Source: Methylomusa anaerophila
Lineage (GTDB): Bacteria; Bacillota; Negativicutes; Sporomusales; Sporomusaceae
NCBI RefSeq assembly: GCF_003966895.1
Contig: NZ_AP018449.1
Location: 3,365,501 to 3,429,500 of the forward strand
Reading direction: 5' to 3'
DNA length: 64,000 nt
Shown here: positions 1-64,000 of the stretch, piece by piece
Layout of the letters: each line of letters begins with the position of its first letter
How positions within the stretch are numbered: position 1 is the first letter of the stretch
The notes under the pieces: generated by a model
Told to the model about the DNA's origin: nothing
Database searches by the model: none
What the model saw: the letters and a program-made list of their open reading frames with translations, nothing else
Made by a program: the position numbers and the translations under genes

Positions 1-1
1 G

Positions 2-526
2 ACTGTGCCGCTTCTCCTGCCGGCTGGAGATAAGAAAATCCTCGCGGCACTGGAGCAGCTGGGTGCGGTATCACTGGAGGAATGTGTGTTTACCCATTGC
101 TCCAGTCCCATTCCGATGCTGGAGCAGGCTTTCTCTTTCAGTGAGGACATTGATAAAATGAATCTCCTTGCCGAACGTATCCGAGAACTGGAGAACGCCG
201 GAGAGCTTCCGAAATTCAAAGCTGCCCTGGAAATCAGCGATTGCTCGGACATCGACCAGGCGTTGGACTTGACCAGAAACCTGGACTGCTATGATTTTAA
301 TCCTGACCTATCCTCACCAGAAGAATATGCAAGGCAGGAATTCCTCCTACGCTATCACATTCCGGAAAGCGATCCCGACTTGAAGCTGCTCCACTTTTCA
401 CGCTGCGATTCCAAATGGATGCAGGAAGCAAAAGCCATCACTACTCCCTATGGCATCATCCGCCGCAACAACCAGGAAATGACCCTGGACTTTTCCATCA
501 AGCAAACCGGCCAACAGATGCGTTGA
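2..526 (+). CDS. Conserved ICE accessory protein, 5' end cut by the window edge
   Basis: An open frame runs from the first bases of the window to a TGA at 524-526 with no upstream stop, so the N-terminus is probably missing; a GTG at 5 is only a possible start. The product is acidic and soluble, with no signal peptide or membrane segment. The segment NLDCYDFNPDLSSPEEYA recalls a recurring block in soluble accessory proteins of Clostridia ICEs that are often annotated as antirestriction- or YodL-like; I cannot assign an activity. A terminator follows directly, so this closes an upstream transcription unit. Confidence 0.6.
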   Translation, partial: TVPLLLPAGDKKILAALEQLGAVSLEECVFTHCSSPIPMLEQAFSFSEDIDKMNLLAERIRELENAGELPKFKAALEISDCSDIDQALDLTRNLDCYDFNPDLSSPEEYARQEFLLRYHIPESDPDLKLLHFSRCDSKWMQEAKAITTPYGIIRRNNQEMTLDFSIKQTGQQMR

Positions 527-553
527 CCGGCCAACTACATATCGGAACAGAAT

Positions 554-588
554 GGCGCTGTCTTTACAAAAAAGGCAGCGCCTTTTTT
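554..588 (+). terminator. Rho-independent terminator
   Basis: A 7-bp perfect stem GGCGCTG (554-560) / CAGCGCC (576-582) is followed by TTTTTTG. It lies 28 bp after the stop of the first gene. Confidence 0.8.
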
Positions 589-613
589 GTTTTCCGAGGA
601 AGGAGCTGAAGCT

Positions 614-814
614 ATGAATCATGATTTAAAAACAGAAGAAAAAACAGTCGCGGAGATCACCGGACCTCCGAAGTTTACGATACCTTCCCCGAAGGAGCCT
701 TCCCGCTGCGAGGGCTGTCCTTATCCCGGCGTCGGATTTATCTGCTGGAGTCCCGACGGTTCCTGTTTAAAGACCGACCTGGATCGGATACACGGCAAAA
801 AGAAAGGCAGGTGA
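614..814 (+). CDS. Small Cys-rich ICE protein
   Basis: The 66-residue product starts at ATG 614, placed by the GAGGAAGGAG ribosome binding site at 596-605; an in-frame ATG at 587 lies upstream of that site and is unlikely. The C-terminal half carries CEGCPYPG followed by two further cysteines, spaced as in a small zinc- or metal-binding knuckle. The N-terminal half is polar and probably disordered. It ends four bases before the adenine methylase and is likely co-translated with it. I do not recognise the family; a DNA- or protein-binding accessory role is only a guess. Confidence 0.6.
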   Translation: MNHDLKTEEKTVAEITGPPKFTIPSPKEPSRCEGCPYPGVGFICWSPDGSCLKTDLDRIHGKKKGR

Positions 815-818
815 TGCG

Positions 819-1751
819 ATGAACAGCATCATCAGCTGGGTGGGCGGCAAGAAAGCATTGCGGGATCTCATTTACCAAAGGATGCCTAAGGAATACGGGC
901 GGTATGTCGAAGTCTTCGGCGGCGGAGGCTGGGTGCTGTTTGGGCGTCCCCTGAACGCGGTCATGGAGGTGTACAACGATTATAATTCCGACCTGACGAA
1001 TCTGTTCCGCTGTGTCCGTGACCAGCCGATGGCGTTCCTGACGGAACTGGGATTCCTTCCATTAAACGGCCGCGACGAGTTTATGGTCCTAAAACGATAT
1101 CTGGAGAAGGAGGAATTCACCAGCGAATTTATGCTGAAGGAACTGGAGCTGGCTCAGCGGCAGCTGACTCCGATCCAGTTCGAGGAAATCAAAACCATCC
1201 TCATTGAGAAGGCACAGATGAATGACATCAAACGCGCCGCTGCCTTCTTTAAGCTCATACGCTACAGTTACGGAAGCGGCTGTACCAGCTACGGCTGCCA
1301 GCCCTTCGATATCCGTAAGACCTTTCATCTGCTCTGGCAGGGCAGCCGAAGATTAAAGGATACCGTCATCGAGAATAAGGACTTCGAGGATGTAATCAAG
1401 CAATACGACCGGGAGAACGCCTTTATCTACTGCGACCCGCCGTACTATTTGACAGAAGGTCACTATGCGGTGGAATTTCTCAAGGAGGATCACTACCGTC
1501 TGCGGGATGCGCTGGCAGGTTGTCAGGGCAAGTGTCTGGTAAGCTACAACGACTGTGAATTCATACGGGAGCTATATCAGGACTTCCAGATTGAATCGGT
1601 CAGCCGCCTGAACAATCTGGCCCAGCGTTATGATAACGGCAGCGAGTATGCCGAAGTCCTGATCTCCAACTACGACACCGGCGAACGGCTGCGGGATATG
1701 CCGACCCAGCTGGGGCTCTTCGACCTTGCCGGATTTTATGGCATGGAATAA
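819..1751 (+). CDS. D12-class DNA adenine N6-methyltransferase
   Basis: The 310-residue protein has the order expected of Dam-like (class D12) enzymes: an N-terminal SAM-binding start WVGGKKALRD (about residues 7-16), the glycine-rich FGGGG loop, and the catalytic DPPYY motif with Asp at residue 206. The family transfers a methyl group from S-adenosylmethionine to adenine N6. No restriction endonuclease lies next to it, so it is probably an orphan methylase that protects the element from host restriction or marks it. The C-terminus carries QLGLFDL, which fits the bacterial sliding-clamp binding consensus. The target sequence cannot be read from the protein. Confidence 0.9.
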   Translation: MNSIISWVGGKKALRDLIYQRMPKEYGRYVEVFGGGGWVLFGRPLNAVMEVYNDYNSDLTNLFRCVRDQPMAFLTELGFLPLNGRDEFMVLKRYLEKEEFTSEFMLKELELAQRQLTPIQFEEIKTILIEKAQMNDIKRAAAFFKLIRYSYGSGCTSYGCQPFDIRKTFHLLWQGSRRLKDTVIENKDFEDVIKQYDRENAFIYCDPPYYLTEGHYAVEFLKEDHYRLRDALAGCQGKCLVSYNDCEFIRELYQDFQIESVSRLNNLAQRYDNGSEYAEVLISNYDTGERLRDMPTQLGLFDLAGFYGME

Positions 1752-1785
1752 CTATTCAAAAATCAAATTTAGGAGGAAAACCATT

Positions 1786-2235
1786 ATGAAACTGATTGAA
1801 AAACGTATTTGCGTAGACAAGGAAGGCCGCCTGCCGTTGCCCATGGAATTCATCAACGCGGCGGCTATCCAGCCAGACTCAGAGATGACCGTGACCCTGG
1901 CGATTTCAGAGGAAGGACTGCTTCCCTGCCCGGTGATGGTCGTCTCGCCAGATACCCCGGTAACCTTTGCATTCGCTCCGGACTGTGACGAGGATGAGGA
2001 ACCGGAGGACGGTGAAGCGGAGGATGACTTCGCGCTTCCTCATGAGCTTTTAAACGCCGCAGGCATTCCCATCGACAGCGATCTGGACGTCACCTGTGTT
2101 CCCGGCGCCATCATCATCAAGGAGTCGGATATCCTGAACCGCCTGCCGGATGGTCTTAAGACCCTGTTCCAATCCTTCGGCGTCCACCCCGAAACCGTTC
2201 GGGAGGTCATGAAAAAGGAGGGCTATTTCGTATGA
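1786..2235 (+). CDS. AbrB/SpoVT-like accessory protein
   Basis: The start at ATG 1786 follows AGGAGG at 1771; an in-frame ATG at 1726 would overlap the methylase. The 149-residue product opens with a hairpin-like segment, KRICVDKEGRLPLPMEF, of the kind found in AbrB/MazE swapped-hairpin DNA-binding proteins. A second similar block, FALPHELLNAAGIPIDSDLDV, follows a very acidic linker, suggesting two degenerate AbrB-like halves. It overlaps the next gene, which encodes a canonical AbrB domain, by four bases, so the pair is probably translationally coupled. DNA binding is inferred; the acidic linker is unusual for a DNA-binding protein. Confidence 0.6.
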   Translation: MKLIEKRICVDKEGRLPLPMEFINAAAIQPDSEMTVTLAISEEGLLPCPVMVVSPDTPVTFAFAPDCDEDEEPEDGEAEDDFALPHELLNAAGIPIDSDLDVTCVPGAIIIKESDILNRLPDGLKTLFQSFGVHPETVREVMKKEGYFV

Positions 2236-2525
2236 AAGCAAAACCGATTTACAAGATCATGGACGGCAAAGGCCGCGTCCTCATCCCCAAGGAGCTCCGC
2301 ACAGCCTCCGGCATGGACTACGGCGATATCGTCAAGGTCGGCGTCAGCCAGGGAACCGTCAGCGTGAAGAAGGTCGATCTCATTGAGGTGGGCGACATGT
2401 CGCCGGAGGCAGTGGAAGCTTATGTCCATGCCGCCATCCGGGAGATGCCGGAGGAAAAGCAGATTTCCATTGCCGCAAAGCTCCTGGAACTCGTTGAGCA
2501 GAGGAAGGGACAACGACATGAGTGA
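2232..2525 (+). CDS. AbrB/MazE/SpoVT family DNA-binding protein
   Basis: The 97-residue protein begins with a clear swapped-hairpin AbrB domain (KIMDGKGRVLIPKELR, then GDIVKVG, residues about 8-45), the signature of transition-state regulators and of antitoxins such as MazE. The remainder is helical. It starts inside the end of the preceding gene and overlaps the following one by eight bases, so all three are likely co-translated. No toxin-like partner is evident, which favours a regulator over an antitoxin. Confidence 0.8.
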   Translation: MKAKPIYKIMDGKGRVLIPKELRTASGMDYGDIVKVGVSQGTVSVKKVDLIEVGDMSPEAVEAYVHAAIREMPEEKQISIAAKLLELVEQRKGQRHE

Positions 2526-3102
2526 TAAGACCCTATTAACACAGGAGGATTGCCGGCAGGTCGGTTATGACATGTCCATCGCGGGAAAAGTGATTGTTCT
2601 TCACTCCTCCGCACTGCCGGAGGAATACCGAAACGCGGAACGGCAGCTCTATTTCTGCACCGGAGGCAACGGCAGCAATCCCTATCCCATTGGCCGTTCC
2701 ATTTTCACTGTCTCTCTTGCGGATGGCGAACATGTCCGCTGGAACCGGAGCGACGTCTTCGGTATCGCAAAACCGGAAGCCCTCTCTGAGAAGGCCCGCC
2801 TCCAGCTCTCTCAAATCCGGCCCATCGGCGCACTGGATTTAAAGGGCAACGAGCCGCAGTTCAGCGGCTACTGCTACCTGCCGGACGGCCGCTACACCTC
2901 CGGCGTATGGCTGTGCAGCTCCAAGGAGGTACAGGATTACATCGAGATGCAGAAGGACTACCAGCACAGGATCATGATCTGTGACCGCGATGACTTCTGC
3001 GTTTTTGAAATGGTAGAGGGAAAGGTCATCTACCCCACGCAGGAGATACTGGATGCACACCGCGATGGGCAGGAGCCGGGAGGCATGGAGCTGAAGCTAT
3101 GA
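2518..3102 (+). CDS. Conserved ICE accessory protein with GMELKL tail
   Basis: The start is ATG 2518, after GAGGAAGGGA at 2501; the open frame extends upstream inside the AbrB gene but without a site. The 194-residue protein is soluble and mixed alpha/beta, with no signal or membrane segment and no enzyme motif that I recognise. It closes with GQEPGGMELKL, a member of the recurrent C-terminal tail seen on many soluble proteins of this element. A strong terminator follows, so this is the last gene of the unit that begins at 614. Confidence 0.65.
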   Translation: MSDKTLLTQEDCRQVGYDMSIAGKVIVLHSSALPEEYRNAERQLYFCTGGNGSNPYPIGRSIFTVSLADGEHVRWNRSDVFGIAKPEALSEKARLQLSQIRPIGALDLKGNEPQFSGYCYLPDGRYTSGVWLCSSKEVQDYIEMQKDYQHRIMICDRDDFCVFEMVEGKVIYPTQEILDAHRDGQEPGGMELKL

Positions 3103-3117
3103 AAATATTAAGGACTT

Positions 3118-3151
3118 AAAGCCGGAATCAAGAATATGATTCCGGCTTTTT
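3118..3151 (+). terminator. Rho-independent terminator
   Basis: A perfect 13-bp stem (AAAGCCGGAATCA / TGATTCCGGCTTT) with a 6-nt loop is followed by further T residues. It separates the accessory unit from the surface protein gene. Confidence 0.88.
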
Positions 3152-3190
3152 CACAATCAAATTTAAAAGGAAGAGAGGTATGAAAAATTT

Positions 3191-6100
3191 ATGAACCTGA
3201 AAGACAAAAGGAAATGTATCCTCGCGGTATTTCTTCTGGCAGTGCTGCTGGTGACCAGCGGCTTTTATATTGCCTATCGCCTGCATCCTGAACTGTTCAT
3301 AGGGCAGAACGATATCATCACCCGCGGGGAATTTGCCGCGGAACTGGCAAAGGAGCTGAAGCTGGACACCACCGGATCGGAAAAAGACACGCCCAGCTTT
3401 CCCGACATCGACGGACATTGGGCGGAGAAGTACATCGAGGCCCTCGTTGACACCGGCATCATTGACCCTGCCGATTACCCGGACGGCTTCAAACCCGACG
3501 AGCCCATCACCCGCGCCGAGATCATTAAAATGATGGTGCGGGCCAAGGGCCAGGACGAGGAAGCGAAAAACACCCAAGGACACAGCGGCTACGATGACCA
3601 GTCGGATATCGCGGACGATAACAAGGGCTATGTCATTGTTGGAAAGGAGGATGGTATCATCGGGGATACGGAGGATAACAAGCTCCATCCGAACGACCCG
3701 GTGACCAAAGGAGAAGCCGATGACATGTTTGACAAGGCCGACCCGAAACCAGCAACACCGACACCATCCCCAACAACCCCGGCAACCGATACCACTACGC
3801 CGACACCGATACCGACGCCTACCGACCCGGATAAGGAACAGCCGACACCAACCCCGTCTCCGACCCCGACACCGACACCCACGCCGGGCGGTGGTTCAGG
3901 CGGCGGCTCCTATTATGTCCCGGATGCACAGGTGCGGTTTGACCTGCCCGAAACTGCACACACCGATACTGAGATCAAGGTGATGCCCGTGTGGAAATAT
4001 ATGCAGAGCTTCACCTGGACAATGACGAAAACAGCGGTGGACGGCTCTGAACAGCCGGTGGAGTTGGCAGACGCCGTCACCGGCAGCTTGGGACTGGAGG
4101 GCGGTACAATCCAGTTTAAGGAGGAAGGCAAATACACTCTCACGGCAACGGCGAAAAACGCCAGAGGAAAAGAAACGGTCTTAAGCAAAACTGTGACGGT
4201 CTATCCCGTGATTGACCTGACCTTTGACCTGCCGGAAACTACTCACACTGACAAGTCGGTCACCCTTACCTTCCTGCTGGAAAAGCTATACGACCACGAC
4301 ATCATGTGGACGGCAGAAAAGGACAGAGAAGCCGTCCAGACTACAGACATACTGGATGGTACGCTGGGGAATGACGGCGGCATCTTTGTTTTCAAGACCA
4401 AGGGCGGCTATAAGCTGACCGCCACCATAACCGATGAAACCGGGCGCATTTTTACGCATACAGAGAGCACCAAGGTTTACCCGATAGTCGGTATTGCTTT
4501 CACGCTGCCCGCTGCTTCCCATACGGACAAAACCGTGGAGGTAGCCACCACGCTGACTGAAAACGGCGGCCTGTCTGTAGTGTGGAGCCTGACCAAGAAT
4601 GGTGAAGCCGCTGTGCTATCCGACGAGCTGGAGGGCGCCCTGACCGATGCGGGAGGAAACATCCGGTTCAAGGACAAGGGCGTGTACATGCTGACCGGAA
4701 CCCTCACCGATGAAACCGGCCGTACCTTCGAAGCCTCACAGACCGTCACGGTCTACCCTGTGGGTTCCGTTGGTTTCTATCTGCCGGAGATCGCGCATAC
4801 CGATACGAGTGTTCTTGTAAAGGCAACATTCCAGAATCTTGGGACTGCCGAAATCCAGTGGTCGCTGGCAAAAGACGGCGAAGCCGTACCTGTTGCCGAC
4901 TGCATCGAAGGAACGCTCACGGATACAAACAGCACCATCAGGCTTAAGGAAAAGGGCGAATATGTGCTGAAAGCCGCCTTTGCCGACCCTGCAGGCAGAA
5001 CCTACAGCTATACCGCACCCATCAAGGTCTATCCTGTACCCAGCATCACTTACAAGCTGCCGCAAACCGCCCACACCGATACCGCTGTTTCTGTGATTCC
5101 AGAAACCTTGGAATTAGGGAACTTAAAAGTGGAATGGCTGTTGGAGAACGGCTTCGGATTCCAGGATCTTGCGACCTACATCAACGGGACTCTGGACAAC
5201 AACGGCGGAACCATCCGCTTTAAACACGCCGGAACCTATGAGCTCATTGCAAGGATCACCGATGAAACCGGGCGTGTGTTCCTCTATGAGGATGGCGGTA
5301 AGATCGAAGTCCTGCCGGTTCTGAATATTTCCTTCGAGCTGCCGGCATCGACGCATACCGACCGCACCGTTGACCTTCGGACCCGCGGCAACAACAACGT
5401 GCTACCGGTGGAATGGACGCTCACAAAGGATGGCAAGCCGGCAGAGCTCACCGACGCGCTGGAGGGCAGCCTGAACGCTTACGGCGGCAAAATCCAGTTC
5501 AAGGATGTTGGAGAATACACCCTGACGGCCTCCATGACGGACGCCCTGGGCCGGGTGTTCTCTTACAGCTCCTCCACCACAGTCTATCCCATCCCGTCCG
5601 TTCTGCTGAATTTCCCGCAGACCTGGTATGTCGGAGAAGCAGGAACGGTCAGCGTCAGCGGTACCGATCTGGATAACCTCACCGCAGACTGGACGGTCAT
5701 TCAGGGCGACGGCGGTACACAGCCCTATAACATTTATACCTCCGGAACCCTGACGAAAACAGGCGGGACTATAACCTTCCCGACAAAAGGACAATACACG
5801 CTGATTCTCACAATGACAGACCCCACCGGCCGCACCTTTGTACGAAGCCAGAGCTTTATCGTCTTTCCCATCCCAACGATGTCAATCAGCCTCCCGCAGA
5901 CCTGGCATGCCGGCGAAGCAGGAACGGTCAGCATCAGCGGAACCGATCTAGAAAACCTCACCGAGGGATGGACTATTAAGCAAGGAAATGGAGATACAAA
6001 GCCTTATTCCACTTACGCTGCAGGCACTTTGACCAAGGAGGGCGGCACGATCACCTTCCCGGCAAAGGGGCAGTATGAACTTATCCTCACGATGACGGAT

Positions 6101-6901
6101 ACCAACGGCCGCTCCTTCACGGAAAGCCGGAGCCTCACGGTGTATCCCATCCCGACCATGAGCATCAGCATCCCGCAGCCCTGGTACGCTGGGGAAGCCG
6201 GGACTGTCAGCGTCAGCGGTACCGATCTGGATAACCTCACCGCAGACTGGACGATCATTCAGGGCAATGGCGAAGCAAAGCCGTATTCAGCCTATGCGAC
6301 CGGGACATTGACCAAGGATGGTGGATCGATCACCTTCCCCACGAAGGGGCAGTATGAACTTATCCTGACCATGACGGACCCCACCGGCCGCACGTTTACG
6401 AGAAGCCGGAGCTTCACAATATCCCCCATCCCGACTATGAGCATCAGCATCCCGTCGCTGACCTACAGCGGCGAATCCTTGGCAGTTACTGCCTCCGGTA
6501 CCGAGCTGAGCGGAGTCACGGCAGACTGGTACCTTTCCGTCGATGGGGGTGCTTTTACGCCCTACACGGATTATGCCACCGGAACCCTTGGAATGAGTGG
6601 CGGCACCCTACGGTTCAATACGGATAAAACCATTTCCGTGAAGCTGCAGGCAGTAGTCACCGACACCAACGGGCGAAAATTCACCTTTACCTCCAATGCC
6701 GGAACAATCAAGCCCATCGCCAGCTTTGCTTTTACGGTTCCTTCCTCTGCACATATCGGTTCCGGATTCAGCGTGTCGTTACCATCGACCTCCGGGCTGG
6801 AGGGCAGAACCCTCAACTGGTCGCTGATCAGGGACGGCAGCACGGCCAGTTACACAGGAAGTCTGTCAAACAGCGGCGGCACCATTGCCATCAGCTGTTA
6901 G
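3191..6901 (+). pseudogene. SLH/Ig-repeat surface protein, N-terminal part (split by transposon)
   Basis: This open frame gives 1,236 residues, of which 1,235 belong to the original protein and the last Cys plus stop come from the transposon end. Order: signal or anchor helix (about residues 10-30), SLH-type cell-wall binding region (about 44-180, with DGHWAEKYI and ITRAEIIKMM), a Thr/Pro-rich spacer (about 186-225), then eleven repeats of about 90 residues. The first six repeats carry xFxLPxxxHTD; later ones carry P-x-x-W-Y/H-x-GE; most end in GRTFxxS. The architecture is that of a wall-bound fibrous adhesin exposed to other cells. It lies in front of the pilus operon and could aid mating-pair contact. 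The fragment alone could still be exported but lacks its natural C-terminus. Confidence 0.85.
6890..6895 (+). repeat. Target-site duplication, left copy
   Basis: ATCAGC directly abuts the left end of the transposon and is repeated at 9980-9985. Removing one copy with the element restores the reading frame exactly. Confidence 0.85.
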
Positions 6902-6920
6902 CTTGCAAAAAATCTAATCC
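6896..6920 (+). repeat. Terminal inverted repeat, left end of transposon
   Basis: It begins TGTTAGCTTGCAAAAAATCT and matches the reverse complement of 9955-9979 at most positions. Its first bases supply the premature Cys codon and TAG stop of the surface gene. Confidence 0.8.
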
Positions 6921-6962
6921 TTGGCCGGGGAAAATATTGCAGAATCATACGGACGAAGCGTT

Positions 6963-6991
6963 TTTTCAGATCCGTTCCAATTTGCTATAAT
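6963..6991 (+). promoter_or_regulatory. Transposon promoter
   Basis: A perfect -10 box TATAAT lies at 6986-6991. A weak -35 candidate, TTTTCA, lies 17 bp upstream at 6963-6968. It would drive the three transposon genes. Confidence 0.5.
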
Positions 6992-7027
6992 ATATTGCAC
7001 ATTACAACAGCAACGGGAGCGGATTTT

Positions 7028-7606
7028 TTGCAGATTCTGATTACAGTTAAAGAAACTATTACGCAATACATTACCCGATTTCAGGCATTAGAAATTGTTC
7101 GACCGGAAAAGTGTCCCGTCTGCGGAGCCGTTCACTCGATTCATCGGCATGGCAGCTATTGGCGCAATATCTTGAATGAGCAATGGGAAAAACGGATTCC
7201 GGTAGCCAGGTTCTACTGCAAAACGTGCAAACTGACGATATCGATGCTGCCTTCCTTTGCACTGCCCTATTTCCAGTATTCACTGGAGTTCATTGTGACC
7301 GCGTTGCAACAAATCTTTCTTGCCAAGGCAACCACGTCAAGAATTTGTTCAGCCCTACTGCGCTTTTATCGAAGACGATTCCATGGCAACTTGCTATTTC
7401 TGGAGATGTTTTTCCGCGACCAGGGCTGGCCTGAAGTCACTCCGCAAGATGTAAAAGAAAAAGCCACAAAAATGGTTTGTATGTTAACTGTCCCCACAGC
7501 CGAAACCCTTTCGCAAAGGTTTCATCAACACTACAAACATACTTTTATGGCACATTCATTGTACCATAGGTTCTATCTGAGCGTAAACCAGTGCGTTCCC
7601 ACATAA
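7028..7606 (+). CDS. Transposon zinc-ribbon accessory protein (DUF6431-like)
   Basis: The likely start is TTG 7028, preceded by GGGAGCGG at 7015-7022; an in-frame TTG at 6995 lacks a site. The 192-residue product has a CPVC...H-x-HGSYWR block (about residues 28-45) followed by FYCKTCK, a zinc ribbon of the kind at the N-terminus of some transposases. It resembles, from memory, proteins annotated as DUF6431 that precede a DDE transposase and an AAA ATPase in Bacillota transposons. It probably binds the element ends or target. Its ORF ends about 90 bp before the transposase gene. Confidence 0.7.
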   Translation: MQILITVKETITQYITRFQALEIVRPEKCPVCGAVHSIHRHGSYWRNILNEQWEKRIPVARFYCKTCKLTISMLPSFALPYFQYSLEFIVTALQQIFLAKATTSRICSALLRFYRRRFHGNLLFLEMFFRDQGWPEVTPQDVKEKATKMVCMLTVPTAETLSQRFHQHYKHTFMAHSLYHRFYLSVNQCVPT

Positions 7607-7697
7607 CTTTTCGCTGGCGAAGGTCAGAAAGTTGCGGTATGATGGCTTTTGTACAAGGTTAGCCGGCTAGCCTCCCCATTTACCGGAGGTGTGTTCA

Positions 7698-8981
7698 TTG
7701 ACAAATGAAGATCGCGAGCAAGTCGCTCTATTTCGTTATGGGCTGATCGCCCCGCTTTTGAATGATCAAGTCGATTCTAAACAAGACTACCTGTCCGAAA
7801 TCTGCGCCAAGTTCCATGAGGTCCCCTATTATGGCCGCAAAGAATTTGCACCGAAAACTCTGGAGGGCTGGCTCCGCGATTATCGCCGCGGCGGATTTGT
7901 GGCCTTAAAACCCAAAGGCCGTTCTGACCGCGGGAGAAGCCGGGTGATCTCACCAGAGCTAAAGGAGCAGATTATTGCTTCGCGTCAGAAAAACAGGGAG
8001 CTTTCTGTTGTGCTGTTTTATGAAAAGCTGGTTAAGAACACGGTGTTGGCTCCTGACAAAGTGTCTTACCACAGCGTTTACCGGCTCTTAAAATCACAAC
8101 AGCTTTTATGGCCGGAGGAGAAAGCATTAAAGGAACGCAAACGCTTTAGTTATGATAAGGTGAATATTCTGTGGCAGGGCGATATGTCCATTGGCCCTTA
8201 CCTTACGATTGGCGGCAAGAAGCTCAAAACTCATTTGTTCGCCTTTATTGACGACTGCTCCCGGCTGGTTCCTTTTGCTCAGTTCTCGTTTACGGAGAAG
8301 TTTAGTCCCATGAAAGCGGTGCTCAAAGAGTCCATTCTCCGCCGGGGTGTCCCGAAGATGATTTATGTTGACAACGGCAAGGTGTATCATGCCAGGGAGC
8401 TTCATTTAGCTTGCGCCGCTCTTGGTATTACGCTGACTCATACTCAGCCTTATGATCCGCAGAGCAAAGGAAAAATTGAGCGTTTTTTCGGCACAGTGCG
8501 CCGTCGTTTTTACCCGCTCCTTGCCAACAATATGCCTAAATCCCTGGATGATTTAAATGCTCAGTTTTGGAAGTGGCTGGAGAGCGATTACAATCGCAAA
8601 CCGCATTCCGCACTGGACATGTCTCCTTTTGACTTATTTTTGTCACAGCCGTCTTCTGTCCGATTATATACGGATCCCTATGCTTTGGAACGACTCTTTT
8701 TTAAGCGGGAATACCGTAAGGTGAAGCACGACGCAACGATCACGCTGTCAAACCGTTTGTTTGAAGTCCCGGCCAAGCTAGTCGGGCAACGGATTGAAGT
8801 ACGCTATGATCCGGAGTCGCCCGAGCAAGTCTATATCTATGACAATGACATCCAGGTAGGTGTGGCTGCGCCGGTATCGTTTCGGGACAACTCCCAAGTC
8901 AAACGGGAACGCAGGGACTTTCCCAAAGAGACTGCGATTTCTTTTGGCAGTTTACTGGCCTGCCAAAAGGAGGATGTGTGA
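7698..8981 (+). CDS. DDE transposase, rve integrase fold
   Basis: TTG 7698 is chosen as start because GGAGGT ends at 7690; an in-frame GTG at 7689 overlaps that site. The protein of about 427 residues has an N-terminal helix-turn-helix region, then the retroviral-integrase core with first Asp in WQGDMSIG, second Asp in YVDNGK and Glu in KGKIERFFG. These are the catalytic metal ligands of DDE transposases. The C-terminal part is a beta-barrel-like DNA-binding region. It overlaps the ATPase gene by one base. It catalyses strand transfer of the element, probably with the ATPase as target selector, as in TnsB/TnsC or MuA/MuB pairs. Confidence 0.9.
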   Translation: MTNEDREQVALFRYGLIAPLLNDQVDSKQDYLSEICAKFHEVPYYGRKEFAPKTLEGWLRDYRRGGFVALKPKGRSDRGRSRVISPELKEQIIASRQKNRELSVVLFYEKLVKNTVLAPDKVSYHSVYRLLKSQQLLWPEEKALKERKRFSYDKVNILWQGDMSIGPYLTIGGKKLKTHLFAFIDDCSRLVPFAQFSFTEKFSPMKAVLKESILRRGVPKMIYVDNGKVYHARELHLACAALGITLTHTQPYDPQSKGKIERFFGTVRRRFYPLLANNMPKSLDDLNAQFWKWLESDYNRKPHSALDMSPFDLFLSQPSSVRLYTDPYALERLFFKREYRKVKHDATITLSNRLFEVPAKLVGQRIEVRYDPESPEQVYIYDNDIQVGVAAPVSFRDNSQVKRERRDFPKETAISFGSLLACQKEDV

Positions 8982-9781
8982 TGTTCCAATCCTTTTATTC
9001 TCTCTCGTCGGTGCCCTTTCGCAAAGAGCTTGAAACCAAACACTTCTTTTCCTCGCAAGGATTCTCCGAAGGCACGGCCAGACTGGAATATTTAAAGTCG
9101 ACTCGCGGTATGGGCGTTGTGATTGGCGAGGCTGGCGCAGGAAAAACTTCGCTGATGAGAAATTTCGCTGCCTCGCTCAATCCTTCGTTGTTTAAGGCCA
9201 TCTACTTTCCCTTGTCTACTGTCACCGTATCTGACTTTTACAGGGGGTTGACCGTAGGGTTAGGACAGGAGCCGAAGTTTCGCAAGGTCGACCTGTTTGC
9301 TCAAATCCAGCAGGCCACGCTTCATCTGTTTCACAACCAAAAGATGACACCGGTTTTCATTCTGGATGAGATGCAAATGGTCTCCAATCAGTTTTTAAAC
9401 GACATTAGCTTGTTGTTCAATTTTGCGATGGATTCTGCCAATCCGTTTATACTGATTATGGTTGGCCTTCCTCATTTTATGGAACGGTTACGGTTAAGTC
9501 ACAATCAGCCCCTGGCCCAACGGGTGGTGATGCGTTATCAGATGAATTCCCTTTCGAAAGATGAGGTCAGGCACTACATCCTGCATCAGCTTAAGTTGGC
9601 TGGCGCTCTTCATGATATTTTTTCTCCCCAGGCCATTGAGGCCATTACTTCACGTTCTCGTGGGTTTCCTCGCTTGATTAACAATCTGGCAACCAATTGC
9701 TTGCTTTACGGCTGTGCCAAAAAACTTGAATTAATTGATGACGAGGCCGTTTTCGCAGTCGCTTCGGAATCCGGATTGTGA
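8981..9781 (+). CDS. AAA+ ATPase of the transposon (ExeA/TniB/TnsC-like)
   Basis: ATG 8981 is preferred over an in-frame GTG at 8978 because of the AGGAGG ending at 8973. The 266-residue protein has Walker A GEAGAGKTS (about residues 49-57), Walker B VFILDEMQ, and a C-terminal helical lid with RGFPRLINNL. This is the arrangement of ExeA-, TniB- and IstB-type transposition ATPases, which bind DNA with ATP and direct the transposase to targets. It is the last gene of the transposon and is followed by a terminator. Confidence 0.85.
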   Translation: MFQSFYSLSSVPFRKELETKHFFSSQGFSEGTARLEYLKSTRGMGVVIGEAGAGKTSLMRNFAASLNPSLFKAIYFPLSTVTVSDFYRGLTVGLGQEPKFRKVDLFAQIQQATLHLFHNQKMTPVFILDEMQMVSNQFLNDISLLFNFAMDSANPFILIMVGLPHFMERLRLSHNQPLAQRVVMRYQMNSLSKDEVRHYILHQLKLAGALHDIFSPQAIEAITSRSRGFPRLINNLATNCLLYGCAKKLELIDDEAVFAVASESGL

Positions 9782-9798
9782 TTTTACTTCTCTATTTT

Positions 9799-9828
9799 CC
9801 CGCAACCACGTTGTTGCGGGCTTTTTTC
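9799..9828 (+). terminator. Rho-independent terminator of the transposon operon
   Basis: The stem CCCGCAAC (9799-9806) / GTTGCGGG (9813-9820) with a 6-nt loop is followed by CTTTTTTC, 18 bp after the ATPase stop. Confidence 0.9.
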
Positions 9829-9954
9829 TGCGGATGAATGAATGGGCAAACTCACGTTGTATCAATTTGCAAAACCGCTTTTTGCTCTGCTGCATGATTC
9901 CTCTTGGTTTGTAAATTAGACCAAATTTCCGGCTCTTTTATTCTGCTATATCAC

Positions 9955-9979
9955 GGATGATTTATTTTGCAAATTAACA
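9955..9979 (-). repeat. Terminal inverted repeat, right end of transposon
   Basis: Read on the minus strand it begins TGTTAATTTGCAAAATAAAT. The 150 bp between the operon terminator and this end contains two further copies of an AATTTRCAAA-type motif, possible transposase binding sites. Confidence 0.8.
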
Positions 9980-9985
9980 ATCAGC
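9980..9985 (+). repeat. Target-site duplication, right copy
   Basis: Second copy of ATCAGC, directly after the right transposon end. See the left copy at 6890-6895. Confidence 0.85.
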
Positions 9986-10888
9986 GCCACAGGAAGCTAT
10001 GTCCTGACGGCCGGCACCACTGACAGCGCAGGCAGAACCTTCAGCTACTCGCAGGGCATCACCATCACCAACAGCGCGCCAAACAAGCCTTCAGGAAGCG
10101 CCTCGGTAACCAGAACAGCCAAGGATGGTAATCTCCTGGTCAACCTCTATGCCTACGCTTCCGACCCGGACGGGGATTCCGTTACCCTGGAATACTCCGG
10201 AAACACCTCCGACAGCTACTATGCTGTGGGCAACCATACAGTCTATGTCCGGGCAAAGGATGCCTGGGGGCTTTATTCCGACTGGACTGCCATCTCCTTC
10301 ACCGTGACCAACTCGGCGCCGACCACACCCGTCATTACCCGAACGCCGGATGGCAACAGTATAGCTCCCGGCGTAGCAATCACTATCACGGCAAGCAGCA
10401 CCGACCCGGACGGCGACGCCATAACCTATGTGTGGGAGGGCAGGCCGGCACAGACCAGTACCGCCTATCCATTGGGCAAGAATGTGGTGCGCGTCAAGGC
10501 GGTGGACTCCACCGGAGCTGAATCACCCTGGGCGGCTATTGTGTTCTTCGTTGCTGACCCCAACCATGGAGGCGGCATGACGTTGACCGGACCGGAATCG
10601 GTCATCCTGGAGCAAGGCATCGCAGGAGCGACCATCACCAGCTATACCTTTACAGTGCCGCCGGTTGACGGGCACAGCGGTCAGGATTACGGCCGCGTCC
10701 GCGGGTACAACGTCCTGACCGGGCAGTGGGACCAACTGGATTACCAGACCACCACCAACGGCATCACCTTTAGCCGTACTCTAGCGGCCGGAATCTACAG
10801 CCAGTTGGAGTTCTACTACTACACGAACCATACGTGCATGTATAACAAGTCAAACATCACCTATTCCGTTACGTTCTATTTCCAGTAA
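9986..10888 (+). pseudogene. SLH/Ig-repeat surface protein, C-terminal part (displaced by transposon)
   Basis: From GCC at 9986 to the TAA at 10886-10888 there are exactly 300 codons in the frame of the upstream fragment. Joined to it, they give a 1,535-residue protein. The join restores the eleventh Ig repeat, since GGTIAIS-ATGSYVLTA has the spacing of GGTIQFKEEGKYTLTA in the other repeats. Two further modules follow, each with a SAPxxP start and a DPDGD calcium-type loop (fibronectin/cadherin-like), and then a C-terminal beta domain. No promoter or good start precedes this part; an internal ATG at 10226 is not supported by a convincing site, so it is probably untranslated. Confidence 0.85.
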
Positions 10889-10929
10889 CTCGGCGGAATT
10901 TACGGAAAACAGAAAAGGAGGAATCACCA

Positions 10930-11658
10930 ATGAGCGCTGAAAACCGGAGGCTTTGTCTGCGCCCCGCTTCGATTGAGGAAGCGGGGCTGTTCTATTCTCA
11001 GGATGCGAAAGATGCTGAGCTTGGCACGGTCGGACATATGCGCGTGGACTTTGGGCATGACGGCAGGGAGTTCTGGTCAACCTGGTGGCCGCACAACGAA
11101 GACGCGCTGAATACACCGGAATTCAAGTCGGAGCTTCAGTCCTTCGTGGATGAGCTCCGCAAAACCGGACCATTGAGAGATCTTTCGGCAATGTCAGAAT
11201 ATTGCTGCGGCCATGGTGACGGCAGGCTGGGTGACGGCTCCAGAGGAAGCTACGGGTTTGTTGCCGAAAGCGAGCATTACCGTTATTGCCTGCGGTGTAC
11301 GCCGATCCAGGGCGATTACAATGCCTATCTATATATCTACGACAAGCGTCAGCAGGATATGAACAAGCTTCAAAAGCTCCTGGATACAGAACAGGATTTA
11401 CCGGAAATGTGTTTTTCCACCCTGTCCAGTGATGGGAGCCTGATCTGCATCAAGCATGGCGAAACCGGCTACTACAAATCGGATTGGGATACCGGCGATC
11501 CGGTAAAGAACCGAGAGCTGGCCGATTACAACAACGAAAAGCTGGGAGTTTCTAAACTGCAGGAGGAAGCCATGGTCATCAAATCCATGACCGGATGGAC
11601 TTCTCAGGAGTCTGCATCCCAGGAATCCGGCATGGAGCAGACAATGGGAGGAATGTGA
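10930..11658 (+). CDS. Conserved ICE accessory protein with GM-type tail
   Basis: AAAAGGAGG precedes ATG 10930. The 242-residue protein is soluble; the block VGHMRVDFGHDGREFWSTWW near residue 35 recalls domains in large polyvalent ICE and phage proteins. No catalytic signature was recognised. The last 20 residues are Gln/Ser/Glu-rich and end GMEQTMGGM, matching the recurrent tail of this element. It is first in a trio (10930, 11675, 12297) of soluble genes between the surface protein and the pilus operon. Confidence 0.65.
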   Translation: MSAENRRLCLRPASIEEAGLFYSQDAKDAELGTVGHMRVDFGHDGREFWSTWWPHNEDALNTPEFKSELQSFVDELRKTGPLRDLSAMSEYCCGHGDGRLGDGSRGSYGFVAESEHYRYCLRCTPIQGDYNAYLYIYDKRQQDMNKLQKLLDTEQDLPEMCFSTLSSDGSLICIKHGETGYYKSDWDTGDPVKNRELADYNNEKLGVSKLQEEAMVIKSMTGWTSQESASQESGMEQTMGGM

Positions 11659-11674
11659 CGCAAGGAGGTGCTAT

Positions 11675-12241
11675 ATGAACGGAATCCAAATCAAAAACAA
11701 CCGCATTCTCTACTATGGCAATACGGCGGGCTATCTTGACACCAAACGGGCAACGGCCATAGTGGACCCGATGTTTGAAAACGATGAGCTGAAATCTTAT
11801 CTTTCAAACACCAAAGGGCTTAACATTGAGTGGAGGCCCGGTACCTTTGACCGTCTGGCGACGGGTAAGCTCGACCCGGAGGGCAACCTGCAGGTGCTGA
11901 AGAAATGCAGGGTGCATCAGCTGAAGCCGGATGCCGATATTATGATGAAATTCATCGGATACGACGAACTCACGGAGCGCTTCGGGGAGCCTGACCCTTC
12001 CAATTACCAAGTGGTATACGACGGCGAAGTGGAAACCAACGATCTGGAGGAACTCTATGCTAAATTCAACCTGGACCACCCGCCCAGCTACGAAGGGCAC
12101 AGCCTCTCTATGTCGGACGTCGTGGAGCTGTATGATGAATCGGGCAACTCCTTCCACTATGTCGACCGCTTCGGCTTCCGGGAGATACCGTTTCAGGAAT
12201 CGGGACAAGAGTTGGAGCAAGGCCCGCAGATGAGTATGTAA
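11675..12241 (+). CDS. YodL-domain ICE protein with QMSM tail
   Basis: AAGGAGG precedes ATG 11675. The 188-residue protein contains, near residues 130-170, PPSYEGHSLSMSDVV and YVDRFGFREI, the signature of the YodL domain found in soluble proteins of Bacillota mobile elements; the domain's function is not established. The N-terminal part is a separate conserved region. The end, ELEQGPQMSM, fits the recurrent tail. It is likely co-transcribed with its neighbours; a small hairpin GCAGCC-GGAA-GGCTGC follows at 12254-12269. Confidence 0.72.
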   Translation: MNGIQIKNNRILYYGNTAGYLDTKRATAIVDPMFENDELKSYLSNTKGLNIEWRPGTFDRLATGKLDPEGNLQVLKKCRVHQLKPDADIMMKFIGYDELTERFGEPDPSNYQVVYDGEVETNDLEELYAKFNLDHPPSYEGHSLSMSDVVELYDESGNSFHYVDRFGFREIPFQESGQELEQGPQMSM

Positions 12242-12296
12242 CCCAAGTCACTCGCAGCCGGAAGGCTGCTTTATTAATGAAAAGGAGGAATCGACC

Positions 12297-12713
12297 ATGA
12301 GTAAAACCCAGGCAGCACCCAAGGCTCCCCAGCAGGATGCACAGACCGCCGCGGAACAGCCCCTGCCCATGAAGGTAGATGTGAAAATCAGCTCCATCCG
12401 GCCGGAGGGCAATATCCGTGCTATCGCATCCGTCAATCTGAATGACTGCTTTGCCATCCGCAACGTGAAGGTGATGGACAGCACTAAGGGGCTGTTTGTA
12501 GCCATGCCCAGCTACAAGGCCGGAAGCGGTGAATACAAGGACATCTGCTTCCCGGTAACCAAGGAATTCCGGGAGCAGCTGAACAACGTCGTCATTGACG
12601 CTTACCATCAGGCTCTGACGCAGAGCCAGGGACAGAACCAGCAGAAGGCGGAAGTATCCCCTTTTGAACAAACGCCGGAGCAGCGCTCCGGCATGCAGAT
12701 GACGGGACTATAG
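12297..12713 (+). CDS. SpoVG-family protein
   Basis: AAAAGGAGG precedes ATG 12297. Residues about 25-100 match SpoVG closely (VDVKISSIRPEGNIRAIASV, DCFAIRNVKV, GLFVAMPSYK, KDICFPVTKEFREQ). SpoVG proteins of Bacillota are small nucleic-acid-binding regulators of sporulation, capsule and virulence genes. This copy has an N-terminal Ala/Gln extension and a C-terminal extension ending RSGMQMTGL, the recurrent tail. SpoVG copies are known on many Clostridia ICEs; a role in modulating the recipient's gene expression is possible but inferred. Confidence 0.88.
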   Translation: MSKTQAAPKAPQQDAQTAAEQPLPMKVDVKISSIRPEGNIRAIASVNLNDCFAIRNVKVMDSTKGLFVAMPSYKAGSGEYKDICFPVTKEFREQLNNVVIDAYHQALTQSQGQNQQKAEVSPFEQTPEQRSGMQMTGL

Positions 12714-12769
12714 GTCCCGCCATCCTTGTCACACAACAACTACAACAAAAATATCGGAGGTAAATTAAT

Positions 12770-13033
12770 ATGAAGAAATTCCTGAACAAGATCAAGAGAA
12801 ACCTGTCCAACATGGCGGTCAATATCCGTGACCATCTGACTTTGAAGTATCTCACGGCAAAGACCCTGCTCTGCTCCCAGCGCGGGGAGGGATTTGTGGA
12901 TACCGCCATAAAAATCCTAATGGCCGTTGTAATCGGCGCGCTTGTCCTCGCCGGGCTCTATGCCCTGTTCGGAGAAACGGTGCTTCCGACCCTGAAGCAG
13001 CGGATCACGGACATGTTCAATTATGGGAAGTAA
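12770..13033 (+). CDS. Tad/Flp-type major pilin candidate (DUF6133-like)
   Basis: The 87-residue protein has a basic N-terminus, then SQRGEGFVDTAIKIL, then a single hydrophobic helix (about residues 45-68) and a short C-terminus. A glycine/glutamate cleavage motif directly in front of a hydrophobic helix is what prepilin peptidases process in Flp and class III pilins. It lies immediately before, and overlaps, the prepilin peptidase gene. The same SQRGEG motif recurs in the pseudopilin at 18757. It probably forms the filament subunit; the long 40-residue leader is unusual for Flp pilins. Confidence 0.75.
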   Translation: MKKFLNKIKRNLSNMAVNIRDHLTLKYLTAKTLLCSQRGEGFVDTAIKILMAVVIGALVLAGLYALFGETVLPTLKQRITDMFNYGK

Positions 13034-13448
13034 CCTGCCGCTGCTGTTGCAGGGCGGACTTTTTACCGCTCTACTGTTCGCGGCTTCCGTGTGCGACGCT
13101 AGAAAGCAGCTCATACCGGATTGTATTTGTATTGGGATTGCCTTAACCGGGTTACTGACCTTTACGCCGGAAAAGCTGCTGGGACTCGTAACCGCCGTCA
13201 TTTTTTTCGGCATTGCCCTCTGGCTTGGCGGTTTGGACGGCGGGGACATCAAGTACACCGCCGCGGTAGGGCTGGTGCTGGGCCTTCACAAAAGCATGGC
13301 GGGGATCATCCTTGGTTTTACCGCCATGCTGATATTTCATGCCATATATACCTTGATCCAAAAGGCGCACAGAGGGGATATACGAAAATCATATCCCCTC
13401 GCGCCTTTTTTCTCTCTCGGCTGCCTGGCAGCCTATTTCTTTTTTTAG
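13023..13448 (+). CDS. A24-family prepilin peptidase (TadV/CpaA-like)
   Basis: The 141-residue integral membrane protein has about four to five hydrophobic helices. It carries both catalytic aspartates of the A24 family: one in the N-terminal CDARKQLIPD segment (about residue 25) and one in GGLDGGDIKYTAA (about residue 78, the GxGD-type motif). It lacks the N-terminal methylase domain of PilD, as Tad peptidases do. It would cleave the pilin at 12770 and the pseudopilins at 18757 and 19149. The start overlaps the pilin gene by 11 bases. Confidence 0.88.
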   Translation: MGSNLPLLLQGGLFTALLFAASVCDARKQLIPDCICIGIALTGLLTFTPEKLLGLVTAVIFFGIALWLGGLDGGDIKYTAAVGLVLGLHKSMAGIILGFTAMLIFHAIYTLIQKAHRGDIRKSYPLAPFFSLGCLAAYFFF

Positions 13449-13460
13449 GAGGAACATTCT

Positions 13461-14357
13461 ATGAGCTTTTTGAAAAACCGCACGGTGCTGGGGGCTATCT
13501 GCATCGTGCTTTCCCTGATTATCTGTTTTGCGCTGACGCCTCTCTTTAACCAGAGTGTATCGCAGAAAACCACCGTAGTCCGGGTGGTCAAGGACATCCA
13601 AAACGGCGAACAAATCTCCAAGGATATGGTGCAGGCTGTGGAGGTAGGCGGCTACAACCTGCCCGAAAACGTCATGACGAAAGCCGATTCGGTGATCGGA
13701 AAGTATACCAAGGCAGATTTGTCGCCCGGCGATTACATCCTCGCCGCCAAACTGTCGGACAGCCCGGCTTCGGAAAACGCCTACCTGTATGATCTGAACG
13801 GAAGCAAACAGGCCATTTCCGTCACCATCAAGAGCTTCGCGGAGGGCTTATCCGGCAAGCTGGCCTCCGGAGATATTGTCAGCGTCATTGCCCCGGACTA
13901 CAAAAAGCAGGGCTCCACGGTCATCCCCACCGAGCTGACCTATGTGGAGGTCGTCGGAGTGACCGCCAGTTCCGGCTATGACACCGATCAGGCCGATACA
14001 CAAACGGATAAATCCACAAGTTCGAATAATGAAAAGCAGCTTCCCGCCACCGTAACCCTTCTTGTATCGCCGGAGCAGGCGAAAATCCTGGCGGAGCTGG
14101 ACTCTGAGGGAAAGCTCCACCTGTCTCTGATATACCGAGGCACCAAGGATGGCGCCCAGAAATTCCTTGCCATTCAGGATAAACTGCTGGAAGCACTGTA
14201 TCCGAAACCCTCGCAGAGCCAAAGCGGTACCTCCACAACAGGCAATGCCACATCGACAAGCAGCGCTGCGGGCGGCACATCAACCAGCAGCTCAGCCAAA
14301 GCCGCCGCAGCCAATACCGCTGCAGAATCGCAAAGCACGGAAAGCGGGGGACGCTGA
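13461..14357 (+). CDS. cpaB: Pilus assembly protein CpaB/RcpC-like
   Basis: AGGAGG precedes ATG 13461. The 298-residue protein has one N-terminal membrane helix (about 8-27), then a SAF-type domain (VKDIQNGEQISKDMV ... GDYILAAKL) typical of CpaB/RcpC, and a second conserved beta domain. It ends in a Ser/Thr/Ala-rich low-complexity tail. In Tad systems CpaB/RcpC sits at the envelope and helps filament assembly. Its stop overlaps the start of the next gene (TGATG). Confidence 0.82.
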   Translation: MSFLKNRTVLGAICIVLSLIICFALTPLFNQSVSQKTTVVRVVKDIQNGEQISKDMVQAVEVGGYNLPENVMTKADSVIGKYTKADLSPGDYILAAKLSDSPASENAYLYDLNGSKQAISVTIKSFAEGLSGKLASGDIVSVIAPDYKKQGSTVIPTELTYVEVVGVTASSGYDTDQADTQTDKSTSSNNEKQLPATVTLLVSPEQAKILAELDSEGKLHLSLIYRGTKDGAQKFLAIQDKLLEALYPKPSQSQSGTSTTGNATSTSSAAGGTSTSSSAKAAAANTAAESQSTESGGR

Positions 14358-15169
14358 TGATGAATTTCATGAAAGGGAGTCTTTTCTCCCGAAACCAGCT
14401 GAAGCCGCCCCAGGAGGATTTGGAACCGGATGTTCAGGTTCTGGCCGTGTGGGGCAGTCCCGGCAGCGGCAAGACCACCGTCAGTGTGCGCCTTGCCAAG
14501 TATCTGGCCGATCATAAGCGCAACGTTGCGTTGCTTCTTTGCGATATGACGGCTCCGATGCTGCCATGTATTTGTCCGCCTGCCGACCTGGAATGCGAAC
14601 GATCCCTGGGCAGTATTCTGGCGGCGACCCACATCACCGATACCCTCATCCGCCAGAACTGCATCACCCTCAAGAAGATGGGCTATCTGACCATCATCGG
14701 TATGATGAAGGGCGAGAATATGTATACATATCCGCCCTATACTCCGGAACTGGCGGTTGAACTCATTGACCACCTGCGGGATGTTGCCCCGTATGTCATC
14801 ATCGACTGCGGCAGCTACATTGCCTATGATGTCCTCTCGGCGGTTGCGCTTCTGGAGGCAGATTCCGTCCTCCGGCTGGTGAACTGCGACCTTAAATCGG
14901 TCAGTTATCTGTCCAGCCAGCTCCCGTTGTTACAGGAACAGAAATGGGACGCGGATAAGCAATACAAGGCGGCATCCAACGTGAAAACCAATCAGGCCGG
15001 GGAGCACATCGAGCAGGTGCTGGGCAACATGGCGTTTAAAATCCCGTATTCCTATGAGCTGGAGAATCTGGCGCTGGCGGGAAACCTGCTTGGGGAGCTG
15101 GCGCTCAAGGACAGCCGTGGCTTCCGCTCGGAGATCGCCAAAATCGCAAAGGAGGTGTACGGCGCATGA
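14357..15169 (+). CDS. TadZ/CpaE-like ParA-fold ATPase
   Basis: The 270-residue protein has a P-loop GSPGSGKTT near residues 36-44 and a ParA/MinD-like fold with DCGSYIAYDVL in the Walker B region. Unlike CpaE from Caulobacter it has no N-terminal receiver-like domain. Its position between cpaB and the TadA ATPase gene is that of tadZ/cpaE, whose product places the secretion machine at a cell site. It overlaps both neighbours by one to four bases. Confidence 0.8.
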   Translation: MMNFMKGSLFSRNQLKPPQEDLEPDVQVLAVWGSPGSGKTTVSVRLAKYLADHKRNVALLLCDMTAPMLPCICPPADLECERSLGSILAATHITDTLIRQNCITLKKMGYLTIIGMMKGENMYTYPPYTPELAVELIDHLRDVAPYVIIDCGSYIAYDVLSAVALLEADSVLRLVNCDLKSVSYLSSQLPLLQEQKWDADKQYKAASNVKTNQAGEHIEQVLGNMAFKIPYSYELENLALAGNLLGELALKDSRGFRSEIAKIAKEVYGA

Positions 15170-16566
15170 AAAAAGAATCAGGACAGCCGGATATCTTATC
15201 TGCTCCAAACATGACGGGCAATCAGAACCTGTTCTTCTCCTCCGGGGAAACGGTCCGGGAGTTCCGCTCGGTGCTGCAGGATGTGCAGGAGTATATCTCC
15301 AGCAAATACGCGACGCTGATCACGGACGGAGGAACCGAGGAAGTAAAGGCGCAGGTCAAACGCTATATCACAAAGTATGTGCAGGATTACCGCCTAACTG
15401 TGGCCGGTATGACGCAGACGCAGCTGGTGGATGCCTTATACACGGAGATGGCGGAATTCTCGTTTTTAACCAAGTATATCTTCGGCACGGGTATTGAAGA
15501 AATTGACGTTAACGCCTGGAACGATGTAGAGGTGCAGTACAGCAATGGTCACACCAGAAAGCTGGACGAACGGTTTGACAGCCCCGCTCACGCAATCAAT
15601 GTGGTTCGCCGTATGCTCCATGTGTCCGGTATGGTACTGGACAACGCAAGCCCCGCCATCCTGGGGCATCTAAGCAAGAACATCCGTATTGCGGCGTTAA
15701 AAACTCCACTGGTGGATGAGGACGTAGGCGTTGCCGCCAGTATCCGTATCGTAAACCCGCAGTCCATGCAAAAGGCTGACTTTATCCGGGGCGGCACCGC
15801 CACAGAACCCATGCTGGACTTTTTGGCGGAATGCCTGCGTTATGGGATATCCGTCTGCGTGGCTGGCGCAACCAGCTCCGGCAAGACCACGCTGGCCGGA
15901 TGGCTCCTGACTACCATCCCCGATAACAAAAGAATATTTACCATTGAGAACGGCTCCCGTGAGCTGGCGCTGATCCGGCAGATGGACGGCAAGATCACAA
16001 ACAGCGTCATCCATACTTTGACCCGGTTCAGTGAAAATGAAAAACAGAATATCGATCAGGACATCCTACTGGACATGGCTCTGCGCTTTAATCCTGAGAT
16101 CATTTGTGTGGGTGAGATGCGCGGACCGGAAGCCTACGCCGCCCAGGAGTCAGCCAGAACCGGTCACACGGTGCTGACCACCATCCACTCCAACAGTTGT
16201 GAAGCCACCTGGCGTCGCATGGTCACCCTATGCAAGCGCAAGTATGATATGGCGGATAACACACTGATGGATCTGGTTACCGAGGCGTTCCCCATTGTGG
16301 TATTCGCCAAGCAGCTCGAAAACAAACAGCGTCGTCTCATGGAGGTTATGGAGTGTGAAATCCTTCCAGACGGTACAAGGAATTACCGCAGCCTCTTCCA
16401 GTTCCAGATCACCGAGAACCGCGTGGAAAACGGGAAGTTCATCATCAACGGGAACCACCGGGCGGTACAGGGGATTTCACCCAGCCTGCAGAAGCGCTTT
16501 CTGGAAAACGGGATGCCTCAGGACACCTTAAACCGCGTTCTTTCGACAGGAGGTGCAGTAGCTTGA
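15166..16566 (+). CDS. tadA: TadA/CpaF-type secretion ATPase
   Basis: The 466-residue protein belongs to the type II/IV secretion ATPases: N-terminal all-alpha region, then Walker A GATSSGKTTL (about residues 234-243), acidic box around FTIENGSREL, Walker B IICVGEMRGPEA, and the His box TGHTVLTTIHS. This is the CpaF/TadA (GspE-like) arrangement, a hexameric cytoplasmic motor for pilus extension and retraction. It could also be called VirB11-like, but neighbouring TadB, TadC and prepilin peptidase genes fix it as Tad. It overlaps the preceding and following genes by four bases. Confidence 0.92.
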   Translation: MKKESGQPDILSAPNMTGNQNLFFSSGETVREFRSVLQDVQEYISSKYATLITDGGTEEVKAQVKRYITKYVQDYRLTVAGMTQTQLVDALYTEMAEFSFLTKYIFGTGIEEIDVNAWNDVEVQYSNGHTRKLDERFDSPAHAINVVRRMLHVSGMVLDNASPAILGHLSKNIRIAALKTPLVDEDVGVAASIRIVNPQSMQKADFIRGGTATEPMLDFLAECLRYGISVCVAGATSSGKTTLAGWLLTTIPDNKRIFTIENGSRELALIRQMDGKITNSVIHTLTRFSENEKQNIDQDILLDMALRFNPEIICVGEMRGPEAYAAQESARTGHTVLTTIHSNSCEATWRRMVTLCKRKYDMADNTLMDLVTEAFPIVVFAKQLENKQRRLMEVMECEILPDGTRNYRSLFQFQITENRVENGKFIINGNHRAVQGISPSLQKRFLENGMPQDTLNRVLSTGGAVA

Positions 16567-17492
16567 CCGCAATCCTTTTAATTGCCTGCGTCGGTATGAT
16601 TGCCGGCGCTTTTCTGTTGCTCGGAATCTCACCCCTTGCGTTTACCGACGGCCTCTTCGGGTTTCTGACCCGGAAAAACAAGAGTATCCGTTCAGAGATC
16701 AACGAGGCCGCCCGGCGCAAAAAAATGTCCTTTTTCCGGCGAGAGATCACGGAGGTGCAGGAAATCCTCAAGATCACCGGACGGAGCAGCCGCTTTTCCC
16801 TTATCTGCGCGGCATCCCTGCTGTGCTTTGCCGGCGGCGCCAGCCTTGCCATCCTCATGGGGAATGTTTTTCTGGTGCCGGTGCTGGCAGTCGGTATGAT
16901 GTTTCTTCCGTTCTGGTACGTCCGATTGACATCAAGCCACTACAAAAAGAACATCGCCGCCGAGCTGGAAACGGCTTTATCCATCATCACCACGGCATAT
17001 CTGCGGAACGAGGATATCGTGACGGCGGTGGAGGAAAGTCTCCCCTACCTAAACCCACCGGTCCGGAGTGTTTTTGCCGGATTTCTGGCGCAGGTAAAGC
17101 TCATCAGTCCGGACATTGACGATGCTCTCCATGCGATGAAGCCGAAAATTGAAAACGAGGTTTTCCGGGAGTGGTGTGACGCCATCGCCGCCTGCCAGTA
17201 CGACCGAAGCCTGAAAACCACCCTGACCCCCATTGTCAGCAAGCTGTCCGACATGCGCATTGTTAACGCGGAGCTGGAATACCTGGTATTCGAACCCCGG
17301 AAGGAATTCATTATCATGGCGATGCTGGTGGTTGGGAATGTACCCATCATGTATTTACTCAACAAGGACTGGTACCACACCTTGATGTATACGGTGGTGG
17401 GACAGATCATTCTGGCAGTGTGTGCTGCTGCCATCTTTATTTCCACGGCATTTGTGATCCGACTGACCAAGCCCATTGAATACAGGAGGTGA
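16563..17492 (+). CDS. tadB: TadB-like inner-membrane pilus protein (T2SF domain)
   Basis: The 309-residue protein has an N-terminal membrane helix, a pair of helices around residues 80-115, a cytoplasmic helical T2SF domain (ELETALSIITTAYLRNEDIV onward) and two C-terminal helices. This is the GspF/TadB topology. The start lies inside the end of tadA (TTGA overlap). With TadC it forms the inner-membrane platform driven by TadA. Confidence 0.8.
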   Translation: MTAILLIACVGMIAGAFLLLGISPLAFTDGLFGFLTRKNKSIRSEINEAARRKKMSFFRREITEVQEILKITGRSSRFSLICAASLLCFAGGASLAILMGNVFLVPVLAVGMMFLPFWYVRLTSSHYKKNIAAELETALSIITTAYLRNEDIVTAVEESLPYLNPPVRSVFAGFLAQVKLISPDIDDALHAMKPKIENEVFREWCDAIAACQYDRSLKTTLTPIVSKLSDMRIVNAELEYLVFEPRKEFIIMAMLVVGNVPIMYLLNKDWYHTLMYTVVGQIILAVCAAAIFISTAFVIRLTKPIEYRR

Positions 17493-17497
17493 CGCAG

Positions 17498-18370
17498 ATG
17501 ATAAAGCAATTATTTTTAGCAGGAATCCTGCTTGCCGCGGGGCTGTTTTTTGTCCTCTCGGATATTCTGAAGCTGCCCACCATGAAAGCGGCCAAGGCTA
17601 TGCTGGAGGCAGGAAAAGGTAACAAAAAAGCCGCAAAAACCATAGAAGCCTGGATCATGTCCGGCGCGGTCCGGCTGTCAAAGCATATCCGCATGGATGA
17701 GTACAAGCACAGCCGGATGGCAAATATCCTCAAGGCTGCAGGCTACTCCATGACCCCGGAGGTCTACGCAGCCTACGCCATCACCAAGGCCGGAGCCATC
17801 CTGCTGGGCGCTATTCCATGTCTGCTCCTGCTTCCTTTGGTCACGCCGGTCCTGATCATCCTCGCTGTTCTGACCTACTTTAAGGAAATCCGCAAGGCTG
17901 ATGAACGACTGAAGGCAAAACGCGATCAGATCGAGGGCGAGCTGCCCCGGTTTGTGGCGACGGTCGAGCAGACCTTAAAATCCAGCCGAGATGTACTTGC
18001 AATGCTGGAGAATTACAAGAAAAACGCCGGTCCTTCCTTCGTGCGGGAGCTGGATGTGCTGACAGCCGACATGCGCTCCTCATCCTACGAGGCCGCCCTG
18101 ACCCGGTTTGAAGCAAGGCTCAACTCGCCCATGCTGTCCGATGTAGTAAGAGGACTCATCGGCGTCCTACGGGGCGATGACAGCGCCGTGTATTTTCAGA
18201 TGCTGGCTCATGACTTCAAGGCACTGGAGCTCCAGCGGCTCAAGGGACAGGCGCAGAAAATCCCGCCGAAAATCCGCGTGTTTTCCTTCGTGATGCTGAT
18301 GTGTTTTTTGCTGACATATATGGCGATCATCGCGGTTCAGATCTTAACGTCCCTTGGCAACATGTTTTAA
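17498..18370 (+). CDS. tadC: TadC-like inner-membrane pilus protein (T2SF domain)
   Basis: ATG 17498 is preferred because AGGAGGT ends at 17490; an in-frame GTG at 17489 overlaps it. The 290-residue protein has an N-terminal helix, a hydrophobic pair near residues 95-130, a helical T2SF domain (GELPRFVATVEQTLKSSRDV) and a C-terminal helix. It is the expected second platform protein of a Tad system and directly follows tadB. Confidence 0.8.
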   Translation: MIKQLFLAGILLAAGLFFVLSDILKLPTMKAAKAMLEAGKGNKKAAKTIEAWIMSGAVRLSKHIRMDEYKHSRMANILKAAGYSMTPEVYAAYAITKAGAILLGAIPCLLLLPLVTPVLIILAVLTYFKEIRKADERLKAKRDQIEGELPRFVATVEQTLKSSRDVLAMLENYKKNAGPSFVRELDVLTADMRSSSYEAALTRFEARLNSPMLSDVVRGLIGVLRGDDSAVYFQMLAHDFKALELQRLKGQAQKIPPKIRVFSFVMLMCFLLTYMAIIAVQILTSLGNMF

Positions 18371-18385
18371 AAAGGAGGAACCCAT

Positions 18386-18763
18386 ATGGATATGGAAAGA
18401 AAAAAACTTGAAAAGAAGCTGCAGGAACGGATTGAGGCAAACTACCGCACCTACCTCCAGCAGCTCCAGGACCGACCCGCTTCCGACCTCATTGAGCAGG
18501 CCGCGGAGATCGCCGCGGTAAAGCTCGTCTATGATGAGCTTATGGGTGGCTGTAATCCGGATTATGCGGATTACCTGCTCCGGTTTGATAACCCGCTCCA
18601 GTTAGTGAGCGACCAGTGGCTGGCGGAGCAGAATGTGTCCCATGCCGACGAAATGGACCATGTGCTCTGGAACATCGCCGACAAAGGGCTGGGAGAGGGG
18701 GACTATGCCATGCTGGAGGATGGGCAGACCCCGGAACAGAACGAGGGGGTACGCTTATGCTGA
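18386..18763 (+). CDS. DUF3848-like ICE protein
   Basis: AAAAGGAGG precedes ATG 18386. The 125-residue product is helical and soluble, with IEQAAEIAAVKLVYDEL in its middle, a pattern I associate from memory with DUF3848. No catalytic motif or membrane segment is visible. It sits inside the Tad operon between the TadC platform protein and a pseudopilin, overlapping the latter by seven bases, so it is co-expressed with the pilus although it is not a recognised Tad part. Confidence 0.6.
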   Translation: MDMERKKLEKKLQERIEANYRTYLQQLQDRPASDLIEQAAEIAAVKLVYDELMGGCNPDYADYLLRFDNPLQLVSDQWLAEQNVSHADEMDHVLWNIADKGLGEGDYAMLEDGQTPEQNEGVRLC

Positions 18764-19152
18764 AGCTCCTCCGTTCCCAGCGCGGCGAGGGGTATATCGA
18801 TGTGGCAGTGCTGGTGCTGTGTGTCATGCTGGTTCTCGCTGTTGCTGTCAGCGTCATGCCGGTATTCATAACGAAAAACAAGCTGGACACTTACGCCTCA
18901 GAGCTGTGCCGGGAAGCGGAGATCGCCGGACGCGTCGGCACGGAAACCACCCTCCGGGCGCAGGTCCTGACGGAACAGACAGGGCTGACTCCAAATATTA
19001 CATGGTCGAAAACTGGAAGAATCCAGTTGAACGAGGAATTCACCGTAACGCTCACCACTCAGGCGGATATTGGGCTGTTCGGCGGCTTTGGAAGCTTCCC
19101 TGTTACTCTGAAGGCTGAAGCGTCCGGTAAGAGCGAGGTGTATTACAAGTGA
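18757..19152 (+). CDS. TadE-like pseudopilin (DUF4320-like)
   Basis: ATG 18757 overlaps the stop of the previous gene. The 131-residue protein begins MLKLLRSQRGEGYIDVAVLV, a short basic leader with the same RGEG cleavage motif as the major pilin, followed by one hydrophobic helix (about 15-37). A beta-rich C-terminal domain follows (ITWSKTGRIQLNEEF). It matches, from memory, DUF4320 proteins of Clostridia. It is probably a minor pilin processed by the peptidase at 13023. Confidence 0.78.
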   Translation: MLKLLRSQRGEGYIDVAVLVLCVMLVLAVAVSVMPVFITKNKLDTYASELCREAEIAGRVGTETTLRAQVLTEQTGLTPNITWSKTGRIQLNEEFTVTLTTQADIGLFGGFGSFPVTLKAEASGKSEVYYK

Positions 19153-19700
19153 CAAATGGAAAATTATGTGCTATACTCAAAAGCAAGAAAGGGACAGCCT
19201 TTCCCCTCACCGTTGCGGTCACCCTGGCTCTGCTGCTGTTCCTTTGCGCCGCTTCCGAAGGCATTCGGCTGATGATCATCGCGCAGGGTGTCCGGGATGC
19301 GGTACAATCCGCTGTGATTTCGACGGTAAACGATAATTATGAAAACGTGTATCACGGCGTGAGGGAGGGCTATAGCGGAGCATACCAGCCCTCGGCGGCC
19401 GAGTTCGAGCAAAGTCTCAATTACGGCGACATTTACAGCCGGCTGGACAAGGTGCTGGGGCTTACGCAGGAGAACGGCTACCAAGTAAAATATACCGGAA
19501 GTAACGTGGAATTCAAGCTATCCGGACTGTCCGTCAGCCTACGGAACATGCCGCTGGCCCCGTCGAATCCTGACAATACGAACGGCTTCCTGGCTGATAC
19601 AATGATACGGCTGGAGGTTCCGGTATCCTTTGCCGGGAACCTTCTGCCGCCGATGATAATCAATCTCAAGGTTCAGGCAAAATATATGCCTTTATTTTAG
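19149..19700 (+). CDS. TadE/TadF-like pseudopilin
   Basis: GTG 19149 overlaps the previous stop (GTGA). The 183-residue protein starts with a basic leader and SKKGTAFPLTVAVTLALLL, a prepilin-like motif before a hydrophobic helix. The soluble domain of about 150 residues contains a repeated VxxSxPxxxA beta region. The position after another pseudopilin, the single N-terminal helix and the length fit a TadE- or TadF-like minor pilin. It closes the tightly overlapping part of the operon. Confidence 0.7.
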   Translation: MTNGKLCAILKSKKGTAFPLTVAVTLALLLFLCAASEGIRLMIIAQGVRDAVQSAVISTVNDNYENVYHGVREGYSGAYQPSAAEFEQSLNYGDIYSRLDKVLGLTQENGYQVKYTGSNVEFKLSGLSVSLRNMPLAPSNPDNTNGFLADTMIRLEVPVSFAGNLLPPMIINLKVQAKYMPLF

Positions 19701-19801
19701 GTTCTGAAGCGTGGTCCATAGACTTATGGAAAAGTCTGTGGTAATGTGTGATACTGAAAAAAGGAAATTGACAACCAACATGAAAAAGGAGGTAACATAC
19801 C

Positions 19802-20332
19802 ATGAAACTGACAGAAAAAGCAAAAAAGCGGCTCACGCTTGCCGGACTCGGTGTCGTGTGTGTCGTCCTTGTTATAGCGATAGCCTCGCAGTTTACGGCA
19901 AAGGCGCCCAAAGAAGCGGATGTACAGCCCTCAACTGCGGCAACAAACACCGCGACCCCTTCGGTTCCAACCCCTGCGGCTACGAAAACCCCGACCCCCA
20001 CGCCAGAAGTTAGCGTACAGCCTATAACCCCGACCGAATCAGCTTCCCAGGTGACAGATACTGGAGATTCCACCGGAACGGATCAGAGCATTCAGGCTGA
20101 AGTGACCAAACCCGCCGAGCCTTCGGAGGAAGCAAAAACGAATCCTTCTCAAAAGCCAGACAGCAGTACATCCTCATCCTCAACACCGGCAACACCGAAA
20201 TCCGGAGATAAGAATTCAAAAGGTCAGGTTTGGGTACCGGGATTTGGCTGGGTAGATGATGAAGGCGCAAATTCAGGAACATCAGTTGATGGTGAAGGCG
20301 ATATAAATAAGCAAGTCGGCAACATGGATTAA
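19802..20332 (+). CDS. Membrane-anchored Thr/Pro/Ser-rich protein (DUF6550-like)
   Basis: AAAAAGGAGG precedes ATG 19802. The 176-residue protein has one N-terminal membrane helix (about 13-31), a long low-complexity region rich in Thr, Pro, Ser, Glu and Lys, and a short conserved C-terminal block QVWVPGFGWVDDEG. The tail block suggests a surface-displayed binding peptide; from memory it resembles proteins annotated DUF6550. It is probably the last gene of the pilus operon, followed by a terminator. Function unknown. Confidence 0.65.
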   Translation: MKLTEKAKKRLTLAGLGVVCVVLVIAIASQFTAKAPKEADVQPSTAATNTATPSVPTPAATKTPTPTPEVSVQPITPTESASQVTDTGDSTGTDQSIQAEVTKPAEPSEEAKTNPSQKPDSSTSSSSTPATPKSGDKNSKGQVWVPGFGWVDDEGANSGTSVDGEGDINKQVGNMD

Positions 20333-20353
20333 ATACAAAGTTTAATAATAGTC

Positions 20354-20396
20354 AAAAGGCACTGTTTATCAATTGTGAACGGTGCCTTTTGTTTTT
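20354..20396 (+). terminator. Rho-independent terminator
   Basis: AAAAGGCAC (20354-20362) pairs with GTGCCTTTT (20382-20390) across an A+T-rich loop that can also pair, followed by GTTTTTC. It ends the Tad operon. Confidence 0.85.
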
Positions 20397-20408
20397 CGGA
20401 GGTATGCT

Positions 20409-22106
20409 ATGAAACCTAAATGGATCAAAATACTGGTCTTGGTGCTAATGATATCGCTCCTATTACCTACCGTGGCTCATGCTGAAGGGGAAGGAAATAT
20501 TGACAACGGAGGCGGGGGCATGGGTAGTGGTAGCAGTGAAAACTATTGGAATGTTGGAGATGAAGGTGTTAGGATAACCGTTGTTCGTGCTAGTGACCGG
20601 GCAATTGTATCAACACCTGTGGATTTTACAAATAAAACTCCACCCGGAACGATCATACACTTTGGGAAAGTAAGTAAACTACAGTATAATAATGGAGCAT
20701 CGCTTACCCCTCATGTAAATGGCTATACTTACTACAATCCAGGAGAGACAATACCACGCATTATTAGTTCTGGCAGTGGACAGGCAAGTATAGATGAAAT
20801 AAAGCGGTATTTCTGCTCAGAGTACATTGTCATGAGAATAGCGGACGTAACAGGTATGAATTATGATGTTCTGACAAATGGACAATACAAGCTTCTTTTA
20901 GAGCCGATTGCCTATTTGACATTTGGAGGAACCAAGTATGCCATGACTGCCATGGAAGCCGCACTTTTTGACCAGCAACTTGGTGGAGGCTTACGGAGTA
21001 AGATGGTGTCACTCAGCCACAAAAACCTGCCGCTGGCAATGTTCTTGGAAACTCCAGATCTCGGCTATCCAGCATGGAACGGCTCTACGACTACCGCTGC
21101 TTCGAATACGGACATCATCTCATCCCTTGGGCTTGGGATTGTGCGGTTTAACGGTGCCCAAGCTGACCCACCTGAGGCCAGCACGGTTGACTACGAATAC
21201 CGTGTAAACACAGAGGTCATCACCTCGGTGACTGTGCGGGGCGGACAGGCCGATCCGGATCATCCTGTCACGGTTAGATTTACTATCGGCGGACAAACCT
21301 ACACGGTAAGCGGCGTGTATTATCCGTCAGGTGACAGCCAGCTGGTGTGGGTGCACTGGACAACACCAGTCATTCCACAAACGATGACCATTTACGTATC
21401 AGTAACTGGCAGCGGTTCGGCAAGTCAGGGGACTATCACAGCAAAGATCGTCGATCTCTCAGGGAATGATCCCCCCAATCCGGTGGCGGATGACCGCAAC
21501 AACTCCTACACCAAACCGTCTGTACCAAGCAAAGCGCAGAACACCTCTGCTTCGTGGGGAATCTGGCGTCCCTGGTGGCATGCCAATTGGGTATGGATTT
21601 CTACGGGCGAAGATACCGGATATTGGGTAGACGAAGGCTGGTGGGAGTTCGACTGGATTTCATATAGCGCAAGTCTTTCTGCTACAATGAGCATTGTCCC
21701 GGATGCCAAAAACCCCACCGCTTCGGGCAAAAGTATGAAAAGTGGCTATGGCATCAACCAGACCACTACGGCGAATGTCAGTACCAATCAGTCCTCGGCA
21801 GTAACAGATGCACAGACCGCCGTGACCTATTTCCCCGAATTTCAATACAAAACATACTGGCGGCTGCTGGAGCAGACGCAATCCGGATACAACGCTAAAT
21901 TTGAGTTCGCGTCCAACAAATACTCGACCTATAAACGCCGTACACACTTCACGCCCATCTGGTTCCCGGACGGAAGCTACACGGCATATACATGGCTCAT
22001 TGACTGTTGGACGCCAGCCGGAATGTTGTCAGCCAACCTCACAGACTCTGTCGCTATACAGGGCAACCTCTGGTCGGACTGGCATATCGCCCCTGTAAAA
22101 CCCTAA
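20409..22106 (+). CDS. Secreted 565-residue protein of the conjugation block
   Basis: ATG 20409 is set by GGAGGT at 20398. A signal peptide is clear: basic start, hydrophobic run, then PTVAHA before EGEGN. The mature part is beta-rich, with a Gly-rich start, many aromatic residues and PWWHANWVWISTGEDTG near residue 395; no second membrane segment is visible. It is followed by its own terminator and then the DUF3852-like gene. I do not recognise the family. Location between pilus and T4SS genes suggests an extracellular role in mating-pair contact. Codons are somewhat more A+T-rich in its first third than in neighbours. Confidence 0.68.
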   Translation: MKPKWIKILVLVLMISLLLPTVAHAEGEGNIDNGGGGMGSGSSENYWNVGDEGVRITVVRASDRAIVSTPVDFTNKTPPGTIIHFGKVSKLQYNNGASLTPHVNGYTYYNPGETIPRIISSGSGQASIDEIKRYFCSEYIVMRIADVTGMNYDVLTNGQYKLLLEPIAYLTFGGTKYAMTAMEAALFDQQLGGGLRSKMVSLSHKNLPLAMFLETPDLGYPAWNGSTTTAASNTDIISSLGLGIVRFNGAQADPPEASTVDYEYRVNTEVITSVTVRGGQADPDHPVTVRFTIGGQTYTVSGVYYPSGDSQLVWVHWTTPVIPQTMTIYVSVTGSGSASQGTITAKIVDLSGNDPPNPVADDRNNSYTKPSVPSKAQNTSASWGIWRPWWHANWVWISTGEDTGYWVDEGWWEFDWISYSASLSATMSIVPDAKNPTASGKSMKSGYGINQTTTANVSTNQSSAVTDAQTAVTYFPEFQYKTYWRLLEQTQSGYNAKFEFASNKYSTYKRRTHFTPIWFPDGSYTAYTWLIDCWTPAGMLSANLTDSVAIQGNLWSDWHIAPVKP

Positions 22107-22118
22107 GCCTCAGAAAAG

Positions 22119-22157
22119 AAAAAGGATCGCAGAGTGACATCTTTGCGGTCCTTTTTC
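22119..22157 (+). terminator. Rho-independent terminator
   Basis: A stem of about 16 bp with two G-T pairs (AAAAAGGATCGCAGAG / CTTTGCGGTCCTTTTT) and a 6-nt loop lies just after the secreted protein gene. Confidence 0.88.
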
Positions 22158-22192
22158 ATGTAAAAAATTATATGGAAAGGTGGAAGTATTCT

Positions 22193-22531
22193 ATGAAAAT
22201 GAAACGTATTCTCTCGGTTTTCTGTATCGTTCTTCTTCTGACCTGCCTCTTTGCAACAACCGTCTATGCTGCACCCTCCGGTGATGTGGCTGGTGCGATA
22301 GAGAACACATGGAACGATGCCTCCAGCCAGATTAAAACAGTGGTCAATAAAGTTGTATTCCCTGCGATAGACCTGGTTCTGGCGGTGTTTTTCTTCGCCA
22401 AGCTCGGTACGGCTTATTTTGATTATCGGAAGCATGGTCAGTTCGAATGGGCCGCGCCGGCGATTCTGTTTGCCTGTTTGGTGTTCACGTTAACGGCTCC
22501 GCTTTACATCTGGTCTATCCTTGGAATGTAG
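22193..22531 (+). CDS. DUF3852-like small membrane T4SS protein
   Basis: ATG 22193 follows GAAAGGTGG. The 112-residue protein has a signal peptide ending in VYAAPS, a short amphipathic part with GAIENTWNDASSQIKTVVNK, and two membrane helices (about residues 60-78 and 90-110). I associate this with DUF3852, a family always found with Bacillota T4SS genes. Size, signal and two helices resemble VirB2-like subunits, so a pilin or channel-subunit role is possible but inferred. TrbL- and VirB4-like genes follow downstream. Confidence 0.75.
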   Translation: MKMKRILSVFCIVLLLTCLFATTVYAAPSGDVAGAIENTWNDASSQIKTVVNKVVFPAIDLVLAVFFFAKLGTAYFDYRKHGQFEWAAPAILFACLVFTLTAPLYIWSILGM

Positions 22532-22542
22532 GAGGTATGAAA

Positions 22543-22995
22543 ATGAATTACTTTGAACAGGAGCTTCGCAGGCTGTTCGGAAATGACACAGCCATCTCTG
22601 ATAAAAAATTCGTCGGAAGGGCTTTTTTCGGGAGACTCACCGACAATCTCCGTGTGAGAATTGAATTCGTCACGATGGGGATAGCGGACCATTACGAGGC
22701 GATCAAGGCAACCGTCATCAATCGAAATGACGGACCGGTAGACGCTGTAACGCTTCGATTTTCTGACCTGTTTGGTAAGAAAGCGGTCAGCAACCCAAAC
22801 TTCAGGAATGGCATCACTCCGTACATATGGAGGTATGGAGAGGAAATCGATTGGTATGTCTATAAGCCGAATAAAGCGGACTATGATCAGATATCCGAGG
22901 CCATCAACAATTACCTTGACGTGTTCAGGGAACCTACGCAGGAGATGGAGCAGTCGGGACAGAGCGAAAACGGCCTGACAATGCGAGGCATCTAA
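22543..22995 (+). CDS. Conserved ICE accessory protein with GLTMRGI tail
   Basis: ATG 22543 lies six bases after GGAGGT; an in-frame ATG at 22537 touches the site and is unlikely. The 150-residue protein is soluble, alpha/beta, with FFGRLTDNLRVRIEFVTMG and a central IWRYGEEIDWYVY block. No enzyme motif is recognised. The C-terminal 20 residues are Glu/Gln/Ser-rich and end NGLTMRGI, fitting the tail shared by soluble proteins of this ICE. A terminator follows. Confidence 0.65.
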   Translation: MNYFEQELRRLFGNDTAISDKKFVGRAFFGRLTDNLRVRIEFVTMGIADHYEAIKATVINRNDGPVDAVTLRFSDLFGKKAVSNPNFRNGITPYIWRYGEEIDWYVYKPNKADYDQISEAINNYLDVFREPTQEMEQSGQSENGLTMRGI

Positions 22996-23006
22996 AACAA
23001 CTTTTC

Positions 23007-23042
23007 GGGAGCTTGTAAAATGACAGGCTCCCTTATTTTTTT
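23007..23042 (+). terminator. Rho-independent terminator
   Basis: A 10-bp stem (GGGAGCTTGT / ACAGGCTCCC, one G-T pair) with a 6-nt loop is followed by TTATTTTTTTG. Confidence 0.88.
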
Positions 23043-23060
23043 GTCAAGGAGGTGATGCCC

Positions 23061-23966
23061 ATGTTCATATGGGACTTTGCAGCTGATACTGTGCTGAAAC
23101 AGATTCTGGATTGGGTCTATGGCCAGATCATTGGCTTTCTCGGCAACTTTTTTTCTGCTATGGGCAATATGGGCGCCGATCTGTTCGAAATGACCTGGGT
23201 GAAATCCATTGTACTGTTCTTTTTCTATCTGGCTTGGGCGCTATACGGCACAGGATTGGTGGTATCCATCTTTGAGTGCGGCATTGAGTATCAGTCCGGC
23301 CGAGGAAGCATTAAGGACACAGCGCTCAACATTCTCAAGGGCTTTCTGGCAGTGGGGCTGTTTTCCACGGTGCCAGTGGAGCTGTATAAGCTCTCCGTTT
23401 CCCTGCAGAGCAGTTTCACAGCCGGCATTACCGGATATGGCTCCGGCGTTGATACTCTCGCGGGTAACATCATCAGCCAGCTGTCCTCGGCCGGAAGTCT
23501 GGACAGCGCAGGGACAGCCGGCGTGTTTGGAGGTGCTGGAAGCACAATCAACCCGATCATGATGCTGTTTATTCTTATTATGATGGGCTATGCAGTGATC
23601 AAGGTTTTTTTCGCCAACCTCAAGCGTGGCGGAATCCTGCTCATCCAAATAGCTGTAGGCAGCCTTTATATGTTTAGTGTTCCGAGAGGTTATCTGGACG
23701 GTTTTGTCAGCTGGTGCAAGCAGATCATCGGCCTGTGCCTTACGGCCTTCCTCCAGTCCACAATCCTAATAGCAGGTCTGATGGTAATCAAAGACCACGT
23801 TCTGCTGGGGCTGGGGTTGATGTTGGCAGCCGGAGAAATCCCCCGCATCGCCGGAGCCTTTGGACTGGATACCAGCACCAAGGCCAACCTCATGAGTGCG
23901 GTATATACCGCTCAGACCGCTGTCAATATGACACGCACTGTGGTAAAGGCGGTGGCTGCGAAATGA
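23061..23966 (+). CDS. VirB6/TrbL-like polytopic T4SS membrane protein
   Basis: ATG 23061 follows AAGGAGGT with a 7-base gap; GTG 23052 overlaps the site. The 301-residue protein has about six hydrophobic helices, including WVKSIVLFFFYLAWALYGTG and the C-terminal half FANLKRGGILLIQIAVGS. This is the TrbL/VirB6 pattern seen in Gram-positive conjugation operons. Such proteins form the inner-membrane channel of the T4SS. Its stop overlaps the next start (ATGA). Confidence 0.8.
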   Translation: MFIWDFAADTVLKQILDWVYGQIIGFLGNFFSAMGNMGADLFEMTWVKSIVLFFFYLAWALYGTGLVVSIFECGIEYQSGRGSIKDTALNILKGFLAVGLFSTVPVELYKLSVSLQSSFTAGITGYGSGVDTLAGNIISQLSSAGSLDSAGTAGVFGGAGSTINPIMMLFILIMMGYAVIKVFFANLKRGGILLIQIAVGSLYMFSVPRGYLDGFVSWCKQIIGLCLTAFLQSTILIAGLMVIKDHVLLGLGLMLAAGEIPRIAGAFGLDTSTKANLMSAVYTAQTAVNMTRTVVKAVAAK

Positions 23967-24400
23967 AGCTGGTATATATCTGTTCTCCCTTCGCGGGAGA
24001 TATCGAAAACAATCTTCGGTTTGCCAGAGCCGCCTGCCGCTATGCCGCGGATCAAGGGTGTGCGCCCATAGCTGTCCATATGCTGTACCCGCAAATCTTG
24101 GATGACTCAGTCCCCGCTGAAAGAGAGGCCGGCATTCAGATGGGCTTGCGAGTACTGGCCTCCTGCGATGAGGTATGGATTTGCGGTGAGCGGATCAGCC
24201 ACGGAATGGGCTGTGAGATCGCGGAGGCCGAGCGGCTCGGCATTCCAATACGGAACATATCAACAGAACAAATAAAAGGAGGAATCACTATGAAGCAGTA
24301 CGGTATTTGGGCACGGCAGAGCGCCGACTCAATCTGCGGAAAAGAAAGGGAGATCGAGCTGGAGGAAGCGCCCTCCTCCGGCATGAAGCTGCAGCTGTGA
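23963..24400 (+). CDS. DUF4406-like nucleoside-deoxyribosyltransferase fold protein with GMKLQL tail
   Basis: The first 105 residues (KLVYICSPFAGDIENNLRFA ... EVWICGERISHGMGCEIAEAE) have the Rossmann-like fold of DUF4406/nucleoside 2-deoxyribosyltransferases; substrate unknown. The last 36 residues, from Met 110 at 24290, look like a separate unit: they are preceded by AAAAGGAGG at 24275-24283 and end SSGMKLQL, the tail shared by ICE accessory proteins. The two parts are in one frame, so the product is either a fusion or a long and a short form from two starts. It overlaps trbL (ATGA) and runs into the cytosine methylase gene. Confidence 0.72.
   Translation: MKLVYICSPFAGDIENNLRFARAACRYAADQGCAPIAVHMLYPQILDDSVPAEREAGIQMGLRVLASCDEVWICGERISHGMGCEIAEAERLGIPIRNISTEQIKGGITMKQYGIWARQSADSICGKEREIELEEAPSSGMKLQL
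24290..24400 (+). CDS. Possible internal start: 36-residue tail peptide
   Basis: ATG 24290 sits 6 bases after an AAAAGGAGG site at 24275-24283, inside and in frame with the DUF4406-like gene. The 36-residue product would end SSGMKLQL. A strong internal ribosome binding site within a coding frame is unusual and suggests a former separate gene whose upstream stop was lost, or a deliberate short isoform. Confidence 0.35.
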   Translation: MKQYGIWARQSADSICGKEREIELEEAPSSGMKLQL

Positions 24401-24405
24401 CTTCA

Positions 24406-26193
24406 ATGCTGACCCTCGGAAGCCTGTTCGACGGGATCGGTGGATTTCCGCTGGCAGGCGTCCGGCAGGGCTTTACCCCTGTATGGGCCAGCGAAATCGA
24501 ACCGTTTCCCATTAAAGTCACGAAATTACGGTTTCCGAATATGCTACATGTTGGCGACATCACACAGCTGAAAGGTGCTGAACTGACTCCCGTGGATGTG
24601 GTCTGCGGGGGGAGTCCATGTCAGGATCTTAGTGTGGCAGGAAAACGCGCCGGCCTTCAAGGCGAACGTTCCGGGCTGTTCATGGAGCAGGTTCGTGTCA
24701 TCAAGGAGATGAGAGCGTATGACAAAGCAAACGGAAGGACAGCTGACACTGTTCGACCTCGGTATATGTGCTGGGAAAATGTTCCTGGAGCCTTCAGTTC
24801 CTCAGACTCCGAGGACTTCAGGGCGGTACTCGAAGAAACCTGCAGAATTGCTGACAGTACCGTATCTATACCTCGACCTCCGGGAGGGGTATGGCAATCT
24901 GCTGGGGCCATATTGGGAGATCAATTCTCCGTTGCTTGGAGAGTATTGGATGCTCAATACTGGCCCCGCACCCCGCAACGGAGGAAACGTATCTACCTTG
25001 TCGCAGATTTTGCAGGCCGAACCGCACCCCAAATATTATTTGAGCAAGACCGCTTGTTTGGGGATTCTGCGGAGAGCGAAGAAACGCGGCAAAGAGCTGC
25101 CGCCTGTCCTGAAAAAGGCACTGGAAATACAGGCAGGAATCCGTCCGATCACGGAGATAACGGCAGAGAATGTCTGACACCGTGGGATGTGCAGAGCCGC
25201 CGTATTTATGAAAGCGGCGGTGTTTGGCCCTCCCTCTACAGCGGCGGTGGAAGAAATCCGGGTGGACTTCTGTTTGCGGCTTCTTTTTCTGCCGGACAGG
25301 GTGCAAAAGCCGGAGGCATCGGTTATCAGGAAGAATGCGCGCCAACGCTAAAGGCTTCGGAAAGCGGTACAAACATGGTACCATCGGTGCTGTGTCTGAA
25401 TGACCAGGGCGGCAACCGCATGGATATCACTGAAAATATCACAGCTACGCTGCGGGCGCAGATGGATGGACATCCCCCTCTTGTATTGGGTACCCAGCCG
25501 GAACTGTTCGAGAACCATGGCATTGACTCGCGCTATACTGGCCCCCATGAGGTAGCCCCAACGATGTCTGCCCGGTATGGCACAGGGGGAAACAACGTGC
25601 CGCTGATTTCCCAGCCGGCTGTTCTTCCAGATGAAGAATGTGCCGATCTGTCACCTGACGAAACCTACTGTATCGCCGGTAATATTATCGACCGGCAGGA
25701 TCATAACGGCGGGAACGGCATCGGCGTACAGCCTGACATCAGTTATACCGTAACGGCCACTGATCGGCATTGTGTCTTTTCCCAGCAGCGAAGTGACGAA
25801 TATGCACAAAACGAGGTGGTCAGCACCCAAAGCGCAAGACAGTACAAGGATGCAACCGACCTAGTGTGCGAATCTGACGTCGCCGGGCTGGACTGCCGGA
25901 ACGGTATGGAAAACGGCGATCTGTGTGGAACCCTCCAGTCTAAAACGGATGGTGGGTACTCCCTTAACAACGTGCATCCTGTTCGGGTCGGTAAGCTGAT
26001 CCGGAGGCTGACGCCGCTGGAATGCGAACGGCTTCAAGGGTTTCCGGATTATTGGACGGATATCCCCGATGCATCGGACAGCGCCCGATACAAAGCACTC
26101 GGCAATAGTGTGGCGATCCCCTGTGTGGAGCATGTGCTCCGAGGGATCGCCTATTTTTTACGGAAATTCAAGCAAGAAAAGGAGGCTTCCTGA
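24406..26193 (+). CDS. DNA (cytosine-5-)-methyltransferase with extended variable region
   Basis: The conserved start MLTLGSLFDGIGGFPLAG gives ATG 24406; an in-frame GTG at 24397 overlaps the previous stop and could couple translation. The 595-residue protein has motif I (FDGIGG), motif IV GGSPCQDLSVAG with the catalytic Cys, motif VI ENVPGA, motif VIII QRRKRIYLV, and C-terminal LTPLECERLQGFPDYWTD with ALGNSVAIP. Between motifs VIII and IX are about 280 residues with repeated AGxxxxQ/EECAPTLKAS-type elements, longer than in simple Dcm enzymes. No endonuclease is adjacent. A second gene lies inside it in another frame (24719-25177). Confidence 0.92.
   Translation: MLTLGSLFDGIGGFPLAGVRQGFTPVWASEIEPFPIKVTKLRFPNMLHVGDITQLKGAELTPVDVVCGGSPCQDLSVAGKRAGLQGERSGLFMEQVRVIKEMRAYDKANGRTADTVRPRYMCWENVPGAFSSSDSEDFRAVLEETCRIADSTVSIPRPPGGVWQSAGAILGDQFSVAWRVLDAQYWPRTPQRRKRIYLVADFAGRTAPQILFEQDRLFGDSAESEETRQRAAACPEKGTGNTGRNPSDHGDNGRECLTPWDVQSRRIYESGGVWPSLYSGGGRNPGGLLFAASFSAGQGAKAGGIGYQEECAPTLKASESGTNMVPSVLCLNDQGGNRMDITENITATLRAQMDGHPPLVLGTQPELFENHGIDSRYTGPHEVAPTMSARYGTGGNNVPLISQPAVLPDEECADLSPDETYCIAGNIIDRQDHNGGNGIGVQPDISYTVTATDRHCVFSQQRSDEYAQNEVVSTQSARQYKDATDLVCESDVAGLDCRNGMENGDLCGTLQSKTDGGYSLNNVHPVRVGKLIRRLTPLECERLQGFPDYWTDIPDASDSARYKALGNSVAIPCVEHVLRGIAYFLRKFKQEKEAS
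24719..25177 (+). CDS. Gene nested out of frame inside the cytosine methylase gene
   Basis: A 152-codon frame lies wholly within the methylase gene, shifted by +1. ATG 24719 is preceded by AAGGAG at 24703-24708, ten bases upstream. The product starts with QLTLFDLG, a canonical sliding-clamp binding motif, and has a Pro/Tyr/Leu-rich middle (YLYLDLREGYGNLLGPYWEI) and a basic helical end (SKTACLGILRRAKKRGKELP). I recall similar overlapping frames annotated separately in other Bacillota element methylases, which argues for a real gene. Function unknown; restriction evasion or clamp targeting is a guess. Confidence 0.68.
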   Translation: MTKQTEGQLTLFDLGICAGKMFLEPSVPQTPRTSGRYSKKPAELLTVPYLYLDLREGYGNLLGPYWEINSPLLGEYWMLNTGPAPRNGGNVSTLSQILQAEPHPKYYLSKTACLGILRRAKKRGKELPPVLKKALEIQAGIRPITEITAENV

Positions 26194-26194
26194 T

Positions 26195-26464
26195 ATGTAC
26201 ATTTACCCTGACAACCTGAAATCCAAGGCGGTGCTGTGGCTGTGGCAGCTCCGCGACATCGGTGTGATCGGCATCGGTCTTTTACTCTCTGTGTTTGCGC
26301 TGGCTCAGCTCCGTTTCCTGCCGCCCATCGTCATCACCGCCCTGTATGCATTTCTGACCATACGGTTTGACGATACCAGCATCCTCGACTTTATCAAATA
26401 TGCCTGCGCCTTTTTCTTATCAAAACAGCAGGTCTACGAATGGGGGTACACCAAGTATGAATAA
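26195..26464 (+). CDS. PrgI-like small membrane protein (VirB3-type)
   Basis: AAAAGGAGG precedes ATG 26195. The 89-residue protein has two adjacent hydrophobic helices (about residues 22-60) between a short basic N-terminus and a hydrophilic end, YIYPDNLKSKAVLWLWQLRD opening the chain. This is the size and topology of PrgI/VirB3 proteins, which sit next to VirB4 in Gram-positive conjugation operons and anchor it to the membrane. The VirB4-type genes follow. It overlaps the next gene by eight bases. Confidence 0.75.
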   Translation: MYIYPDNLKSKAVLWLWQLRDIGVIGIGLLLSVFALAQLRFLPPIVITALYAFLTIRFDDTSILDFIKYACAFFLSKQQVYEWGYTKYE

Positions 26465-27047
26465 AACAGAAAAGAAAAAAGCCAAGCAAAAGCAGTTTAC
26501 AAGACAGCTCATCAATACCAAGGCCGTCACCGACTACAGCCTGGCGACGAACCGGGGCGACGAGTTAGTATACTTCTGCGTCAAGCCGACCAATATTTCC
26601 GTCCTTTCCGAGGAAAGCATCTCCGCCAGGATCTACGCATTGATGACAGTGCTCAAGGGTATGGCCGAGCTGGAGTTTCTGTGTTTGAACAGCCGGGAGA
26701 ACTTTGAGGACAACAAGCAGTTTCTCAGAACCCGGTTGGAACAGGAAGGTAATCTGGCAGTGAGAAGGATGCTGGAGCAGGATCTGACCCAGCTTGACCG
26801 GATACAGGTGCAGATGGCGACGGCCAGAGAGTTTCTGGTGGTAATCCGGCTCCGAAATGAGAAAGAAAGCGAGGTATTCCCCTATTTAAACCGCATAGAA
26901 AAAACCCTGCGTGAGCAGGGCTTTTCTACGAAGCGCGCCGGCAAGCAGGACATTAAGCGCTTGCTGGCAATTTATTTTGAGCAGAACGTTACTACTGAAA
27001 AGTTTGAAGAATATGACGGTGAAAGATGGATAATTTTAAATGACTGA
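26457..27047 (+). CDS. VirB4 N-terminal-domain protein (split VirB4, part 1)
   Basis: ATG 26457 overlaps the PrgI-like gene. The 196-residue soluble protein (FVKPTNISVLSE-type start, then a long helical region with QLDRIQVQMATAREFLVVIR) resembles the N-terminal CagE/TrbE domain of VirB4 ATPases and has no P-loop. The ATPase itself is at 30078. Either VirB4 is naturally made as two polypeptides in this element, or this is a dedicated partner. A terminator and the inserted AbiE cassette now separate the two genes by about 3 kb. Confidence 0.6.
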   Translation: MNKTEKKKAKQKQFTRQLINTKAVTDYSLATNRGDELVYFCVKPTNISVLSEESISARIYALMTVLKGMAELEFLCLNSRENFEDNKQFLRTRLEQEGNLAVRRMLEQDLTQLDRIQVQMATAREFLVVIRLRNEKESEVFPYLNRIEKTLREQGFSTKRAGKQDIKRLLAIYFEQNVTTEKFEEYDGERWIILND

Positions 27048-27086
27048 TTTTCCCGCTTTTACAGAGAGAAAAAACAGCATTCGAAA

Positions 27087-27130
27087 GCAACCGGCAAATG
27101 CTGCTGTCATAGGCTTGCCGGTTGCCTTTT
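27087..27130 (+). terminator. Rho-independent terminator
   Basis: A perfect 11-bp stem GCAACCGGCAA (27087-27097) / TTGCCGGTTGC (27115-27125) followed by CTTTTC. It stands between the split VirB4 part and the inserted cassette. Confidence 0.8.
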
Positions 27131-27140
27131 CATATATGAA

Positions 27141-27803
27141 TTATTCTATAGACATGGCATCCATAATCAACTGAAATATTTGTCTGCTTGTTTCACTGTC
27201 ACGATAAGTCAAACTGTATAAAAGATCGTTGGTGAGTCCCTGCATGAACCCTGCAACCACAGGCACAATAAAAAACCGTTCCTTAAGCGCGAGATTTAAT
27301 TGTTCCATCAAGTTTTCATCAACAAGGAAAATGATTTTTTTATATAGCTCGCACAGCTTTACATCATCCAGGATATTCAGCATTGCCTCCTGTTCCCGAA
27401 CATAAGACTGAGTGGCATATTCCATAAACGCATCGGCCAATAAAACGCTGTGCAGGCTCATAATTGTTGTTCTTTCCTGATAGGTGTCCTGCTGCAAATC
27501 AAAGGACTGTTTTACAGTTTGATAAAAAGGATGTTCTTCCAGTGCCCCGCTACCATCCATCACGGCATAGCAGAGATTTTGAAGTTCAGAACCTGCTTCA
27601 AAGCCTTTTTCAGCGGCTTCGTAGAGCAAGGTGTTGTTGGCGGCTTCCAGCACGTAGGATAGATAGCTGTCAAGCAGATAGCCCTGTTTGCTGAGCTTTT
27701 CACGGATTTCTTTTGCAAGTTTAAAGAGATTTTGAACAGAGTTTTTTGTACGCTCTGGTTCAAAGGTGCCAATAAAGTTGCTCCTGTTTTCAAAGATGTT
27801 CAT
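27141..27803 (-). CDS. Unrecognised helical protein on the minus strand of the inserted cassette
   Basis: The likely start is ATG at 27803 (reading MNIFENRSNF), with AAAGG upstream; the frame stays open to 27950 but the extra 49 residues look non-coding. The 220-residue product is almost entirely helical and soluble (AANNTLLYEAAEKGFEAGSE, RTTIMSLHSVLLADAFMEYA). I do not recognise it. It is transcribed against the transfer operon, as expected of an independently inserted accessory gene, and its upstream region backs onto that of the AbiE pair. Confidence 0.6.
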   Translation of the reverse strand: MNIFENRSNFIGTFEPERTKNSVQNLFKLAKEIREKLSKQGYLLDSYLSYVLEAANNTLLYEAAEKGFEAGSELQNLCYAVMDGSGALEEHPFYQTVKQSFDLQQDTYQERTTIMSLHSVLLADAFMEYATQSYVREQEAMLNILDDVKLCELYKKIIFLVDENLMEQLNLALKERFFIVPVVAGFMQGLTNDLLYSLTYRDSETSRQIFQLIMDAMSIE

Positions 27804-28167
27804 ATGATCCCGACCTTTCTTTGTTAGTCGGAAATTTTCGGGTACGTAAAAACGCATGCAAAGGCGGGGGCATGTTTGCCCGTTCCCCTTGCACGCGTGA
27901 AAGTTTATCCTTGTGCAGCCATAAAAAACGAGGTAAAATAACCTTGTCATGGTGCCGTTAAACGGTTGTGCAGGGTGCTTGTCTCACCTTGTGCAGGGCG
28001 GATATGCTCGTAACATATCTGCCTGCCATGACGTTTTTATTTTCCGAGAAATTCCCGTTGGTGTCTATATGAGCTCTGACAGAGAGAAAAGTCAAGAGAT
28101 AAACGCTATTATCCAATGGCAATGTTGAAATTATTTTAGATTTATTATTTATAAAAGGCACAGTAAA
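27804..28167. other. Intergenic region between the minus-strand gene and the AbiE promoter
   Basis: About 360 bp with no convincing gene on either strand. A minus-strand frame over 27958-28224 lacks a good start and site and looks spurious. The region must contain the promoter of the minus-strand gene, but I could not place it with confidence. Confidence 0.4.
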
Positions 28168-28196
28168 TTGACTTTCGGTGCATATAGTGATATTAT
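28168..28196 (+). promoter_or_regulatory. Promoter of the AbiE operon
   Basis: -35 TTGACT (28168-28173) and -10 TATTAT (28191-28196) are separated by exactly 17 bp. The antitoxin start codon lies 59 bp downstream. Confidence 0.8.
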
Positions 28197-28239
28197 GATG
28201 GCAAGAATATGAGATAAAGTTCATGGTTATAATATCACT
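28186..28239 (+). promoter_or_regulatory. Inverted-repeat operator overlapping the AbiE promoter
   Basis: AGTGATATTAT (28186-28196) and ATAATATCACT (28229-28239) form a perfect 11-bp inverted repeat with a 32-bp gap. The left arm covers the -10 box and the right arm ends 5 bp before the ribosome binding site. AbiEi antitoxins are known to repress their own operon by binding inverted repeats in the promoter, which this layout fits. Confidence 0.7.
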
Positions 28240-28254
28240 TTAGGAGGTGAAAAT

Positions 28255-28923
28255 ATGGAACAGATTGGATATGGAGAACACATTGCCCACACTGTCAAAA
28301 ATGTGCCTTATGAAGCAGCAATCCAAACCGAGGACATTGCGGAGCAGTTGGCCGAGAAGTTCGCACTTCCATACGATCAGGCCAAAACCTTAACCAACGT
28401 CAAGCTAAAACGGATGGCGGACAAGGGCGAAATTGAGCGACTGCAAAAAGGTGTCTACTGCCATGTAAAACAAACCGTTTTTGGGAAGGTCACACCCAGC
28501 ATCGACCAGGTGCTGTTAAAAACACTAATAATACAAAATGGCGTAAAAATAGGTTATGAATCCGGGGCTTCCCTGTTCAACAAGCTGGGGCTGACAACCT
28601 TGATTTCACGTGACATAGAAATCATTACAAACCGTTATGGAGCTAAGCTGCCGGAAGGCTGCCATATCAAAGTGCGAAAGCCGCCTGCGGTTGTGACGGA
28701 CGAGAATTGGAAATACCTTCAGTTCATCGATATGTTTGACGAACTGCCAGATGCGCATACGGATGCGGAAAACCCGGAACAGTTGCTGTTGCAGTATGCA
28801 AAAAGGCAGCAATTAGACAGCCTTACACTGATCTTCACAGCGCGCAGATACTACTCACAGAAAATAGTGCTGCCGCTCATTGATTTACTCATGGAGGTGA
28901 AAAATGAAGCTACATCAAGATAG
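28255..28923 (+). CDS. AbiEi-type antitoxin (type IV TA, DUF6088-like)
   Basis: AGGAGG precedes ATG 28255. The 222-residue protein has an N-terminal winged-helix region (TEDIAEQLAEKFALPYDQAK, then RMADKGEIERLQKGVYCHV), as in AbiEi antitoxins, and a C-terminal domain. It directly precedes an AbiEii nucleotidyltransferase toxin gene and overlaps it by 20 bases. In the AbiE system the antitoxin represses the operon and counters the toxin without binding it. The pair can act in phage abortive infection and in stabilising mobile DNA. Confidence 0.82.
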   Translation: MEQIGYGEHIAHTVKNVPYEAAIQTEDIAEQLAEKFALPYDQAKTLTNVKLKRMADKGEIERLQKGVYCHVKQTVFGKVTPSIDQVLLKTLIIQNGVKIGYESGASLFNKLGLTTLISRDIEIITNRYGAKLPEGCHIKVRKPPAVVTDENWKYLQFIDMFDELPDAHTDAENPEQLLLQYAKRQQLDSLTLIFTARRYYSQKIVLPLIDLLMEVKNEATSR

Positions 28924-29911
28924 AGAAGCGTTTGGAGATTTGCTTTCCGATGTCAGCCGGAGAACCGGCATTCGAAGCGACATCATAGAGAAGGATTATT
29001 ACCTTACTCTGCTACTATGGGAGTTGGCGGAAAAGCAGGGTACGCTTCCGGCATACTTTAAGGGTGGTACCGCTTTGTATAAAGCAATAGGCCGTATAAA
29101 GCGCTTTTCCGAAGATATTGATCTCACAGTTGAGATACATGACTGTTCAAAAAGCCAAGGGAAAAAGCGTCTGGAAACAGCGGCGAATGGCTACACCACG
29201 CTTTTGAGAACAGCAGATAAAACAAGGGAAAGCAATCAAAGGGGCAGCATCACCAGTGTATTTGAATATGATCCTGTTACCACCATTGATGCTTATGATG
29301 CGCTTCAACGGTTTGGATATGTAAAAGTTGAGGCGACATCATTCACCATCAGTGAGCCAGTTGAAACCCTTGAGATCTCGCCTCTGCTCTATTCGGAAGC
29401 TACCCAATTACAACGTCAAGTCCTGGAAAGCAGTTATGAGGTCAGACCGTTTGTGATCGGGACCATTAAGATGGAACGGATTTTTGCAGATAAAATACTG
29501 GCTGCAGAGTTTTACTACCAGCGTCGTATGCTGTTTGACACCGCAAAGCATCTTTATGATCTGGCCACGATGATGGAGCAGGACAGAATACAGACTCTAC
29601 TTTCTGCACCGGAGGACTTGATAAAAATGCTTGCCTACAAGCGCAGAGAAGAAAAAGAAAGAATTGGAAGTGATCTTGCGGAAAAACCGTTTTCCGAATT
29701 TCAGCTGTTTCGGGCAATTGATGTTGATGCAGAACTTTCTGCAGCCTTTTCAAAGATGCAGGAGATTTATGTATTTTCGCAGAGGGATATCCTTTCGCTC
29801 ACACAATTGTCTGTGTCCATGAGCGCACTGAATCAATCCTTGCTTAAACTGGATGAAGGTCTTCAAATGACACAGACCATCAGTGAAGGTCCGCAACAGC
29901 AAATGTTCTGA
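28904..29911 (+). CDS. AbiEii/AbiGii-type nucleotidyltransferase toxin
   Basis: GGAGGTG precedes ATG 28904. The 335-residue protein carries FKGGTALYKAIGRIKRFSED followed by IDL near residues 52-74, the GG-T and D-x-D signature of AbiEii nucleotidyltransferases (metal-binding Asp 71 and Asp 73). The helical C-terminal region is of typical length. The family uses nucleotides to modify an RNA target, tRNA in characterised members, and stops growth. It is the second gene of a two-gene operon inserted between parts of the conjugation block. Confidence 0.85.
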   Translation: MKLHQDREAFGDLLSDVSRRTGIRSDIIEKDYYLTLLLWELAEKQGTLPAYFKGGTALYKAIGRIKRFSEDIDLTVEIHDCSKSQGKKRLETAANGYTTLLRTADKTRESNQRGSITSVFEYDPVTTIDAYDALQRFGYVKVEATSFTISEPVETLEISPLLYSEATQLQRQVLESSYEVRPFVIGTIKMERIFADKILAAEFYYQRRMLFDTAKHLYDLATMMEQDRIQTLLSAPEDLIKMLAYKRREEKERIGSDLAEKPFSEFQLFRAIDVDAELSAAFSKMQEIYVFSQRDILSLTQLSVSMSALNQSLLKLDEGLQMTQTISEGPQQQMF

Positions 29912-29948
29912 AGCTGAGAACCTCTTAGAAACAATTGGATAAAATCAT

Positions 29949-29977
29949 GCCCCCGTATAATTACGCGGGCTTTTTTA
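29949..29977 (+). terminator. Rho-independent terminator of the AbiE operon
   Basis: GCCCCCGT / ACGCGGGC (one mismatch) with an ATAATT loop is followed by TTTTTTATTT. A second hairpin, CTGTCAC-AAAA-GTGGCGG plus TTTTTTT, follows at about 30018-30046 in front of virB4. Confidence 0.8.
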
Positions 29978-30077
29978 TTTTCAGAAAAGCTATAATAGGA
30001 AATCGCCTAATCTCAGGCTGTCACAAAAGTGGCGGTCTTTTTTTATTTCAATCAAGACCAGAAAGGATGGTAAGCCA

Positions 30078-31907
30078 ATGTCAAGAAGAATCAAACCACA
30101 GAGTATCCCGCAGGAGGATATCCGAATTCAAGAATTCCTCGACATGATCGCGCCCTCAGTAGTCAAATTCAACACAGATCATTTTATCTGCGGTAACACA
30201 TATCGATGCGTATGGGCTTTGCGCGAATATCCAACAGAAACGAGTGAGCAGGCCATCCTGCGGCACCTTGGGGAAAAGGACGGCGTAACCTTGCACATTT
30301 ACACCCGGCATGTGTCCCCCGTGGAGGAAAAGAAGATCATTAGCAATGCTGCCAATAAAAACCGGATGCAAAGAAGCAGCACCCAGGATCTCCAGCAGAC
30401 AGTCACGGCCGAAAGCAATCTGCAGGATGTTGCCAATATCGTAGCGCAGATGCACCGGAGCAAAGAGCCGCTCCTGCACACAGCAGTATATATCGAGCTG
30501 TTCTCCCATGACCTCGACCAACTCAAACTCCTGCAAACAGAGGTGCTGACCGAGCTCGTCAGGAGCAAGCTCAATGTGGACAGACTCCTGCTCCGTCAAC
30601 AGCAGGGATTTCTATCGGTCATGCCTTCTGGCTGGAACGTGTTCGGGGATCAGTTTGAACGGGTGCTGCCTGCCAGCTCTGTTGCAAACCTTTATCCTTT
30701 CAACTACAGCGGGAAAACCGATCCCAATGGTTTCTGCATCGGGCGAGATAAGTTCGGCAGCAACATACTCGTGGATTTCAACCGCCGCGCTGATGACAAG
30801 ACCAACGCCAATATCCTCATCCTCGGAAACAGCGGCCAGGGTAAGAGCTATCTGTTAAAACTCATCCTGACCAACTTGCGGGAAACAGGTATGCATATCC
30901 TGGCTCTTGATCCTGAGATGGAGTACGAGGAACTGACCTTAAACCTTGGCGGATGTTTCATTGACCTGATGAGCGGTGAATTTATCATCAATGTTCTGGA
31001 GCCGAAGTCATGGGATGAAAGTGGCGATCCCAGGGATACGGAAGCACCCCAGGCGTTCCGTCAGACCAGCAAGCTCAGCCAGCACATCAGCTTCCTGAAA
31101 GATTTCTTCCGTGCCTATAAAGATTTTAATGATCGCCAGATCGATACCATCGAAATCATGCTGGGTAAGCTCTACGATAAATGGGGTATCACGGATCACA
31201 GCAACTTTGACCGTTTAAAGCCCACGGACTATCCGATTCTGTCTGACCTGTATGACCTGATCGAGCAAGAATACAAGACCTTCGATGAGGGTAAGCGTCA
31301 GCTCTATACCGCCGATATCCTGCGGGAAATCTGCCTTGGACTCCACTCCCTGTGCAAGGGTGCGGAGTCTAAATTTTTTAACGGGCACACCAATATCATC
31401 AGCAATGAATTTGTGACATTCGGCGTCAAAGGGCTCTTGCAGGCCAGCAAAAACCTGCGCAATGCCCTGCTGTTCAACGTTTTGTCGTACATGTCAAATG
31501 AACTGCTCACCACCGGGAACACCGCAGCCAGCATTGACGAGTTGTATCTGTTCCTGACCAATCTGACAGCCATTGAGTATATCCGAAATTTTATGAAGCG
31601 CGTCCGCAAAAAGGAAAGCGCGGTCATCCTCGCGTCGCAGAATCTGGAGGATTTCAACGTGGAACATATCAAGGAACTGACGAAGCCCCTGTTCTCCATT
31701 CCGACTCATCAATTCCTGTTCAACGCCGGTTCCATCGACGCCCGCTTCTACATGGATACGCTCCAGTTGGAGAAGTCAGAGTACGACCTGATCAAATACC
31801 CGCAGCGTGGCGTGTGTTTGTACAAATGTGGTAATGAGAGGTACAACCTAATGGTCCAGGCGCCGGAGTATAAATCGGAGCTATTCGGAAAGGCAGGTGG
31901 ACGATAA
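30078..31907 (+). CDS. virB4: VirB4-type conjugation ATPase
   Basis: The 609-residue protein has Walker A GNSGQGKSYLLK (residues about 250-261), Walker B with LYLFLTNL, and the conserved IKELTKPLF and RGVCLYKCG blocks of VirB4/TrsE/TraE ATPases. It energises assembly of the T4SS channel. It is shorter than full VirB4 proteins of Gram-positive elements, consistent with part of the N-terminal domain lying in the protein at 26457. The preceding 170 bp hold two terminators left by the inserted cassette, so expression may need its own promoter, which I could not identify. Confidence 0.9.
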   Translation: MSRRIKPQSIPQEDIRIQEFLDMIAPSVVKFNTDHFICGNTYRCVWALREYPTETSEQAILRHLGEKDGVTLHIYTRHVSPVEEKKIISNAANKNRMQRSSTQDLQQTVTAESNLQDVANIVAQMHRSKEPLLHTAVYIELFSHDLDQLKLLQTEVLTELVRSKLNVDRLLLRQQQGFLSVMPSGWNVFGDQFERVLPASSVANLYPFNYSGKTDPNGFCIGRDKFGSNILVDFNRRADDKTNANILILGNSGQGKSYLLKLILTNLRETGMHILALDPEMEYEELTLNLGGCFIDLMSGEFIINVLEPKSWDESGDPRDTEAPQAFRQTSKLSQHISFLKDFFRAYKDFNDRQIDTIEIMLGKLYDKWGITDHSNFDRLKPTDYPILSDLYDLIEQEYKTFDEGKRQLYTADILREICLGLHSLCKGAESKFFNGHTNIISNEFVTFGVKGLLQASKNLRNALLFNVLSYMSNELLTTGNTAASIDELYLFLTNLTAIEYIRNFMKRVRKKESAVILASQNLEDFNVEHIKELTKPLFSIPTHQFLFNAGSIDARFYMDTLQLEKSEYDLIKYPQRGVCLYKCGNERYNLMVQAPEYKSELFGKAGGR

Positions 31908-31926
31908 TGAAAGGTCGTGATAAACC

Positions 31927-32979
31927 ATGGAGATGAAGGAGCAGCGCTTTGGTATTGAAATTGAAATGACCGGCATAACGAGGCAGGAGGCTGCCAATGT
32001 CGCTGCCTTATATTTTGGCACCGCAGCAAATTATGATGGGTATACATACAGAACCTATTCAGCGCTGGATCAACAAGGGCGAAAATGGAAATTCGTATAT
32101 GACAGCAGCATAACCGCCCAACAAAAGGTAGGAAGATCAGTTGTTGAAGCTGATGACGAATATAAAACTGAAATGGTAAGTCCCATTTGCAGGTATGGTG
32201 ATATTGAAACCATTCAAGAGCTTGTTCGTAAGCTGCGTAGCGCAGGTGCCATCGTTAACAACAAATGCGGCATTCACATACATGTAGATGCCTCCCCGCA
32301 CGATGCAAAGACCCTTCGGAACATTACTAATATCATGGCCTCCAAGGAGGATCTGATCTATAAAGCAATGCAAGTGGAAGTGGTAAGAGAACAGCGTTAT
32401 TGCAAGAAGGTTGAACAGAGTTTTCTGGATGAACTCAACCGGAAAAAGCCAAAAACTTTGGACGCGGTCAGCCGGATTTGGTACGAGGGTGTGGATGGGC
32501 GAAATGAACACTATCACGACAGCCGTTACCATTGCCTCAATCTGCACAGCGTGTTTCAAAAGGGTACCATAGAATTTCGGCTCTTCAACAGTACCACCCA
32601 CGCCGGCAAGGTCAAGGCTTATATCCAACTATGCCTTGCCATCTCCGCGCAGGCCCTCAATCAAAAATGTGCCAGCCGGCAAAAGACCCGCAGTACCAAC
32701 GAAAAGTACACCTTTCGCACTTGGCTCCTGCGGTTGGGGCTGATCGGAGATGAATTCAAAACGGCGCGGCTCCACCTGCTGGAGCACCTGGACGGCTGCA
32801 TCGCCTGGAAAGACCCGGCGCAGGCCGAACAGCAAAAGCAAAGGTTAAAACAGAAAAAGGAAAAAGAACTGGCCGAGGCTGCACAGAGGGCATCGGGGCA
32901 GCCGGTGCCGACAATTGAAAGTGGACAGGAACGGACCGAGGCGGAAGAACAAAGCCTCGGTCTTTCCATGTCCATGTAA
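31927..32979 (+). CDS. Amidoligase (glutamine-synthetase-like fold) with LSMSM tail
   Basis: The 350-residue protein matches putative amidoligases: FGIEIEMTG (first acidic metal/ATP ligands), VVEADDEYKTEMVSP, CGIHIHVD, and FRLFNSTTHAGKV. These ATP-dependent enzymes, related to glutamine synthetase and gamma-glutamylcysteine ligase, are predicted to join amino acids or amines to proteins or peptides. The next gene encodes a gamma-glutamylcyclotransferase-type enzyme, a known neighbour of amidoligases, and then comes a peptidoglycan hydrolase. The end EEQSLGLSMSM follows a Lys/Glu/Gln-rich linker and fits the recurrent tail. Substrate unknown. Confidence 0.85.
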   Translation: MEMKEQRFGIEIEMTGITRQEAANVAALYFGTAANYDGYTYRTYSALDQQGRKWKFVYDSSITAQQKVGRSVVEADDEYKTEMVSPICRYGDIETIQELVRKLRSAGAIVNNKCGIHIHVDASPHDAKTLRNITNIMASKEDLIYKAMQVEVVREQRYCKKVEQSFLDELNRKKPKTLDAVSRIWYEGVDGRNEHYHDSRYHCLNLHSVFQKGTIEFRLFNSTTHAGKVKAYIQLCLAISAQALNQKCASRQKTRSTNEKYTFRTWLLRLGLIGDEFKTARLHLLEHLDGCIAWKDPAQAEQQKQRLKQKKEKELAEAAQRASGQPVPTIESGQERTEAEEQSLGLSMSM

Positions 32980-33003
32980 TGTTTAAAGGAGGAATGAACC
33001 AAT

Positions 33004-33507
33004 ATGAAACCAGAAACGCTGTACATTGCTTACGGCAGTAATCTGAACCTACCGCAGATGTCCGTCCGCTGCCCCACCGCCAAGGTGGTCGGTACCAGCG
33101 AAATTAAGGATTATGAGATGCTGTTCCGCGGCAGCCTAAGAAGCGCCGTAGCGACGGTGGAGCCGCTGAAGGGCTCCAGTGTTCCTGTGCTTTTGTGGAA
33201 GCTGAAGGAACGTGACCTGCAGGCCCTCGACCATTATGAGGGATACCCCTCCTTTTACCGCAAGGAAATCCTTCCGGTGGAACTTAAAGGCAAAACAACC
33301 TCCGCCATGGTTTATATCATGAATGACGGTCATCCCCTCGGGGCGCCGTCCGATTATTACCTTAACACGATCATGGAAGGCTATCGGTCGGCGGGTTTCG
33401 ACACAGATTTTCTGGAACAGGCTGTGGAGAAATCCATACGACTGGCGCAGGAGCAGCAGGAAGCAGAACCGGAACAAGGCACGCTGTTCGGACCGAAATG
33501 GTGGTGA
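33004..33507 (+). CDS. Gamma-glutamylcyclotransferase-like (GGCT/AIG2) protein
   Basis: AAAGGAGG precedes ATG 33004. The 167-residue protein has the N-terminal YIAYGSNLN loop and the central LDHYEGYPSFYRK with the likely catalytic Glu, both hallmarks of the GGCT fold. Enzymes of this group release gamma-glutamyl groups as 5-oxoproline or act on related isopeptide amines. Following an amidoligase, it may reverse or trim the linkages that enzyme makes. The C-terminus after a Glu/Gln-rich linker is EQGTLFGPKWW, different from the common tail but with a clamp-motif-like QGTLF. Confidence 0.85.
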   Translation: MKPETLYIAYGSNLNLPQMSVRCPTAKVVGTSEIKDYEMLFRGSLRSAVATVEPLKGSSVPVLLWKLKERDLQALDHYEGYPSFYRKEILPVELKGKTTSAMVYIMNDGHPLGAPSDYYLNTIMEGYRSAGFDTDFLEQAVEKSIRLAQEQQEAEPEQGTLFGPKWW

Positions 33508-33513
33508 TGACCT

Positions 33514-34671
33514 ATGGCAGCACCTGCAGCTATTACACTTGCGGTCAAGGCCGCCATCGCCGCAGCTACCGACAAGCGAACGTGGAAGGCGGTAGGCGTT
33601 CTGATCGCCGCCATTCTGACGCCCTTTATTCTCGTGATCGTCATGATACTCAGCCTACTCTCCGGCACATCACAGCATAACAACGCCGCCATTGACCTGT
33701 GTTTCAATGGCGGCGTTGCTGGTTCCTCTGTCCCTGCCGAATACACGGTCTACATTGAGGACATGAGCGGTTGCTTTTCTGTTCTGGATCAGGCGATAGC
33801 TGACACGGAGGCCGGGATGAACGGCGGCTCACTGGACAATGTCCGCATCAAATCCATTTTTTATTCTCTGTATTTCGGCGCGAAAAACCTCTCGCTGTCC
33901 GACGCCGAGGCCCGTGCCTTCGTGAACTGCTTTGTGACTTATGAAAAGGATTCCGAGAATCACACGGTTGCTGTCCCAGCCAGTCTGGACACGACATACG
34001 CAAATCTCGAAGCGTCAGGGATTCCGGTCACGAAGGAGTCAAAGGCTAACGCACTGCAGATCTACCAGAGGATTGTCTATGGCGGTGCCGGATCGTATAC
34101 CGGGGAGATTGAATACGGTGGCAAAGGCGGTACCGCATTAGACGGACTAACCCTGCTCCACCCGGTAAACAAAAACAACCTGGATCTGGTGACCTATGCC
34201 GAAAATGCCTTTAACTCCGGCTGGGGGTATGTATGGGGTACCTACGGCGATGTTCTGACAGACTCGCTGTTCGAATACAAGCTGAAGCAGTACCCGGATG
34301 GCGTGGGTGACTATGAAGATTTCATCCGCGAGAACTGGCTGGGCGGCAGGACAACCGACTGTGTCGGCCTCATCAAAGGATATGGCTGGTATAACCCGGA
34401 CACCAAGACAATTGAGTATGGAACCAACGGCATGCCGGATGTGGGCGCGGACGGCATGTACAATGCCGCTACCGTCAAAGGCTCCATGGATACCATGCCT
34501 GACACACCGGGCTTGGCCGTTTGGAAATCGGGGCACATCGGTGTATATATCGGCAATGGCGAAGTGATCGAAGCGATGGGAACAAAATACGGCGTCGTCA
34601 AAACAAAGCTCGAAGGCCGCGGTTGGAAAGCGTGGCTGGAGGTTCCGTATATCAGCTATGAAACAAAATAA
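33514..34671 (+). CDS. NlpC/P60 (C40) cell-wall hydrolase of the T4SS
   Basis: The 385-residue protein has an N-terminal membrane helix (about residues 28-50), a middle domain with alternating helices, and a C-terminal NlpC/P60 domain with catalytic Cys 283 in TTDCVGLIKGYGW and His 341 in GHIGVYIGNGEVIEAMG. Enzymes of this family cut peptide cross-links in peptidoglycan. In conjugation operons of Gram-positive bacteria such a protein (VirB1/CwlT-like) opens the wall for the channel. It lacks the N-terminal lysozyme-like domain of CwlT; the middle domain was not identified. Confidence 0.86.
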   Translation: MAAPAAITLAVKAAIAAATDKRTWKAVGVLIAAILTPFILVIVMILSLLSGTSQHNNAAIDLCFNGGVAGSSVPAEYTVYIEDMSGCFSVLDQAIADTEAGMNGGSLDNVRIKSIFYSLYFGAKNLSLSDAEARAFVNCFVTYEKDSENHTVAVPASLDTTYANLEASGIPVTKESKANALQIYQRIVYGGAGSYTGEIEYGGKGGTALDGLTLLHPVNKNNLDLVTYAENAFNSGWGYVWGTYGDVLTDSLFEYKLKQYPDGVGDYEDFIRENWLGGRTTDCVGLIKGYGWYNPDTKTIEYGTNGMPDVGADGMYNAATVKGSMDTMPDTPGLAVWKSGHIGVYIGNGEVIEAMGTKYGVVKTKLEGRGWKAWLEVPYISYETK

Positions 34672-34717
34672 CATCAACCCATGGCCTGTCGGATGGACAG
34701 GCGGAAAGGAGAAAACC

Positions 34718-35314
34718 ATGCTGCATTTGAAGGCGGTCTTTGAGAGAAAGACCAACGAATTTCCTGTGAGAGACTGTGTCATCGAAAACATCGTGGAGCT
34801 TCCGGCAACAGAATATGCCCGTTTTCGCTCCAACCTGATCCGGGATGCCGATTTCATCGCAGAGAATAAAAACAGGATGTATCAGGATGGAAACGGAATC
34901 CAACATTGCCTTCTGGTGCTTGGTGAAAACAGCACGGAAGGCGTTCTTGTTCAAAGCGAAGGTTACGACTATGCCAGGTATGCCAGCCTCCTGCCGGGAG
35001 CGAGAGACTTTGTAACCGCCCGGCTGAATGAGCTGGCTGATCAACTCGTCCGGGAGGGGACGCAAAATAGCAGAAGCGGCGTCTGGGCCGTTCACTTTGG
35101 AGAACTCAGAGACAAGTATCATGTTACCCTTGATCCTACCGGCAACATTACTTCCATGTTGTTGAATGTTTTAGAAGCAAGACGTGAAATGGCGGCGGTT
35201 GAACCCATGGAGTATGGCTTCGATATGGTCATGTTCTCAGCTTACTGTCCCAACATTCAGGAGGGCGCGACTGAGCAGGGGCCGGATGAATCCGGCATGA
35301 CAATGGAATTCTAA
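34718..35314 (+). CDS. Conserved ICE accessory protein with GMTMEF tail
   Basis: AAAGGAGAAAACC precedes ATG 34718; an open frame upstream to 34658 has no site. The 198-residue protein is soluble and contains IQHCLLVLGENSTEGVLVQS and GARDFVTARLNELADQLVRE. I do not recognise the family; no catalytic motif is evident. The C-terminus after an acidic Gly/Gln linker is DESGMTMEF, a clear copy of the recurrent tail. The following gene also ends with this tail (GMTMNM). Confidence 0.65.
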   Translation: MLHLKAVFERKTNEFPVRDCVIENIVELPATEYARFRSNLIRDADFIAENKNRMYQDGNGIQHCLLVLGENSTEGVLVQSEGYDYARYASLLPGARDFVTARLNELADQLVREGTQNSRSGVWAVHFGELRDKYHVTLDPTGNITSMLLNVLEARREMAAVEPMEYGFDMVMFSAYCPNIQEGATEQGPDESGMTMEF

Positions 35315-35327
35315 GGAGGAAATAATT

Positions 35328-35687
35328 ATGAGTATGACTGAATTAAAGGTATCCTTCCCTACGGAGAAGCTGGAGGCTCTCCGTTTTTTTATCGGCAAGA
35401 AGGACCAGACAATCGAACAGGAGCTGCAGGATTACCTGGACAAGACCTATGAAAGGATGGTACCCGCACAGGTGCGGGAGTTTGTGGAGAGCCGCATGGA
35501 GCAGATACCCGCACAGCAGCAGACGCCGGAACCGGAACAGTCTGCCGCTTCGAGGGAGCGACCCTCACGGCAGACCCGCCGCCAGAGGGAACAGGCCGCG
35601 CCTGGACCGGCCTCTGTCCCGGAAGCGCCTTCCGAGTCCGAAGGTCCCGCCGAGCAGGAAAACCAGGGCATGACCATGAACATGTGA
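35328..35687 (+). CDS. DUF6103-like ICE protein with GMTMNM tail
   Basis: AAGGAGG precedes the ATG at 35328. The 119-residue product begins TELKVSFPTEKLEALRFF and QTIEQELQDYLDKTYERMVP, an RHH-like or helical block I associate from memory with DUF6103, then a disordered Pro/Glu/Arg/Gln-rich half ending ENQGMTMNM. A shorter homologue lies at 36986. It sits directly upstream of the ParM-like gene. DNA binding is possible but unproven. Confidence 0.65.
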   Translation: MSMTELKVSFPTEKLEALRFFIGKKDQTIEQELQDYLDKTYERMVPAQVREFVESRMEQIPAQQQTPEPEQSAASRERPSRQTRRQREQAAPGPASVPEAPSESEGPAEQENQGMTMNM

Positions 35688-35718
35688 TCTGCAGAAAAAG
35701 AAAAAGGGGGTGTCAATC

Positions 35719-36600
35719 ATGATCAAGCTCGGAGTGGACAATGGAAACTACAACGTTAAATCCTCAGAGGGAATGCTCTATGCCTCCGGTTACGCGGTGA
35801 GCGACAAGGAATTCATTACGCCGGAGATGCAGCTCTTTTATGAGGGAAAATATTACGCCATAGGAGAACGCCGCCTGCGTTTCCAGCAGGACAAAACCAA
35901 GGAGCCGGATACGTTTCTCCTGACACTGCCGGTCATCGCGGACGCCATGAAAAAAGCCGGCGCGACCAACGCGGAAATTGCCTTGGGCGTGGGGCTGCCT
36001 ATCGACAGTTATGGAACCCAAAAGGAAGCGTTCCGCAGGTACTTTCTGCGGAGCAATGTCTCGTTTATGTTCGAGGGCACCTCCTACCGTTGCCACATAA
36101 CGGAATGTAAGGTGTTCGCTCAGGGGCATGCCGCACTGTGCCGGTATTATCCGCGGCTGTCAGAATACCGGGGCATAACGCTGGTAGATATCGGCGGATA
36201 CACCGTGGATGTGCTCACAGTCCACAATTTCAAGCTGGACAGGTCGAGCTGCGCCAGCCTGCGCATGGGGACCATCACTCTGTACAGCCGCATACAGGAT
36301 GCGCTCCAGAAAAGTGATATCCTGCTATCCGATGAACTCATCACAGACGCCATCCGCGGTGAAATCCAGCACACCGACAGCAAGCAGATTGCGGCTGTGG
36401 TGGATCAGACGGTGGCAGCTTATTGTAAGGAGCTGTTCAATGCTCTGCGAGAAAGGGGCCTGGACCTAAAGCTCCCCACGGTGTTCGCGGGCGGCGGCGC
36501 GGAGCTGCTGAAATCCCGGCTGTACGATGATAACCTGAATACGGTAGCGGTGCTGAACCGGTTTGCCAACGCAGACGGTTATAAGCTCCTGATGGGGTGA
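35719..36600 (+). CDS. parM: ParM/StbA-type actin-like plasmid-segregation ATPase
   Basis: ATG 35719 follows a GGGGG site; an in-frame GTG at 35710 overlaps it. The 293-residue protein has actin-fold phosphate motifs: GVDNGNYNVK (phosphate 1), LVDIGGYTVDVL (phosphate 2) and VFAGGGAELLK (adenosine motif). Such proteins polymerise to push DNA copies apart. On an ICE this would stabilise an excised, replicating circular form. The next gene is in the position of a ParR adaptor. Confidence 0.85.
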   Translation: MIKLGVDNGNYNVKSSEGMLYASGYAVSDKEFITPEMQLFYEGKYYAIGERRLRFQQDKTKEPDTFLLTLPVIADAMKKAGATNAEIALGVGLPIDSYGTQKEAFRRYFLRSNVSFMFEGTSYRCHITECKVFAQGHAALCRYYPRLSEYRGITLVDIGGYTVDVLTVHNFKLDRSSCASLRMGTITLYSRIQDALQKSDILLSDELITDAIRGEIQHTDSKQIAAVVDQTVAAYCKELFNALRERGLDLKLPTVFAGGGAELLKSRLYDDNLNTVAVLNRFANADGYKLLMG

Positions 36601-36604
36601 TGAT

Positions 36605-36895
36605 ATGGCAGAACGAAAACGCTACTTTTTATCCTTCGACAGGGACAATCCAAGACACCGGGAAGCCGAAGCACTCTACTTAAAGCAGGCTGCCAGACAG
36701 CGTTCCGATTTTGTAGTCACCTGCATCCTTTCAGCAAATCAGGCAGAGCATCTGGAAAGGTGTGTTCGAAAAGCAATCAGGGATGAAATAAGAAAGCTAC
36801 GACTGACTCCAACGGACGCACAGGAGGAACCGGATGGGGCTGTTCAGCTGAGCGATCTTCCCAGCAGCCTGATTAACGCACTGGATGAATTGTAA
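36605..36895 (+). CDS. Candidate ParR-type adaptor
   Basis: The gene begins five bases after parM. The 96-residue product is basic at its N-terminus (AERKRYFLSFDRDNPRHREA), has a central predicted ribbon-helix-helix-like part (RSDFVVTCILSANQAEHLER), and an acidic C-terminus ending LINALDEL. ParR proteins are small DNA-binding adaptors whose C-terminus contacts ParM, and they are encoded right after parM. The assignment rests on position, size and charge pattern. Confidence 0.55.
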   Translation: MAERKRYFLSFDRDNPRHREAEALYLKQAARQRSDFVVTCILSANQAEHLERCVRKAIRDEIRKLRLTPTDAQEEPDGAVQLSDLPSSLINALDEL

Positions 36896-36950
36896 CCATG
36901 ATGGTATACTTCCCGGCATTCGTCGTGAAAGTATACCATCATGGCAATTT
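36896..36950 (+). terminator. Long perfect hairpin after parMR, terminator or centromere-like site
   Basis: CCATGATGGTATACTT (36896-36911) and AAGTATACCATCATGG (36929-36944) are a perfect 16-bp inverted repeat with a 17-nt loop, followed by CAATTTTTAC. It starts directly after the parR-like stop codon. It works as a terminator on paper, but the unusually long A+T/G+C-mixed arms could also be a protein binding site. Confidence 0.7.
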
Positions 36951-36985
36951 TTACTCAAAAACACATGGAAAGGAGCGCGAAGCTC

Positions 36986-37168
36986 ATGAAGCTGGATACC
37001 ATTCAAATCCGGTATAACACTGAAAAGCTGTGCATCCTCCGGCATTATATAGATGACACAGCACTGCAGACCGAACTGCAAGCTCAGCTGCAGACTCTTT
37101 ATGAAAAGCATGTACCTGCTGAAATCAGGGCTGGTATTGACAGTCAGGAAGGAGGCACCACCGTATGA
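36986..37168 (+). CDS. Small DUF6103-like protein
   Basis: ATG 36986 follows AAGGAG at 36970; an upstream in-frame ATG at 36941 lies in the hairpin. The 60-residue product (LDTIQIRYNTEKLCILRHYI) aligns by eye with the N-terminal block TELKVSFPTEKLEALRFFI of the protein at 35328, without its disordered half. It overlaps the next gene by four bases. Probably a paralogue from duplication. Confidence 0.6.
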   Translation: MKLDTIQIRYNTEKLCILRHYIDDTALQTELQAQLQTLYEKHVPAEIRAGIDSQEGGTTV

Positions 37169-37443
37169 AAGAAGCGATGACGCTGGAGCAGTTCCGGCAA
37201 GAGCACCCGGAAGATGTAATCCAGATCATGTCGCCCGGAGGTTACATCACCCTTCCGCCCGACAGACCGCTGGATCAGTTATACGCTCACGCAGGTGTGA
37301 GAGGTACGGAAATTCCGGTCTCCTGGGAGGAACTCAAAGACCAGATCGTTGAAAGCTGCAACTTCAATGAGGCCGATGGCAACTGGTATCTGTTGACGGA
37401 TACCCCTTCCCTGAACTGCCCAACGCAGACAATCGGCATGTAG
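37165..37443 (+). CDS. Conserved small ICE protein
   Basis: GGAGG precedes ATG 37165, which overlaps the previous stop. The 92-residue soluble product has QIMSPGGYITLPPDRPLDQLYAH-type sequence near residues 20-43 and an acidic middle. It ends CPTQTIGM, a weak version of the recurrent tail. I do not recognise the family. It is the last gene before the oriT-like region. Confidence 0.6.
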   Translation: MKEAMTLEQFRQEHPEDVIQIMSPGGYITLPPDRPLDQLYAHAGVRGTEIPVSWEELKDQIVESCNFNEADGNWYLLTDTPSLNCPTQTIGM

Positions 37444-37969
37444 CTTACTCTTTTTCTCTCTGACGTTCGCGCTGCGGCTTAAGAGGGACATAGAACGGCA
37501 GAGCATATATGGGCGATACATCTATCGAGCTGTGGTTCAACAAATATCAGCATGATGCGTTGGAGCGCATTCTTTCTCAGCCAGCTTCGCCCGTGTTGTC
37601 GCCTGTGTGCCCCTGTGTCGCGTTTCCCGGCAGGGATGGCACAGTAACACCTTTGAGAAAGTAAGGCCCCGTGTTGGGGCTTTGTGCGGCGGGTTGAGAG
37701 AAGCCCATCATTCTGGCTTCCGGGGGTGAACCATGGGCATGAAAACGATGCTGGTTAAAGGCAGGTGGTCGCTTTGCGCCCACCTGCCGAAAAACACCGC
37801 CCCGCAACGCGGGTCGGGGACGTTCGGCGGGTACACCTAAATAGGGCGTTGGTCACCTCCTGGGTGGTCAAAACTCTTTCAAATCTGCCACTTAACCTAG
37901 AAAACAAAGACTTTTCCGGGGTACACCTGTCAGGTGGTTCCGGAGCTTTTCAGACAAGGAGGGTCTGCT
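37444..37969 (+). other. Probable origin of transfer (oriT) region
   Basis: A 526-bp gene-free region directly upstream of a ribbon-helix-helix protein and the relaxase is the classical oriT position. It contains GGCAGGTGG (37760-37768) / CCACCTGCC (37780-37788) as a perfect 9-bp inverted repeat, GCCCC (37666-37670) / GGGGC (37676-37680), and CACCTG-T-CAGGTG (37924-37936). The block GGGTACACCT occurs twice (37829-37838 and 37919-37928). The nick site cannot be read from sequence alone. Confidence 0.6.
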
Positions 37970-38377
37970 ATGACTGAAGAAATCAAAACCCGCATCCCGC
38001 TCTGGCTCTATCCCAGCACCATCGAGGGAGTAGATGCGATTCTGGAGAAGGACAACTGTAAAAGCCGCAGTGAATTTATAGAAAAGGCAATCCGTTTTTA
38101 TAGCGGCTATATCGCTGCGGAGGATGGCATGAAGTACCTCCCGACCGCCATCACTTCTGCCATGTCGGGAATTGTCAGCTCATCGGAAAACCGTATGGCC
38201 CGGCTTATGTTCAAGCTGGCGGTTGAAATGTCCATGATGATGAATATCCTCGCCACCACCGCGGACGTGGATGAAAACACCCTGCGCCGGCTGCGGGGCA
38301 AGTGCGTTAATGACGTGAAAAAATCGGTTGGCTCCGTGACTTTCGAGGATGTCGTAAAATTCCAGAAGGGTGATTAA
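37970..38377 (+). CDS. Ribbon-helix-helix mobilization protein (MobC-like accessory)
   Basis: ATG 37970 follows AAGGAGG; an in-frame ATG at 37934 lies inside the palindromic region. The 135-residue protein starts with KTRIPLWLYPSTIEGVDAIL and CKSRSEFIEKAIRFY, an RHH DNA-binding domain. The rest is helical, Met-rich and may oligomerise. Its stop is two bases before the relaxase start. It probably binds the adjacent oriT and helps load the relaxase, like MobC or TraY-type proteins, and may also regulate the operon through the CACCTG palindrome at 37924. Confidence 0.78.
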   Translation: MTEEIKTRIPLWLYPSTIEGVDAILEKDNCKSRSEFIEKAIRFYSGYIAAEDGMKYLPTAITSAMSGIVSSSENRMARLMFKLAVEMSMMMNILATTADVDENTLRRLRGKCVNDVKKSVGSVTFEDVVKFQKGD

Positions 38378-38379
38378 TC

Positions 38380-41300
38380 ATGCCAAGGATTATCTTCAAA
38401 TGCGGTTATATTAAAAACGATCCGGAGCATGTAAAGAACCTGATAGAGTACGTGGGGACGCGGGAAGGTGTAGAAAAGCTTACACAGTACAGACGGAACC
38501 AACCTGCTACCCCAAAGCAGATAGAGCGCATCGGGGACATTCTCACCCGCTTTCCTGATTCCAAAAGCCTCTTTGAATATGAGGACTATCAAAATAAGCC
38601 GACTCTCGAAAATGCATCGGCATTTATTACCGCAGCCATTGACCATAATCTGGATCAGCTGACTCATCAGGAGGTCTACGTCAACTACATTGCCACCCGT
38701 CCCCGCGCGGAAAAGCTGGGCAGCCACGGCCTGTTTACAGATGAGGATGAGCCGCTGGTGCTGTCTAAGGTGGCCGAAAAAGTGGCGGAGCATACCGGAA
38801 ACATCTGGACACCTATCATTTCCATGAGACGAGAGGACGCGGCCCGGCTGGGATACGATAACGCTTCCGCATGGATAGCCCTCCTCCGCCAACAACGCAA
38901 TATATTCGCCGAGCAGATGAAAATCGCTCCGGAAAACCTGCGCTGGTATGCGGCTTTTCACGACGAGAGCCATCATCCGCACTGCCATATGATCATTTAC
39001 TCGGTTGATCCCCGCAAGGGCTATGTTACAAAGCCAGCAATTGAAAACATGCGGAGCAGTCTGGCACGGGAAATCTTTCAGCAGGACTTACTTCAAATCT
39101 ACTCGGAGCAGACGATCCAGCGCAACACGTTGACGGAGCAGAGCCGGAATACCCTGCGGGAACTTCTGGAACAGATGGGTACAGGAACTTGCGAGAACCC
39201 GGTGATTGAGGATCTGATGTCCAGACTGGCGGAGAAACTAAAGCATACCACAGGAAAAAAGCAATTTGGCTACCTACAAGTCCCGCTGAAGGAACTGGTC
39301 AATCAGATTGTGGATGAGCTGGCAAAGGACGAGCGCGTCGCAGCTGCTTATGCCAAGTGGTATGAGATGCACAATGAGGTTCTGCGTACCTATAAGGACA
39401 AACTGCCCGAACCTCTTCCACTCTCACAGCAAAAGGAATTCAAGCAGATCAAGAACATGGTGATTGCCGAGGCGGTAGACCTCGGCAATCACCATCTCAC
39501 CTTTGAAGGCGATGAAAACGCTGAACCAACCTACGAGGAAGAAACCGCTGCCGGGGATGACGAGCCGGAGCAGCTCTTGGCAGAGCCGGAAGCTGTGTTT
39601 CATGAAGTAGCGGAAGATCAGGATTACAATCTTTCTGATGCCCAAGACCACGCATCCTCATCGAATTCCGATAGCATAGAACCCGGCAAACCGCATATAG
39701 CATGGAGCGACCGATATAAAGGAGCCCGAACCTATCTCTATAGCAGCGACGATACGGAGCCGGACTTTGAACAGGCCCTCCGGTTGTTTCTGGAGGAAGC
39801 CGAGGATGGCAACGCTCTCGCCATGCACGACCTCGGCAGGATGTATGCGGATGGGCTTGGCATGGAGATCGATGCAGATACCGCTTTTTATTGGTATGAG
39901 AAAGCTCTCTTTGCGTTTATGGATATTGAAGCAGAAAAAGAAAACCGGTACATAGAGTACCGCATCGGCAAAATGCATGCGGCAGGACTCGGCACGATAC
40001 AGGACTATGAGGAAGCGGCTGGCTGGTTTGATACGGCAGTTTCAAAAAATCACAAGTACGCACAGTATTCGCTTGCCGGCCTGTACTACCGGGGGCAGGG
40101 TGTTGAGCAGGATTACCAGACCGCCTTCGAACTATACCGCCGATCTGCAAGACAGAATGTTCCCTATGCCCATTATGAACTGGCAAAGATGTACCGGGAC
40201 GGTATAGGTACCGCAAGAAATATTGAAGAAGCCGAACTGCACTTTGAGGAAGCCTTCTTCGGGTTTAAGAGACTGGAGGAACAGAGCCACGACGATAAGC
40301 TCCAATACCGCCTGGGTCAGATGCTGTACACCGGCACTGGCACGGAGAAGGATGCGGAAGCCGCCATCGTCTATTTTGAAAAAGCTGCCCGGCTGGGCAA
40401 TGTTCACGCCCAATACATGCTTGGTAAGTTATATCTGGACGCGGACAGCGGTCATGAGAATATCGAACAGGCCATCCTATGGCTGACAAAGGCTGCGGAC
40501 AATGGCAATGCTCTCGCACAATACGCCCTCGGAAAGTTGTACCGGGACGGCACCCAAGTAGATAAGGATATCCAGAAAGCCATCGCTCTGTTTACACTCT
40601 CGGCCGAACAGGATAATTCCTTCGCGGCGTATGCCCTTGGCAAGCTGTATCTTACCGGAACGGAAGTACCCAAAGACATAGAAGCCACAGTAAGATGGCT
40701 GACACATTCAGCTGAGCTTGGCAACCAGTTTGCCCAATATGCACTGGCAAAGCTATATCTCACCGGCGAGGATGTGGCAAGAGACATCCAAAAGGCACTG
40801 GAGCTGTTCCTGAAATCAGCGGAGCAAGGCAATCAGTATGCGCAGTATCAGTTAGGCCGGCTCTACCTGAAGAGCGAACATGTCCCCAAGGATGCCAAGG
40901 CTGCTGTCAAATGGCTGACCGCCTCCGCAGAGCAGGACAATCAATATGCACAGTATCAGCTAGGCAAGCTCTACCTGCTGGGCGAGGATGTACCAAAGGA
41001 TGTGGAAACTGCCATCAGATGGCTGACCGCCTCCGCGGAGCAGGGCAACCAGTATGCCCAATACACCCTTGGGAAGCTCTACCTGGTGGGCAAAGATGTT
41101 CACCGTGACCGGGAAAATGCTGTACGCTGGCTTACCTTATCCGCTGAGCAAGGAAATGTCTATGCGCAATTTTTCTTAGACCATCTGGACTCCTTTCATG
41201 ATCCTTCTCCTTTTCTTGCAGCAACAAGGCTCCTGCATCATCTGAGTCGAATATTCCGTGAAGAAGAACGAAGGCTTCCAGGCGGACCAGGTATGCAGGT

Positions 41301-41391
41301 TGAGAGTAAGCTGCGGCGAAAGATCAGGGAGAAAAAGATTGCCCAGGGCCATGCCCCGGACGACCATGAGCAAAGGCTTACAACTTATTAA
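38380..41391 (+). CDS. MobP-type relaxase fused to twelve Sel1 repeats
   Basis: The 1,003-residue protein begins with a relaxase domain (residues about 1-330) with the metal-binding HHPHCHMIIYS motif (His 198, 199, 201, 203), as in MobP/MobL-type relaxases of Bacillota; the catalytic Tyr was not pinned down. An acidic linker follows (about 380-440). From about residue 477 to 940 there are twelve 36-residue Sel1-type repeats (A-Q-Y-x-L-G-K-L-Y pattern). The enzyme nicks oriT and pilots the strand. Sel1 repeats are protein-protein scaffolds, so the tail may bind the coupling protein or cargo. Confidence 0.9.
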   Translation: MPRIIFKCGYIKNDPEHVKNLIEYVGTREGVEKLTQYRRNQPATPKQIERIGDILTRFPDSKSLFEYEDYQNKPTLENASAFITAAIDHNLDQLTHQEVYVNYIATRPRAEKLGSHGLFTDEDEPLVLSKVAEKVAEHTGNIWTPIISMRREDAARLGYDNASAWIALLRQQRNIFAEQMKIAPENLRWYAAFHDESHHPHCHMIIYSVDPRKGYVTKPAIENMRSSLAREIFQQDLLQIYSEQTIQRNTLTEQSRNTLRELLEQMGTGTCENPVIEDLMSRLAEKLKHTTGKKQFGYLQVPLKELVNQIVDELAKDERVAAAYAKWYEMHNEVLRTYKDKLPEPLPLSQQKEFKQIKNMVIAEAVDLGNHHLTFEGDENAEPTYEEETAAGDDEPEQLLAEPEAVFHEVAEDQDYNLSDAQDHASSSNSDSIEPGKPHIAWSDRYKGARTYLYSSDDTEPDFEQALRLFLEEAEDGNALAMHDLGRMYADGLGMEIDADTAFYWYEKALFAFMDIEAEKENRYIEYRIGKMHAAGLGTIQDYEEAAGWFDTAVSKNHKYAQYSLAGLYYRGQGVEQDYQTAFELYRRSARQNVPYAHYELAKMYRDGIGTARNIEEAELHFEEAFFGFKRLEEQSHDDKLQYRLGQMLYTGTGTEKDAEAAIVYFEKAARLGNVHAQYMLGKLYLDADSGHENIEQAILWLTKAADNGNALAQYALGKLYRDGTQVDKDIQKAIALFTLSAEQDNSFAAYALGKLYLTGTEVPKDIEATVRWLTHSAELGNQFAQYALAKLYLTGEDVARDIQKALELFLKSAEQGNQYAQYQLGRLYLKSEHVPKDAKAAVKWLTASAEQDNQYAQYQLGKLYLLGEDVPKDVETAIRWLTASAEQGNQYAQYTLGKLYLVGKDVHRDRENAVRWLTLSAEQGNVYAQFFLDHLDSFHDPSPFLAATRLLHHLSRIFREEERRLPGGPGMQVESKLRRKIREKKIAQGHAPDDHEQRLTTY

Positions 41392-41408
41392 AGAAAAGGA
41401 GTGCTCCT

Positions 41409-41540
41409 ATGAAGAAAAAATACCCTATCAGGCAGGAGAAAAAAGTGCTGCCTGATGCAAAAACTAACCGTTTCTCATTTACACCACCTGCCAGACAGCG
41501 GGTGGCTTTTTTTCGCCGTTGCGGAAAGCGCAGGCATTGA
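41409..41540 (+). CDS. Possible 43-residue basic peptide between relaxase and Toprim gene
   Basis: AAAAGGAG precedes ATG 41409. The short frame is very basic (KKKYPIRQEKK, ends RRCGKRRH) and overlaps two hairpins: ATCAGGCAG/CTGCCTGAT (41427-41456) and a terminator-like one at 41484. It could be a real small protein, a leader peptide, or chance; the presence of a terminator inside it argues for a leader or chance. Confidence 0.3.
   Translation: MKKKYPIRQEKKVLPDAKTNRFSFTPPARQRVAFFRRCGKRRH
41484..41514 (+). terminator. Rho-independent terminator
   Basis: CCACCTGC / GCGGGTGG (one G-T pair) with a short loop is followed by CTTTTTTTC. It lies between the relaxase and the Toprim gene and may attenuate rather than stop the operon. 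Confidence 0.7.
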
Positions 41541-41557
41541 TAAGGGGGTGCCAAGGG

Positions 41558-42991
41558 ATGGCATATATTCACTTTACCGACGAAGAAAAACAGCGCGCCA
41601 ACTCCGTCGACCTGGTGGACTTTCTTGAGCGCCAGGGAGAAAAGCTCACCCGATCCGGCCCTGAGTGGCGATGGAAACGGCATGACAGCGTGACTGTCCG
41701 CGGGAACGAGTGGTTCCGGCACAGCCGCAAGGAAGGCGGACATGCTATCGATTTTGTTCAGGAGTTTTATAACGTGAGCTTTCCCGAAGCAGTGCAATGG
41801 CTGCTTGGTGGTGAAGCTGGCGTGGAGTGGAACCAGACCTCTAAAAGTGCACCGGCGCCAAAAAAAGACTTCGCACTGCCTGAGGTCAATTCCGACATGC
41901 GCCGGGTGTTCGCTTACCTTATCAAACAGCGGTTCATTGACCGGGATGTGCTCTCGCACTTCGCCCATGAGAAGCTCATCTACGAGGATAAGGAATATCA
42001 CAACGCCGTGTTTGTTGGGCTGGACGAAAAAGGAATCGCCCGGCATGCCCATAAGCGCGGTACTTATACTCAAGGCGAACCATACAAGGGCAACGTGGAG
42101 AGCAGCGATCCGAGATACAGCTTTCACTGGATTGGAAAGAGCAGTAAACTGTATGTTTTTGAGGCTCCCGTGGATATGCTGTCTTTCATTACACTTCACC
42201 TGAAGGACTGGAAAGAACACAGCTATGTCACATTGGACGGGGTGTCGGAACACGCCCTGCTCCAGCAGCTCCGACAAAATCCGCATCTGAATGAGGTTGT
42301 TTTCTGCCTGGACCATGACGAGGCGGGGATCGAAGCCGTTGGTCGTCTGAAGGGCATTCTTGCAGAAAACGGATACACAAATACAGCAATCATGCAATCC
42401 ACCTACAAGGACTGGAACGAGGATCTGAAAGCCAAACACGGCGTGGAGCCGATTCCCTCTGAGGAACATCCGAAGCTGATGCTCCTTCCGCAGGTGTGCG
42501 CAGAGCTTTCCGAATTGTGCGAGGCTATTAGAGCGCACAGGGATACCCGCGCATTTGTGACGGATTGCTTTGACGCGCTGGAACCTCTTGTGAATTCGGG
42601 AAAAGTTGCGCCGGAGAATGTCGAATCTGTAAGAGAGTGTCTGGAGTGCATGGCTGCAGGTTCTCTGCTTTTGACCAGGGAGCTGTGCCGGCAGATGGAG
42701 CATCCTGTGACAACAGAGCAGCTTATGAGAAAACTACAGGCCAGCTACCGCCCCCATGAGGACAGAGGCTGGCTCCGTACCCGGACGGAGGATATCCGGA
42801 GGGCTCTGGAGGAAATTAACCGCATGGTGAATACGCCTGGTATCCGCGGAGTAGAAGATCAGCGGCGCCTTGGCAGCTCATATCTTCGTCTGGCTCTTGA
42901 CTGTGTCAGGGCGAGGATGTTCATTGAGCTGGAACCACAGGTAATGCTGCCAAAACAGGAGCAACCAGAAAATATATTAATGACGATGTAA
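41558..42991 (+). CDS. DUF3991/Toprim protein (primase-like) with LMTM tail
   Basis: ATG 41558 is preferred to an in-frame ATG at 41519. The 477-residue protein starts with a CHC2-like zinc-less region (VDLVDFLERQGEKLTRSGPE, KEGGHAIDFVQEF). A Toprim-like domain follows, with KLYVFEAPVDMLSF holding the first acidic residue and VVFCLDHDEAGIEAV the DxD motif. Such DUF3991-Toprim proteins are common on ICEs and plasmids and may prime the transferred strand. The last residues, ENILMTM after Gln/Glu, resemble the recurrent tail. Confidence 0.82.
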   Translation: MAYIHFTDEEKQRANSVDLVDFLERQGEKLTRSGPEWRWKRHDSVTVRGNEWFRHSRKEGGHAIDFVQEFYNVSFPEAVQWLLGGEAGVEWNQTSKSAPAPKKDFALPEVNSDMRRVFAYLIKQRFIDRDVLSHFAHEKLIYEDKEYHNAVFVGLDEKGIARHAHKRGTYTQGEPYKGNVESSDPRYSFHWIGKSSKLYVFEAPVDMLSFITLHLKDWKEHSYVTLDGVSEHALLQQLRQNPHLNEVVFCLDHDEAGIEAVGRLKGILAENGYTNTAIMQSTYKDWNEDLKAKHGVEPIPSEEHPKLMLLPQVCAELSELCEAIRAHRDTRAFVTDCFDALEPLVNSGKVAPENVESVRECLECMAAGSLLLTRELCRQMEHPVTTEQLMRKLQASYRPHEDRGWLRTRTEDIRRALEEINRMVNTPGIRGVEDQRRLGSSYLRLALDCVRARMFIELEPQVMLPKQEQPENILMTM

Positions 42992-43004
42992 AGGAGGGAT
43001 CAAA

Positions 43005-44825
43005 GTGCAAGCATCCCAAATCATAACCCTGATCGCTGTAGGGCTGACCATGTTCGGCGTCATCGGCTTTTTATCCTTGTTGGCTCATTACTACACACTC
43101 AACGGTATCAAGTCCAAGACCGTGGGCGATGGACAGCATGGGACGGCCCGCTGGGCATCAAAACAGGAGATCAGAAATACCTATACGGAAGTCAGGTTCG
43201 AACCGGAAAAATGGCGGAAGGGAGAAAATCTCCCAACCGTCCAGGGGTTGGTTGTCGGCTGGCGAAGGGCTTCGCTGTTTGACAATACAGCGCCCCATGG
43301 CTACGCGCTGGTGGATGACGATGACATCCATTGCCTGATGATCGGCGCTGCAGGCGTTGGAAAGACCGCCAATTTCCTCTATCCAAACCTGGAATATGCC
43401 TGTGCCTGTGGCATGAGCTTCATAACCACGGACACCAAAGGCGACCTCTACCGCAACTACGGCAGCATCGCCAAGGAACACTACGGCTACCATGTGGCCG
43501 TCATCGATCTGAGAAACCCCACCCGCTCGGACGGCAATAACCTGCTCCATCTTGTCAACCGATACATGGATATGTACCTTGCAAACCCTCGGAATCTGGC
43601 ATACAAGGCCAGAGCCGAAAAGTATGCCAAGATTACCGCCAAAACCATCATCAACTCCGGAGGGTTTGATGTGGCGTCTGCAGGCCAGAATGCCTTCTTC
43701 TATGACGCGGCTGAAGGGTTGTTGACCTCCGTGATACTGCTCATCGCGGAATACTGCGAACCGAAGCAGCGACACATTGTGTCCGTGTTCAAGCTGATTC
43801 AGGACCTGCTAGCGCCCAGCGGCGTTAAAGGACGCACCCTGTTCCAGCTCCTTCTGGCACACCTGCCGGACGAGCACAAGACAAAATGGTTTGCAGGCGC
43901 GGCCCTCAACTCTGCGGAGCAGGCCATGCAGAGTGTCCTCTCCACCGCCCTTTCAAGGCTCAATGCCTTTCTGGACTCCGAGCTGGAGCAGGTGCTGTGC
44001 TTTGATACGGCTATCGATGCGGAAAAGTTCTGCACTGAGAAAAGCGCCATTTTTCTGGTCATGCCGGAAGAAGATAACACGAAGTATTTCATCATCAGTC
44101 TGATTGTCCAGCAGCTTTACCGGGAAATCCTCTCGGTGGCCGACGAGCATGGCGGCAAGCTGCCGAACCGTGTGATGATGTTTCTTGACGAGATCGGCAC
44201 CATACCAAAAATCGAGTCAGCGGAGATGATGTTCAGCGCCAGTCGTTCCCGCCGCATGTCCATTGTGGCGATCATACAATCGTTTGCTCAGTTGGAGAAA
44301 AACTACGGGCGGGAGGGTTCCGCCATCATCATCGACAACTGTCAGGATACGGTGTTCGGCGGTTTCGCCCCCAACAGTGAATCCGCGCAGATATTGTCGA
44401 AGGCCCTCGGCAACAAAACCGTCATGAGCGGCTCCGTCAGCCGCGGCAAAAACGATCCCAGCCAATCCCTGCAGATGATCGAGCGGCCGCTGATGACCCC
44501 TGACGAATTGAAATCCATGCCCAAGGGACATTTTATTGTGACCAAGACCGGAGCGTATCCCATGCGCACCAGACTGAAGCTGTTCCTGGAATGGGGCATT
44601 GTCTTCGGGAAGCCATACGAAATTGCAGAGCAATCCGCCAGAATAGTGGAGTACGCTGACCGCTTCACCCTGGAAGAAGAAATCATCCGGCGCCATGCCG
44701 CCTGTGAGGAAGTGCTGGAGGAACCTAAAGCGCCTGAATCTGCATCAGGCGGAATGCTTCACACGCCGGGACCAACGATCAATCTTGACCCTTTTATTCA
44801 AAAACAGGAATCCACAAGGGGGTGA
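43005..44825 (+). CDS. virD4: VirD4/TraG-type coupling protein (T4CP)
   Basis: GTG 43005 follows AAAGGAGG. The 606-residue protein has a single N-terminal membrane helix (about residues 7-29), HGTARWASKQEI, Walker A GAAGVGKTAN (about residues 114-123), Walker B VMMFLDEIGTIP, and the RRMSIVAIIQSFAQL motif. These are hallmarks of VirD4/TraG coupling ATPases that bring the relaxase-DNA complex and protein substrates to the T4SS. One short N-terminal helix is typical of Gram-positive T4CPs. Confidence 0.92.
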   Translation: MQASQIITLIAVGLTMFGVIGFLSLLAHYYTLNGIKSKTVGDGQHGTARWASKQEIRNTYTEVRFEPEKWRKGENLPTVQGLVVGWRRASLFDNTAPHGYALVDDDDIHCLMIGAAGVGKTANFLYPNLEYACACGMSFITTDTKGDLYRNYGSIAKEHYGYHVAVIDLRNPTRSDGNNLLHLVNRYMDMYLANPRNLAYKARAEKYAKITAKTIINSGGFDVASAGQNAFFYDAAEGLLTSVILLIAEYCEPKQRHIVSVFKLIQDLLAPSGVKGRTLFQLLLAHLPDEHKTKWFAGAALNSAEQAMQSVLSTALSRLNAFLDSELEQVLCFDTAIDAEKFCTEKSAIFLVMPEEDNTKYFIISLIVQQLYREILSVADEHGGKLPNRVMMFLDEIGTIPKIESAEMMFSASRSRRMSIVAIIQSFAQLEKNYGREGSAIIIDNCQDTVFGGFAPNSESAQILSKALGNKTVMSGSVSRGKNDPSQSLQMIERPLMTPDELKSMPKGHFIVTKTGAYPMRTRLKLFLEWGIVFGKPYEIAEQSARIVEYADRFTLEEEIIRRHAACEEVLEEPKAPESASGGMLHTPGPTINLDPFIQKQESTRG

Positions 44826-44829
44826 CGCT

Positions 44830-45099
44830 ATGGGGTACTTTACCTCGCTTTATTCCTCCGAACTGCCACACCGTGCAAGAGCCGTCTATATGTATCTTTC
44901 CGACCGCTCCGACAAGGAAGGTAAATGCTATCCGGCGATTGGTACCATCGCCAGAGAGTTGAAGCTGTCCAGGAGTACCGTCAAGCGCGCGCTTGCCGAC
45001 TTGGAAAAGAGCGGGTATCTCCGCAAAGAACAGCGTTGGCGGGAAAACGGCGGAAAGAGCAGCAACATGTTCTATCTGAGAAAGTCAGATACTAGCTGA
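44830..45099 (+). CDS. Winged-helix DNA-binding protein
   Basis: ATG 44830, with GGGGGTGACG upstream. The 89-residue protein has YMYLSDRSDKEGKCYPAIGT followed by IARELKLSRSTVKRALADLE, a clear helix-turn-helix of the replication-initiator/GntR-like type, and a beta-wing. Such small proteins follow virD4 in many Clostridia ICEs and resemble RepA N-terminal domains. The gene may be shortened: the sequence after the stop still reads with similar composition for about 80 bp. Confidence 0.75.
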   Translation: MGYFTSLYSSELPHRARAVYMYLSDRSDKEGKCYPAIGTIARELKLSRSTVKRALADLEKSGYLRKEQRWRENGGKSSNMFYLRKSDTS

Positions 45100-45483
45100 T
45101 AAGCGAAAAATATATTTTCACACCAAGGGAAAAGTCTACCCTATGCGTGAACCATGGAAGGGTTCATGGTGAACCATGAAGGCGAACCTCTCACTCTAAG
45201 AGTGTTCAACAACAGAAAAAGAACAATAATTTCTCTGCAGATCATAGTGAAACTGACTTAAAAAAAGAACAGTATAAAAGTAAGGCCGGAATATGATAAA
45301 ACTATTGTCAGGGGGAGCAAAACTGTTCCTCCTGACTTCTTCCTCATCATAAGAATTTCACTAATGTAACGCCGTTGGCGTTATACTAACTCACATGGAA
45401 ACTGTTGGATTTAGTGTCCGCATAATATACTGTTACTTATAGTGTTAATGTAACGCAAATAGAGTTATTCGGAGGTAAGTGCT
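45100..45483 (+). other. Gene-free regulatory region upstream of the SinR-like gene
   Basis: No gene is evident. It contains a perfect palindrome TTCATGGT-GA-ACCATGAA (45163-45180), a hairpin GTCAGGGGGA/TCCTCCTGAC (45307-45336), and TAACGCC-GTT-GGCGTTA (45367-45383). The motif TAATGTAACGC occurs at 45362-45372 and 45446-45456, the second within GTTAC...GTAAC (45432-45454). Related GTTACAYTAA copies occur before the gene at 46866. These are candidate operators. Confidence 0.5.
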
Positions 45484-45813
45484 ATGAAAGATAAGGCTAT
45501 CGGCAAGAGGATTCAACAATATAGAGAAGCAAAAGGATATACACAGGAATCATTTGCAGAAATTGTTAAGCTGACTCCTAATTATTTATCAGCTATTGAG
45601 CGCGGTGTAAAAACTCCAAGTGTGGACACTTTAATTGATATCATAAATGGCCTGGATGTATCAGCGGATGAAATATTAATGGATGTGATCAATGCGGGCT
45701 ATAAAATCAAAGCATCAAAGTTATCCGAAGCAATCAGCAATCTGCCGCAGGATGAACAGCGAAGAATTCTTTCTGTTGTAGAAGCACTCATCAAAGAGGC
45801 AACGTCGCGATAA
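45484..45813 (+). CDS. Xre/SinR-like transcriptional regulator
   Basis: GGAGG precedes ATG 45484. The 109-residue protein has an N-terminal Cro/CI helix-turn-helix (KRIQQYREAKGYTQESFAEI, LTPNYLSAIERGVKTPSVDT) and a short C-terminal helical region with LPQDEQRRILSVVEAL. It is transcribed away from the palindromes at 45362-45454, which it may bind. With the divergent Xre protein at 45881 it probably forms a switch controlling transfer or excision. Confidence 0.85.
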   Translation: MKDKAIGKRIQQYREAKGYTQESFAEIVKLTPNYLSAIERGVKTPSVDTLIDIINGLDVSADEILMDVINAGYKIKASKLSEAISNLPQDEQRRILSVVEALIKEATSR

Positions 45814-45880
45814 CTATTTTCAGAATGATGCACAGAACTTGATACAGCCACAGAAAAATAAGCCTAACAGTTTTTAGCTG

Positions 45881-46228
45881 CTAGGCTTTATGCTTCATTA
45901 GCTGAAACATCGTATCAATAACATTTAATATCAGCTTTTGATCATCAAGGCTTAAGGTATTAAGTTTGTTTATTATCAGGGACATTGTGGTACTGTCCGT
46001 TTCCATGTTAGATGGCTGTATGTATTTAAACAGATCCTCGAAAGTTAATCCCAGCGCCTTGATAATTTTATCCAAACTGATTAAAGAAGGATTCCTTTCT
46101 CCTCTTTCTAACCTGCCCAGATGAGAAGGGTCTATGCCTGCTTTATCTGCAAGTTCCTCCTGACTCAGCCCTTTTTCAGATCTCAAAATTCTTATTCTGT
46201 CACCTACAATTTTTGAAATATCATTCAT
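45881..46228 (-). CDS. Xre-family repressor on the minus strand
   Basis: The 115-residue protein begins VGDRIRILRSEKGLSQEELA and has DPSHLGRLERGERNPSLISL as recognition region, a standard Cro/CI domain. A helical C-terminus follows. It is one of very few minus-strand genes in the element. Its promoter region holds a 13-bp perfect inverted repeat at 46282-46322 next to a consensus promoter for the opposite strand. This is the layout of a lysogeny-type repressor guarding a divergent operon. Confidence 0.85.
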   Translation of the reverse strand: MNDISKIVGDRIRILRSEKGLSQEELADKAGIDPSHLGRLERGERNPSLISLDKIIKALGLTFEDLFKYIQPSNMETDSTTMSLIINKLNTLSLDDQKLILNVIDTMFQLMKHKA

Positions 46229-46281
46229 TCTATCACCACCTATTATATAGAAACTTATATGGTGGCGGTGATAATGGCAAG

Positions 46282-46322
46282 GGTATATTAGTCATATTTA
46301 TTTATATTGTGACTAATATACC
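46282..46322 (+). promoter_or_regulatory. Operator-like perfect inverted repeat
   Basis: GGTATATTAGTCA (46282-46294) and TGACTAATATACC (46310-46322) are a perfect 13-bp inverted repeat with a 15-bp gap. The right arm abuts the -35 box at 46323. A second imperfect repeat with ATCACC/GGTGAT arms lies at about 46231-46274. Confidence 0.75.
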
Positions 46323-46351
46323 TTGACACAAACACGAAATTTGTCTATACT
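46323..46351 (+). promoter_or_regulatory. Consensus promoter for the divergent small-gene operon
   Basis: TTGACA (46323-46328), a 17-bp spacer and TATACT (46346-46351). The spacer contains ACAAA...TTTGT. It would drive 46388 and 46600 and is adjacent to the 13-bp operator, so repression by the minus-strand Xre protein is likely. Confidence 0.85.
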
Positions 46352-46387
46352 TGGAAATGTGTATTTTTTCCAAAGGAGGAAGATTAG

Positions 46388-46597
46388 GTGATGTGGATTT
46401 CAAACAATCCAAGAGACAACCTGATAGCCTTGGCTGTCTTAACTGGCATACTTGCCATAACAGGTATAGTGCATTTAATAAAAAAACATAGAGAAAAACA
46501 GGAAATAGAGAGGTTCAGACAAAGACAGTGCAAACAGGGTGAAAATATCTCCAAAAGGGATATTATTCATTTAAATAAAAGTGGCAAGGAGCGATAA
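46388..46597 (+). CDS. Small single-helix membrane protein
   Basis: AAAGGAGGA at 46373 allows GTG 46388 or ATG 46391 as start. The 68-69-residue product has one membrane helix (LIALAVLTGILAITGIVHLI) followed by a basic, charged tail (KKHREKQEIERFRQRQCKQG). It is the first gene behind the repressed promoter at 46323. Unrecognised; small membrane proteins in this position can be exclusion or immunity proteins, but nothing in the sequence proves that. Confidence 0.6.
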   Translation: MMWISNNPRDNLIALAVLTGILAITGIVHLIKKHREKQEIERFRQRQCKQGENISKRDIIHLNKSGKER

Positions 46598-46599
46598 GT

Positions 46600-46734
46600 G
46601 TGAGCTTTATATTTGACTACTACAATGAACATGGAGAAATGCCTAGTCCCGCGTATTTTCTCGTACTGCTTGCAATAATGGTTATACTGCTTGTCGGAAT
46701 AACCATTTATAACCATAGACAAGATAAAAAATAA
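46600..46734 (+). CDS. Very small membrane protein (44 residues)
   Basis: GTG 46600 follows AAGGAG at 46585-46590. The frame reads SFIFDYYNEHGEMPSPAYF and then a hydrophobic helix LVLLAIMVILLVGITIY, ending HRQDKK. It lies three bases after the previous gene and is likely coupled to it. Confidence 0.55.
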   Translation: MSFIFDYYNEHGEMPSPAYFLVLLAIMVILLVGITIYNHRQDKK

Positions 46735-46803
46735 AGACCAGATAATAATTTACTATTTTTCATAATGTATCCAGGCTTCGACACATATCGACGTATTCTA
46801 TGT

Positions 46804-46852
46804 GTTACACTAATACTGATAGAGTTACATTAACCCTATTAGAATTAGTAAC
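46804..46852 (+). promoter_or_regulatory. Cluster of GTTAC half-sites
   Basis: GTTACACTAA (46804-46813), GTTACATTAA (46824-46833) and TTAGTAAC (46845-46852) are variants of the TTAATGTAAC motif before the SinR-like gene at 45484. They lie just upstream of the gene at 46866 and suggest a shared regulator. Confidence 0.5.
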
Positions 46853-46865
46853 AGGAGTGATGTAG

Positions 46866-47132
46866 ATGTATAAAAAACTTAGGATGAAGATGTTGGCTGT
46901 CAGGATTGAATGGCATTGGGGCTTTATTATGAGAGGCAGAAAAAAAGGAAATCATCTGCTTGAGAAAGGGCCGCCGTATACTTCTGACAAGATACTGAGG
47001 CTGAGCAAACGAGTGGATCGTCATTGCAACAGCATTTCAAGGTTGACTAATAAATATATTGAACTAGCAAAAAACGATCAAATTCTTCCATGCTTTAATA
47101 TGAAAGGCGAAGCTTTATGTAGGCATAATTAA
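46866..47132 (+). CDS. Small basic protein of the regulatory region
   Basis: ACAGGAGTGATGTAG precedes ATG 46866. The 88-residue product is strongly basic and helical (RIEWHWGFIMRGRKKGNHLL, RLSKRVDRHCNSISRLTNKY) and has three cysteines, two near the end (CFNM, CRHN). Basic charge suggests nucleic-acid binding. I do not recognise the family. Upstream GTTAC half-sites imply control by a regulator of this element. Confidence 0.55.
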   Translation: MYKKLRMKMLAVRIEWHWGFIMRGRKKGNHLLEKGPPYTSDKILRLSKRVDRHCNSISRLTNKYIELAKNDQILPCFNMKGEALCRHN

Positions 47133-47204
47133 CAAAAATTTCGTAGGGCATATCATTCCTACCAAGAAAAATGAGTAATCAAAATTAATTAAGGAGTTAC
47201 GATT

Positions 47205-47447
47205 ATGCTAGCGGTTACGAAAAGAAAAGTTGACGAACTTGGCAGAATTGTTCTGCCGATTGAGTTAAGGACGAATCTCAGCATTGAATCCGGTGATTCA
47301 CTTGACATATGTACTGATGAGCGCGGTAATATAATTTTACACAAGTCAATAGACCGCTGTGTTTTTTGCAGAGCGACATCTAGTCTTACCCTTGTTATGG
47401 ATAAATGTGTTTGCTTAAGCTGCAAAAACACCATAAACAATACCTAA
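47205..47447 (+). CDS. AbrB-type regulator with Cys-pair C-terminus
   Basis: AAGGAG precedes ATG 47205. The 80-residue protein has a canonical AbrB swapped hairpin (KRKVDELGRIVLPIELRTNL, SGDSLDICTDERGNIILHK) followed by a four-Cys tail, CVFCRATSS...CVCLSC, that could bind zinc. Full AbrB homologues of Bacillus share a C-terminal half of about this size but differ in the Cys pairs. A strong terminator follows. It is probably a regulator of the element's genes. Confidence 0.8.
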   Translation: MLAVTKRKVDELGRIVLPIELRTNLSIESGDSLDICTDERGNIILHKSIDRCVFCRATSSLTLVMDKCVCLSCKNTINNT

Positions 47448-47469
47448 TTCTAATTATTTAATACTTCAG

Positions 47470-47505
47470 TAACCGGGTGCGAAAAACGCATCCGGTTATT
47501 TTTTT
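47470..47505 (+). terminator. Rho-independent terminator
   Basis: AACCGGGTGCG / CGCATCCGGTT (one G-T pair) around an AAAAA loop, followed by ATTTTTTT. Confidence 0.9.
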
Positions 47506-47631
47506 GGAAATATGTCCATTGGCTAATCCCAAGACAATAAAACTATTATATCAATAGCAGTAAAGATAGCAGCTGGGGGATGAAATAAATTCGCCTGCGG
47601 CTAAACTTACCTTGCAATGGCAGTGTCTAGG

Positions 47632-47660
47632 TTGACATATTCTATAAATTAAATTTTTAT
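47632..47660 (+). promoter_or_regulatory. Probable promoter of the riboswitch transcript
   Basis: TTGACA (47632-47637), a 17-bp spacer, then TTTTAT (47655-47660). Between it and the riboswitch lies a perfect inverted repeat ATTTTACAA (47681-47689) / TTGTAAAAT (47708-47716). The 110 bp before the promoter hold no gene. Confidence 0.55.
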
Positions 47661-47821
47661 GAACAATAAATATCGACCATATTTTACAAAATTTACTATT
47701 ACATATATTGTAAAATTAATATAGCGGCCAGAATTTCGTTGTAATCGCTATTTTATTGTTGCTTTTAAAAGAAAGGAGATAATTTTTTAAGTCTGAAATT
47801 TACAAAAAAACAAATAAAGCG

Positions 47822-47917
47822 ATAAGGGCAAACCTGTTAAAAGACAGCGACGCAAAGCCAAGGGTCTAAGGTACTGCTGACAGCAGCACTATGATTGCCT
47901 GGTTACCGAACTGATTA
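47822..47917 (+). ncRNA. Cyclic-di-GMP-I (GEMM-I) riboswitch
   Basis: The segment shows the conserved order of the GEMM-I aptamer: GGGCAAACC, GCGACGCAAAGCCAAGGG with TCTAAGG, a variable hairpin (TGCTG-ACAG-CAGCA), then TGATTGCCTGGTTACCGAAC. These are the ligand-binding core and the tetraloop/receptor of the class I c-di-GMP riboswitch. A strong intrinsic terminator begins ten bases later, so control is probably by transcription termination. Downstream come two short frames, another terminator and then the sigma-like gene at 48295. Confidence 0.92.
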
Positions 47918-47926
47918 CAACTATAC

Positions 47927-47963
47927 TATAACCCTGCCCTTTTAGGCAGGGTTATAATTTTTG
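47927..47963 (+). terminator. Riboswitch expression-platform terminator
   Basis: A perfect 12-bp stem TATAACCCTGCC / GGCAGGGTTATA with a 6-nt loop is followed by ATTTTTG. Confidence 0.92.
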
Positions 47964-48294
47964 CGCAATTCATAGCTTCAATGACTATGAATAGGGCTTT
48001 TATGCCGGCATGTCTTTTATATTTGCCCATTGTGAAAGGGGTACAAAATGGGAATTTCAAAAAGGACATTGCTAAGAGGCCCGAAATAAAGAAATTTTTC
48101 ACGGCAATTTCAACACTAAATACATTAATCAGTTAACAAGTGATTGGGACATTGAATGGCCCGTAATTTGCTATTGGCATTTTGCGGGCTTTTTCTGTTT
48201 TTTAAATAAAGCATTAGTCTCTATAAGATGCCGTTCCCCTCCGCTTGTTCTTCATTTCCGGATTTCAAAAATCACGAAATGGAGGACAAGCCTT
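47964..48294 (+). other. Region between riboswitch and sigma-like gene
   Basis: No gene longer than 40 codons is visible. A frame at 48048 (MGISKRTLLRGPK, with GAAAGGGG upstream) is very short. The overlapping +1 frame reads NFKKDIAKRPEIKKFFTAIS and ends ISTLNTLIS before a stop near 48140, so a small frameshifted or alternatively started gene may be present. A hairpin ATTCATAG/CTATGAAT follows the riboswitch terminator. GCCCG/CGGGC plus TTTTT at 48159-48195 is a second terminator. Confidence 0.4.
48159..48195 (+). terminator. Probable terminator before the sigma-like gene
   Basis: GCCCGTAA (48159-48166) / TTGCGGGC (48182-48189; one G-T pair) followed by TTTTTC. Confidence 0.6.
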
Positions 48295-48750
48295 ATGGAA
48301 GAAGGCAAGAAACGAACTAATTATAGGAAGCTATACCCTGGCGTAAAAGAAGAAATCTATGAGGTGCTGGAGCGATCTGATCGGAAAATCAAGTACAGTA
48401 GATATGATCTGAAAACGGAAAGATGCAACATTGATTATGAAAAAGCAACGGTTACATACATTCCAAGCCGCGAAGATTCCCTCGATAGGCTTGAAGAACA
48501 GAATTACCAGTTTTCAGATCAAAGCGAAGGCGTGGAAGATCGCGCAATCAAAGACACTCTGATTGCTGATATGAAGTCTTGCATAAAGCATCTTTCAAAG
48601 GAAGATCAAGCTTTAATTACCTATATCTTTTTCAATGGGGGAACCCAGCAAGGCTATGGGGAATTGATTGGCATTACGCAACGTGGCGTTGGCAAGCGCC
48701 AGGAAAAAATCCTTGAAAAGCTCAGAAAAATGATGGGCATAGATATTTAA
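48295..48750 (+). CDS. Sigma-70 region-4-like protein of the recombination module
   Basis: GGAGG precedes ATG 48295. The 151-residue protein has a charged N-terminal half and, near residues 100-150, LSKEDQALITYIFFNGGTQQ and ELIGITQRGVGKRQEKILEK, the helix-turn-helix of sigma factor region 4. Region 2 is not recognisable, so it may be a partial or phage-like sigma regulator. Similar genes lie just upstream of recombinase genes in other Bacillota elements. Its position downstream of the c-di-GMP riboswitch suggests a possible link of that signal with excision. Confidence 0.7.
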   Translation: MEEGKKRTNYRKLYPGVKEEIYEVLERSDRKIKYSRYDLKTERCNIDYEKATVTYIPSREDSLDRLEEQNYQFSDQSEGVEDRAIKDTLIADMKSCIKHLSKEDQALITYIFFNGGTQQGYGELIGITQRGVGKRQEKILEKLRKMMGIDI

Positions 48751-48774
48751 AAAAAATTCAAAATTTTAGTTCTG

Positions 48775-48816
48775 AACCCTCTCACTCAACGGCCAAATAA
48801 GTGAGGGGGTTTTTTC
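48775..48816 (+). terminator. Rho-independent terminator
   Basis: CCCTCTCACT / AGTGAGGGGG (G-T pair inside) with a 13-nt loop, followed by TTTTTTC, just after the sigma-like gene. Confidence 0.85.
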
Positions 48817-48845
48817 TATCCCTCTTTCGCTCCTTGAAAATTTCA

Positions 48846-49180
48846 TATCCGACAGCATAAATACATGATCTGTCCGGCCGTGATGAGCGGCAGCGACATT
48901 GACGGGAGCGCCAAGACTACCTGCGGATGGGTGACAGACATCCGTCGAACCGATGGCATCGAAGGCGACGAGCGGCAAGGCCCGGTTATAAAACAGTCTG
49001 TGGTAGACTGTTTCGCCATGAAACGGACAGTGACAATGCTACTTCCGCCCAGCCACAGACATCGCAATGGGGGCGGCTCGGTGAGAACCACGGAGAGGTG
49101 AAATCCCTATGAGGCTTGCTGACCACAAGCCGTTTATGCTGCCGCCCTGGCTTCGGGTAGTAGTGTCAAATAGAAGCAGC
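48846..49180 (+). ncRNA. Candidate structured RNA or conserved non-coding tract
   Basis: About 335 bp, more G+C-rich than either flank, without a convincing gene: the longest frame (48865-49101) has no ribosome binding site and unusual composition. Several local hairpins are perfect: CGGATG/CATCCG (about 48923-48943), AAACAGTC/GACTGTTT (about 48990-49012) and GGCTTG/CAAGCC (about 49112-49130). Repeated purine-rich single-stranded stretches lie between them. I recall similar sequence near recombinase genes of other Clostridia elements. The assignment as RNA is inference. Confidence 0.4.
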
Positions 49181-49217
49181 CAAATGAAGAACAAGAGATC
49201 GTTTGATCTTAGAAACT

Positions 49218-49259
49218 ACGCGGCAGGATTTTTATTGCTCTTTTCCCATCCTGCCGCGT
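49218..49259 (+). terminator. Long perfect hairpin before the recombination genes
   Basis: ACGCGGCAGGAT (49218-49229) / ATCCTGCCGCGT (49248-49259) is a perfect 12-bp stem. The loop, not the 3' side, is T-rich (TTTTATTGCTCTTTTCCC), so it may be a terminator for the minus strand or an RNA structure closing the upstream tract. Confidence 0.55.
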
Positions 49260-49295
49260 CCTTGTAAGATTAAACACCAACAAGGAGGTAATGTT

Positions 49296-49676
49296 ATGAG
49301 CAACAAATCACTGAATGAATTGCTGGAAAAAGACCTGGTCGTCGGCTATGTCTATGGTTATGACGGAACGCGTCAGGTCTTTTATTTCGAGAACTCCCCT
49401 GCAAACATTGCAAATTTTATCATGCTCCATAGCGAAAACACAGATAAAATCGTTCTGACGGATCAGTTGGACAGGTTAATCCTGAACACCTTTGGGGAAT
49501 TCATCAACAGCTGTCCCGATCAGGCATTCCTGGAGGAAGTCAAGAAAGAGCTGGTACCCATGCAGCTGGGGGAAAAAGAACCGTCTGAGATACTGTCTGC
49601 CAGCGAGGATGAATTTGCCAAACTCTTGTACGAGGAAGATCGGCAAGTAACGGAAGCTGAGCTGCGGATGTTGTAG
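49296..49676 (+). CDS. Conserved small protein of the recombinase cluster
   Basis: ATG 49296 follows AAGGAGG; another ATG at 49291 runs straight into a stop. The 126-residue soluble protein is acidic (LNELLEKDLVVGYVYGYDGT, IVLTDQLDRLILNTFGEFIN) and helical at the end. It has no recognisable domain. It is co-oriented and close to the resolvase-like gene at 49715, so a role in excision or its control is likely from context only. Confidence 0.6.
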   Translation: MSNKSLNELLEKDLVVGYVYGYDGTRQVFYFENSPANIANFIMLHSENTDKIVLTDQLDRLILNTFGEFINSCPDQAFLEEVKKELVPMQLGEKEPSEILSASEDEFAKLLYEEDRQVTEAELRML

Positions 49677-49714
49677 CTCCGGCTTTTTAATTAATATAGA
49701 ACGGAGGGTTTCAT

Positions 49715-50086
49715 ATGAAAGAACAATTACGCGCTTGGCTCTATTGCCGGATTGATGCTCCGGAAGATACGCATGGCACATTGAAAAGTCAGAAGGAAGA
49801 GCTCTATGATTATGCGGAGCAGATGGGCTTTGTTGTTACTGGCTATGCAGAAGATCTTGGAAGTGGTCTAAATTTAAGCCGCTCCGGTCTGCAGGAGACT
49901 GAGAAGGCGGCAAATGAAAGTCAAATGGATGTATTGGTCGTGAAAAGGCTTGACCGTATCGGACGGGATACAGCACAAGTGCTGGAATTTCTCCGGGGAC
50001 TGGACCAGCTGGGCATTGCGATTTATTCCCCACTGGAGGGCGAAATCCGTCTGGAACAGCAGGGTCTGGACTTCTTTCTGCGTTAG
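49715..50086 (+). CDS. Resolvase-domain-only protein lacking the catalytic serine
   Basis: GGAGG precedes ATG 49715. The 123-residue protein is a serine-recombinase catalytic domain without any DNA-binding part: AWLYCRID, DLGSGLNLSRSGLQETEKAA, and MDVLVVKRLDRIGRD. The nucleophile position of the family motif Y-C-R-V-S is Asp 14 here (YCRID), while the arginines of KRLDRIGRD are kept. It should not cut DNA. It could dimerise with the full-length recombinases and act as a control factor, or be a relic. Confidence 0.75.
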   Translation: MKEQLRAWLYCRIDAPEDTHGTLKSQKEELYDYAEQMGFVVTGYAEDLGSGLNLSRSGLQETEKAANESQMDVLVVKRLDRIGRDTAQVLEFLRGLDQLGIAIYSPLEGEIRLEQQGLDFFLR

Positions 50087-50101
50087 GAAGGAGGGGCTGT
50101 C

Positions 50102-50266
50102 ATGTCAAGAACTCAGGCATCCAATGAGGTGCAGTATAAAATCTCCATAAAATTCCTGAACATCCTGCTTCGCAACGGTATTATAACTTCTAATGAATAC
50201 AAAAAAATCGACGATTTGAACAGGCAAACCTTCACGCCTGAACTATCTCAAGTATATGCGCAATAA
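50102..50266 (+). CDS. SHOCT-like small protein
   Basis: AAGGAGGGG precedes ATG 50102, 15 bases after the resolvase-like gene. The 54-residue product has ISIKFLNILLRNGIITSNEY followed by KKIDDLN, the pattern of a SHOCT (short C-terminal) domain, in which a helix pair carries L-L-x-x-G-I-I-T-x-x-E-Y/F. Such mini-genes are common before serine recombinase genes of Clostridia elements. Function not established. Confidence 0.65.
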   Translation: MSRTQASNEVQYKISIKFLNILLRNGIITSNEYKKIDDLNRQTFTPELSQVYAQ

Positions 50267-50341
50267 CACTAGCTTTCCGGGAAATTGTGTGGTAGTGTGT
50301 GTTGCTAACAGGAGGACAAAAATAAGAAAGGAGAAGATCAT

Positions 50342-51967
50342 ATGGCAAAAAATGTACAAATTATTCGTCCTGTTAAGCAGCAAGTTATCCAGCAGTTACA
50401 GCCTAAAAAGCGGGTCTGCGCCTACTGCAGAGTCAGTACCGATTCCCGCGAACAGCACAATTCCTTCTCGGTGCAGACGGACTATTATAAGAATTTCATT
50501 GAGAGCCAGGAAGATTGGGAGTTCGCCGGAATTTACGCTGACGAGGCACGAAGCGGCACAAAACTGCAAAAGAGAGATGACTTTTTACGGATGATGAAAG
50601 ACTGCGAGGACGGGAAGATCGATATGGTTATTACCAAATCCGTAACCCGCTTTGCAAGAAACACAGTAGACAGCATCCAGGCAATCCGCAGGCTGAAGGA
50701 GCTTGGAATTGGCGTCTACTTTGAAAAGGAGCACATCAACAGCCTGTCGGAAAAAAGCGAACAGATGCTGACCATTTTAAGCTCACTGGCACAGGGAGAA
50801 GCCGAAAGCATCTCCACCAACAATAAATGGGCGGTTATGAAGCGTTTCAATGATGGTACATTCACCATAAGCTGCCCAGCCTACGGTTACACCAAGGATG
50901 AGAACGGTGAGCTGGTCATAAAGGAGGAAGAAGCCTCGGTTGTACGCCGGATTTTCCGGGACTACCTGCACGGGAAAGGAACCTACCTGATTGCCAAGGA
51001 GCTGACCGATGAAGGCTTCCCTACAATTCGCTCCGGTGAAAAATGGAGCGACGGAGTGGTCAGGGAGCTTCTTTTAAACCCCGTTTACTCCGGCAATCTG
51101 CTTTTACAGAAAACCTATACGACTGACGTACTTCCCTTCAAGCGAAAGCATAACAGAGGGCAAGTGCGTCAGTATTTTATTGAGGACAATCACGAACCAC
51201 TCATAAAACCCGAACAGGCAGAGGCAGTCAGGGAGATCATGGAATACCGAAGCAAACAGCATGGTGTGGATTCTGAAAAATGTCAAAACCGTTATGGTTT
51301 TAGTAGCAAAATTCTCTGTGGTGAATGCGGAAGCATTTTCCGCCGTCAGAAAATTTACATCGGTAAACCCTACGAAAAAATCCAATGGTGCTGCAACCAG
51401 CATATTGAAGATAAAACTAAGTGCGGTCAGAAGGCTGTCCGTGAAGATATCCTTCAATGCGACTTTATCCTCATGTGGAACAAGCTGATCAGCAATTATA
51501 CTGATATCCTGCTCCCCCTGCTTGAGGTGCTGAAAAAGATTCGGATGGATGAACGACAGGAACAGGAAATTGAAGACTGCAACAACAAAATTATGGAACT
51601 GACAGAGCAGGGACATATCCTGAGTCGGTTGATATCGAAGGGGTATGTGGAACCTGCTGTTTTTATAGAGCGCCAGAATGCCCTTGCCCTGGAGCTTACC
51701 GAAGCAAAGAAGAAAAGAAATCAACTTATGGATAACAACGGACTGGAGCAGGAGATCGCAGGAACAGAGCTTCTGCTGGAGCTCATCAAAAATAACACCG
51801 GCATCCTTGAAGCATACAGCGAGGACTTATTCTCCCAAGCGGTTGAGAATGTCATCATACGAAAAGACAAAATAACTTTCCGGCTGATCAACAAGCTGGA
51901 GCTGACAGAATCCATCGGAAAGGAGGAAGATCAGAATGGCACAGCGGCACATGCCCATCGGTTATAA
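50342..51967 (+). CDS. Large serine recombinase 1
   Basis: AAAGGAG precedes ATG 50342. The 541-residue protein has a resolvase domain with nucleophile Ser 32 in AYCRVSTDSREQ and ITKSVTRFARNT, a recombinase domain (GYTKDENGELVI ... SDGVVRELLLNPVYSGNLLL), a zinc ribbon (CGECGSIFRRQ ... WCCNQH), and a coiled coil (EQEIEDCNNKIMELTEQGHI). Length and order match TndX/TnpX-type recombinases that excise and integrate mobile elements. Its end overlaps the next gene by 32 bases in another frame. Confidence 0.92.
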   Translation: MAKNVQIIRPVKQQVIQQLQPKKRVCAYCRVSTDSREQHNSFSVQTDYYKNFIESQEDWEFAGIYADEARSGTKLQKRDDFLRMMKDCEDGKIDMVITKSVTRFARNTVDSIQAIRRLKELGIGVYFEKEHINSLSEKSEQMLTILSSLAQGEAESISTNNKWAVMKRFNDGTFTISCPAYGYTKDENGELVIKEEEASVVRRIFRDYLHGKGTYLIAKELTDEGFPTIRSGEKWSDGVVRELLLNPVYSGNLLLQKTYTTDVLPFKRKHNRGQVRQYFIEDNHEPLIKPEQAEAVREIMEYRSKQHGVDSEKCQNRYGFSSKILCGECGSIFRRQKIYIGKPYEKIQWCCNQHIEDKTKCGQKAVREDILQCDFILMWNKLISNYTDILLPLLEVLKKIRMDERQEQEIEDCNNKIMELTEQGHILSRLISKGYVEPAVFIERQNALALELTEAKKKRNQLMDNNGLEQEIAGTELLLELIKNNTGILEAYSEDLFSQAVENVIIRKDKITFRLINKLELTESIGKEEDQNGTAAHAHRL

Positions 51968-52835
51968 ACTGGTGGATGGAAAAATTCAACTGGACGATCC
52001 CAAGGCAAATGTCGTAAGACATATTTTTCAGGAGTATGCATCCGGAGCTTCCCTTCTGGACATAGCCAAAGCGATGACGGCGGCCGGACTCCCAAACGCC
52101 AACAATCAGCCCAAATGGTACCATGGAACGGTCAGCAGTATATTGGATAACGTAAAATATCAGGGCGACGAGTTCTATCCCCCGCTCATCAACAAAGAAT
52201 TGTTTGAAAAGGTCCAGCGCCGTCGAGGTGAACGATGCGAAAAGCTCGGACGGAACCTACAGCTTAACAGCGCAAGCCGTCAATCGGTTTTTTCCGGTAT
52301 CCTACGCTGTGGAGAATGCGGCGACGTTTACCGAAAATATGCAGAGCATTGCGGAAAGCCAACAAAACGGACCTTCTGGAAATGCAAGAGATATATCCAC
52401 AAGAACAAGGTTTGCTGTTGTAACAGTTTTCTCACAGATGAACAGATCAGATCGGCATTCCTTTCAGTAGCAAATCGAATCATCGCAAACAAAAAATGTC
52501 TGGATCGAATTCCGAAAAAGGAACCCGCCGTAAATAACTTTGAATATATCAAGCTGGATAAAAAAATAAAGGAGCTGGAAGCAGAAGGACAGTATTCGTC
52601 CAAAGAGCTTCCGGCTCTTATTTTTGAACGGGCAAAAGCCTTTTACAAAACATCTCGTGTCGATGATGCCGCCCATAATACTGAAAAGATGAGGCAAGCA
52701 TTTTCCGACCGGATGCCTCTCCATGGATTCGACGAAGAACTGTTTCAGACAGTCATCCGACAGATCACAGTACATAAGGATGAGAAATTGACCTTCGAGT
52801 TTATCAACGGGCTGACGCTGGAGGCCAAATACTGA
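51936..52835 (+). CDS. Recombinase-like protein lacking the catalytic domain
   Basis: GGAGGAAG precedes ATG 51936, inside the end of recombinase 1. The 299-residue product begins directly in the recombinase domain (HMPIGYKLVDGKIQLDDPKA, YHGTVSSILDNVKYQGDEFY), then a zinc ribbon (RCGECGDVYRKYAEHC, CKRYIHKNKVC) and a C-terminal helical part. The resolvase domain is absent and there is no trace of it upstream, where the sequence codes recombinase 1. It should bind DNA at att-like sites without cutting, and may direct or regulate the active enzymes. Confidence 0.82.
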   Translation: MAQRHMPIGYKLVDGKIQLDDPKANVVRHIFQEYASGASLLDIAKAMTAAGLPNANNQPKWYHGTVSSILDNVKYQGDEFYPPLINKELFEKVQRRRGERCEKLGRNLQLNSASRQSVFSGILRCGECGDVYRKYAEHCGKPTKRTFWKCKRYIHKNKVCCCNSFLTDEQIRSAFLSVANRIIANKKCLDRIPKKEPAVNNFEYIKLDKKIKELEAEGQYSSKELPALIFERAKAFYKTSRVDDAAHNTEKMRQAFSDRMPLHGFDEELFQTVIRQITVHKDEKLTFEFINGLTLEAKY

Positions 52836-52871
52836 TTTTTATAAATCACTGAAGAAAGGATGGAACGAAAA

Positions 52872-53036
52872 ATGGCTAAGTCAAATAATACGCAAAAAAA
52901 CGAAAATCCTTTAAAAGCTGTTTTTTATATGAGGGTAGGAAGTATAGAACAATTAAGCCCTGAAGCGCAGAAAGAATACCTAGGCAAAAAAACAGAAGAA
53001 ATGAAAAAGGAAGAATTCAGGAAAGGAGATAACTAA
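52872..53036 (+). CDS. Mini-gene with a resolvase-like RVGSIEQ motif
   Basis: GAAAGGATGG precedes ATG 52872. The 54-residue product contains AVFYMRVGSIEQLSPEAQKE, which resembles the catalytic-motif region of serine recombinases (YxRVSTxxQ), with Gly at the nucleophile position, and nothing else of the domain. It ends one base before recombinase 2. It could be a conserved regulatory peptide or the remnant of a duplicated recombinase. Confidence 0.5.
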   Translation: MAKSNNTQKNENPLKAVFYMRVGSIEQLSPEAQKEYLGKKTEEMKKEEFRKGDN

Positions 53037-53037
53037 G

Positions 53038-54687
53038 ATGCAGACTGCGGCAGCGAAAAAAAAGAATATATCGATTATCCCCCCACAGCCGGAATACGAC
53101 CGGAGTATCAAGGTACAGTTTAAAGCCCTGCGGGTCGCTGCCTACTGTCGCGTCAGCACTTTGCTGGAACAGCAGGAAGGCAGCTATGAAGCTCAGATAT
53201 CCTACTATACTGAGAAGATAAAGAGCAATCCCAATTGGAAGATGGCCGGCATTTATGCTGATGACGGAAAATCCGCAACCAACACGAAAAAACGTGATGA
53301 TTTCAACGCTATGATTGAGGACTGCCTCGCAGGGAAGATCGATATGGTCATCACAAAATCCGTCAGCCGCTTCGCCAGAAATACAGTGGACTGCCTCCAG
53401 AATATCCGTAAACTCAAAGAGAAGAATGTCGCCATTTTCTTCGAAAAAGAGGGAGTAAACACTCTGGAGGGGTCAGGAGAACTGCTGATCACAATTTTAA
53501 GCAGCCAGGCGCAGGAGGAAAGCCGGAACCTGAGTGAAAACACCCGCTGGGGTCTGGTCAGACGCTTCGAGAACGGAATCATGTCAATTAACCACAACAA
53601 ATTTATGGGATACACGAAAGATGAAAACGGAGATCTGGTCATCGTACCGGAGGAAGCTGAAATAGTCAGACGAATTTTCCGCCTCTTCCTCGAAGGAAGC
53701 AGCTATGTCCAGATCGCGAAGATTTTAGAGAGCGAGGGTATACTTACCGTAACCGGCAAAAAGGAGTGGTGCCCCAGCGTGATCGACCAGATGCTCGAAA
53801 ATGAAAAGTACATGGGTGATGCCCTTCTTCAGAAGACCTACACGGTAGATTTCCTCACAAAAAAACGAGTGAAAAACCAGGGCATCGTTCAGCAGTATTA
53901 CATACAGGACAATCATGAAGCGATTATCCCAAAAGAGCTTTTTTACCGGGTACAGGAGGAAAAGGCCAGGAGGGCAAGCCTGTGCAAATCTGCGGCAACA
54001 AGGCGGGCTAAAAAAGAGCAAAGCAAGTACAGCTCGAAATACTCTCTATCCGACATTATGATCTGCAAGGAATGCGGACAACCATACCGCAGACAGGTCT
54101 GGTCAAAGAACGGTCAGAAAAGCGCCGTATGGCGTTGCGAAAACCGCCTGAAGAACGGAACCAAACACTGCAAACACTCTCCAACGCTGAAAGAGGACGT
54201 TTTGAATGAAGCAATTATGACAGCCATTAACAACGTCGTTGAAAACCGGGGTGATTTTGTAGGCGCCTTCCGGGAAAACGTAATACAGGTAATCGGGAGT
54301 TATTCCACCAAGAATGTACCCACCGAATATGACGAACAGATCACAAAACTGCAAGGTGAAATGCTGACTTTGATTGAGGAAAACGCAAAGATGGGTTCGA
54401 TCACCGAGGATTTTGACGAACAATATCATAAGATTGCGGAGCAGATCAAGGAGCTCAAGCAAAAGAAACTGGATAGCATCCGAGATCAAAAACGGGCTGC
54501 AGATTTTCAGCAGAGGGTCAGCGATATGGACACCTGCCTGAAAAAGGTATCCTGTTCGGTTCGGGACTTTGATGACGATCTGGTGCGCAGACTTCTGCAA
54601 GGAGTTAAAGTTATAAACGAGGATACACTTGAAATACAGTTTAAGTCAGGGATCGTCATGAAGCAGAGAATACCCTACTGCAACTAA
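53038..54687 (+). CDS. Large serine recombinase 2
   Basis: AAAGGAGAT precedes ATG 53038. The 549-residue protein has nucleophile Ser 40 in AAYCRVSTLLEQQ, ITKSVSRFARNT, the recombinase domain (GYTKDENGDLVIVPEEAEIV), a zinc ribbon (CKECGQPYRRQ ... WRCENR) and a coiled coil (DEQITKLQGEMLTLIEENAK). It is the last gene of the element. Element-integrating large serine recombinases are usually encoded next to the attachment site, so the right end of the ICE should lie within about 100 bp of its stop. Whether it or recombinase 1 does integration is unknown. Confidence 0.92.
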   Translation: MQTAAAKKKNISIIPPQPEYDRSIKVQFKALRVAAYCRVSTLLEQQEGSYEAQISYYTEKIKSNPNWKMAGIYADDGKSATNTKKRDDFNAMIEDCLAGKIDMVITKSVSRFARNTVDCLQNIRKLKEKNVAIFFEKEGVNTLEGSGELLITILSSQAQEESRNLSENTRWGLVRRFENGIMSINHNKFMGYTKDENGDLVIVPEEAEIVRRIFRLFLEGSSYVQIAKILESEGILTVTGKKEWCPSVIDQMLENEKYMGDALLQKTYTVDFLTKKRVKNQGIVQQYYIQDNHEAIIPKELFYRVQEEKARRASLCKSAATRRAKKEQSKYSSKYSLSDIMICKECGQPYRRQVWSKNGQKSAVWRCENRLKNGTKHCKHSPTLKEDVLNEAIMTAINNVVENRGDFVGAFRENVIQVIGSYSTKNVPTEYDEQITKLQGEMLTLIEENAKMGSITEDFDEQYHKIAEQIKELKQKKLDSIRDQKRAADFQQRVSDMDTCLKKVSCSVRDFDDDLVRRLLQGVKVINEDTLEIQFKSGIVMKQRIPYCN

Positions 54688-55027
54688 CATGTTATGTCCA
54701 ACATAGAGGCAGAAACGATAAAAATTTTTGCATAGGGGTTATCCTTTTCTAAAAACAGATGATGTTTTGACCACTTTTTTGTGTAGCTCCAAAATTATCG
54801 GATTATTATCTATCATCAATATCCAGTTTTTCACAAGATATACGTCTTTTTTAAACCATCCTTTGCATAAGCGCAAGGGGTTAATAAACGGCTAAAAGCC
54901 AATATTTAGACAAAATTCCCGTGCATAACTGTTTACTGAATATGATGTTCACAATAAATAACGAAAACCTGCCTCAAGGGCAGGTTTTGTTCAATATCTT
55001 TAATCAGATTCTACAGGGTATCAATAA
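54688..55027. other. Right-end region of the ICE and junction with flanking DNA
   Basis: No gene is visible. ATGTT-ATGTCC-AACAT (54689-54704), an interrupted palindrome right after the recombinase gene, is a candidate attachment core, since large serine recombinases act on short imperfect palindromes. Beyond it the sequence is A+T-rich. A terminator-like hairpin follows at 54964-54988. Confidence 0.35.
54964..54988. terminator. Bidirectional terminator-like hairpin
   Basis: AAAACCTGCC / GGCAGGTTTT with a 5-nt loop, A-rich on one side and T-rich on the other, so it can act on both strands. Confidence 0.8.
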
Positions 55028-55194
55028 TCACGCCGCAATCATATAAATCTCATCTACAATGGGCATATTGATGTACTGGACCCTTCTGTTGAAACTAATA
55101 AATATTGTTTTCCGGTTTCTGTGTCCTCTAAGATGCAGATCATATAAGCTTGATCATCTTGCGAGTAGATAATTCTAAACCGTTGATTTTTCAT
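55028..55194 (-). pseudogene. Small gene, probably frameshifted
   Basis: On the minus strand GAGGTGATCC precedes ATG at 55194. The frame reads KNQRFRIIYSQDDQAYMICI and then ILEDTETGKQYLLVSTEG, a well-formed beta-rich start, and stops after 46 codons at 55054. In the next frame the sequence continues as VQYINMPIVDEIYMIAA to a stop at 55028. This suggests a single frameshift in an older small gene. It is the first feature to the right of the ICE. Confidence 0.4.
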
Positions 55195-55222
55195 TTGGAT
55201 CACCTCACTATTCAATTTGCTC

Positions 55223-55360
55223 CTATTTGTTCCTTAAACAGTCTGCTGTGATCTGCTCAATGATGGGGATACAATTCCGATAAAAGCAGGCATATTCTGC
55301 CATTATCTCAATCTGATCGTTGAGCAGTTCACACTGACCAAATACATTTTTATTCTTCAT
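55223..55360 (-). CDS. Short minus-strand frame, possibly a gene remnant
   Basis: A frame of 45 residues (KNKNVFGQCELLNDQIEIMA ... ending TADCLRNK) opens at ATG 55360 without a clear ribosome binding site. It stays open upstream into the next gene's end, as AYLINA before the Met. It looks like the C-terminal piece of a helical protein. Confidence 0.25.
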   Translation of the reverse strand: MKNKNVFGQCELLNDQIEIMAEYACFYRNCIPIIEQITADCLRNK

Positions 55361-55392
55361 TGCGTTGATTAAGTAGGCGCATAGCAGCCCCG

Positions 55393-55587
55393 TCAGCGTT
55401 TTTCCCCTAGCTTATCGACGGCTGCCTTAACAGCTTTCCTTTTGGGTTTCATCCCCCAAAATACAACATTCATCACAACTACAACCATTGCTATTACGAA
55501 CATAGAAACCCAAAATCCTATGTTAATGCCAAACCACTGTGTTGTACCAAAAAGATTCATCCAAATATGATTCAAGTTCATCGTCAT
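55393..55587 (-). CDS. Small membrane protein downstream of the first Mg2+ ATPase
   Basis: The 64-residue product begins MTMNLNHIWMNLFGTTQWFG, has one strongly hydrophobic helix (FWVSMFVIAMVVVVMNVVFW) and ends in a basic tail (KPKRKAVKAAVDKLGEKR). It begins eleven bases after the ATPase stop, so it is very probably in the same transcript. Small membrane proteins that bind and tune P-type ATPases are known (for example MgtR and MgtS in enterobacteria); such a role here is inferred from position alone. Confidence 0.6.
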   Translation of the reverse strand: MTMNLNHIWMNLFGTTQWFGINIGFWVSMFVIAMVVVVMNVVFWGMKPKRKAVKAAVDKLGEKR

Positions 55588-55598
55588 GCCCCTTTCTT

Positions 55599-58358
55599 TT
55601 AAAGAAGATCACCGTAATGCCGTATATATGCCTTTTTCAGACTCGTGGCCAGCACCATGTACAACGCGATACATGGAATCAGATATACAAAGTATGAGGC
55701 CGGAAGCGGGAGAAATCCGAGCGTTCTTCCAAAAGTGGTAAAAGGAATAACCGTTACGATTGCAATGCCAGCAAAGGTAAGTAGCGTAAGCGTAACGGAA
55801 GCGCGGCTTTGGATGAACGGAAGTTTTGGCGTACGGATCATGTGAATCACCATGGTCTGGCTCCACATGGACTCTACAAACCATCCGGCCTGGAACAGCG
55901 CCGTATAATTCGTTTGCATCCGTATTAACTCAGCACCAGTAAAGTGATTTGCTAGGTCGTTATACAGAATACCGTTGGACACAAACAGCGGGCAGAAAAC
56001 AAAGTACATGAACGCATAGGTAGTCCAGTCAAATATGGAACTTGTGGGGCCAAGCCACAGCATGAAGCTTCCGACAGAAGAAGCATCCCACTTCCGGGGT
56101 TCCTTCAGGAATTCCTCATCTACGTTATCCCAAGGTATGGAAGTGCAGGACAGGTCGTAGATCAGGTTGAGAAAGATCAATTGTGCGCCCATCATGGGCA
56201 GGAACGGAAGCAGGGCAGAGGCTGCCAGTACCGAGAACATATTGCCAAAGTTGGAGGACGCCGTCATCTTAATGTATTTATTCATGTTGGCGTAGGTCTT
56301 GCGGCCCTCGACAATGCCTTCCTCCAAAACCATCAAGTCTTTTTCCAAGAGGATAATGTCTGCGGATTCCTTTGCAATATCTACTGCGGTATCCACAGAA
56401 ATGCCAATATCAGCAGACTTCATTGCGGCGGCGTCGTTGATACCGTCGCCCAAGAAGCCAACGGTGTGACCATTATTGCGAAGGACGGTCACGATACGGG
56501 CCTTCTGATCCGGAGAGAGCTTCGCAAACACATCGGTGTTCTCTGCTGCCTTTGCAAGCTCGTCATCGGTCATTTGGTCAATATCGGAACCTAGTAGCAG
56601 GTTATTAACCCTCAAACCAACCTGTTTGCAAATAAAGCGGGTTACTTTGTCATTATCTCCGGTCAGAATTTTGGTTGTAACGCTATACTCCTTGAGGGCT
56701 TTGATTGCCGCATGAACGGATTCTTTTGGAGGATCAAGGAAAGCCAGGTATCCGATCAGCACCATGTCGCACTCATCTTTTACTCCAAATGCGCCAACGG
56801 GAGACGGGTTGGTTTTCTGTGCAACAGCAATTACCCGCATCCCGTCTTCGTTAAGGGTATCTACAGTCCGAATGATGTTTTCCTTTAATGCTTCCGTAAT
56901 CGGCTCTACTTTGCCCTGATATTCCACAAAGGAGCAGATGGAGAGCGTTTCCTCCACGGCACCTTTGGTGACCATCTGAGTTTTGCCGCTTTTATCACTG
57001 ACTACCGTGGAAAGACGGCGGCGGGTGAAATCAAAAGGAATCTCATCTACTTTTGTATAAGCTTCAGACAAATCTATGAGTCTTGGATCGGAGGCTTCCG
57101 CTTCCTCTGTCTTGCGGATGATGGCCCGATCCATCAGATTTTTATAACCTGTTTGAAAATAACTGTTCAGGTAGGCGTGGCGAAGCACACGGGTATCCTC
57201 ATTACCCATAACATCTAAGTGGTACTCCAGTACCACGCGCTCCTGTGTCAATGTACCGGTTTTGTCCGTACAGAGAATATCAATGGCACCAAAATTCTGG
57301 ATGGAATTCAGATTCTTCACGATAGTTTTCTTTTTAGACATGGATACAGCGCCTTTTGCAAGGCAGGTGGTGACAATCATCGGTAGCATTTCAGGGGTCA
57401 GCCCTACCGCGATGGAAATGCCGAAAAGGAGCGCTTGCAGCCAGTCACCTTTGGTAAGCCCGTTGATTACAAACACGACGGGCACCATAACGAACATAAA
57501 CCGGATGAGTACCCAGGATACGGCATTGACACCCTTGGTAAAGCTGGTTTCAACAGCCTCTCCTGTAACCGAAGAAGCCATGGAGCCAAACAGGGTATCA
57601 TCACCAACAGAGATAATCACTGCGGTGGCGCTGCCGCTGATCACGCTACTACCCATGAATACAATATTGGGATACTCTGTAACGGTATCAACTTGACCCT
57701 CGCTAACTGTCGCAATTTTTTCCACGGGTTCGCTTTCACCGGTCAGGGCTGACTGGCTGATAAATAAATCCTTTGCCTGGAGCACTCTTGCATCTGCGGG
57801 AATCATATCACCGGCAGAAAGATGGATGATATCACCAACCACCGCATCAACAAGGGGAATTTCCTGCCTTTTGCCATCCTCCCGGTCAACGGTGCAAGTT
57901 GTGGTAATCATGCCCAGGAGTTTTTCAGCGGCATTTCCGGAGCGTGACTCCTGCACAAAACGTAAAGTGCCGGAAATAACGACCATGGCCATGATAATGA
58001 TGACTGTACGCAGGCTAATATCCTCCGGTGCGTTTTGCATAATCGGAAGGACAACATCCGTAATCGTAGATACAATGGCAAGGCAACCGAGAATTGCCGT
58101 AAAGGGGTTGATGAACGCGCCTGCCAATTTCTGCAGCAGCGTTTTTTTCTTTTCGTGAGTCACCCTGTTGTTGCCATAGGCATTACGGCTTGCAGTGACC
58201 TCTTTTTCTGAAAGACCGTCCAGGGAGGTGTTGAATTTCCGTAAAACAGTCTTTATTTTATGGGTTGCGGCGAAAGCAATTGTTTCGTTGGCTCTGTCCC
58301 TGCGAACGTGGCTCTCTGAAATTTTTCTTATAGCCGCTCTGTTTTGTTTCTTGTTCAT
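55599..58358 (-). CDS. MgtA/MgtB-type Mg2+-transporting P-type ATPase 1
   Basis: The likely start is ATG at 58358, preceded by CAGGAGGTATAGACTC; the frame is open further up but without a site. The 919-residue protein has the phosphorylation motif CTDKTGTLT with the catalytic Asp, TGES of the actuator domain, [16 protein letters not shown] of the hinge, and about ten membrane helices. [11 protein letters not shown] is typical of the MgtA/MgtB (P3B) group. It imports Mg2+ at low external Mg2+. It is preceded by a short leader frame and a DUF3784-like gene. Confidence 0.9.
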
Positions 58359-58417
58359 GAGTCTATACCTCCTGATAATTTGATTCATTTGGAAGCAAGA
58401 CACCAGCCTGAATAGAC

Positions 58418-58540
58418 TTAGACTATGTTTGGCAAAACAGATAGCATGTTTTGAATTATACTAAAGTTTTGTTGGCATCTTCTTCGCCCGGGAGGGTGTA
58501 TGTCTTGCGGACTTCGTTCACCACTAGTGTCGGATTCCAT
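58418..58540 (-). CDS. Short MgtL-like leader frame upstream of the Mg2+ ATPase
   Basis: On the minus strand AAAGGGG lies 8-9 bases before an ATG at 58540. The 40-codon frame reads [20 protein letters not shown] and ends at 58418, 60 bp before the ATPase start. Its acidic, Pro-containing start and PPGRRR run recall the enterobacterial MgtL leader (ME-P-D-P-T...P-RRR). There, translation of the leader senses Mg2+ and proline and controls the ATPase gene. The similarity is by eye and could be chance. Confidence 0.4.
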
Positions 58541-58609
58541 CTGTTTCGCCCCTTTCTTTCTAAATTATCTATATCAACGCCTCTGGCATATTTTTATGGT
58601 TCCTAAAGA

Positions 58610-58921
58610 TCATTCCGATTTATACCGGTTTGACTTTGTGATGAAAGCTACATCAAGTCCTGTCAACACAAACCAAACTATCATGCTCCACATAAATGCA
58701 GTATTCATAAATTCAGGACTAAATCCGGATGTTAAAAAAATAGCACTGGCGACCAAAAATACGCACCCGATATTCTTGCTGAGATCATCCATGCGTATTT
58801 TGTTTTTTTCTTCTTTTGGCATCTCACGCCATGCTTTAATCCATTTTGGCCCCACTCCAATGAAAAAGGCGATACCAACCACCAGGAAGATAAGTCCGAA
58901 GGCAATGCAATGTAAATTCAT
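58610..58921 (-). CDS. DUF3784-like small membrane protein
   Basis: The minus-strand ATG at 58921 is preceded by AAAGGAGCG. The 103-residue protein has two or three membrane helices: one near the N-terminus (CIAFGLIFLVVGIAFFIGVG), a basic cytoplasmic stretch (KAWREMPKEEKNKIRMDDLS), and a C-terminal pair (AFMWSMIVWFVLTGLDVAFI). It fits DUF3784, a family of uncharacterised Bacillota membrane proteins. It lies upstream of the leader frame and ATPase 1 in the same direction. Confidence 0.65.
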   Translation of the reverse strand: MNLHCIAFGLIFLVVGIAFFIGVGPKWIKAWREMPKEEKNKIRMDDLSKNIGCVFLVASAIFLTSGFSPEFMNTAFMWSMIVWFVLTGLDVAFITKSNRYKSE

Positions 58922-59350
58922 AGTTTCACGCTCCTTTATTGTGTAGTTCTCTGGCGAACGGCTGAAAAGGGCATAAAAAAACCACCGCTTTTATGTTTCT
59001 CCAGCACATAACCCGTAATTTGTTTTCAGCAAAGGTTCTTCGCATTTACGGAAATGCAGCATATAGAGGAATACATAACGATGGACAAACGATCTATGGA
59101 TCAATGGATAGAGATTTCTGTGCTATTCCAATAGCAGCATATCAGTTCCAGTTATAACGAACCTGTTATAACATCCATACATGTCTATTTGACTAACCGT
59201 TTTGTTTTGTCCCCTACAACTGTAACTGTCCACGAAATCTCATCTCCTTTACATTTCTTTATATTGCTCAACAGCACCTTATTAGTATAGACATAATCGA
59301 AAATAAATAATATAGCCAAATTCTTGCGATTTTCTTACCAAATAGCAAGA
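58922..59350. other. Upstream region of the first Mg2+ ATPase unit
   Basis: About 430 bp with no long gene. On the minus strand a 36-codon frame with a good ribosome binding site lies at 59123-59233. A CATAAAA...TTTTATG repeat lies at about 58974-58997. I looked for the conserved blocks of an M-box (Mg2+) riboswitch and did not find them. Confidence 0.35.
59123..59233 (-). CDS. Possible short leader frame with strong ribosome binding site
   Basis: On the minus strand AAAGGAG precedes GTG at 59233. The 36-residue frame (starts VDSYSCRGQNKTVSQIDMYG) ends at 59123, about 200 bp before the DUF3784-like gene. It may be a leader peptide, a small protein or chance. Confidence 0.25.
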   Translation of the reverse strand: MDSYSCRGQNKTVSQIDMYGCYNRFVITGTDMLLLE

Positions 59351-59400
59351 AAAAACGGATTGATTTTCGCTGTGGAACCGGCTGAAATCAATCCGTTTTT
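59351..59400 (-). terminator. Rho-independent terminator (minus strand)
   Basis: AAAAACGGATTGATTT (59351-59366) / AAATCAATCCGTTTTT (59385-59400) form a perfect stem of about 16 bp. It directly follows the regulator gene that ends at 59401 and can serve both strands. Confidence 0.88.
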
Positions 59401-59904
59401 CTATATTCTGTCCGTAAACTTATAACCAATTCCCCAAATGGTAAGGACGTATTCCGGTGCGTCCGGGTCTGGCTCAATCTTTTTTCGGAGCTTTCGGATA
59501 AAAGCCATGATATTACTGTCCGCCATGAGGTAATCTTCTTCCCAAACCGCTTGGTAAATTTGTTCTTTGGTGAAAACCGCCCCCTTGTTCTTCGCAAGAA
59601 AATATAGAATGTCAAATTCCTTGGGCGTTAAATTGACCTCAATTCCGCCATGCAGCACTTTGCGGCTCTTGGGATGAATTTCAAGGGCACCGGCATAAAT
59701 GCCATCGTCTACGACATGGACTAAATTTTCTCCAGGACCGACCATTCCCAGCATGAGGGTAGCTACTTCACCTTCCATCAAATCCTCTAATCCCTGGAGC
59801 AGCTCGTGGGAATACTTAGATTTGAGCTCTAAAGTTTTTAAGGTATCATACAGGGATTTAGCAAGGGCGGAATCCATTATGATAAAGCTTGCATTTTTCT
59901 TCAA
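59401..59904 (-). CDS. OmpR/PhoB-type winged-helix regulator without a standard receiver
   Basis: TTG at 59904 is the likely start, after GAGGAGG. The 167-residue protein has a C-terminal winged helix (VNLTPKEFDILYFLAKNKGA, SNIMAFIRKLRKKIEPDPDA, VLTIWGIGYKF), as in PhoB/OmpR regulators. The first 65 residues are too short for a receiver and show no conserved phospho-Asp. It starts 15 bases after ATPase 2 in the same operon, so it may regulate the Mg2+ transport genes through a ligand or protein rather than phosphorylation. Confidence 0.8.
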   Translation of the reverse strand: MKKNASFIIMDSALAKSLYDTLKTLELKSKYSHELLQGLEDLMEGEVATLMLGMVGPGENLVHVVDDGIYAGALEIHPKSRKVLHGGIEVNLTPKEFDILYFLAKNKGAVFTKEQIYQAVWEEDYLMADSNIMAFIRKLRKKIEPDPDAPEYVLTIWGIGYKFTDRI

Positions 59905-59919
59905 AATGATTCCTCCTCT

Positions 59920-62583
59920 CTAAATCAACTCATCGTATTTAGCAATGTAGATTCGCTTTAATACGGTGGTTAATAACATATAGCTGGCAACAACAACAAG
60001 CAGGAACCCAAAATACCACGGGGGGAGAACCGTTAAGCCCAGGACATCGACCATAGGAGTAAAGGTAAGTCCCGTGAACAACAGGATGCCTATTACCGTA
60101 ATCAGCATAACCGGAGCCGATGGTCTGCTTTGCAGGAAAGGTATTTTTTTCGTTCGTAGCATGTGTATAATCAAAACCTGTGTCCACATGGATTCTAGAA
60201 ACCATCCGGTCTGGAAGAGTGCGATATATCGAAACTTCATGGCCGGATCGGTTAATTGCGTAAAGAGCAGTCCTCCGGTAAGCGTCGGGCAAAGGACAAA
60301 GTATAAAAACAGGAAGGTGATCACATCAAAGATAGAGCTGATGGGACCGAAAAACCGCATAAAACGTCCAAGCATTTTCCCAGACCATTCCCTGGAAGAA
60401 GAAAATACCTCCTGATCAACATGATCCCACGGCAGCACGATACAAAGGATATCATAAAGTAGATTCAAGAGCAGGATTTGAATGGCCGCTATCGGTAAAA
60501 AAGGCAAGAAAGCACTGGCACAAACAATGGAAAGAATATTGCCAAAGTTGGAACTTGCGGTTATTTTGATATATTTGGACATATTCGTAAAGGTTTTTCT
60601 ACCCTCTAAGATGCCTTCTTCCAACACATTCAAATCTTTCTGCAGCAGAATGACATCGGCTACGTCTTTTGCGGCATCAACGGCGGTATCCACGGAGATT
60701 CCAACATCCGCTTCGCAGATAGCAGGAATATCGTTCATTCCATCACCGAGAAATCCTACGGTATGCCCATTATCCCGCAAGGCCGTTACAATACGGACCT
60801 TTTGGCTGGGGGTTAATTCGGCAAATACATCAGTTTTTTCCACGGCGAGCTGCAATTCCAAATCAGATAAGCCGTTTATGTCTGCTCCGGTCAGTATCTT
60901 TTCGGAGGCGATGCCGATTCTGCTGCAAATAGAGAGGGCAATTTGCTGATGATCACCTGTAAGAATTTTCGTTTTGACTTGCAGGTTCTTGAGCTTGGCA
61001 ATGGACTGTGCCGCCGATTTTTTAGGTGCATCAAAGAAGGCAAGATAACCCATCAAAATCATGTTGGATTCGTCTGGCAGGGATAACGTTTTCTGATTGT
61101 CTAAGTCCTTTCTGGCGACAGCTATCACCTTCATGCCGTCTCCCAGCATTTCATCCACCACAGCGGCAACGCTGCTTCTTCCATCTTCTGAAATGGGTTG
61201 GACGGTTCCTTGATACTCCACAAAAGCGCAGCGGGAGAAAACTGCCCCCACATCACCCTTCATAACGAGCTGATGATTTCCATTATCGTCTGCGATGAGC
61301 GTACTGACATATTTGCGGGAATAATCAAATGGGATTTCATCTGCTTTGTGGTACTGTCTAGCTAAATCCTCATAGTATTCATTTTTCCCCGGCATGTTCC
61401 GGCATTTCAAAATAGCATTATCAATGGGATTTTTCACACCAGAGTGGTATAAGCTGTTTAAATAGGCAAAACGAAGCACTTCGTTACTTTCATTGCCAAG
61501 AATGTCCATATAGTATTCCAATACTATGGCTACATTGGTCAGTGTTCCCGTTTTGTCCATACAAAGAACATCCATGCTTCCGAAAACCTGCATGGCATTG
61601 ATATTCTTGATAATCGTTTGTTTTTTGGACATGGAAATACTACCCTTAGCCAGACAGGTCGTGATGACCATAGGCAGCATCTCGGGGGTCAGTCCAACCG
61701 CTACAGATAATGCAAAAAGGAATGATTCCATCCAATTGCCTTTTGTAATGCCAGAAATGATAAAGACAATAGGAACCAACACAGCCATAAACCGCAACAA
61801 GACCCATGCAATCGAGTTTGCACCTTTTTCAAAACTGTTGGACGTAAGGGCATTGGGCTGAATAAAATTACCGTATAGTGTTTCTTTTCCAACGGCCAAT
61901 ACAACACCTTCGCCTTTTCCACTGATCACAGTCGTTCCCATAAAGACAAGATTTTCATATTGTGAAAAAGCCATTTGCTCCGTATATTTATGTTGTCGAC
62001 TGTTTTTTTCCAGGATGCCGCTTTCACCGGTGATGGCGGATTGAGAAACAAATAAATCCCTGGTATTTGTCAGGCGCATGTCCGCGGGTACGCGATCACC
62101 TGCGGATAAATAGATAAGATCGCCTACCACTAGATCTTCGGCAGGTACTTTGATAATGACACCATCTCTTTTTACATTGACATGGGTATGCACCAGTCGG
62201 TCCAATTGATCGTAGGCATGTTTAGCCCGAATCTCCTGGATAAAACGAACAGTACCACTAACGAGAATCATCACGATTATAATGATAACCGTTGTGACGT
62301 TCTTATTGAAATTGTTCGTACGCCATATATCCGTTACAAAGGATACAATTGCCAACACGAACAGAATAATGGTAAACGGGTTAATAAAGGCCCTGCGAAG
62401 TCGAAACCATATGGTATCCGATTTTCTGGAAACGATATTATTGTCCCCGTATTTTTTCTTCATTTCCTCGAGTTGCTCCAGTCGGAGCCCGTTTCGTGAG
62501 ATACCTAAATCGTTATAAAGAACTGTCGTATCACTATGAGCGTATTTTTCCATACGGTCGTTTAATAATGAAGCTTTATTCAA
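59920..62583 (-). CDS. MgtA/MgtB-type Mg2+-transporting P-type ATPase 2
   Basis: TTG at 62583 is supported by GAAGGAGGTATCAC; internal ATG codons are less well placed. The 887-residue protein has ITGES, CMDKTGTLT with the phosphorylated Asp, GDGMNDIPAICEADVG and the [11 protein letters not shown] segment of P3B ATPases, with about ten membrane helices. It is clearly related to ATPase 1 but diverged, so not a recent duplication. Two paralogues in tandem may differ in affinity or regulation. Its upstream region is short and carries no leader frame. Confidence 0.9.
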   Translation of the reverse strand: MNKASLLNDRMEKYAHSDTTVLYNDLGISRNGLRLEQLEEMKKKYGDNNIVSRKSDTIWFRLRRAFINPFTIILFVLAIVSFVTDIWRTNNFNKNVTTVIIIIVMILVSGTVRFIQEIRAKHAYDQLDRLVHTHVNVKRDGVIIKVPAEDLVVGDLIYLSAGDRVPADMRLTNTRDLFVSQSAITGESGILEKNSRQHKYTEQMAFSQYENLVFMGTTVISGKGEGVVLAVGKETLYGNFIQPNALTSNSFEKGANSIAWVLLRFMAVLVPIVFIISGITKGNWMESFLFALSVAVGLTPEMLPMVITTCLAKGSISMSKKQTIIKNINAMQVFGSMDVLCMDKTGTLTNVAIVLEYYMDILGNESNEVLRFAYLNSLYHSGVKNPIDNAILKCRNMPGKNEYYEDLARQYHKADEIPFDYSRKYVSTLIADDNGNHQLVMKGDVGAVFSRCAFVEYQGTVQPISEDGRSSVAAVVDEMLGDGMKVIAVARKDLDNQKTLSLPDESNMILMGYLAFFDAPKKSAAQSIAKLKNLQVKTKILTGDHQQIALSICSRIGIASEKILTGADINGLSDLELQLAVEKTDVFAELTPSQKVRIVTALRDNGHTVGFLGDGMNDIPAICEADVGISVDTAVDAAKDVADVILLQKDLNVLEEGILEGRKTFTNMSKYIKITASSNFGNILSIVCASAFLPFLPIAAIQILLLNLLYDILCIVLPWDHVDQEVFSSSREWSGKMLGRFMRFFGPISSIFDVITFLFLYFVLCPTLTGGLLFTQLTDPAMKFRYIALFQTGWFLESMWTQVLIIHMLRTKKIPFLQSRPSAPVMLITVIGILLFTGLTFTPMVDVLGLTVLPPWYFGFLLVVVASYMLLTTVLKRIYIAKYDELI

Positions 62584-62631
62584 AGTGATACCTCCTTCAT
62601 TAAAATCTTGTTTTAACTATTTTGTTTCAAT

Positions 62632-62637
62632 ATTATA
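62632..62637 (-). promoter_or_regulatory. -10 box of the second Mg2+ ATPase operon
   Basis: On the minus strand TATAAT lies 49 bp before the TTG start. The -35 region (about TTTTTC, 17 bp upstream) is weak, suggesting an activator. Confidence 0.5.
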
Positions 62638-62828
62638 CCATGTTTTTATTTGTTGAAAAACTGCTAATCCTGTGGGGCGAATTTCATCAAGCCTCTGGAA
62701 TAATAGATATCGTCCTCGTCGTCAATAATCTAACATAAGCTATCAACTTAGTAAAAATAACATGAATGTAAATAACGTAAAGATCAAAGCAAATTGACAA
62801 CTACTATTCCAGAACCATATAATTATAG

Positions 62829-62894
62829 AAAATTGTAACGAATAAAACCTTCAAACGCAAGGAGTATTTGAGGGTTTTATTGCTTACAATTTTT
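62829..62894. terminator. Long two-part hairpin terminator
   Basis: Outer arms AAAATTGTAA / TTACAATTTT and inner arms AATAAAACC..TCAAA / TTTGA.GGTTTTATT stack into a stem of about 25 bp ending in TTTTT. It separates the ATPase operon from the region to the right. Confidence 0.75.
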
Positions 62895-63076
62895 GAACTA
62901 TGAGATCAAAAGTGTTAAGCTATGTACAACCATTTGATGTCAAACAAAAATCTCCGGCATACAAATTTGAAAAAAGTGCTATGCTTTGCCCGAAAAAATT
63001 GAATCCAAGGGGCAATTTTCTCAAGAGGATACCCTTCCTCCAAGGGGGTACCAGCTTCAAGTGGCATCTTTTTTGA

Positions 63077-63289
63077 CCGTTCAAGGCACGTGGAGGCTAT
63101 TGTGTTGCTACAACGCCAAACTACCTAGAAATCCTTAATTTCCGGTACTTCTACAAGCATATCGTGTTTGTGGGAGAAGGCGAAAAAATAAGAAATAAGA
63201 TCATCAAAAAGTACATCCGGGTTTCTGTGGTTATCGATATGGAGTGTGTAGACACAAAAAATCAGCAGATAGAAGATTGGGATTTTTAA
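63077..63289 (+). pseudogene. Fragment of an unrecognised gene
   Basis: After a stop at 63074-63076 an open frame reads RGGYCVATTPNYLEILNFRY, then HIVFVGEGEKIRNKIIKKYI, ending IEDWDF at 63289. It has good protein-like composition but no start codon with a site, so it is probably the C-terminal end of a lost gene. The 240 bp between the terminator at 62894 and this frame hold nothing I can identify. Confidence 0.35.
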
Positions 63290-63313
63290 AGAAAAGTATT
63301 TTTTAAGATGAAT

Positions 63314-63349
63314 TAGACGTTCAATTTTGCATTGGACGTCTATTTTTTA
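63314..63349 (+). terminator. Rho-independent terminator
   Basis: TAGACGT (63314-63320) / ACGTCTA (63336-63342), followed by TTTTTTAT, just before the ParA gene. Confidence 0.8.
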
Positions 63350-63373
63350 TTTCAAAAAGGAGGATATAATTTT

Positions 63374-64000
63374 ATGGAACAAAGCACCGGCATGATTATA
63401 ATCTGCTTTATGAATCTCAAGGGGGGCGTGGGAAAAACGACACTTGCTACGCACGTCGCTTGCGCCTTGGATGAACTAGGAATTAAAGTCCTTTTCATCG
63501 ACAACGACAAACAAGGAAACGCCAGCCGCTTTTTTCAAGCGGAGACAGAGAATACTTTATCCGAAGTTTTAGCTGGCAGCATTTCGGCAGCACGGGCAAT
63601 TCAAAAAACGGCATATGAAAACATTGATATTATTTCAGCCGATATGGGACTAGCTGCAGTGAATTTTGACATTATGCTTTCCGATAAGTATAAAAACCGT
63701 AATCAAAAGTTTTTACTTAAAGAAGCATTAGAACCGGTTCGCGCCCAATATCAGTTTTGCATCATTGATAATCCGCCGGACATCAATACCAGCGTCTATA
63801 ATGCCTTAATGATCGCCAATGAAGTTATCTTCGTAACGACACCGGATTGCTACGCACGCGATGGCATGGACTTAATGCTCGGGCAACTGCAGGCGGCAAA
63901 GAATGATCGAATAGCAATGGACCAAGGATATAATGAATTTTTGCCGGACCGGCGCCTTCATTTCCGGGGTTGTGTGCTAAACAAGTATACGCCCGATGCC
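63374..64000 (+). CDS. parA: ParA/Soj-family partition ATPase, 3' end outside window
   Basis: AAAGGAGG precedes ATG 63374; 209 codons are seen and the frame is open at the window end. The protein has the deviant Walker A KGGVGKTT (about residues 16-23), the switch region IDNDKQGNAS, and FCIIDNPPDIN as Walker B. ParA ATPases with a ParB partner segregate plasmids and chromosomes. Its presence beyond a gene remnant suggests the start of another mobile element or plasmid-like island rather than the chromosomal soj locus, which normally has different neighbours. Confidence 0.9.
   Translation, partial: MEQSTGMIIICFMNLKGGVGKTTLATHVACALDELGIKVLFIDNDKQGNASRFFQAETENTLSEVLAGSISAARAIQKTAYENIDIISADMGLAAVNFDIMLSDKYKNRNQKFLLKEALEPVRAQYQFCIIDNPPDINTSVYNALMIANEVIFVTTPDCYARDGMDLMLGQLQAAKNDRIAMDQGYNEFLPDRRLHFRGCVLNKYTPDA

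Follow-up and report, generated by a model that had tools for sequence, protein, structure and literature searches.

A Conserved Recombinase Protein without a Catalytic Domain between Two Large Serine Recombinases, a Probable Non-Cutting Subunit of an Integration Complex

INTRODUCTION

In research and in applications, large serine recombinases (LSRs) are treated as single enzymes that suffice on their own. A stretch of 64,000 nucleotides (the window) from the 4.78-Mb chromosome of Methylomusa anaerophila raises the question of whether some of them have a partner that does not cut. At about 49.3 to 54.7 kb of the window, one strand encodes, in this order, an unassigned protein, a resolvase-domain-only (NTD-only) protein, a SHOCT_2 protein, the large serine recombinase LSR1, a middle protein devoid of the catalytic domain, a mini-protein, and a second large serine recombinase, LSR2. 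Tandem and triple serine recombinases are already known (PMC4701971, PMC4260502, PMC5595907). The window also encodes a relaxase (MobP3/MobL) and a VirB4-like ATPase, as identified with Pfam and NCBIfam, and both fit an integrative conjugative element (ICE). Is the middle protein a working part of the recombination machinery of such an element, a regulator of it, or the remains of a third recombinase?

RESULTS

Gene map and domain content

All five recombinase-related frames described in the initial annotation are open, and RBS-like sequences were seen by inspection ahead of the window genes. Two frames encode complete large serine recombinases, as annotated: LSR1 (541 aa; 50342-51967, + strand) and LSR2 (549 aa; 53038-54687, + strand; PF00239 with E 1.3e-32) both have the Resolvase, Recombinase, and Zn_ribbon_recom domains (PF00239, PF07508, and PF13408) and the catalytic serine in the motif YCRVS. 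The middle protein (299 aa; 51936-52835, + strand), whose gene shares its first 32 nt with the end of LSR1, matches only PF07508 (E 8.9e-15) and PF13408 (E 3.9e-8) above cut-off. It has no PF00239 match above cut-off, and without a catalytic N-terminal resolvase domain it falls outside the large serine recombinases; its earlier description as a DNA-binding-only protein agrees with the domains found, the binding itself being predicted from them. The NTD-only protein (123 aa; 49715-50086, + strand) had been annotated as a resolvase-only protein with Asp in place of the nucleophile, and indeed PF00239 (E 2.2e-18) is its only domain and YCRID its motif. The match covers positions 3 to 102 of the 145 of the profile, so that the domain end is missing; with no Ser nucleophile, an incomplete catalytic domain, and no DNA-binding domain, the protein is not a serine resolvase/invertase. 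The mini-protein, which contains the motif YMRVGSIEQ, has 58 aa (52860-53036, + strand), or the annotated 54 aa if it starts at 52872. A gene missing from the earlier description of the set encodes the SHOCT_2 protein (54 aa; 50102-50266, + strand; PF20612 with E 2.1e-18; phrog_2996). For the unassigned protein (126 aa; 49296-49676, + strand), searches of Pfam, NCBIfam, and PHROGs with a threshold of E 0.1 gave no family.

Upstream of the module lie a c-di-GMP-I riboswitch (Rfam; 47817-47910) and a pemK RNA (Rfam RF02913; 49033-49112, + strand; 66.6 bits versus a gathering score of 34.8). An Rfam scan of 12 related loci found the riboswitch in 7 and the pemK RNA in 11, and control of the operon by c-di-GMP and RNA is suggested. 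Between the two RNAs, a sigma-70-like protein is encoded (48295-48750) that scores just under the cut-off of a sigma70-ECF superfamily model; its relatives are found upstream of many related modules. The relaxase (38380-41391) carries a Sel1 repeat array of 12 stretches after the relaxase domain. At the other side of the module, the identity between the window and its closest relative (L011) stops a few bases past LSR2, near 54706-54712 as read by eye, and this break sits inside a terminator-like hairpin of the relatives. A comparison of the left flank of the element with relatives revealed no convincing matching end, and no att site is claimed.

Conservation of the module and selection

The core order SHOCT-LSR1-middle-LSR2, with a middle gene without catalytic domain, is shared by the window, L011, L012, L018, and others. 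The closest copy, Sinanaerobacter L011, has every module gene at 87 to 94% protein identity. Desulfosporosinus L012 has the NTD-only, SHOCT, LSR1, middle, and LSR2 genes, without the mini-gene, and its middle protein is 41% identical to that of the window; L018, a viral-contig locus, has all module genes, the mini-gene included. A scan with the middle protein alignment gave 21 loci, and the core order is present in those with a long enough contig except L043, which has a truncated middle gene and in which no LSR2 was detected. Some of the named loci lie on common contigs (L021/L026, L023/L028, and L043/L061). In L025, a second, broken LSR2-like gene (3485-5234) directly follows LSR2, as would be seen after the integration of a further element.

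Where dN/dS was computable between the window, L011, and L018, it stayed under 0.35 in all genes and pairs: about 0.145 to 0.150 for the middle gene, 0.12 to 0.35 for the NTD-only gene, 0.11 to 0.16 for the SHOCT gene, 0.08 to 0.11 for LSR1, 0.05 to 0.07 for LSR2, and about 0.2 to 0.3 for the mini-gene, the latter from very few sites. The middle protein is under purifying selection, and all module genes are kept as proteins. Together, the same gene order in relatives and these low ratios make the arrangement more than chance.

Frequency of the middle gene next to LSR1

Of 550 LSR1 relatives matched on viral contigs, the best 80 were taken irrespective of a middle gene, and the next gene is a domain-less recombinase in 77 of these 80. 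Inspection revealed a domain-less gene also in L111, behind a broken LSR1 frame, which gives 78 of 80; this number includes L061, where only 69 aa are left of the middle protein and LSR2 is missing downstream. LSR2 comes next in 74 of the 77 loci with a middle gene in this best-80 sample, and two of the other three stop at the contig end, the third being L061. A SHOCT gene lies upstream of LSR1 in 76 of the same 77; the SHOCT_2 protein is a member of the conserved core. The two matches without a middle gene are a lone LSR (L078) and an LSR that is preceded by another one and lies at a contig end (L134).

A second, independent sample was drawn from whole genomes. In 21 of 398 genomes, 25 LSR1-like matches were found, the window itself being one of them, and the domain-less gene follows directly in 22, half of them with a short form (11) and half with a long form (11) of the middle protein. 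The domain-less middle protein is a fixed component of the module. In L183 and L184, which belong to one genus, the LSR1-like match is followed by another LSR, and L175, also without a middle gene, is itself the second of two LSRs. The first LSR of L183 groups with the LSR1 sequences in a tree and the second with the LSR2 sequences, and inspection of the surrounding DNA revealed no middle gene near the pair; pairs without a middle gene are therefore a real neighboring type. Such pairs (L183/L184, L134, and L175) also indicate that some pairs of this kind can do without the middle protein. G382, one of the two genomes of L183 and L184 (G382 and G531), has several further LSR-like matches.

Lineage and forms of the middle protein

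To describe the middle protein itself, we used a set of 97 distinct loci selected for a domain-less gene after LSR1, which by its selection cannot give the frequency of the arrangement. Clustering of the proteins gave 45 groups at 70% identity and 16 groups at 50%. A tree built from the recombinase domain that the middle protein has in common with the LSRs places all 97 middle proteins in one clade (support 0.939), apart from LSR1 and LSR2; the 74 LSR2 sequences are likewise one clade (0.961), and 91 of 97 LSR1 sequences fall together with a low support of 0.333. Since the middle proteins are one clade, the loss of the catalytic domain is most simply explained by one old event. The serine motif is matched by LSR1 in 94 of the 97 loci and by LSR2 in 94; YxRxS is found in none of the 97 middle proteins. 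At consensus level, LSR1 and LSR2 share a stretch of about 29 alignment columns behind the Y.GD motif of the recombinase domain that is missing from both forms of the middle protein.

The short form (67 of 97) has about 137 aa and no zinc domain. The long form (30 of 97) has a zinc ribbon, with the four-Cys pattern complete in 23 of the 30. Short proteins match PHROG 7701, named "DNA invertase," end to end (E 1.1e-51 to 3.5e-62), and the window's protein matches it with E 1.5e-23; the window form differs from PHROG 7701 in its additional zinc ribbon and helical C-terminus. The name is misleading, because Pfam scans of three short middle proteins found no catalytic domain.

In all 97 loci, the middle gene starts between 32 nt before and 19 nt after the LSR1 stop. 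A programmed frameshift or readthrough that joins LSR1 to the middle protein was considered and rejected on three grounds: the two genes have no fixed relative frame (49, 28, and 20 of 97), different stop codons end LSR1 where a start codon comes directly after it (TAG in 24, TAA in 22, and TGA in 2), and an RBS-like sequence precedes the middle gene in 70 of 92 loci.

Predicted structure of the middle protein

The AlphaFold2 model of the middle protein (mean pLDDT 84.0, pTM 0.55) finds as its best PDB match the C-terminal domain of LI integrase on DNA (4kis, E 1.9e-11). The TM-score is only 0.30, probably because of domain placement. Helices are predicted at residues 202-216, 224-239, and 245-256, where LSRs have their coiled coil; the long coiled-coil helical insertion of LI integrase is short in the middle protein. 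Aligned by eye by way of the intermediates L088 and L098, the short-form tail QAEYaYSLIESE falls on the middle one of the three long-form helices. According to PMC3783163, the coiled coil of LI integrase is dispensable for DNA binding and controls which sites recombine and in which direction, and an LI integrase that keeps its catalytic domain and is without the zinc domain binds DNA about 25-fold more weakly. By analogy with this loss, a lone short middle protein, which has no zinc domain, may bind DNA poorly. Recent PDB entries of serine integrases complexed with directionality factors were also among the listed structure matches.

The NTD-only protein and the mini-protein

In 22 loci with an NTD-only protein, the nucleophile position is occupied by Asp in 19, Asn in 1 (L158), Ala in 2 (L160 and L161), and Ser in none; these loci include the near-duplicates L156/L157, L160/L161, and L143/L144. 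For 17 of the 22, the window included, no search for the YCRID motif was involved (14 Asp, 1 Asn, and 2 Ala), one of the profiles used there having been built from Asp sequences. One or more of the arginines with a catalytic role in the serine recombinase family are changed too in L022, L024, and L031. The E helix, the usual dimer helix, forms the end of the resolvase domain. The PF00239 match ends at profile position 101 to 117 of 145 in all seven NTD-only proteins scanned, and because it stops before the site of this helix, pairing of the Asp protein through it is unlikely, as judged from sequence.

The gene is patchy: it is absent from several relatives for which upstream DNA is present (L032, L034, L035, L038, and L055), and besides accompanying the present module it occurs with a second kind of recombinase set. 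In L143, L144, L160, and L161, three full serine recombinases in tandem are followed by a resolvase-domain-only protein without Ser. The unassigned protein, a separate gene in the window, is fused to the NTD-only protein in one frame of 235 to 240 aa in six relatives (L021, L023, L027, L029, L052, and L053), and in L034 and L037 its relative lies after LSR2. An AlphaFold2 model of one fusion (mean pLDDT 79.3) matches serine recombinase catalytic domains. A natural guess is that the NTD-only protein is regulatory. L022 was considered as a link between the NTD-only protein and a tyrosine integrase; the opposite strand of that contig, however, holds two LSR-like frames, and therefore no conclusion on such a link is drawn.

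Relatives of the mini-protein are found only in L011 and L018, which makes three loci with the window, and the protein is optional in the module. Pfam gave no match for it, and PHROGs gave a single weak one, to integrases (E 0.016). The resemblance of the mini-protein to a recombinase N-terminus is weak and not significant, either pairwise (BLASTP against LSR2, E 0.11) or by profile (hhalign against the LSR1s, probability 0.3).

DISCUSSION

In sum, our data point toward an integration/excision module of an integrative conjugative element in which the middle protein probably is a non-catalytic subunit of a two-recombinase complex, a reading that we hold with moderate confidence. LSR1 and LSR2, which both keep the catalytic serine, would act together on one site pair, like CcrA and CcrB on an asymmetric site. 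The middle protein would be an old, dedicated third member of the module whose catalytic domain was lost before the present module lineages split. It retains the DNA-reading recombinase domain, and most likely it would join the complex of LSR1, LSR2, and DNA as a non-cutting subunit that helps to choose or hold the sites and so biases synapsis or excision. The NTD-only protein and the mini-protein may then be optional modulators. Because the same arrangement is widespread among related elements and phages, we regard the non-cutting protein as probably functional rather than as the product of a decayed gene. The initial annotation had called the partial genes probably used. This is well supported for the middle protein, which nearly all relatives have in its place between the two LSRs, and moderately so for the Asp protein, with a conserved non-Ser resolvase domain on the one side and its absence from several relatives on the other; for the mini-protein, known from three loci, the support is weak. 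Absence or breakage of the partial genes in relatives, raised at the same time as what would speak against their use, does not apply to the middle protein and applies in part to the other two. That non-cutting subunits able to pair or to bind could set the direction of the reaction remains a hypothesis, if a fair one.

The middle protein could instead act as a recombination directionality factor, its short helical hairpin binding LSR1 or LSR2 and switching integration to excision. We consider this rather unlikely as a whole, but it agrees with the helical segment modeled where LSRs have their coiled coil, with the match by eye of the short-form tail to the middle helix of the long form, and with the part that the coiled coil of LI integrase plays in site choice and direction (PMC3783163). 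However, the middle gene lies between both integrases and starts at the LSR1 stop, and it would therefore be made together with them, which would give a two-way reaction unless it is regulated. A protein that keeps the recombinase domain and has no catalytic domain might also bind att or promoter sites as a repressor or competitor and so lower the activity or expression of the recombinases, and the zinc ribbon pattern, complete in most long forms (23 of 30), would suit such a protein. This role seems to us quite unlikely, since a mere inhibitor would not usually be retained with so few exceptions between the two LSR genes across proteins as divergent as these (16 clusters at 50% identity among 97).

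We think it very unlikely that the partial genes are recombinase duplicates, whether in decay or of chance origin. The small size, weak homology, and restriction to three loci of the mini-protein, and the absence of the NTD-only gene from some relatives, are what decay would produce, but the frames of the middle and NTD-only genes are conserved with low dN/dS and the non-Ser residue of the NTD-only protein is kept in 22 loci; for the middle gene, decay is contradicted by the single clade of 97 proteins. The complementary domains of the NTD-only and domain-less proteins in one operon also bring to mind two cooperating halves of a split recombinase. This idea is hardly credible and was rejected on distribution and on the missing Ser: the middle gene occurs without the NTD-only gene in several loci with upstream DNA present (L032, L034, L035, L038, and L055), and the NTD-only protein, which has no Ser, is also found beside other recombinase sets (L143, L144, L160, and L161).

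Several known systems resemble the module. CcrA and CcrB of SCCmec are likewise two large serine recombinases in tandem, and the closest NCBIfam models to LSR1 and LSR2 are CcrB; however, the scores of 109.7 and 132 bits are far below the curated cut-off of 900 and do not place either protein in that family. The two LSRs of SCCmec collaborate on an asymmetric site (PMC4363357), and the pair, as far as described there, comes without a middle gene. Serine integrase triplets of streptococcal ICEs also consist of three adjacent recombinase genes at one ICE end and cluster in a tree by position; all of them have a catalytic domain with Ser (Ambroset et al. 2016, PMC4701971), whereas the middle one here has none. 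For the tandem resolvases of prophage Phi1207.3, cooperation of the gene products was proposed (PMC4260502). Among rum-type phages and plasmids, a Terrisporobacter phage (L049) has SHOCT-LSR1-middle-LSR2, and an S. suis phage (L048) and an Enterococcus plasmid (L051) have the C-terminal part of LSR1, the middle gene, and LSR2. The middle gene of Phi1207.3 and the rum-type elements is of the short form, in contrast to the long form of the window; in the rum-type elements it is annotated as "hypothetical protein," "DNA invertase," or "recombinase." GirC together with its directionality factor GirX sufficed in the gin element, which has three serine recombinases (PMC5595907), and this counts against our preferred explanation. 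In the open-licence literature at hand, mostly titles and the beginnings of abstracts, we recognized no paper on the middle gene as a conserved non-catalytic partner, and the available parts of PMC5704250 and PMC5357655 do not describe it as one.

A wider generalization is possible but doubtful: a widespread integrase type of Firmicutes elements and phages would consist of two cutting subunits and one obligate non-cutting, DNA-reading subunit that sets site pairing and direction, and a dead-site resolvase-domain protein would add control in some elements. If many LSRs work only with a non-cutting partner, the cloning of one gene would lead to false negatives. If the proposed role is true, the name "DNA invertase" of PHROG 7701 would be corrected, and the recombinase set would be a natural handle on direction and site choice, for which the pairs without a middle gene in the neighboring lineage are a ready comparison.
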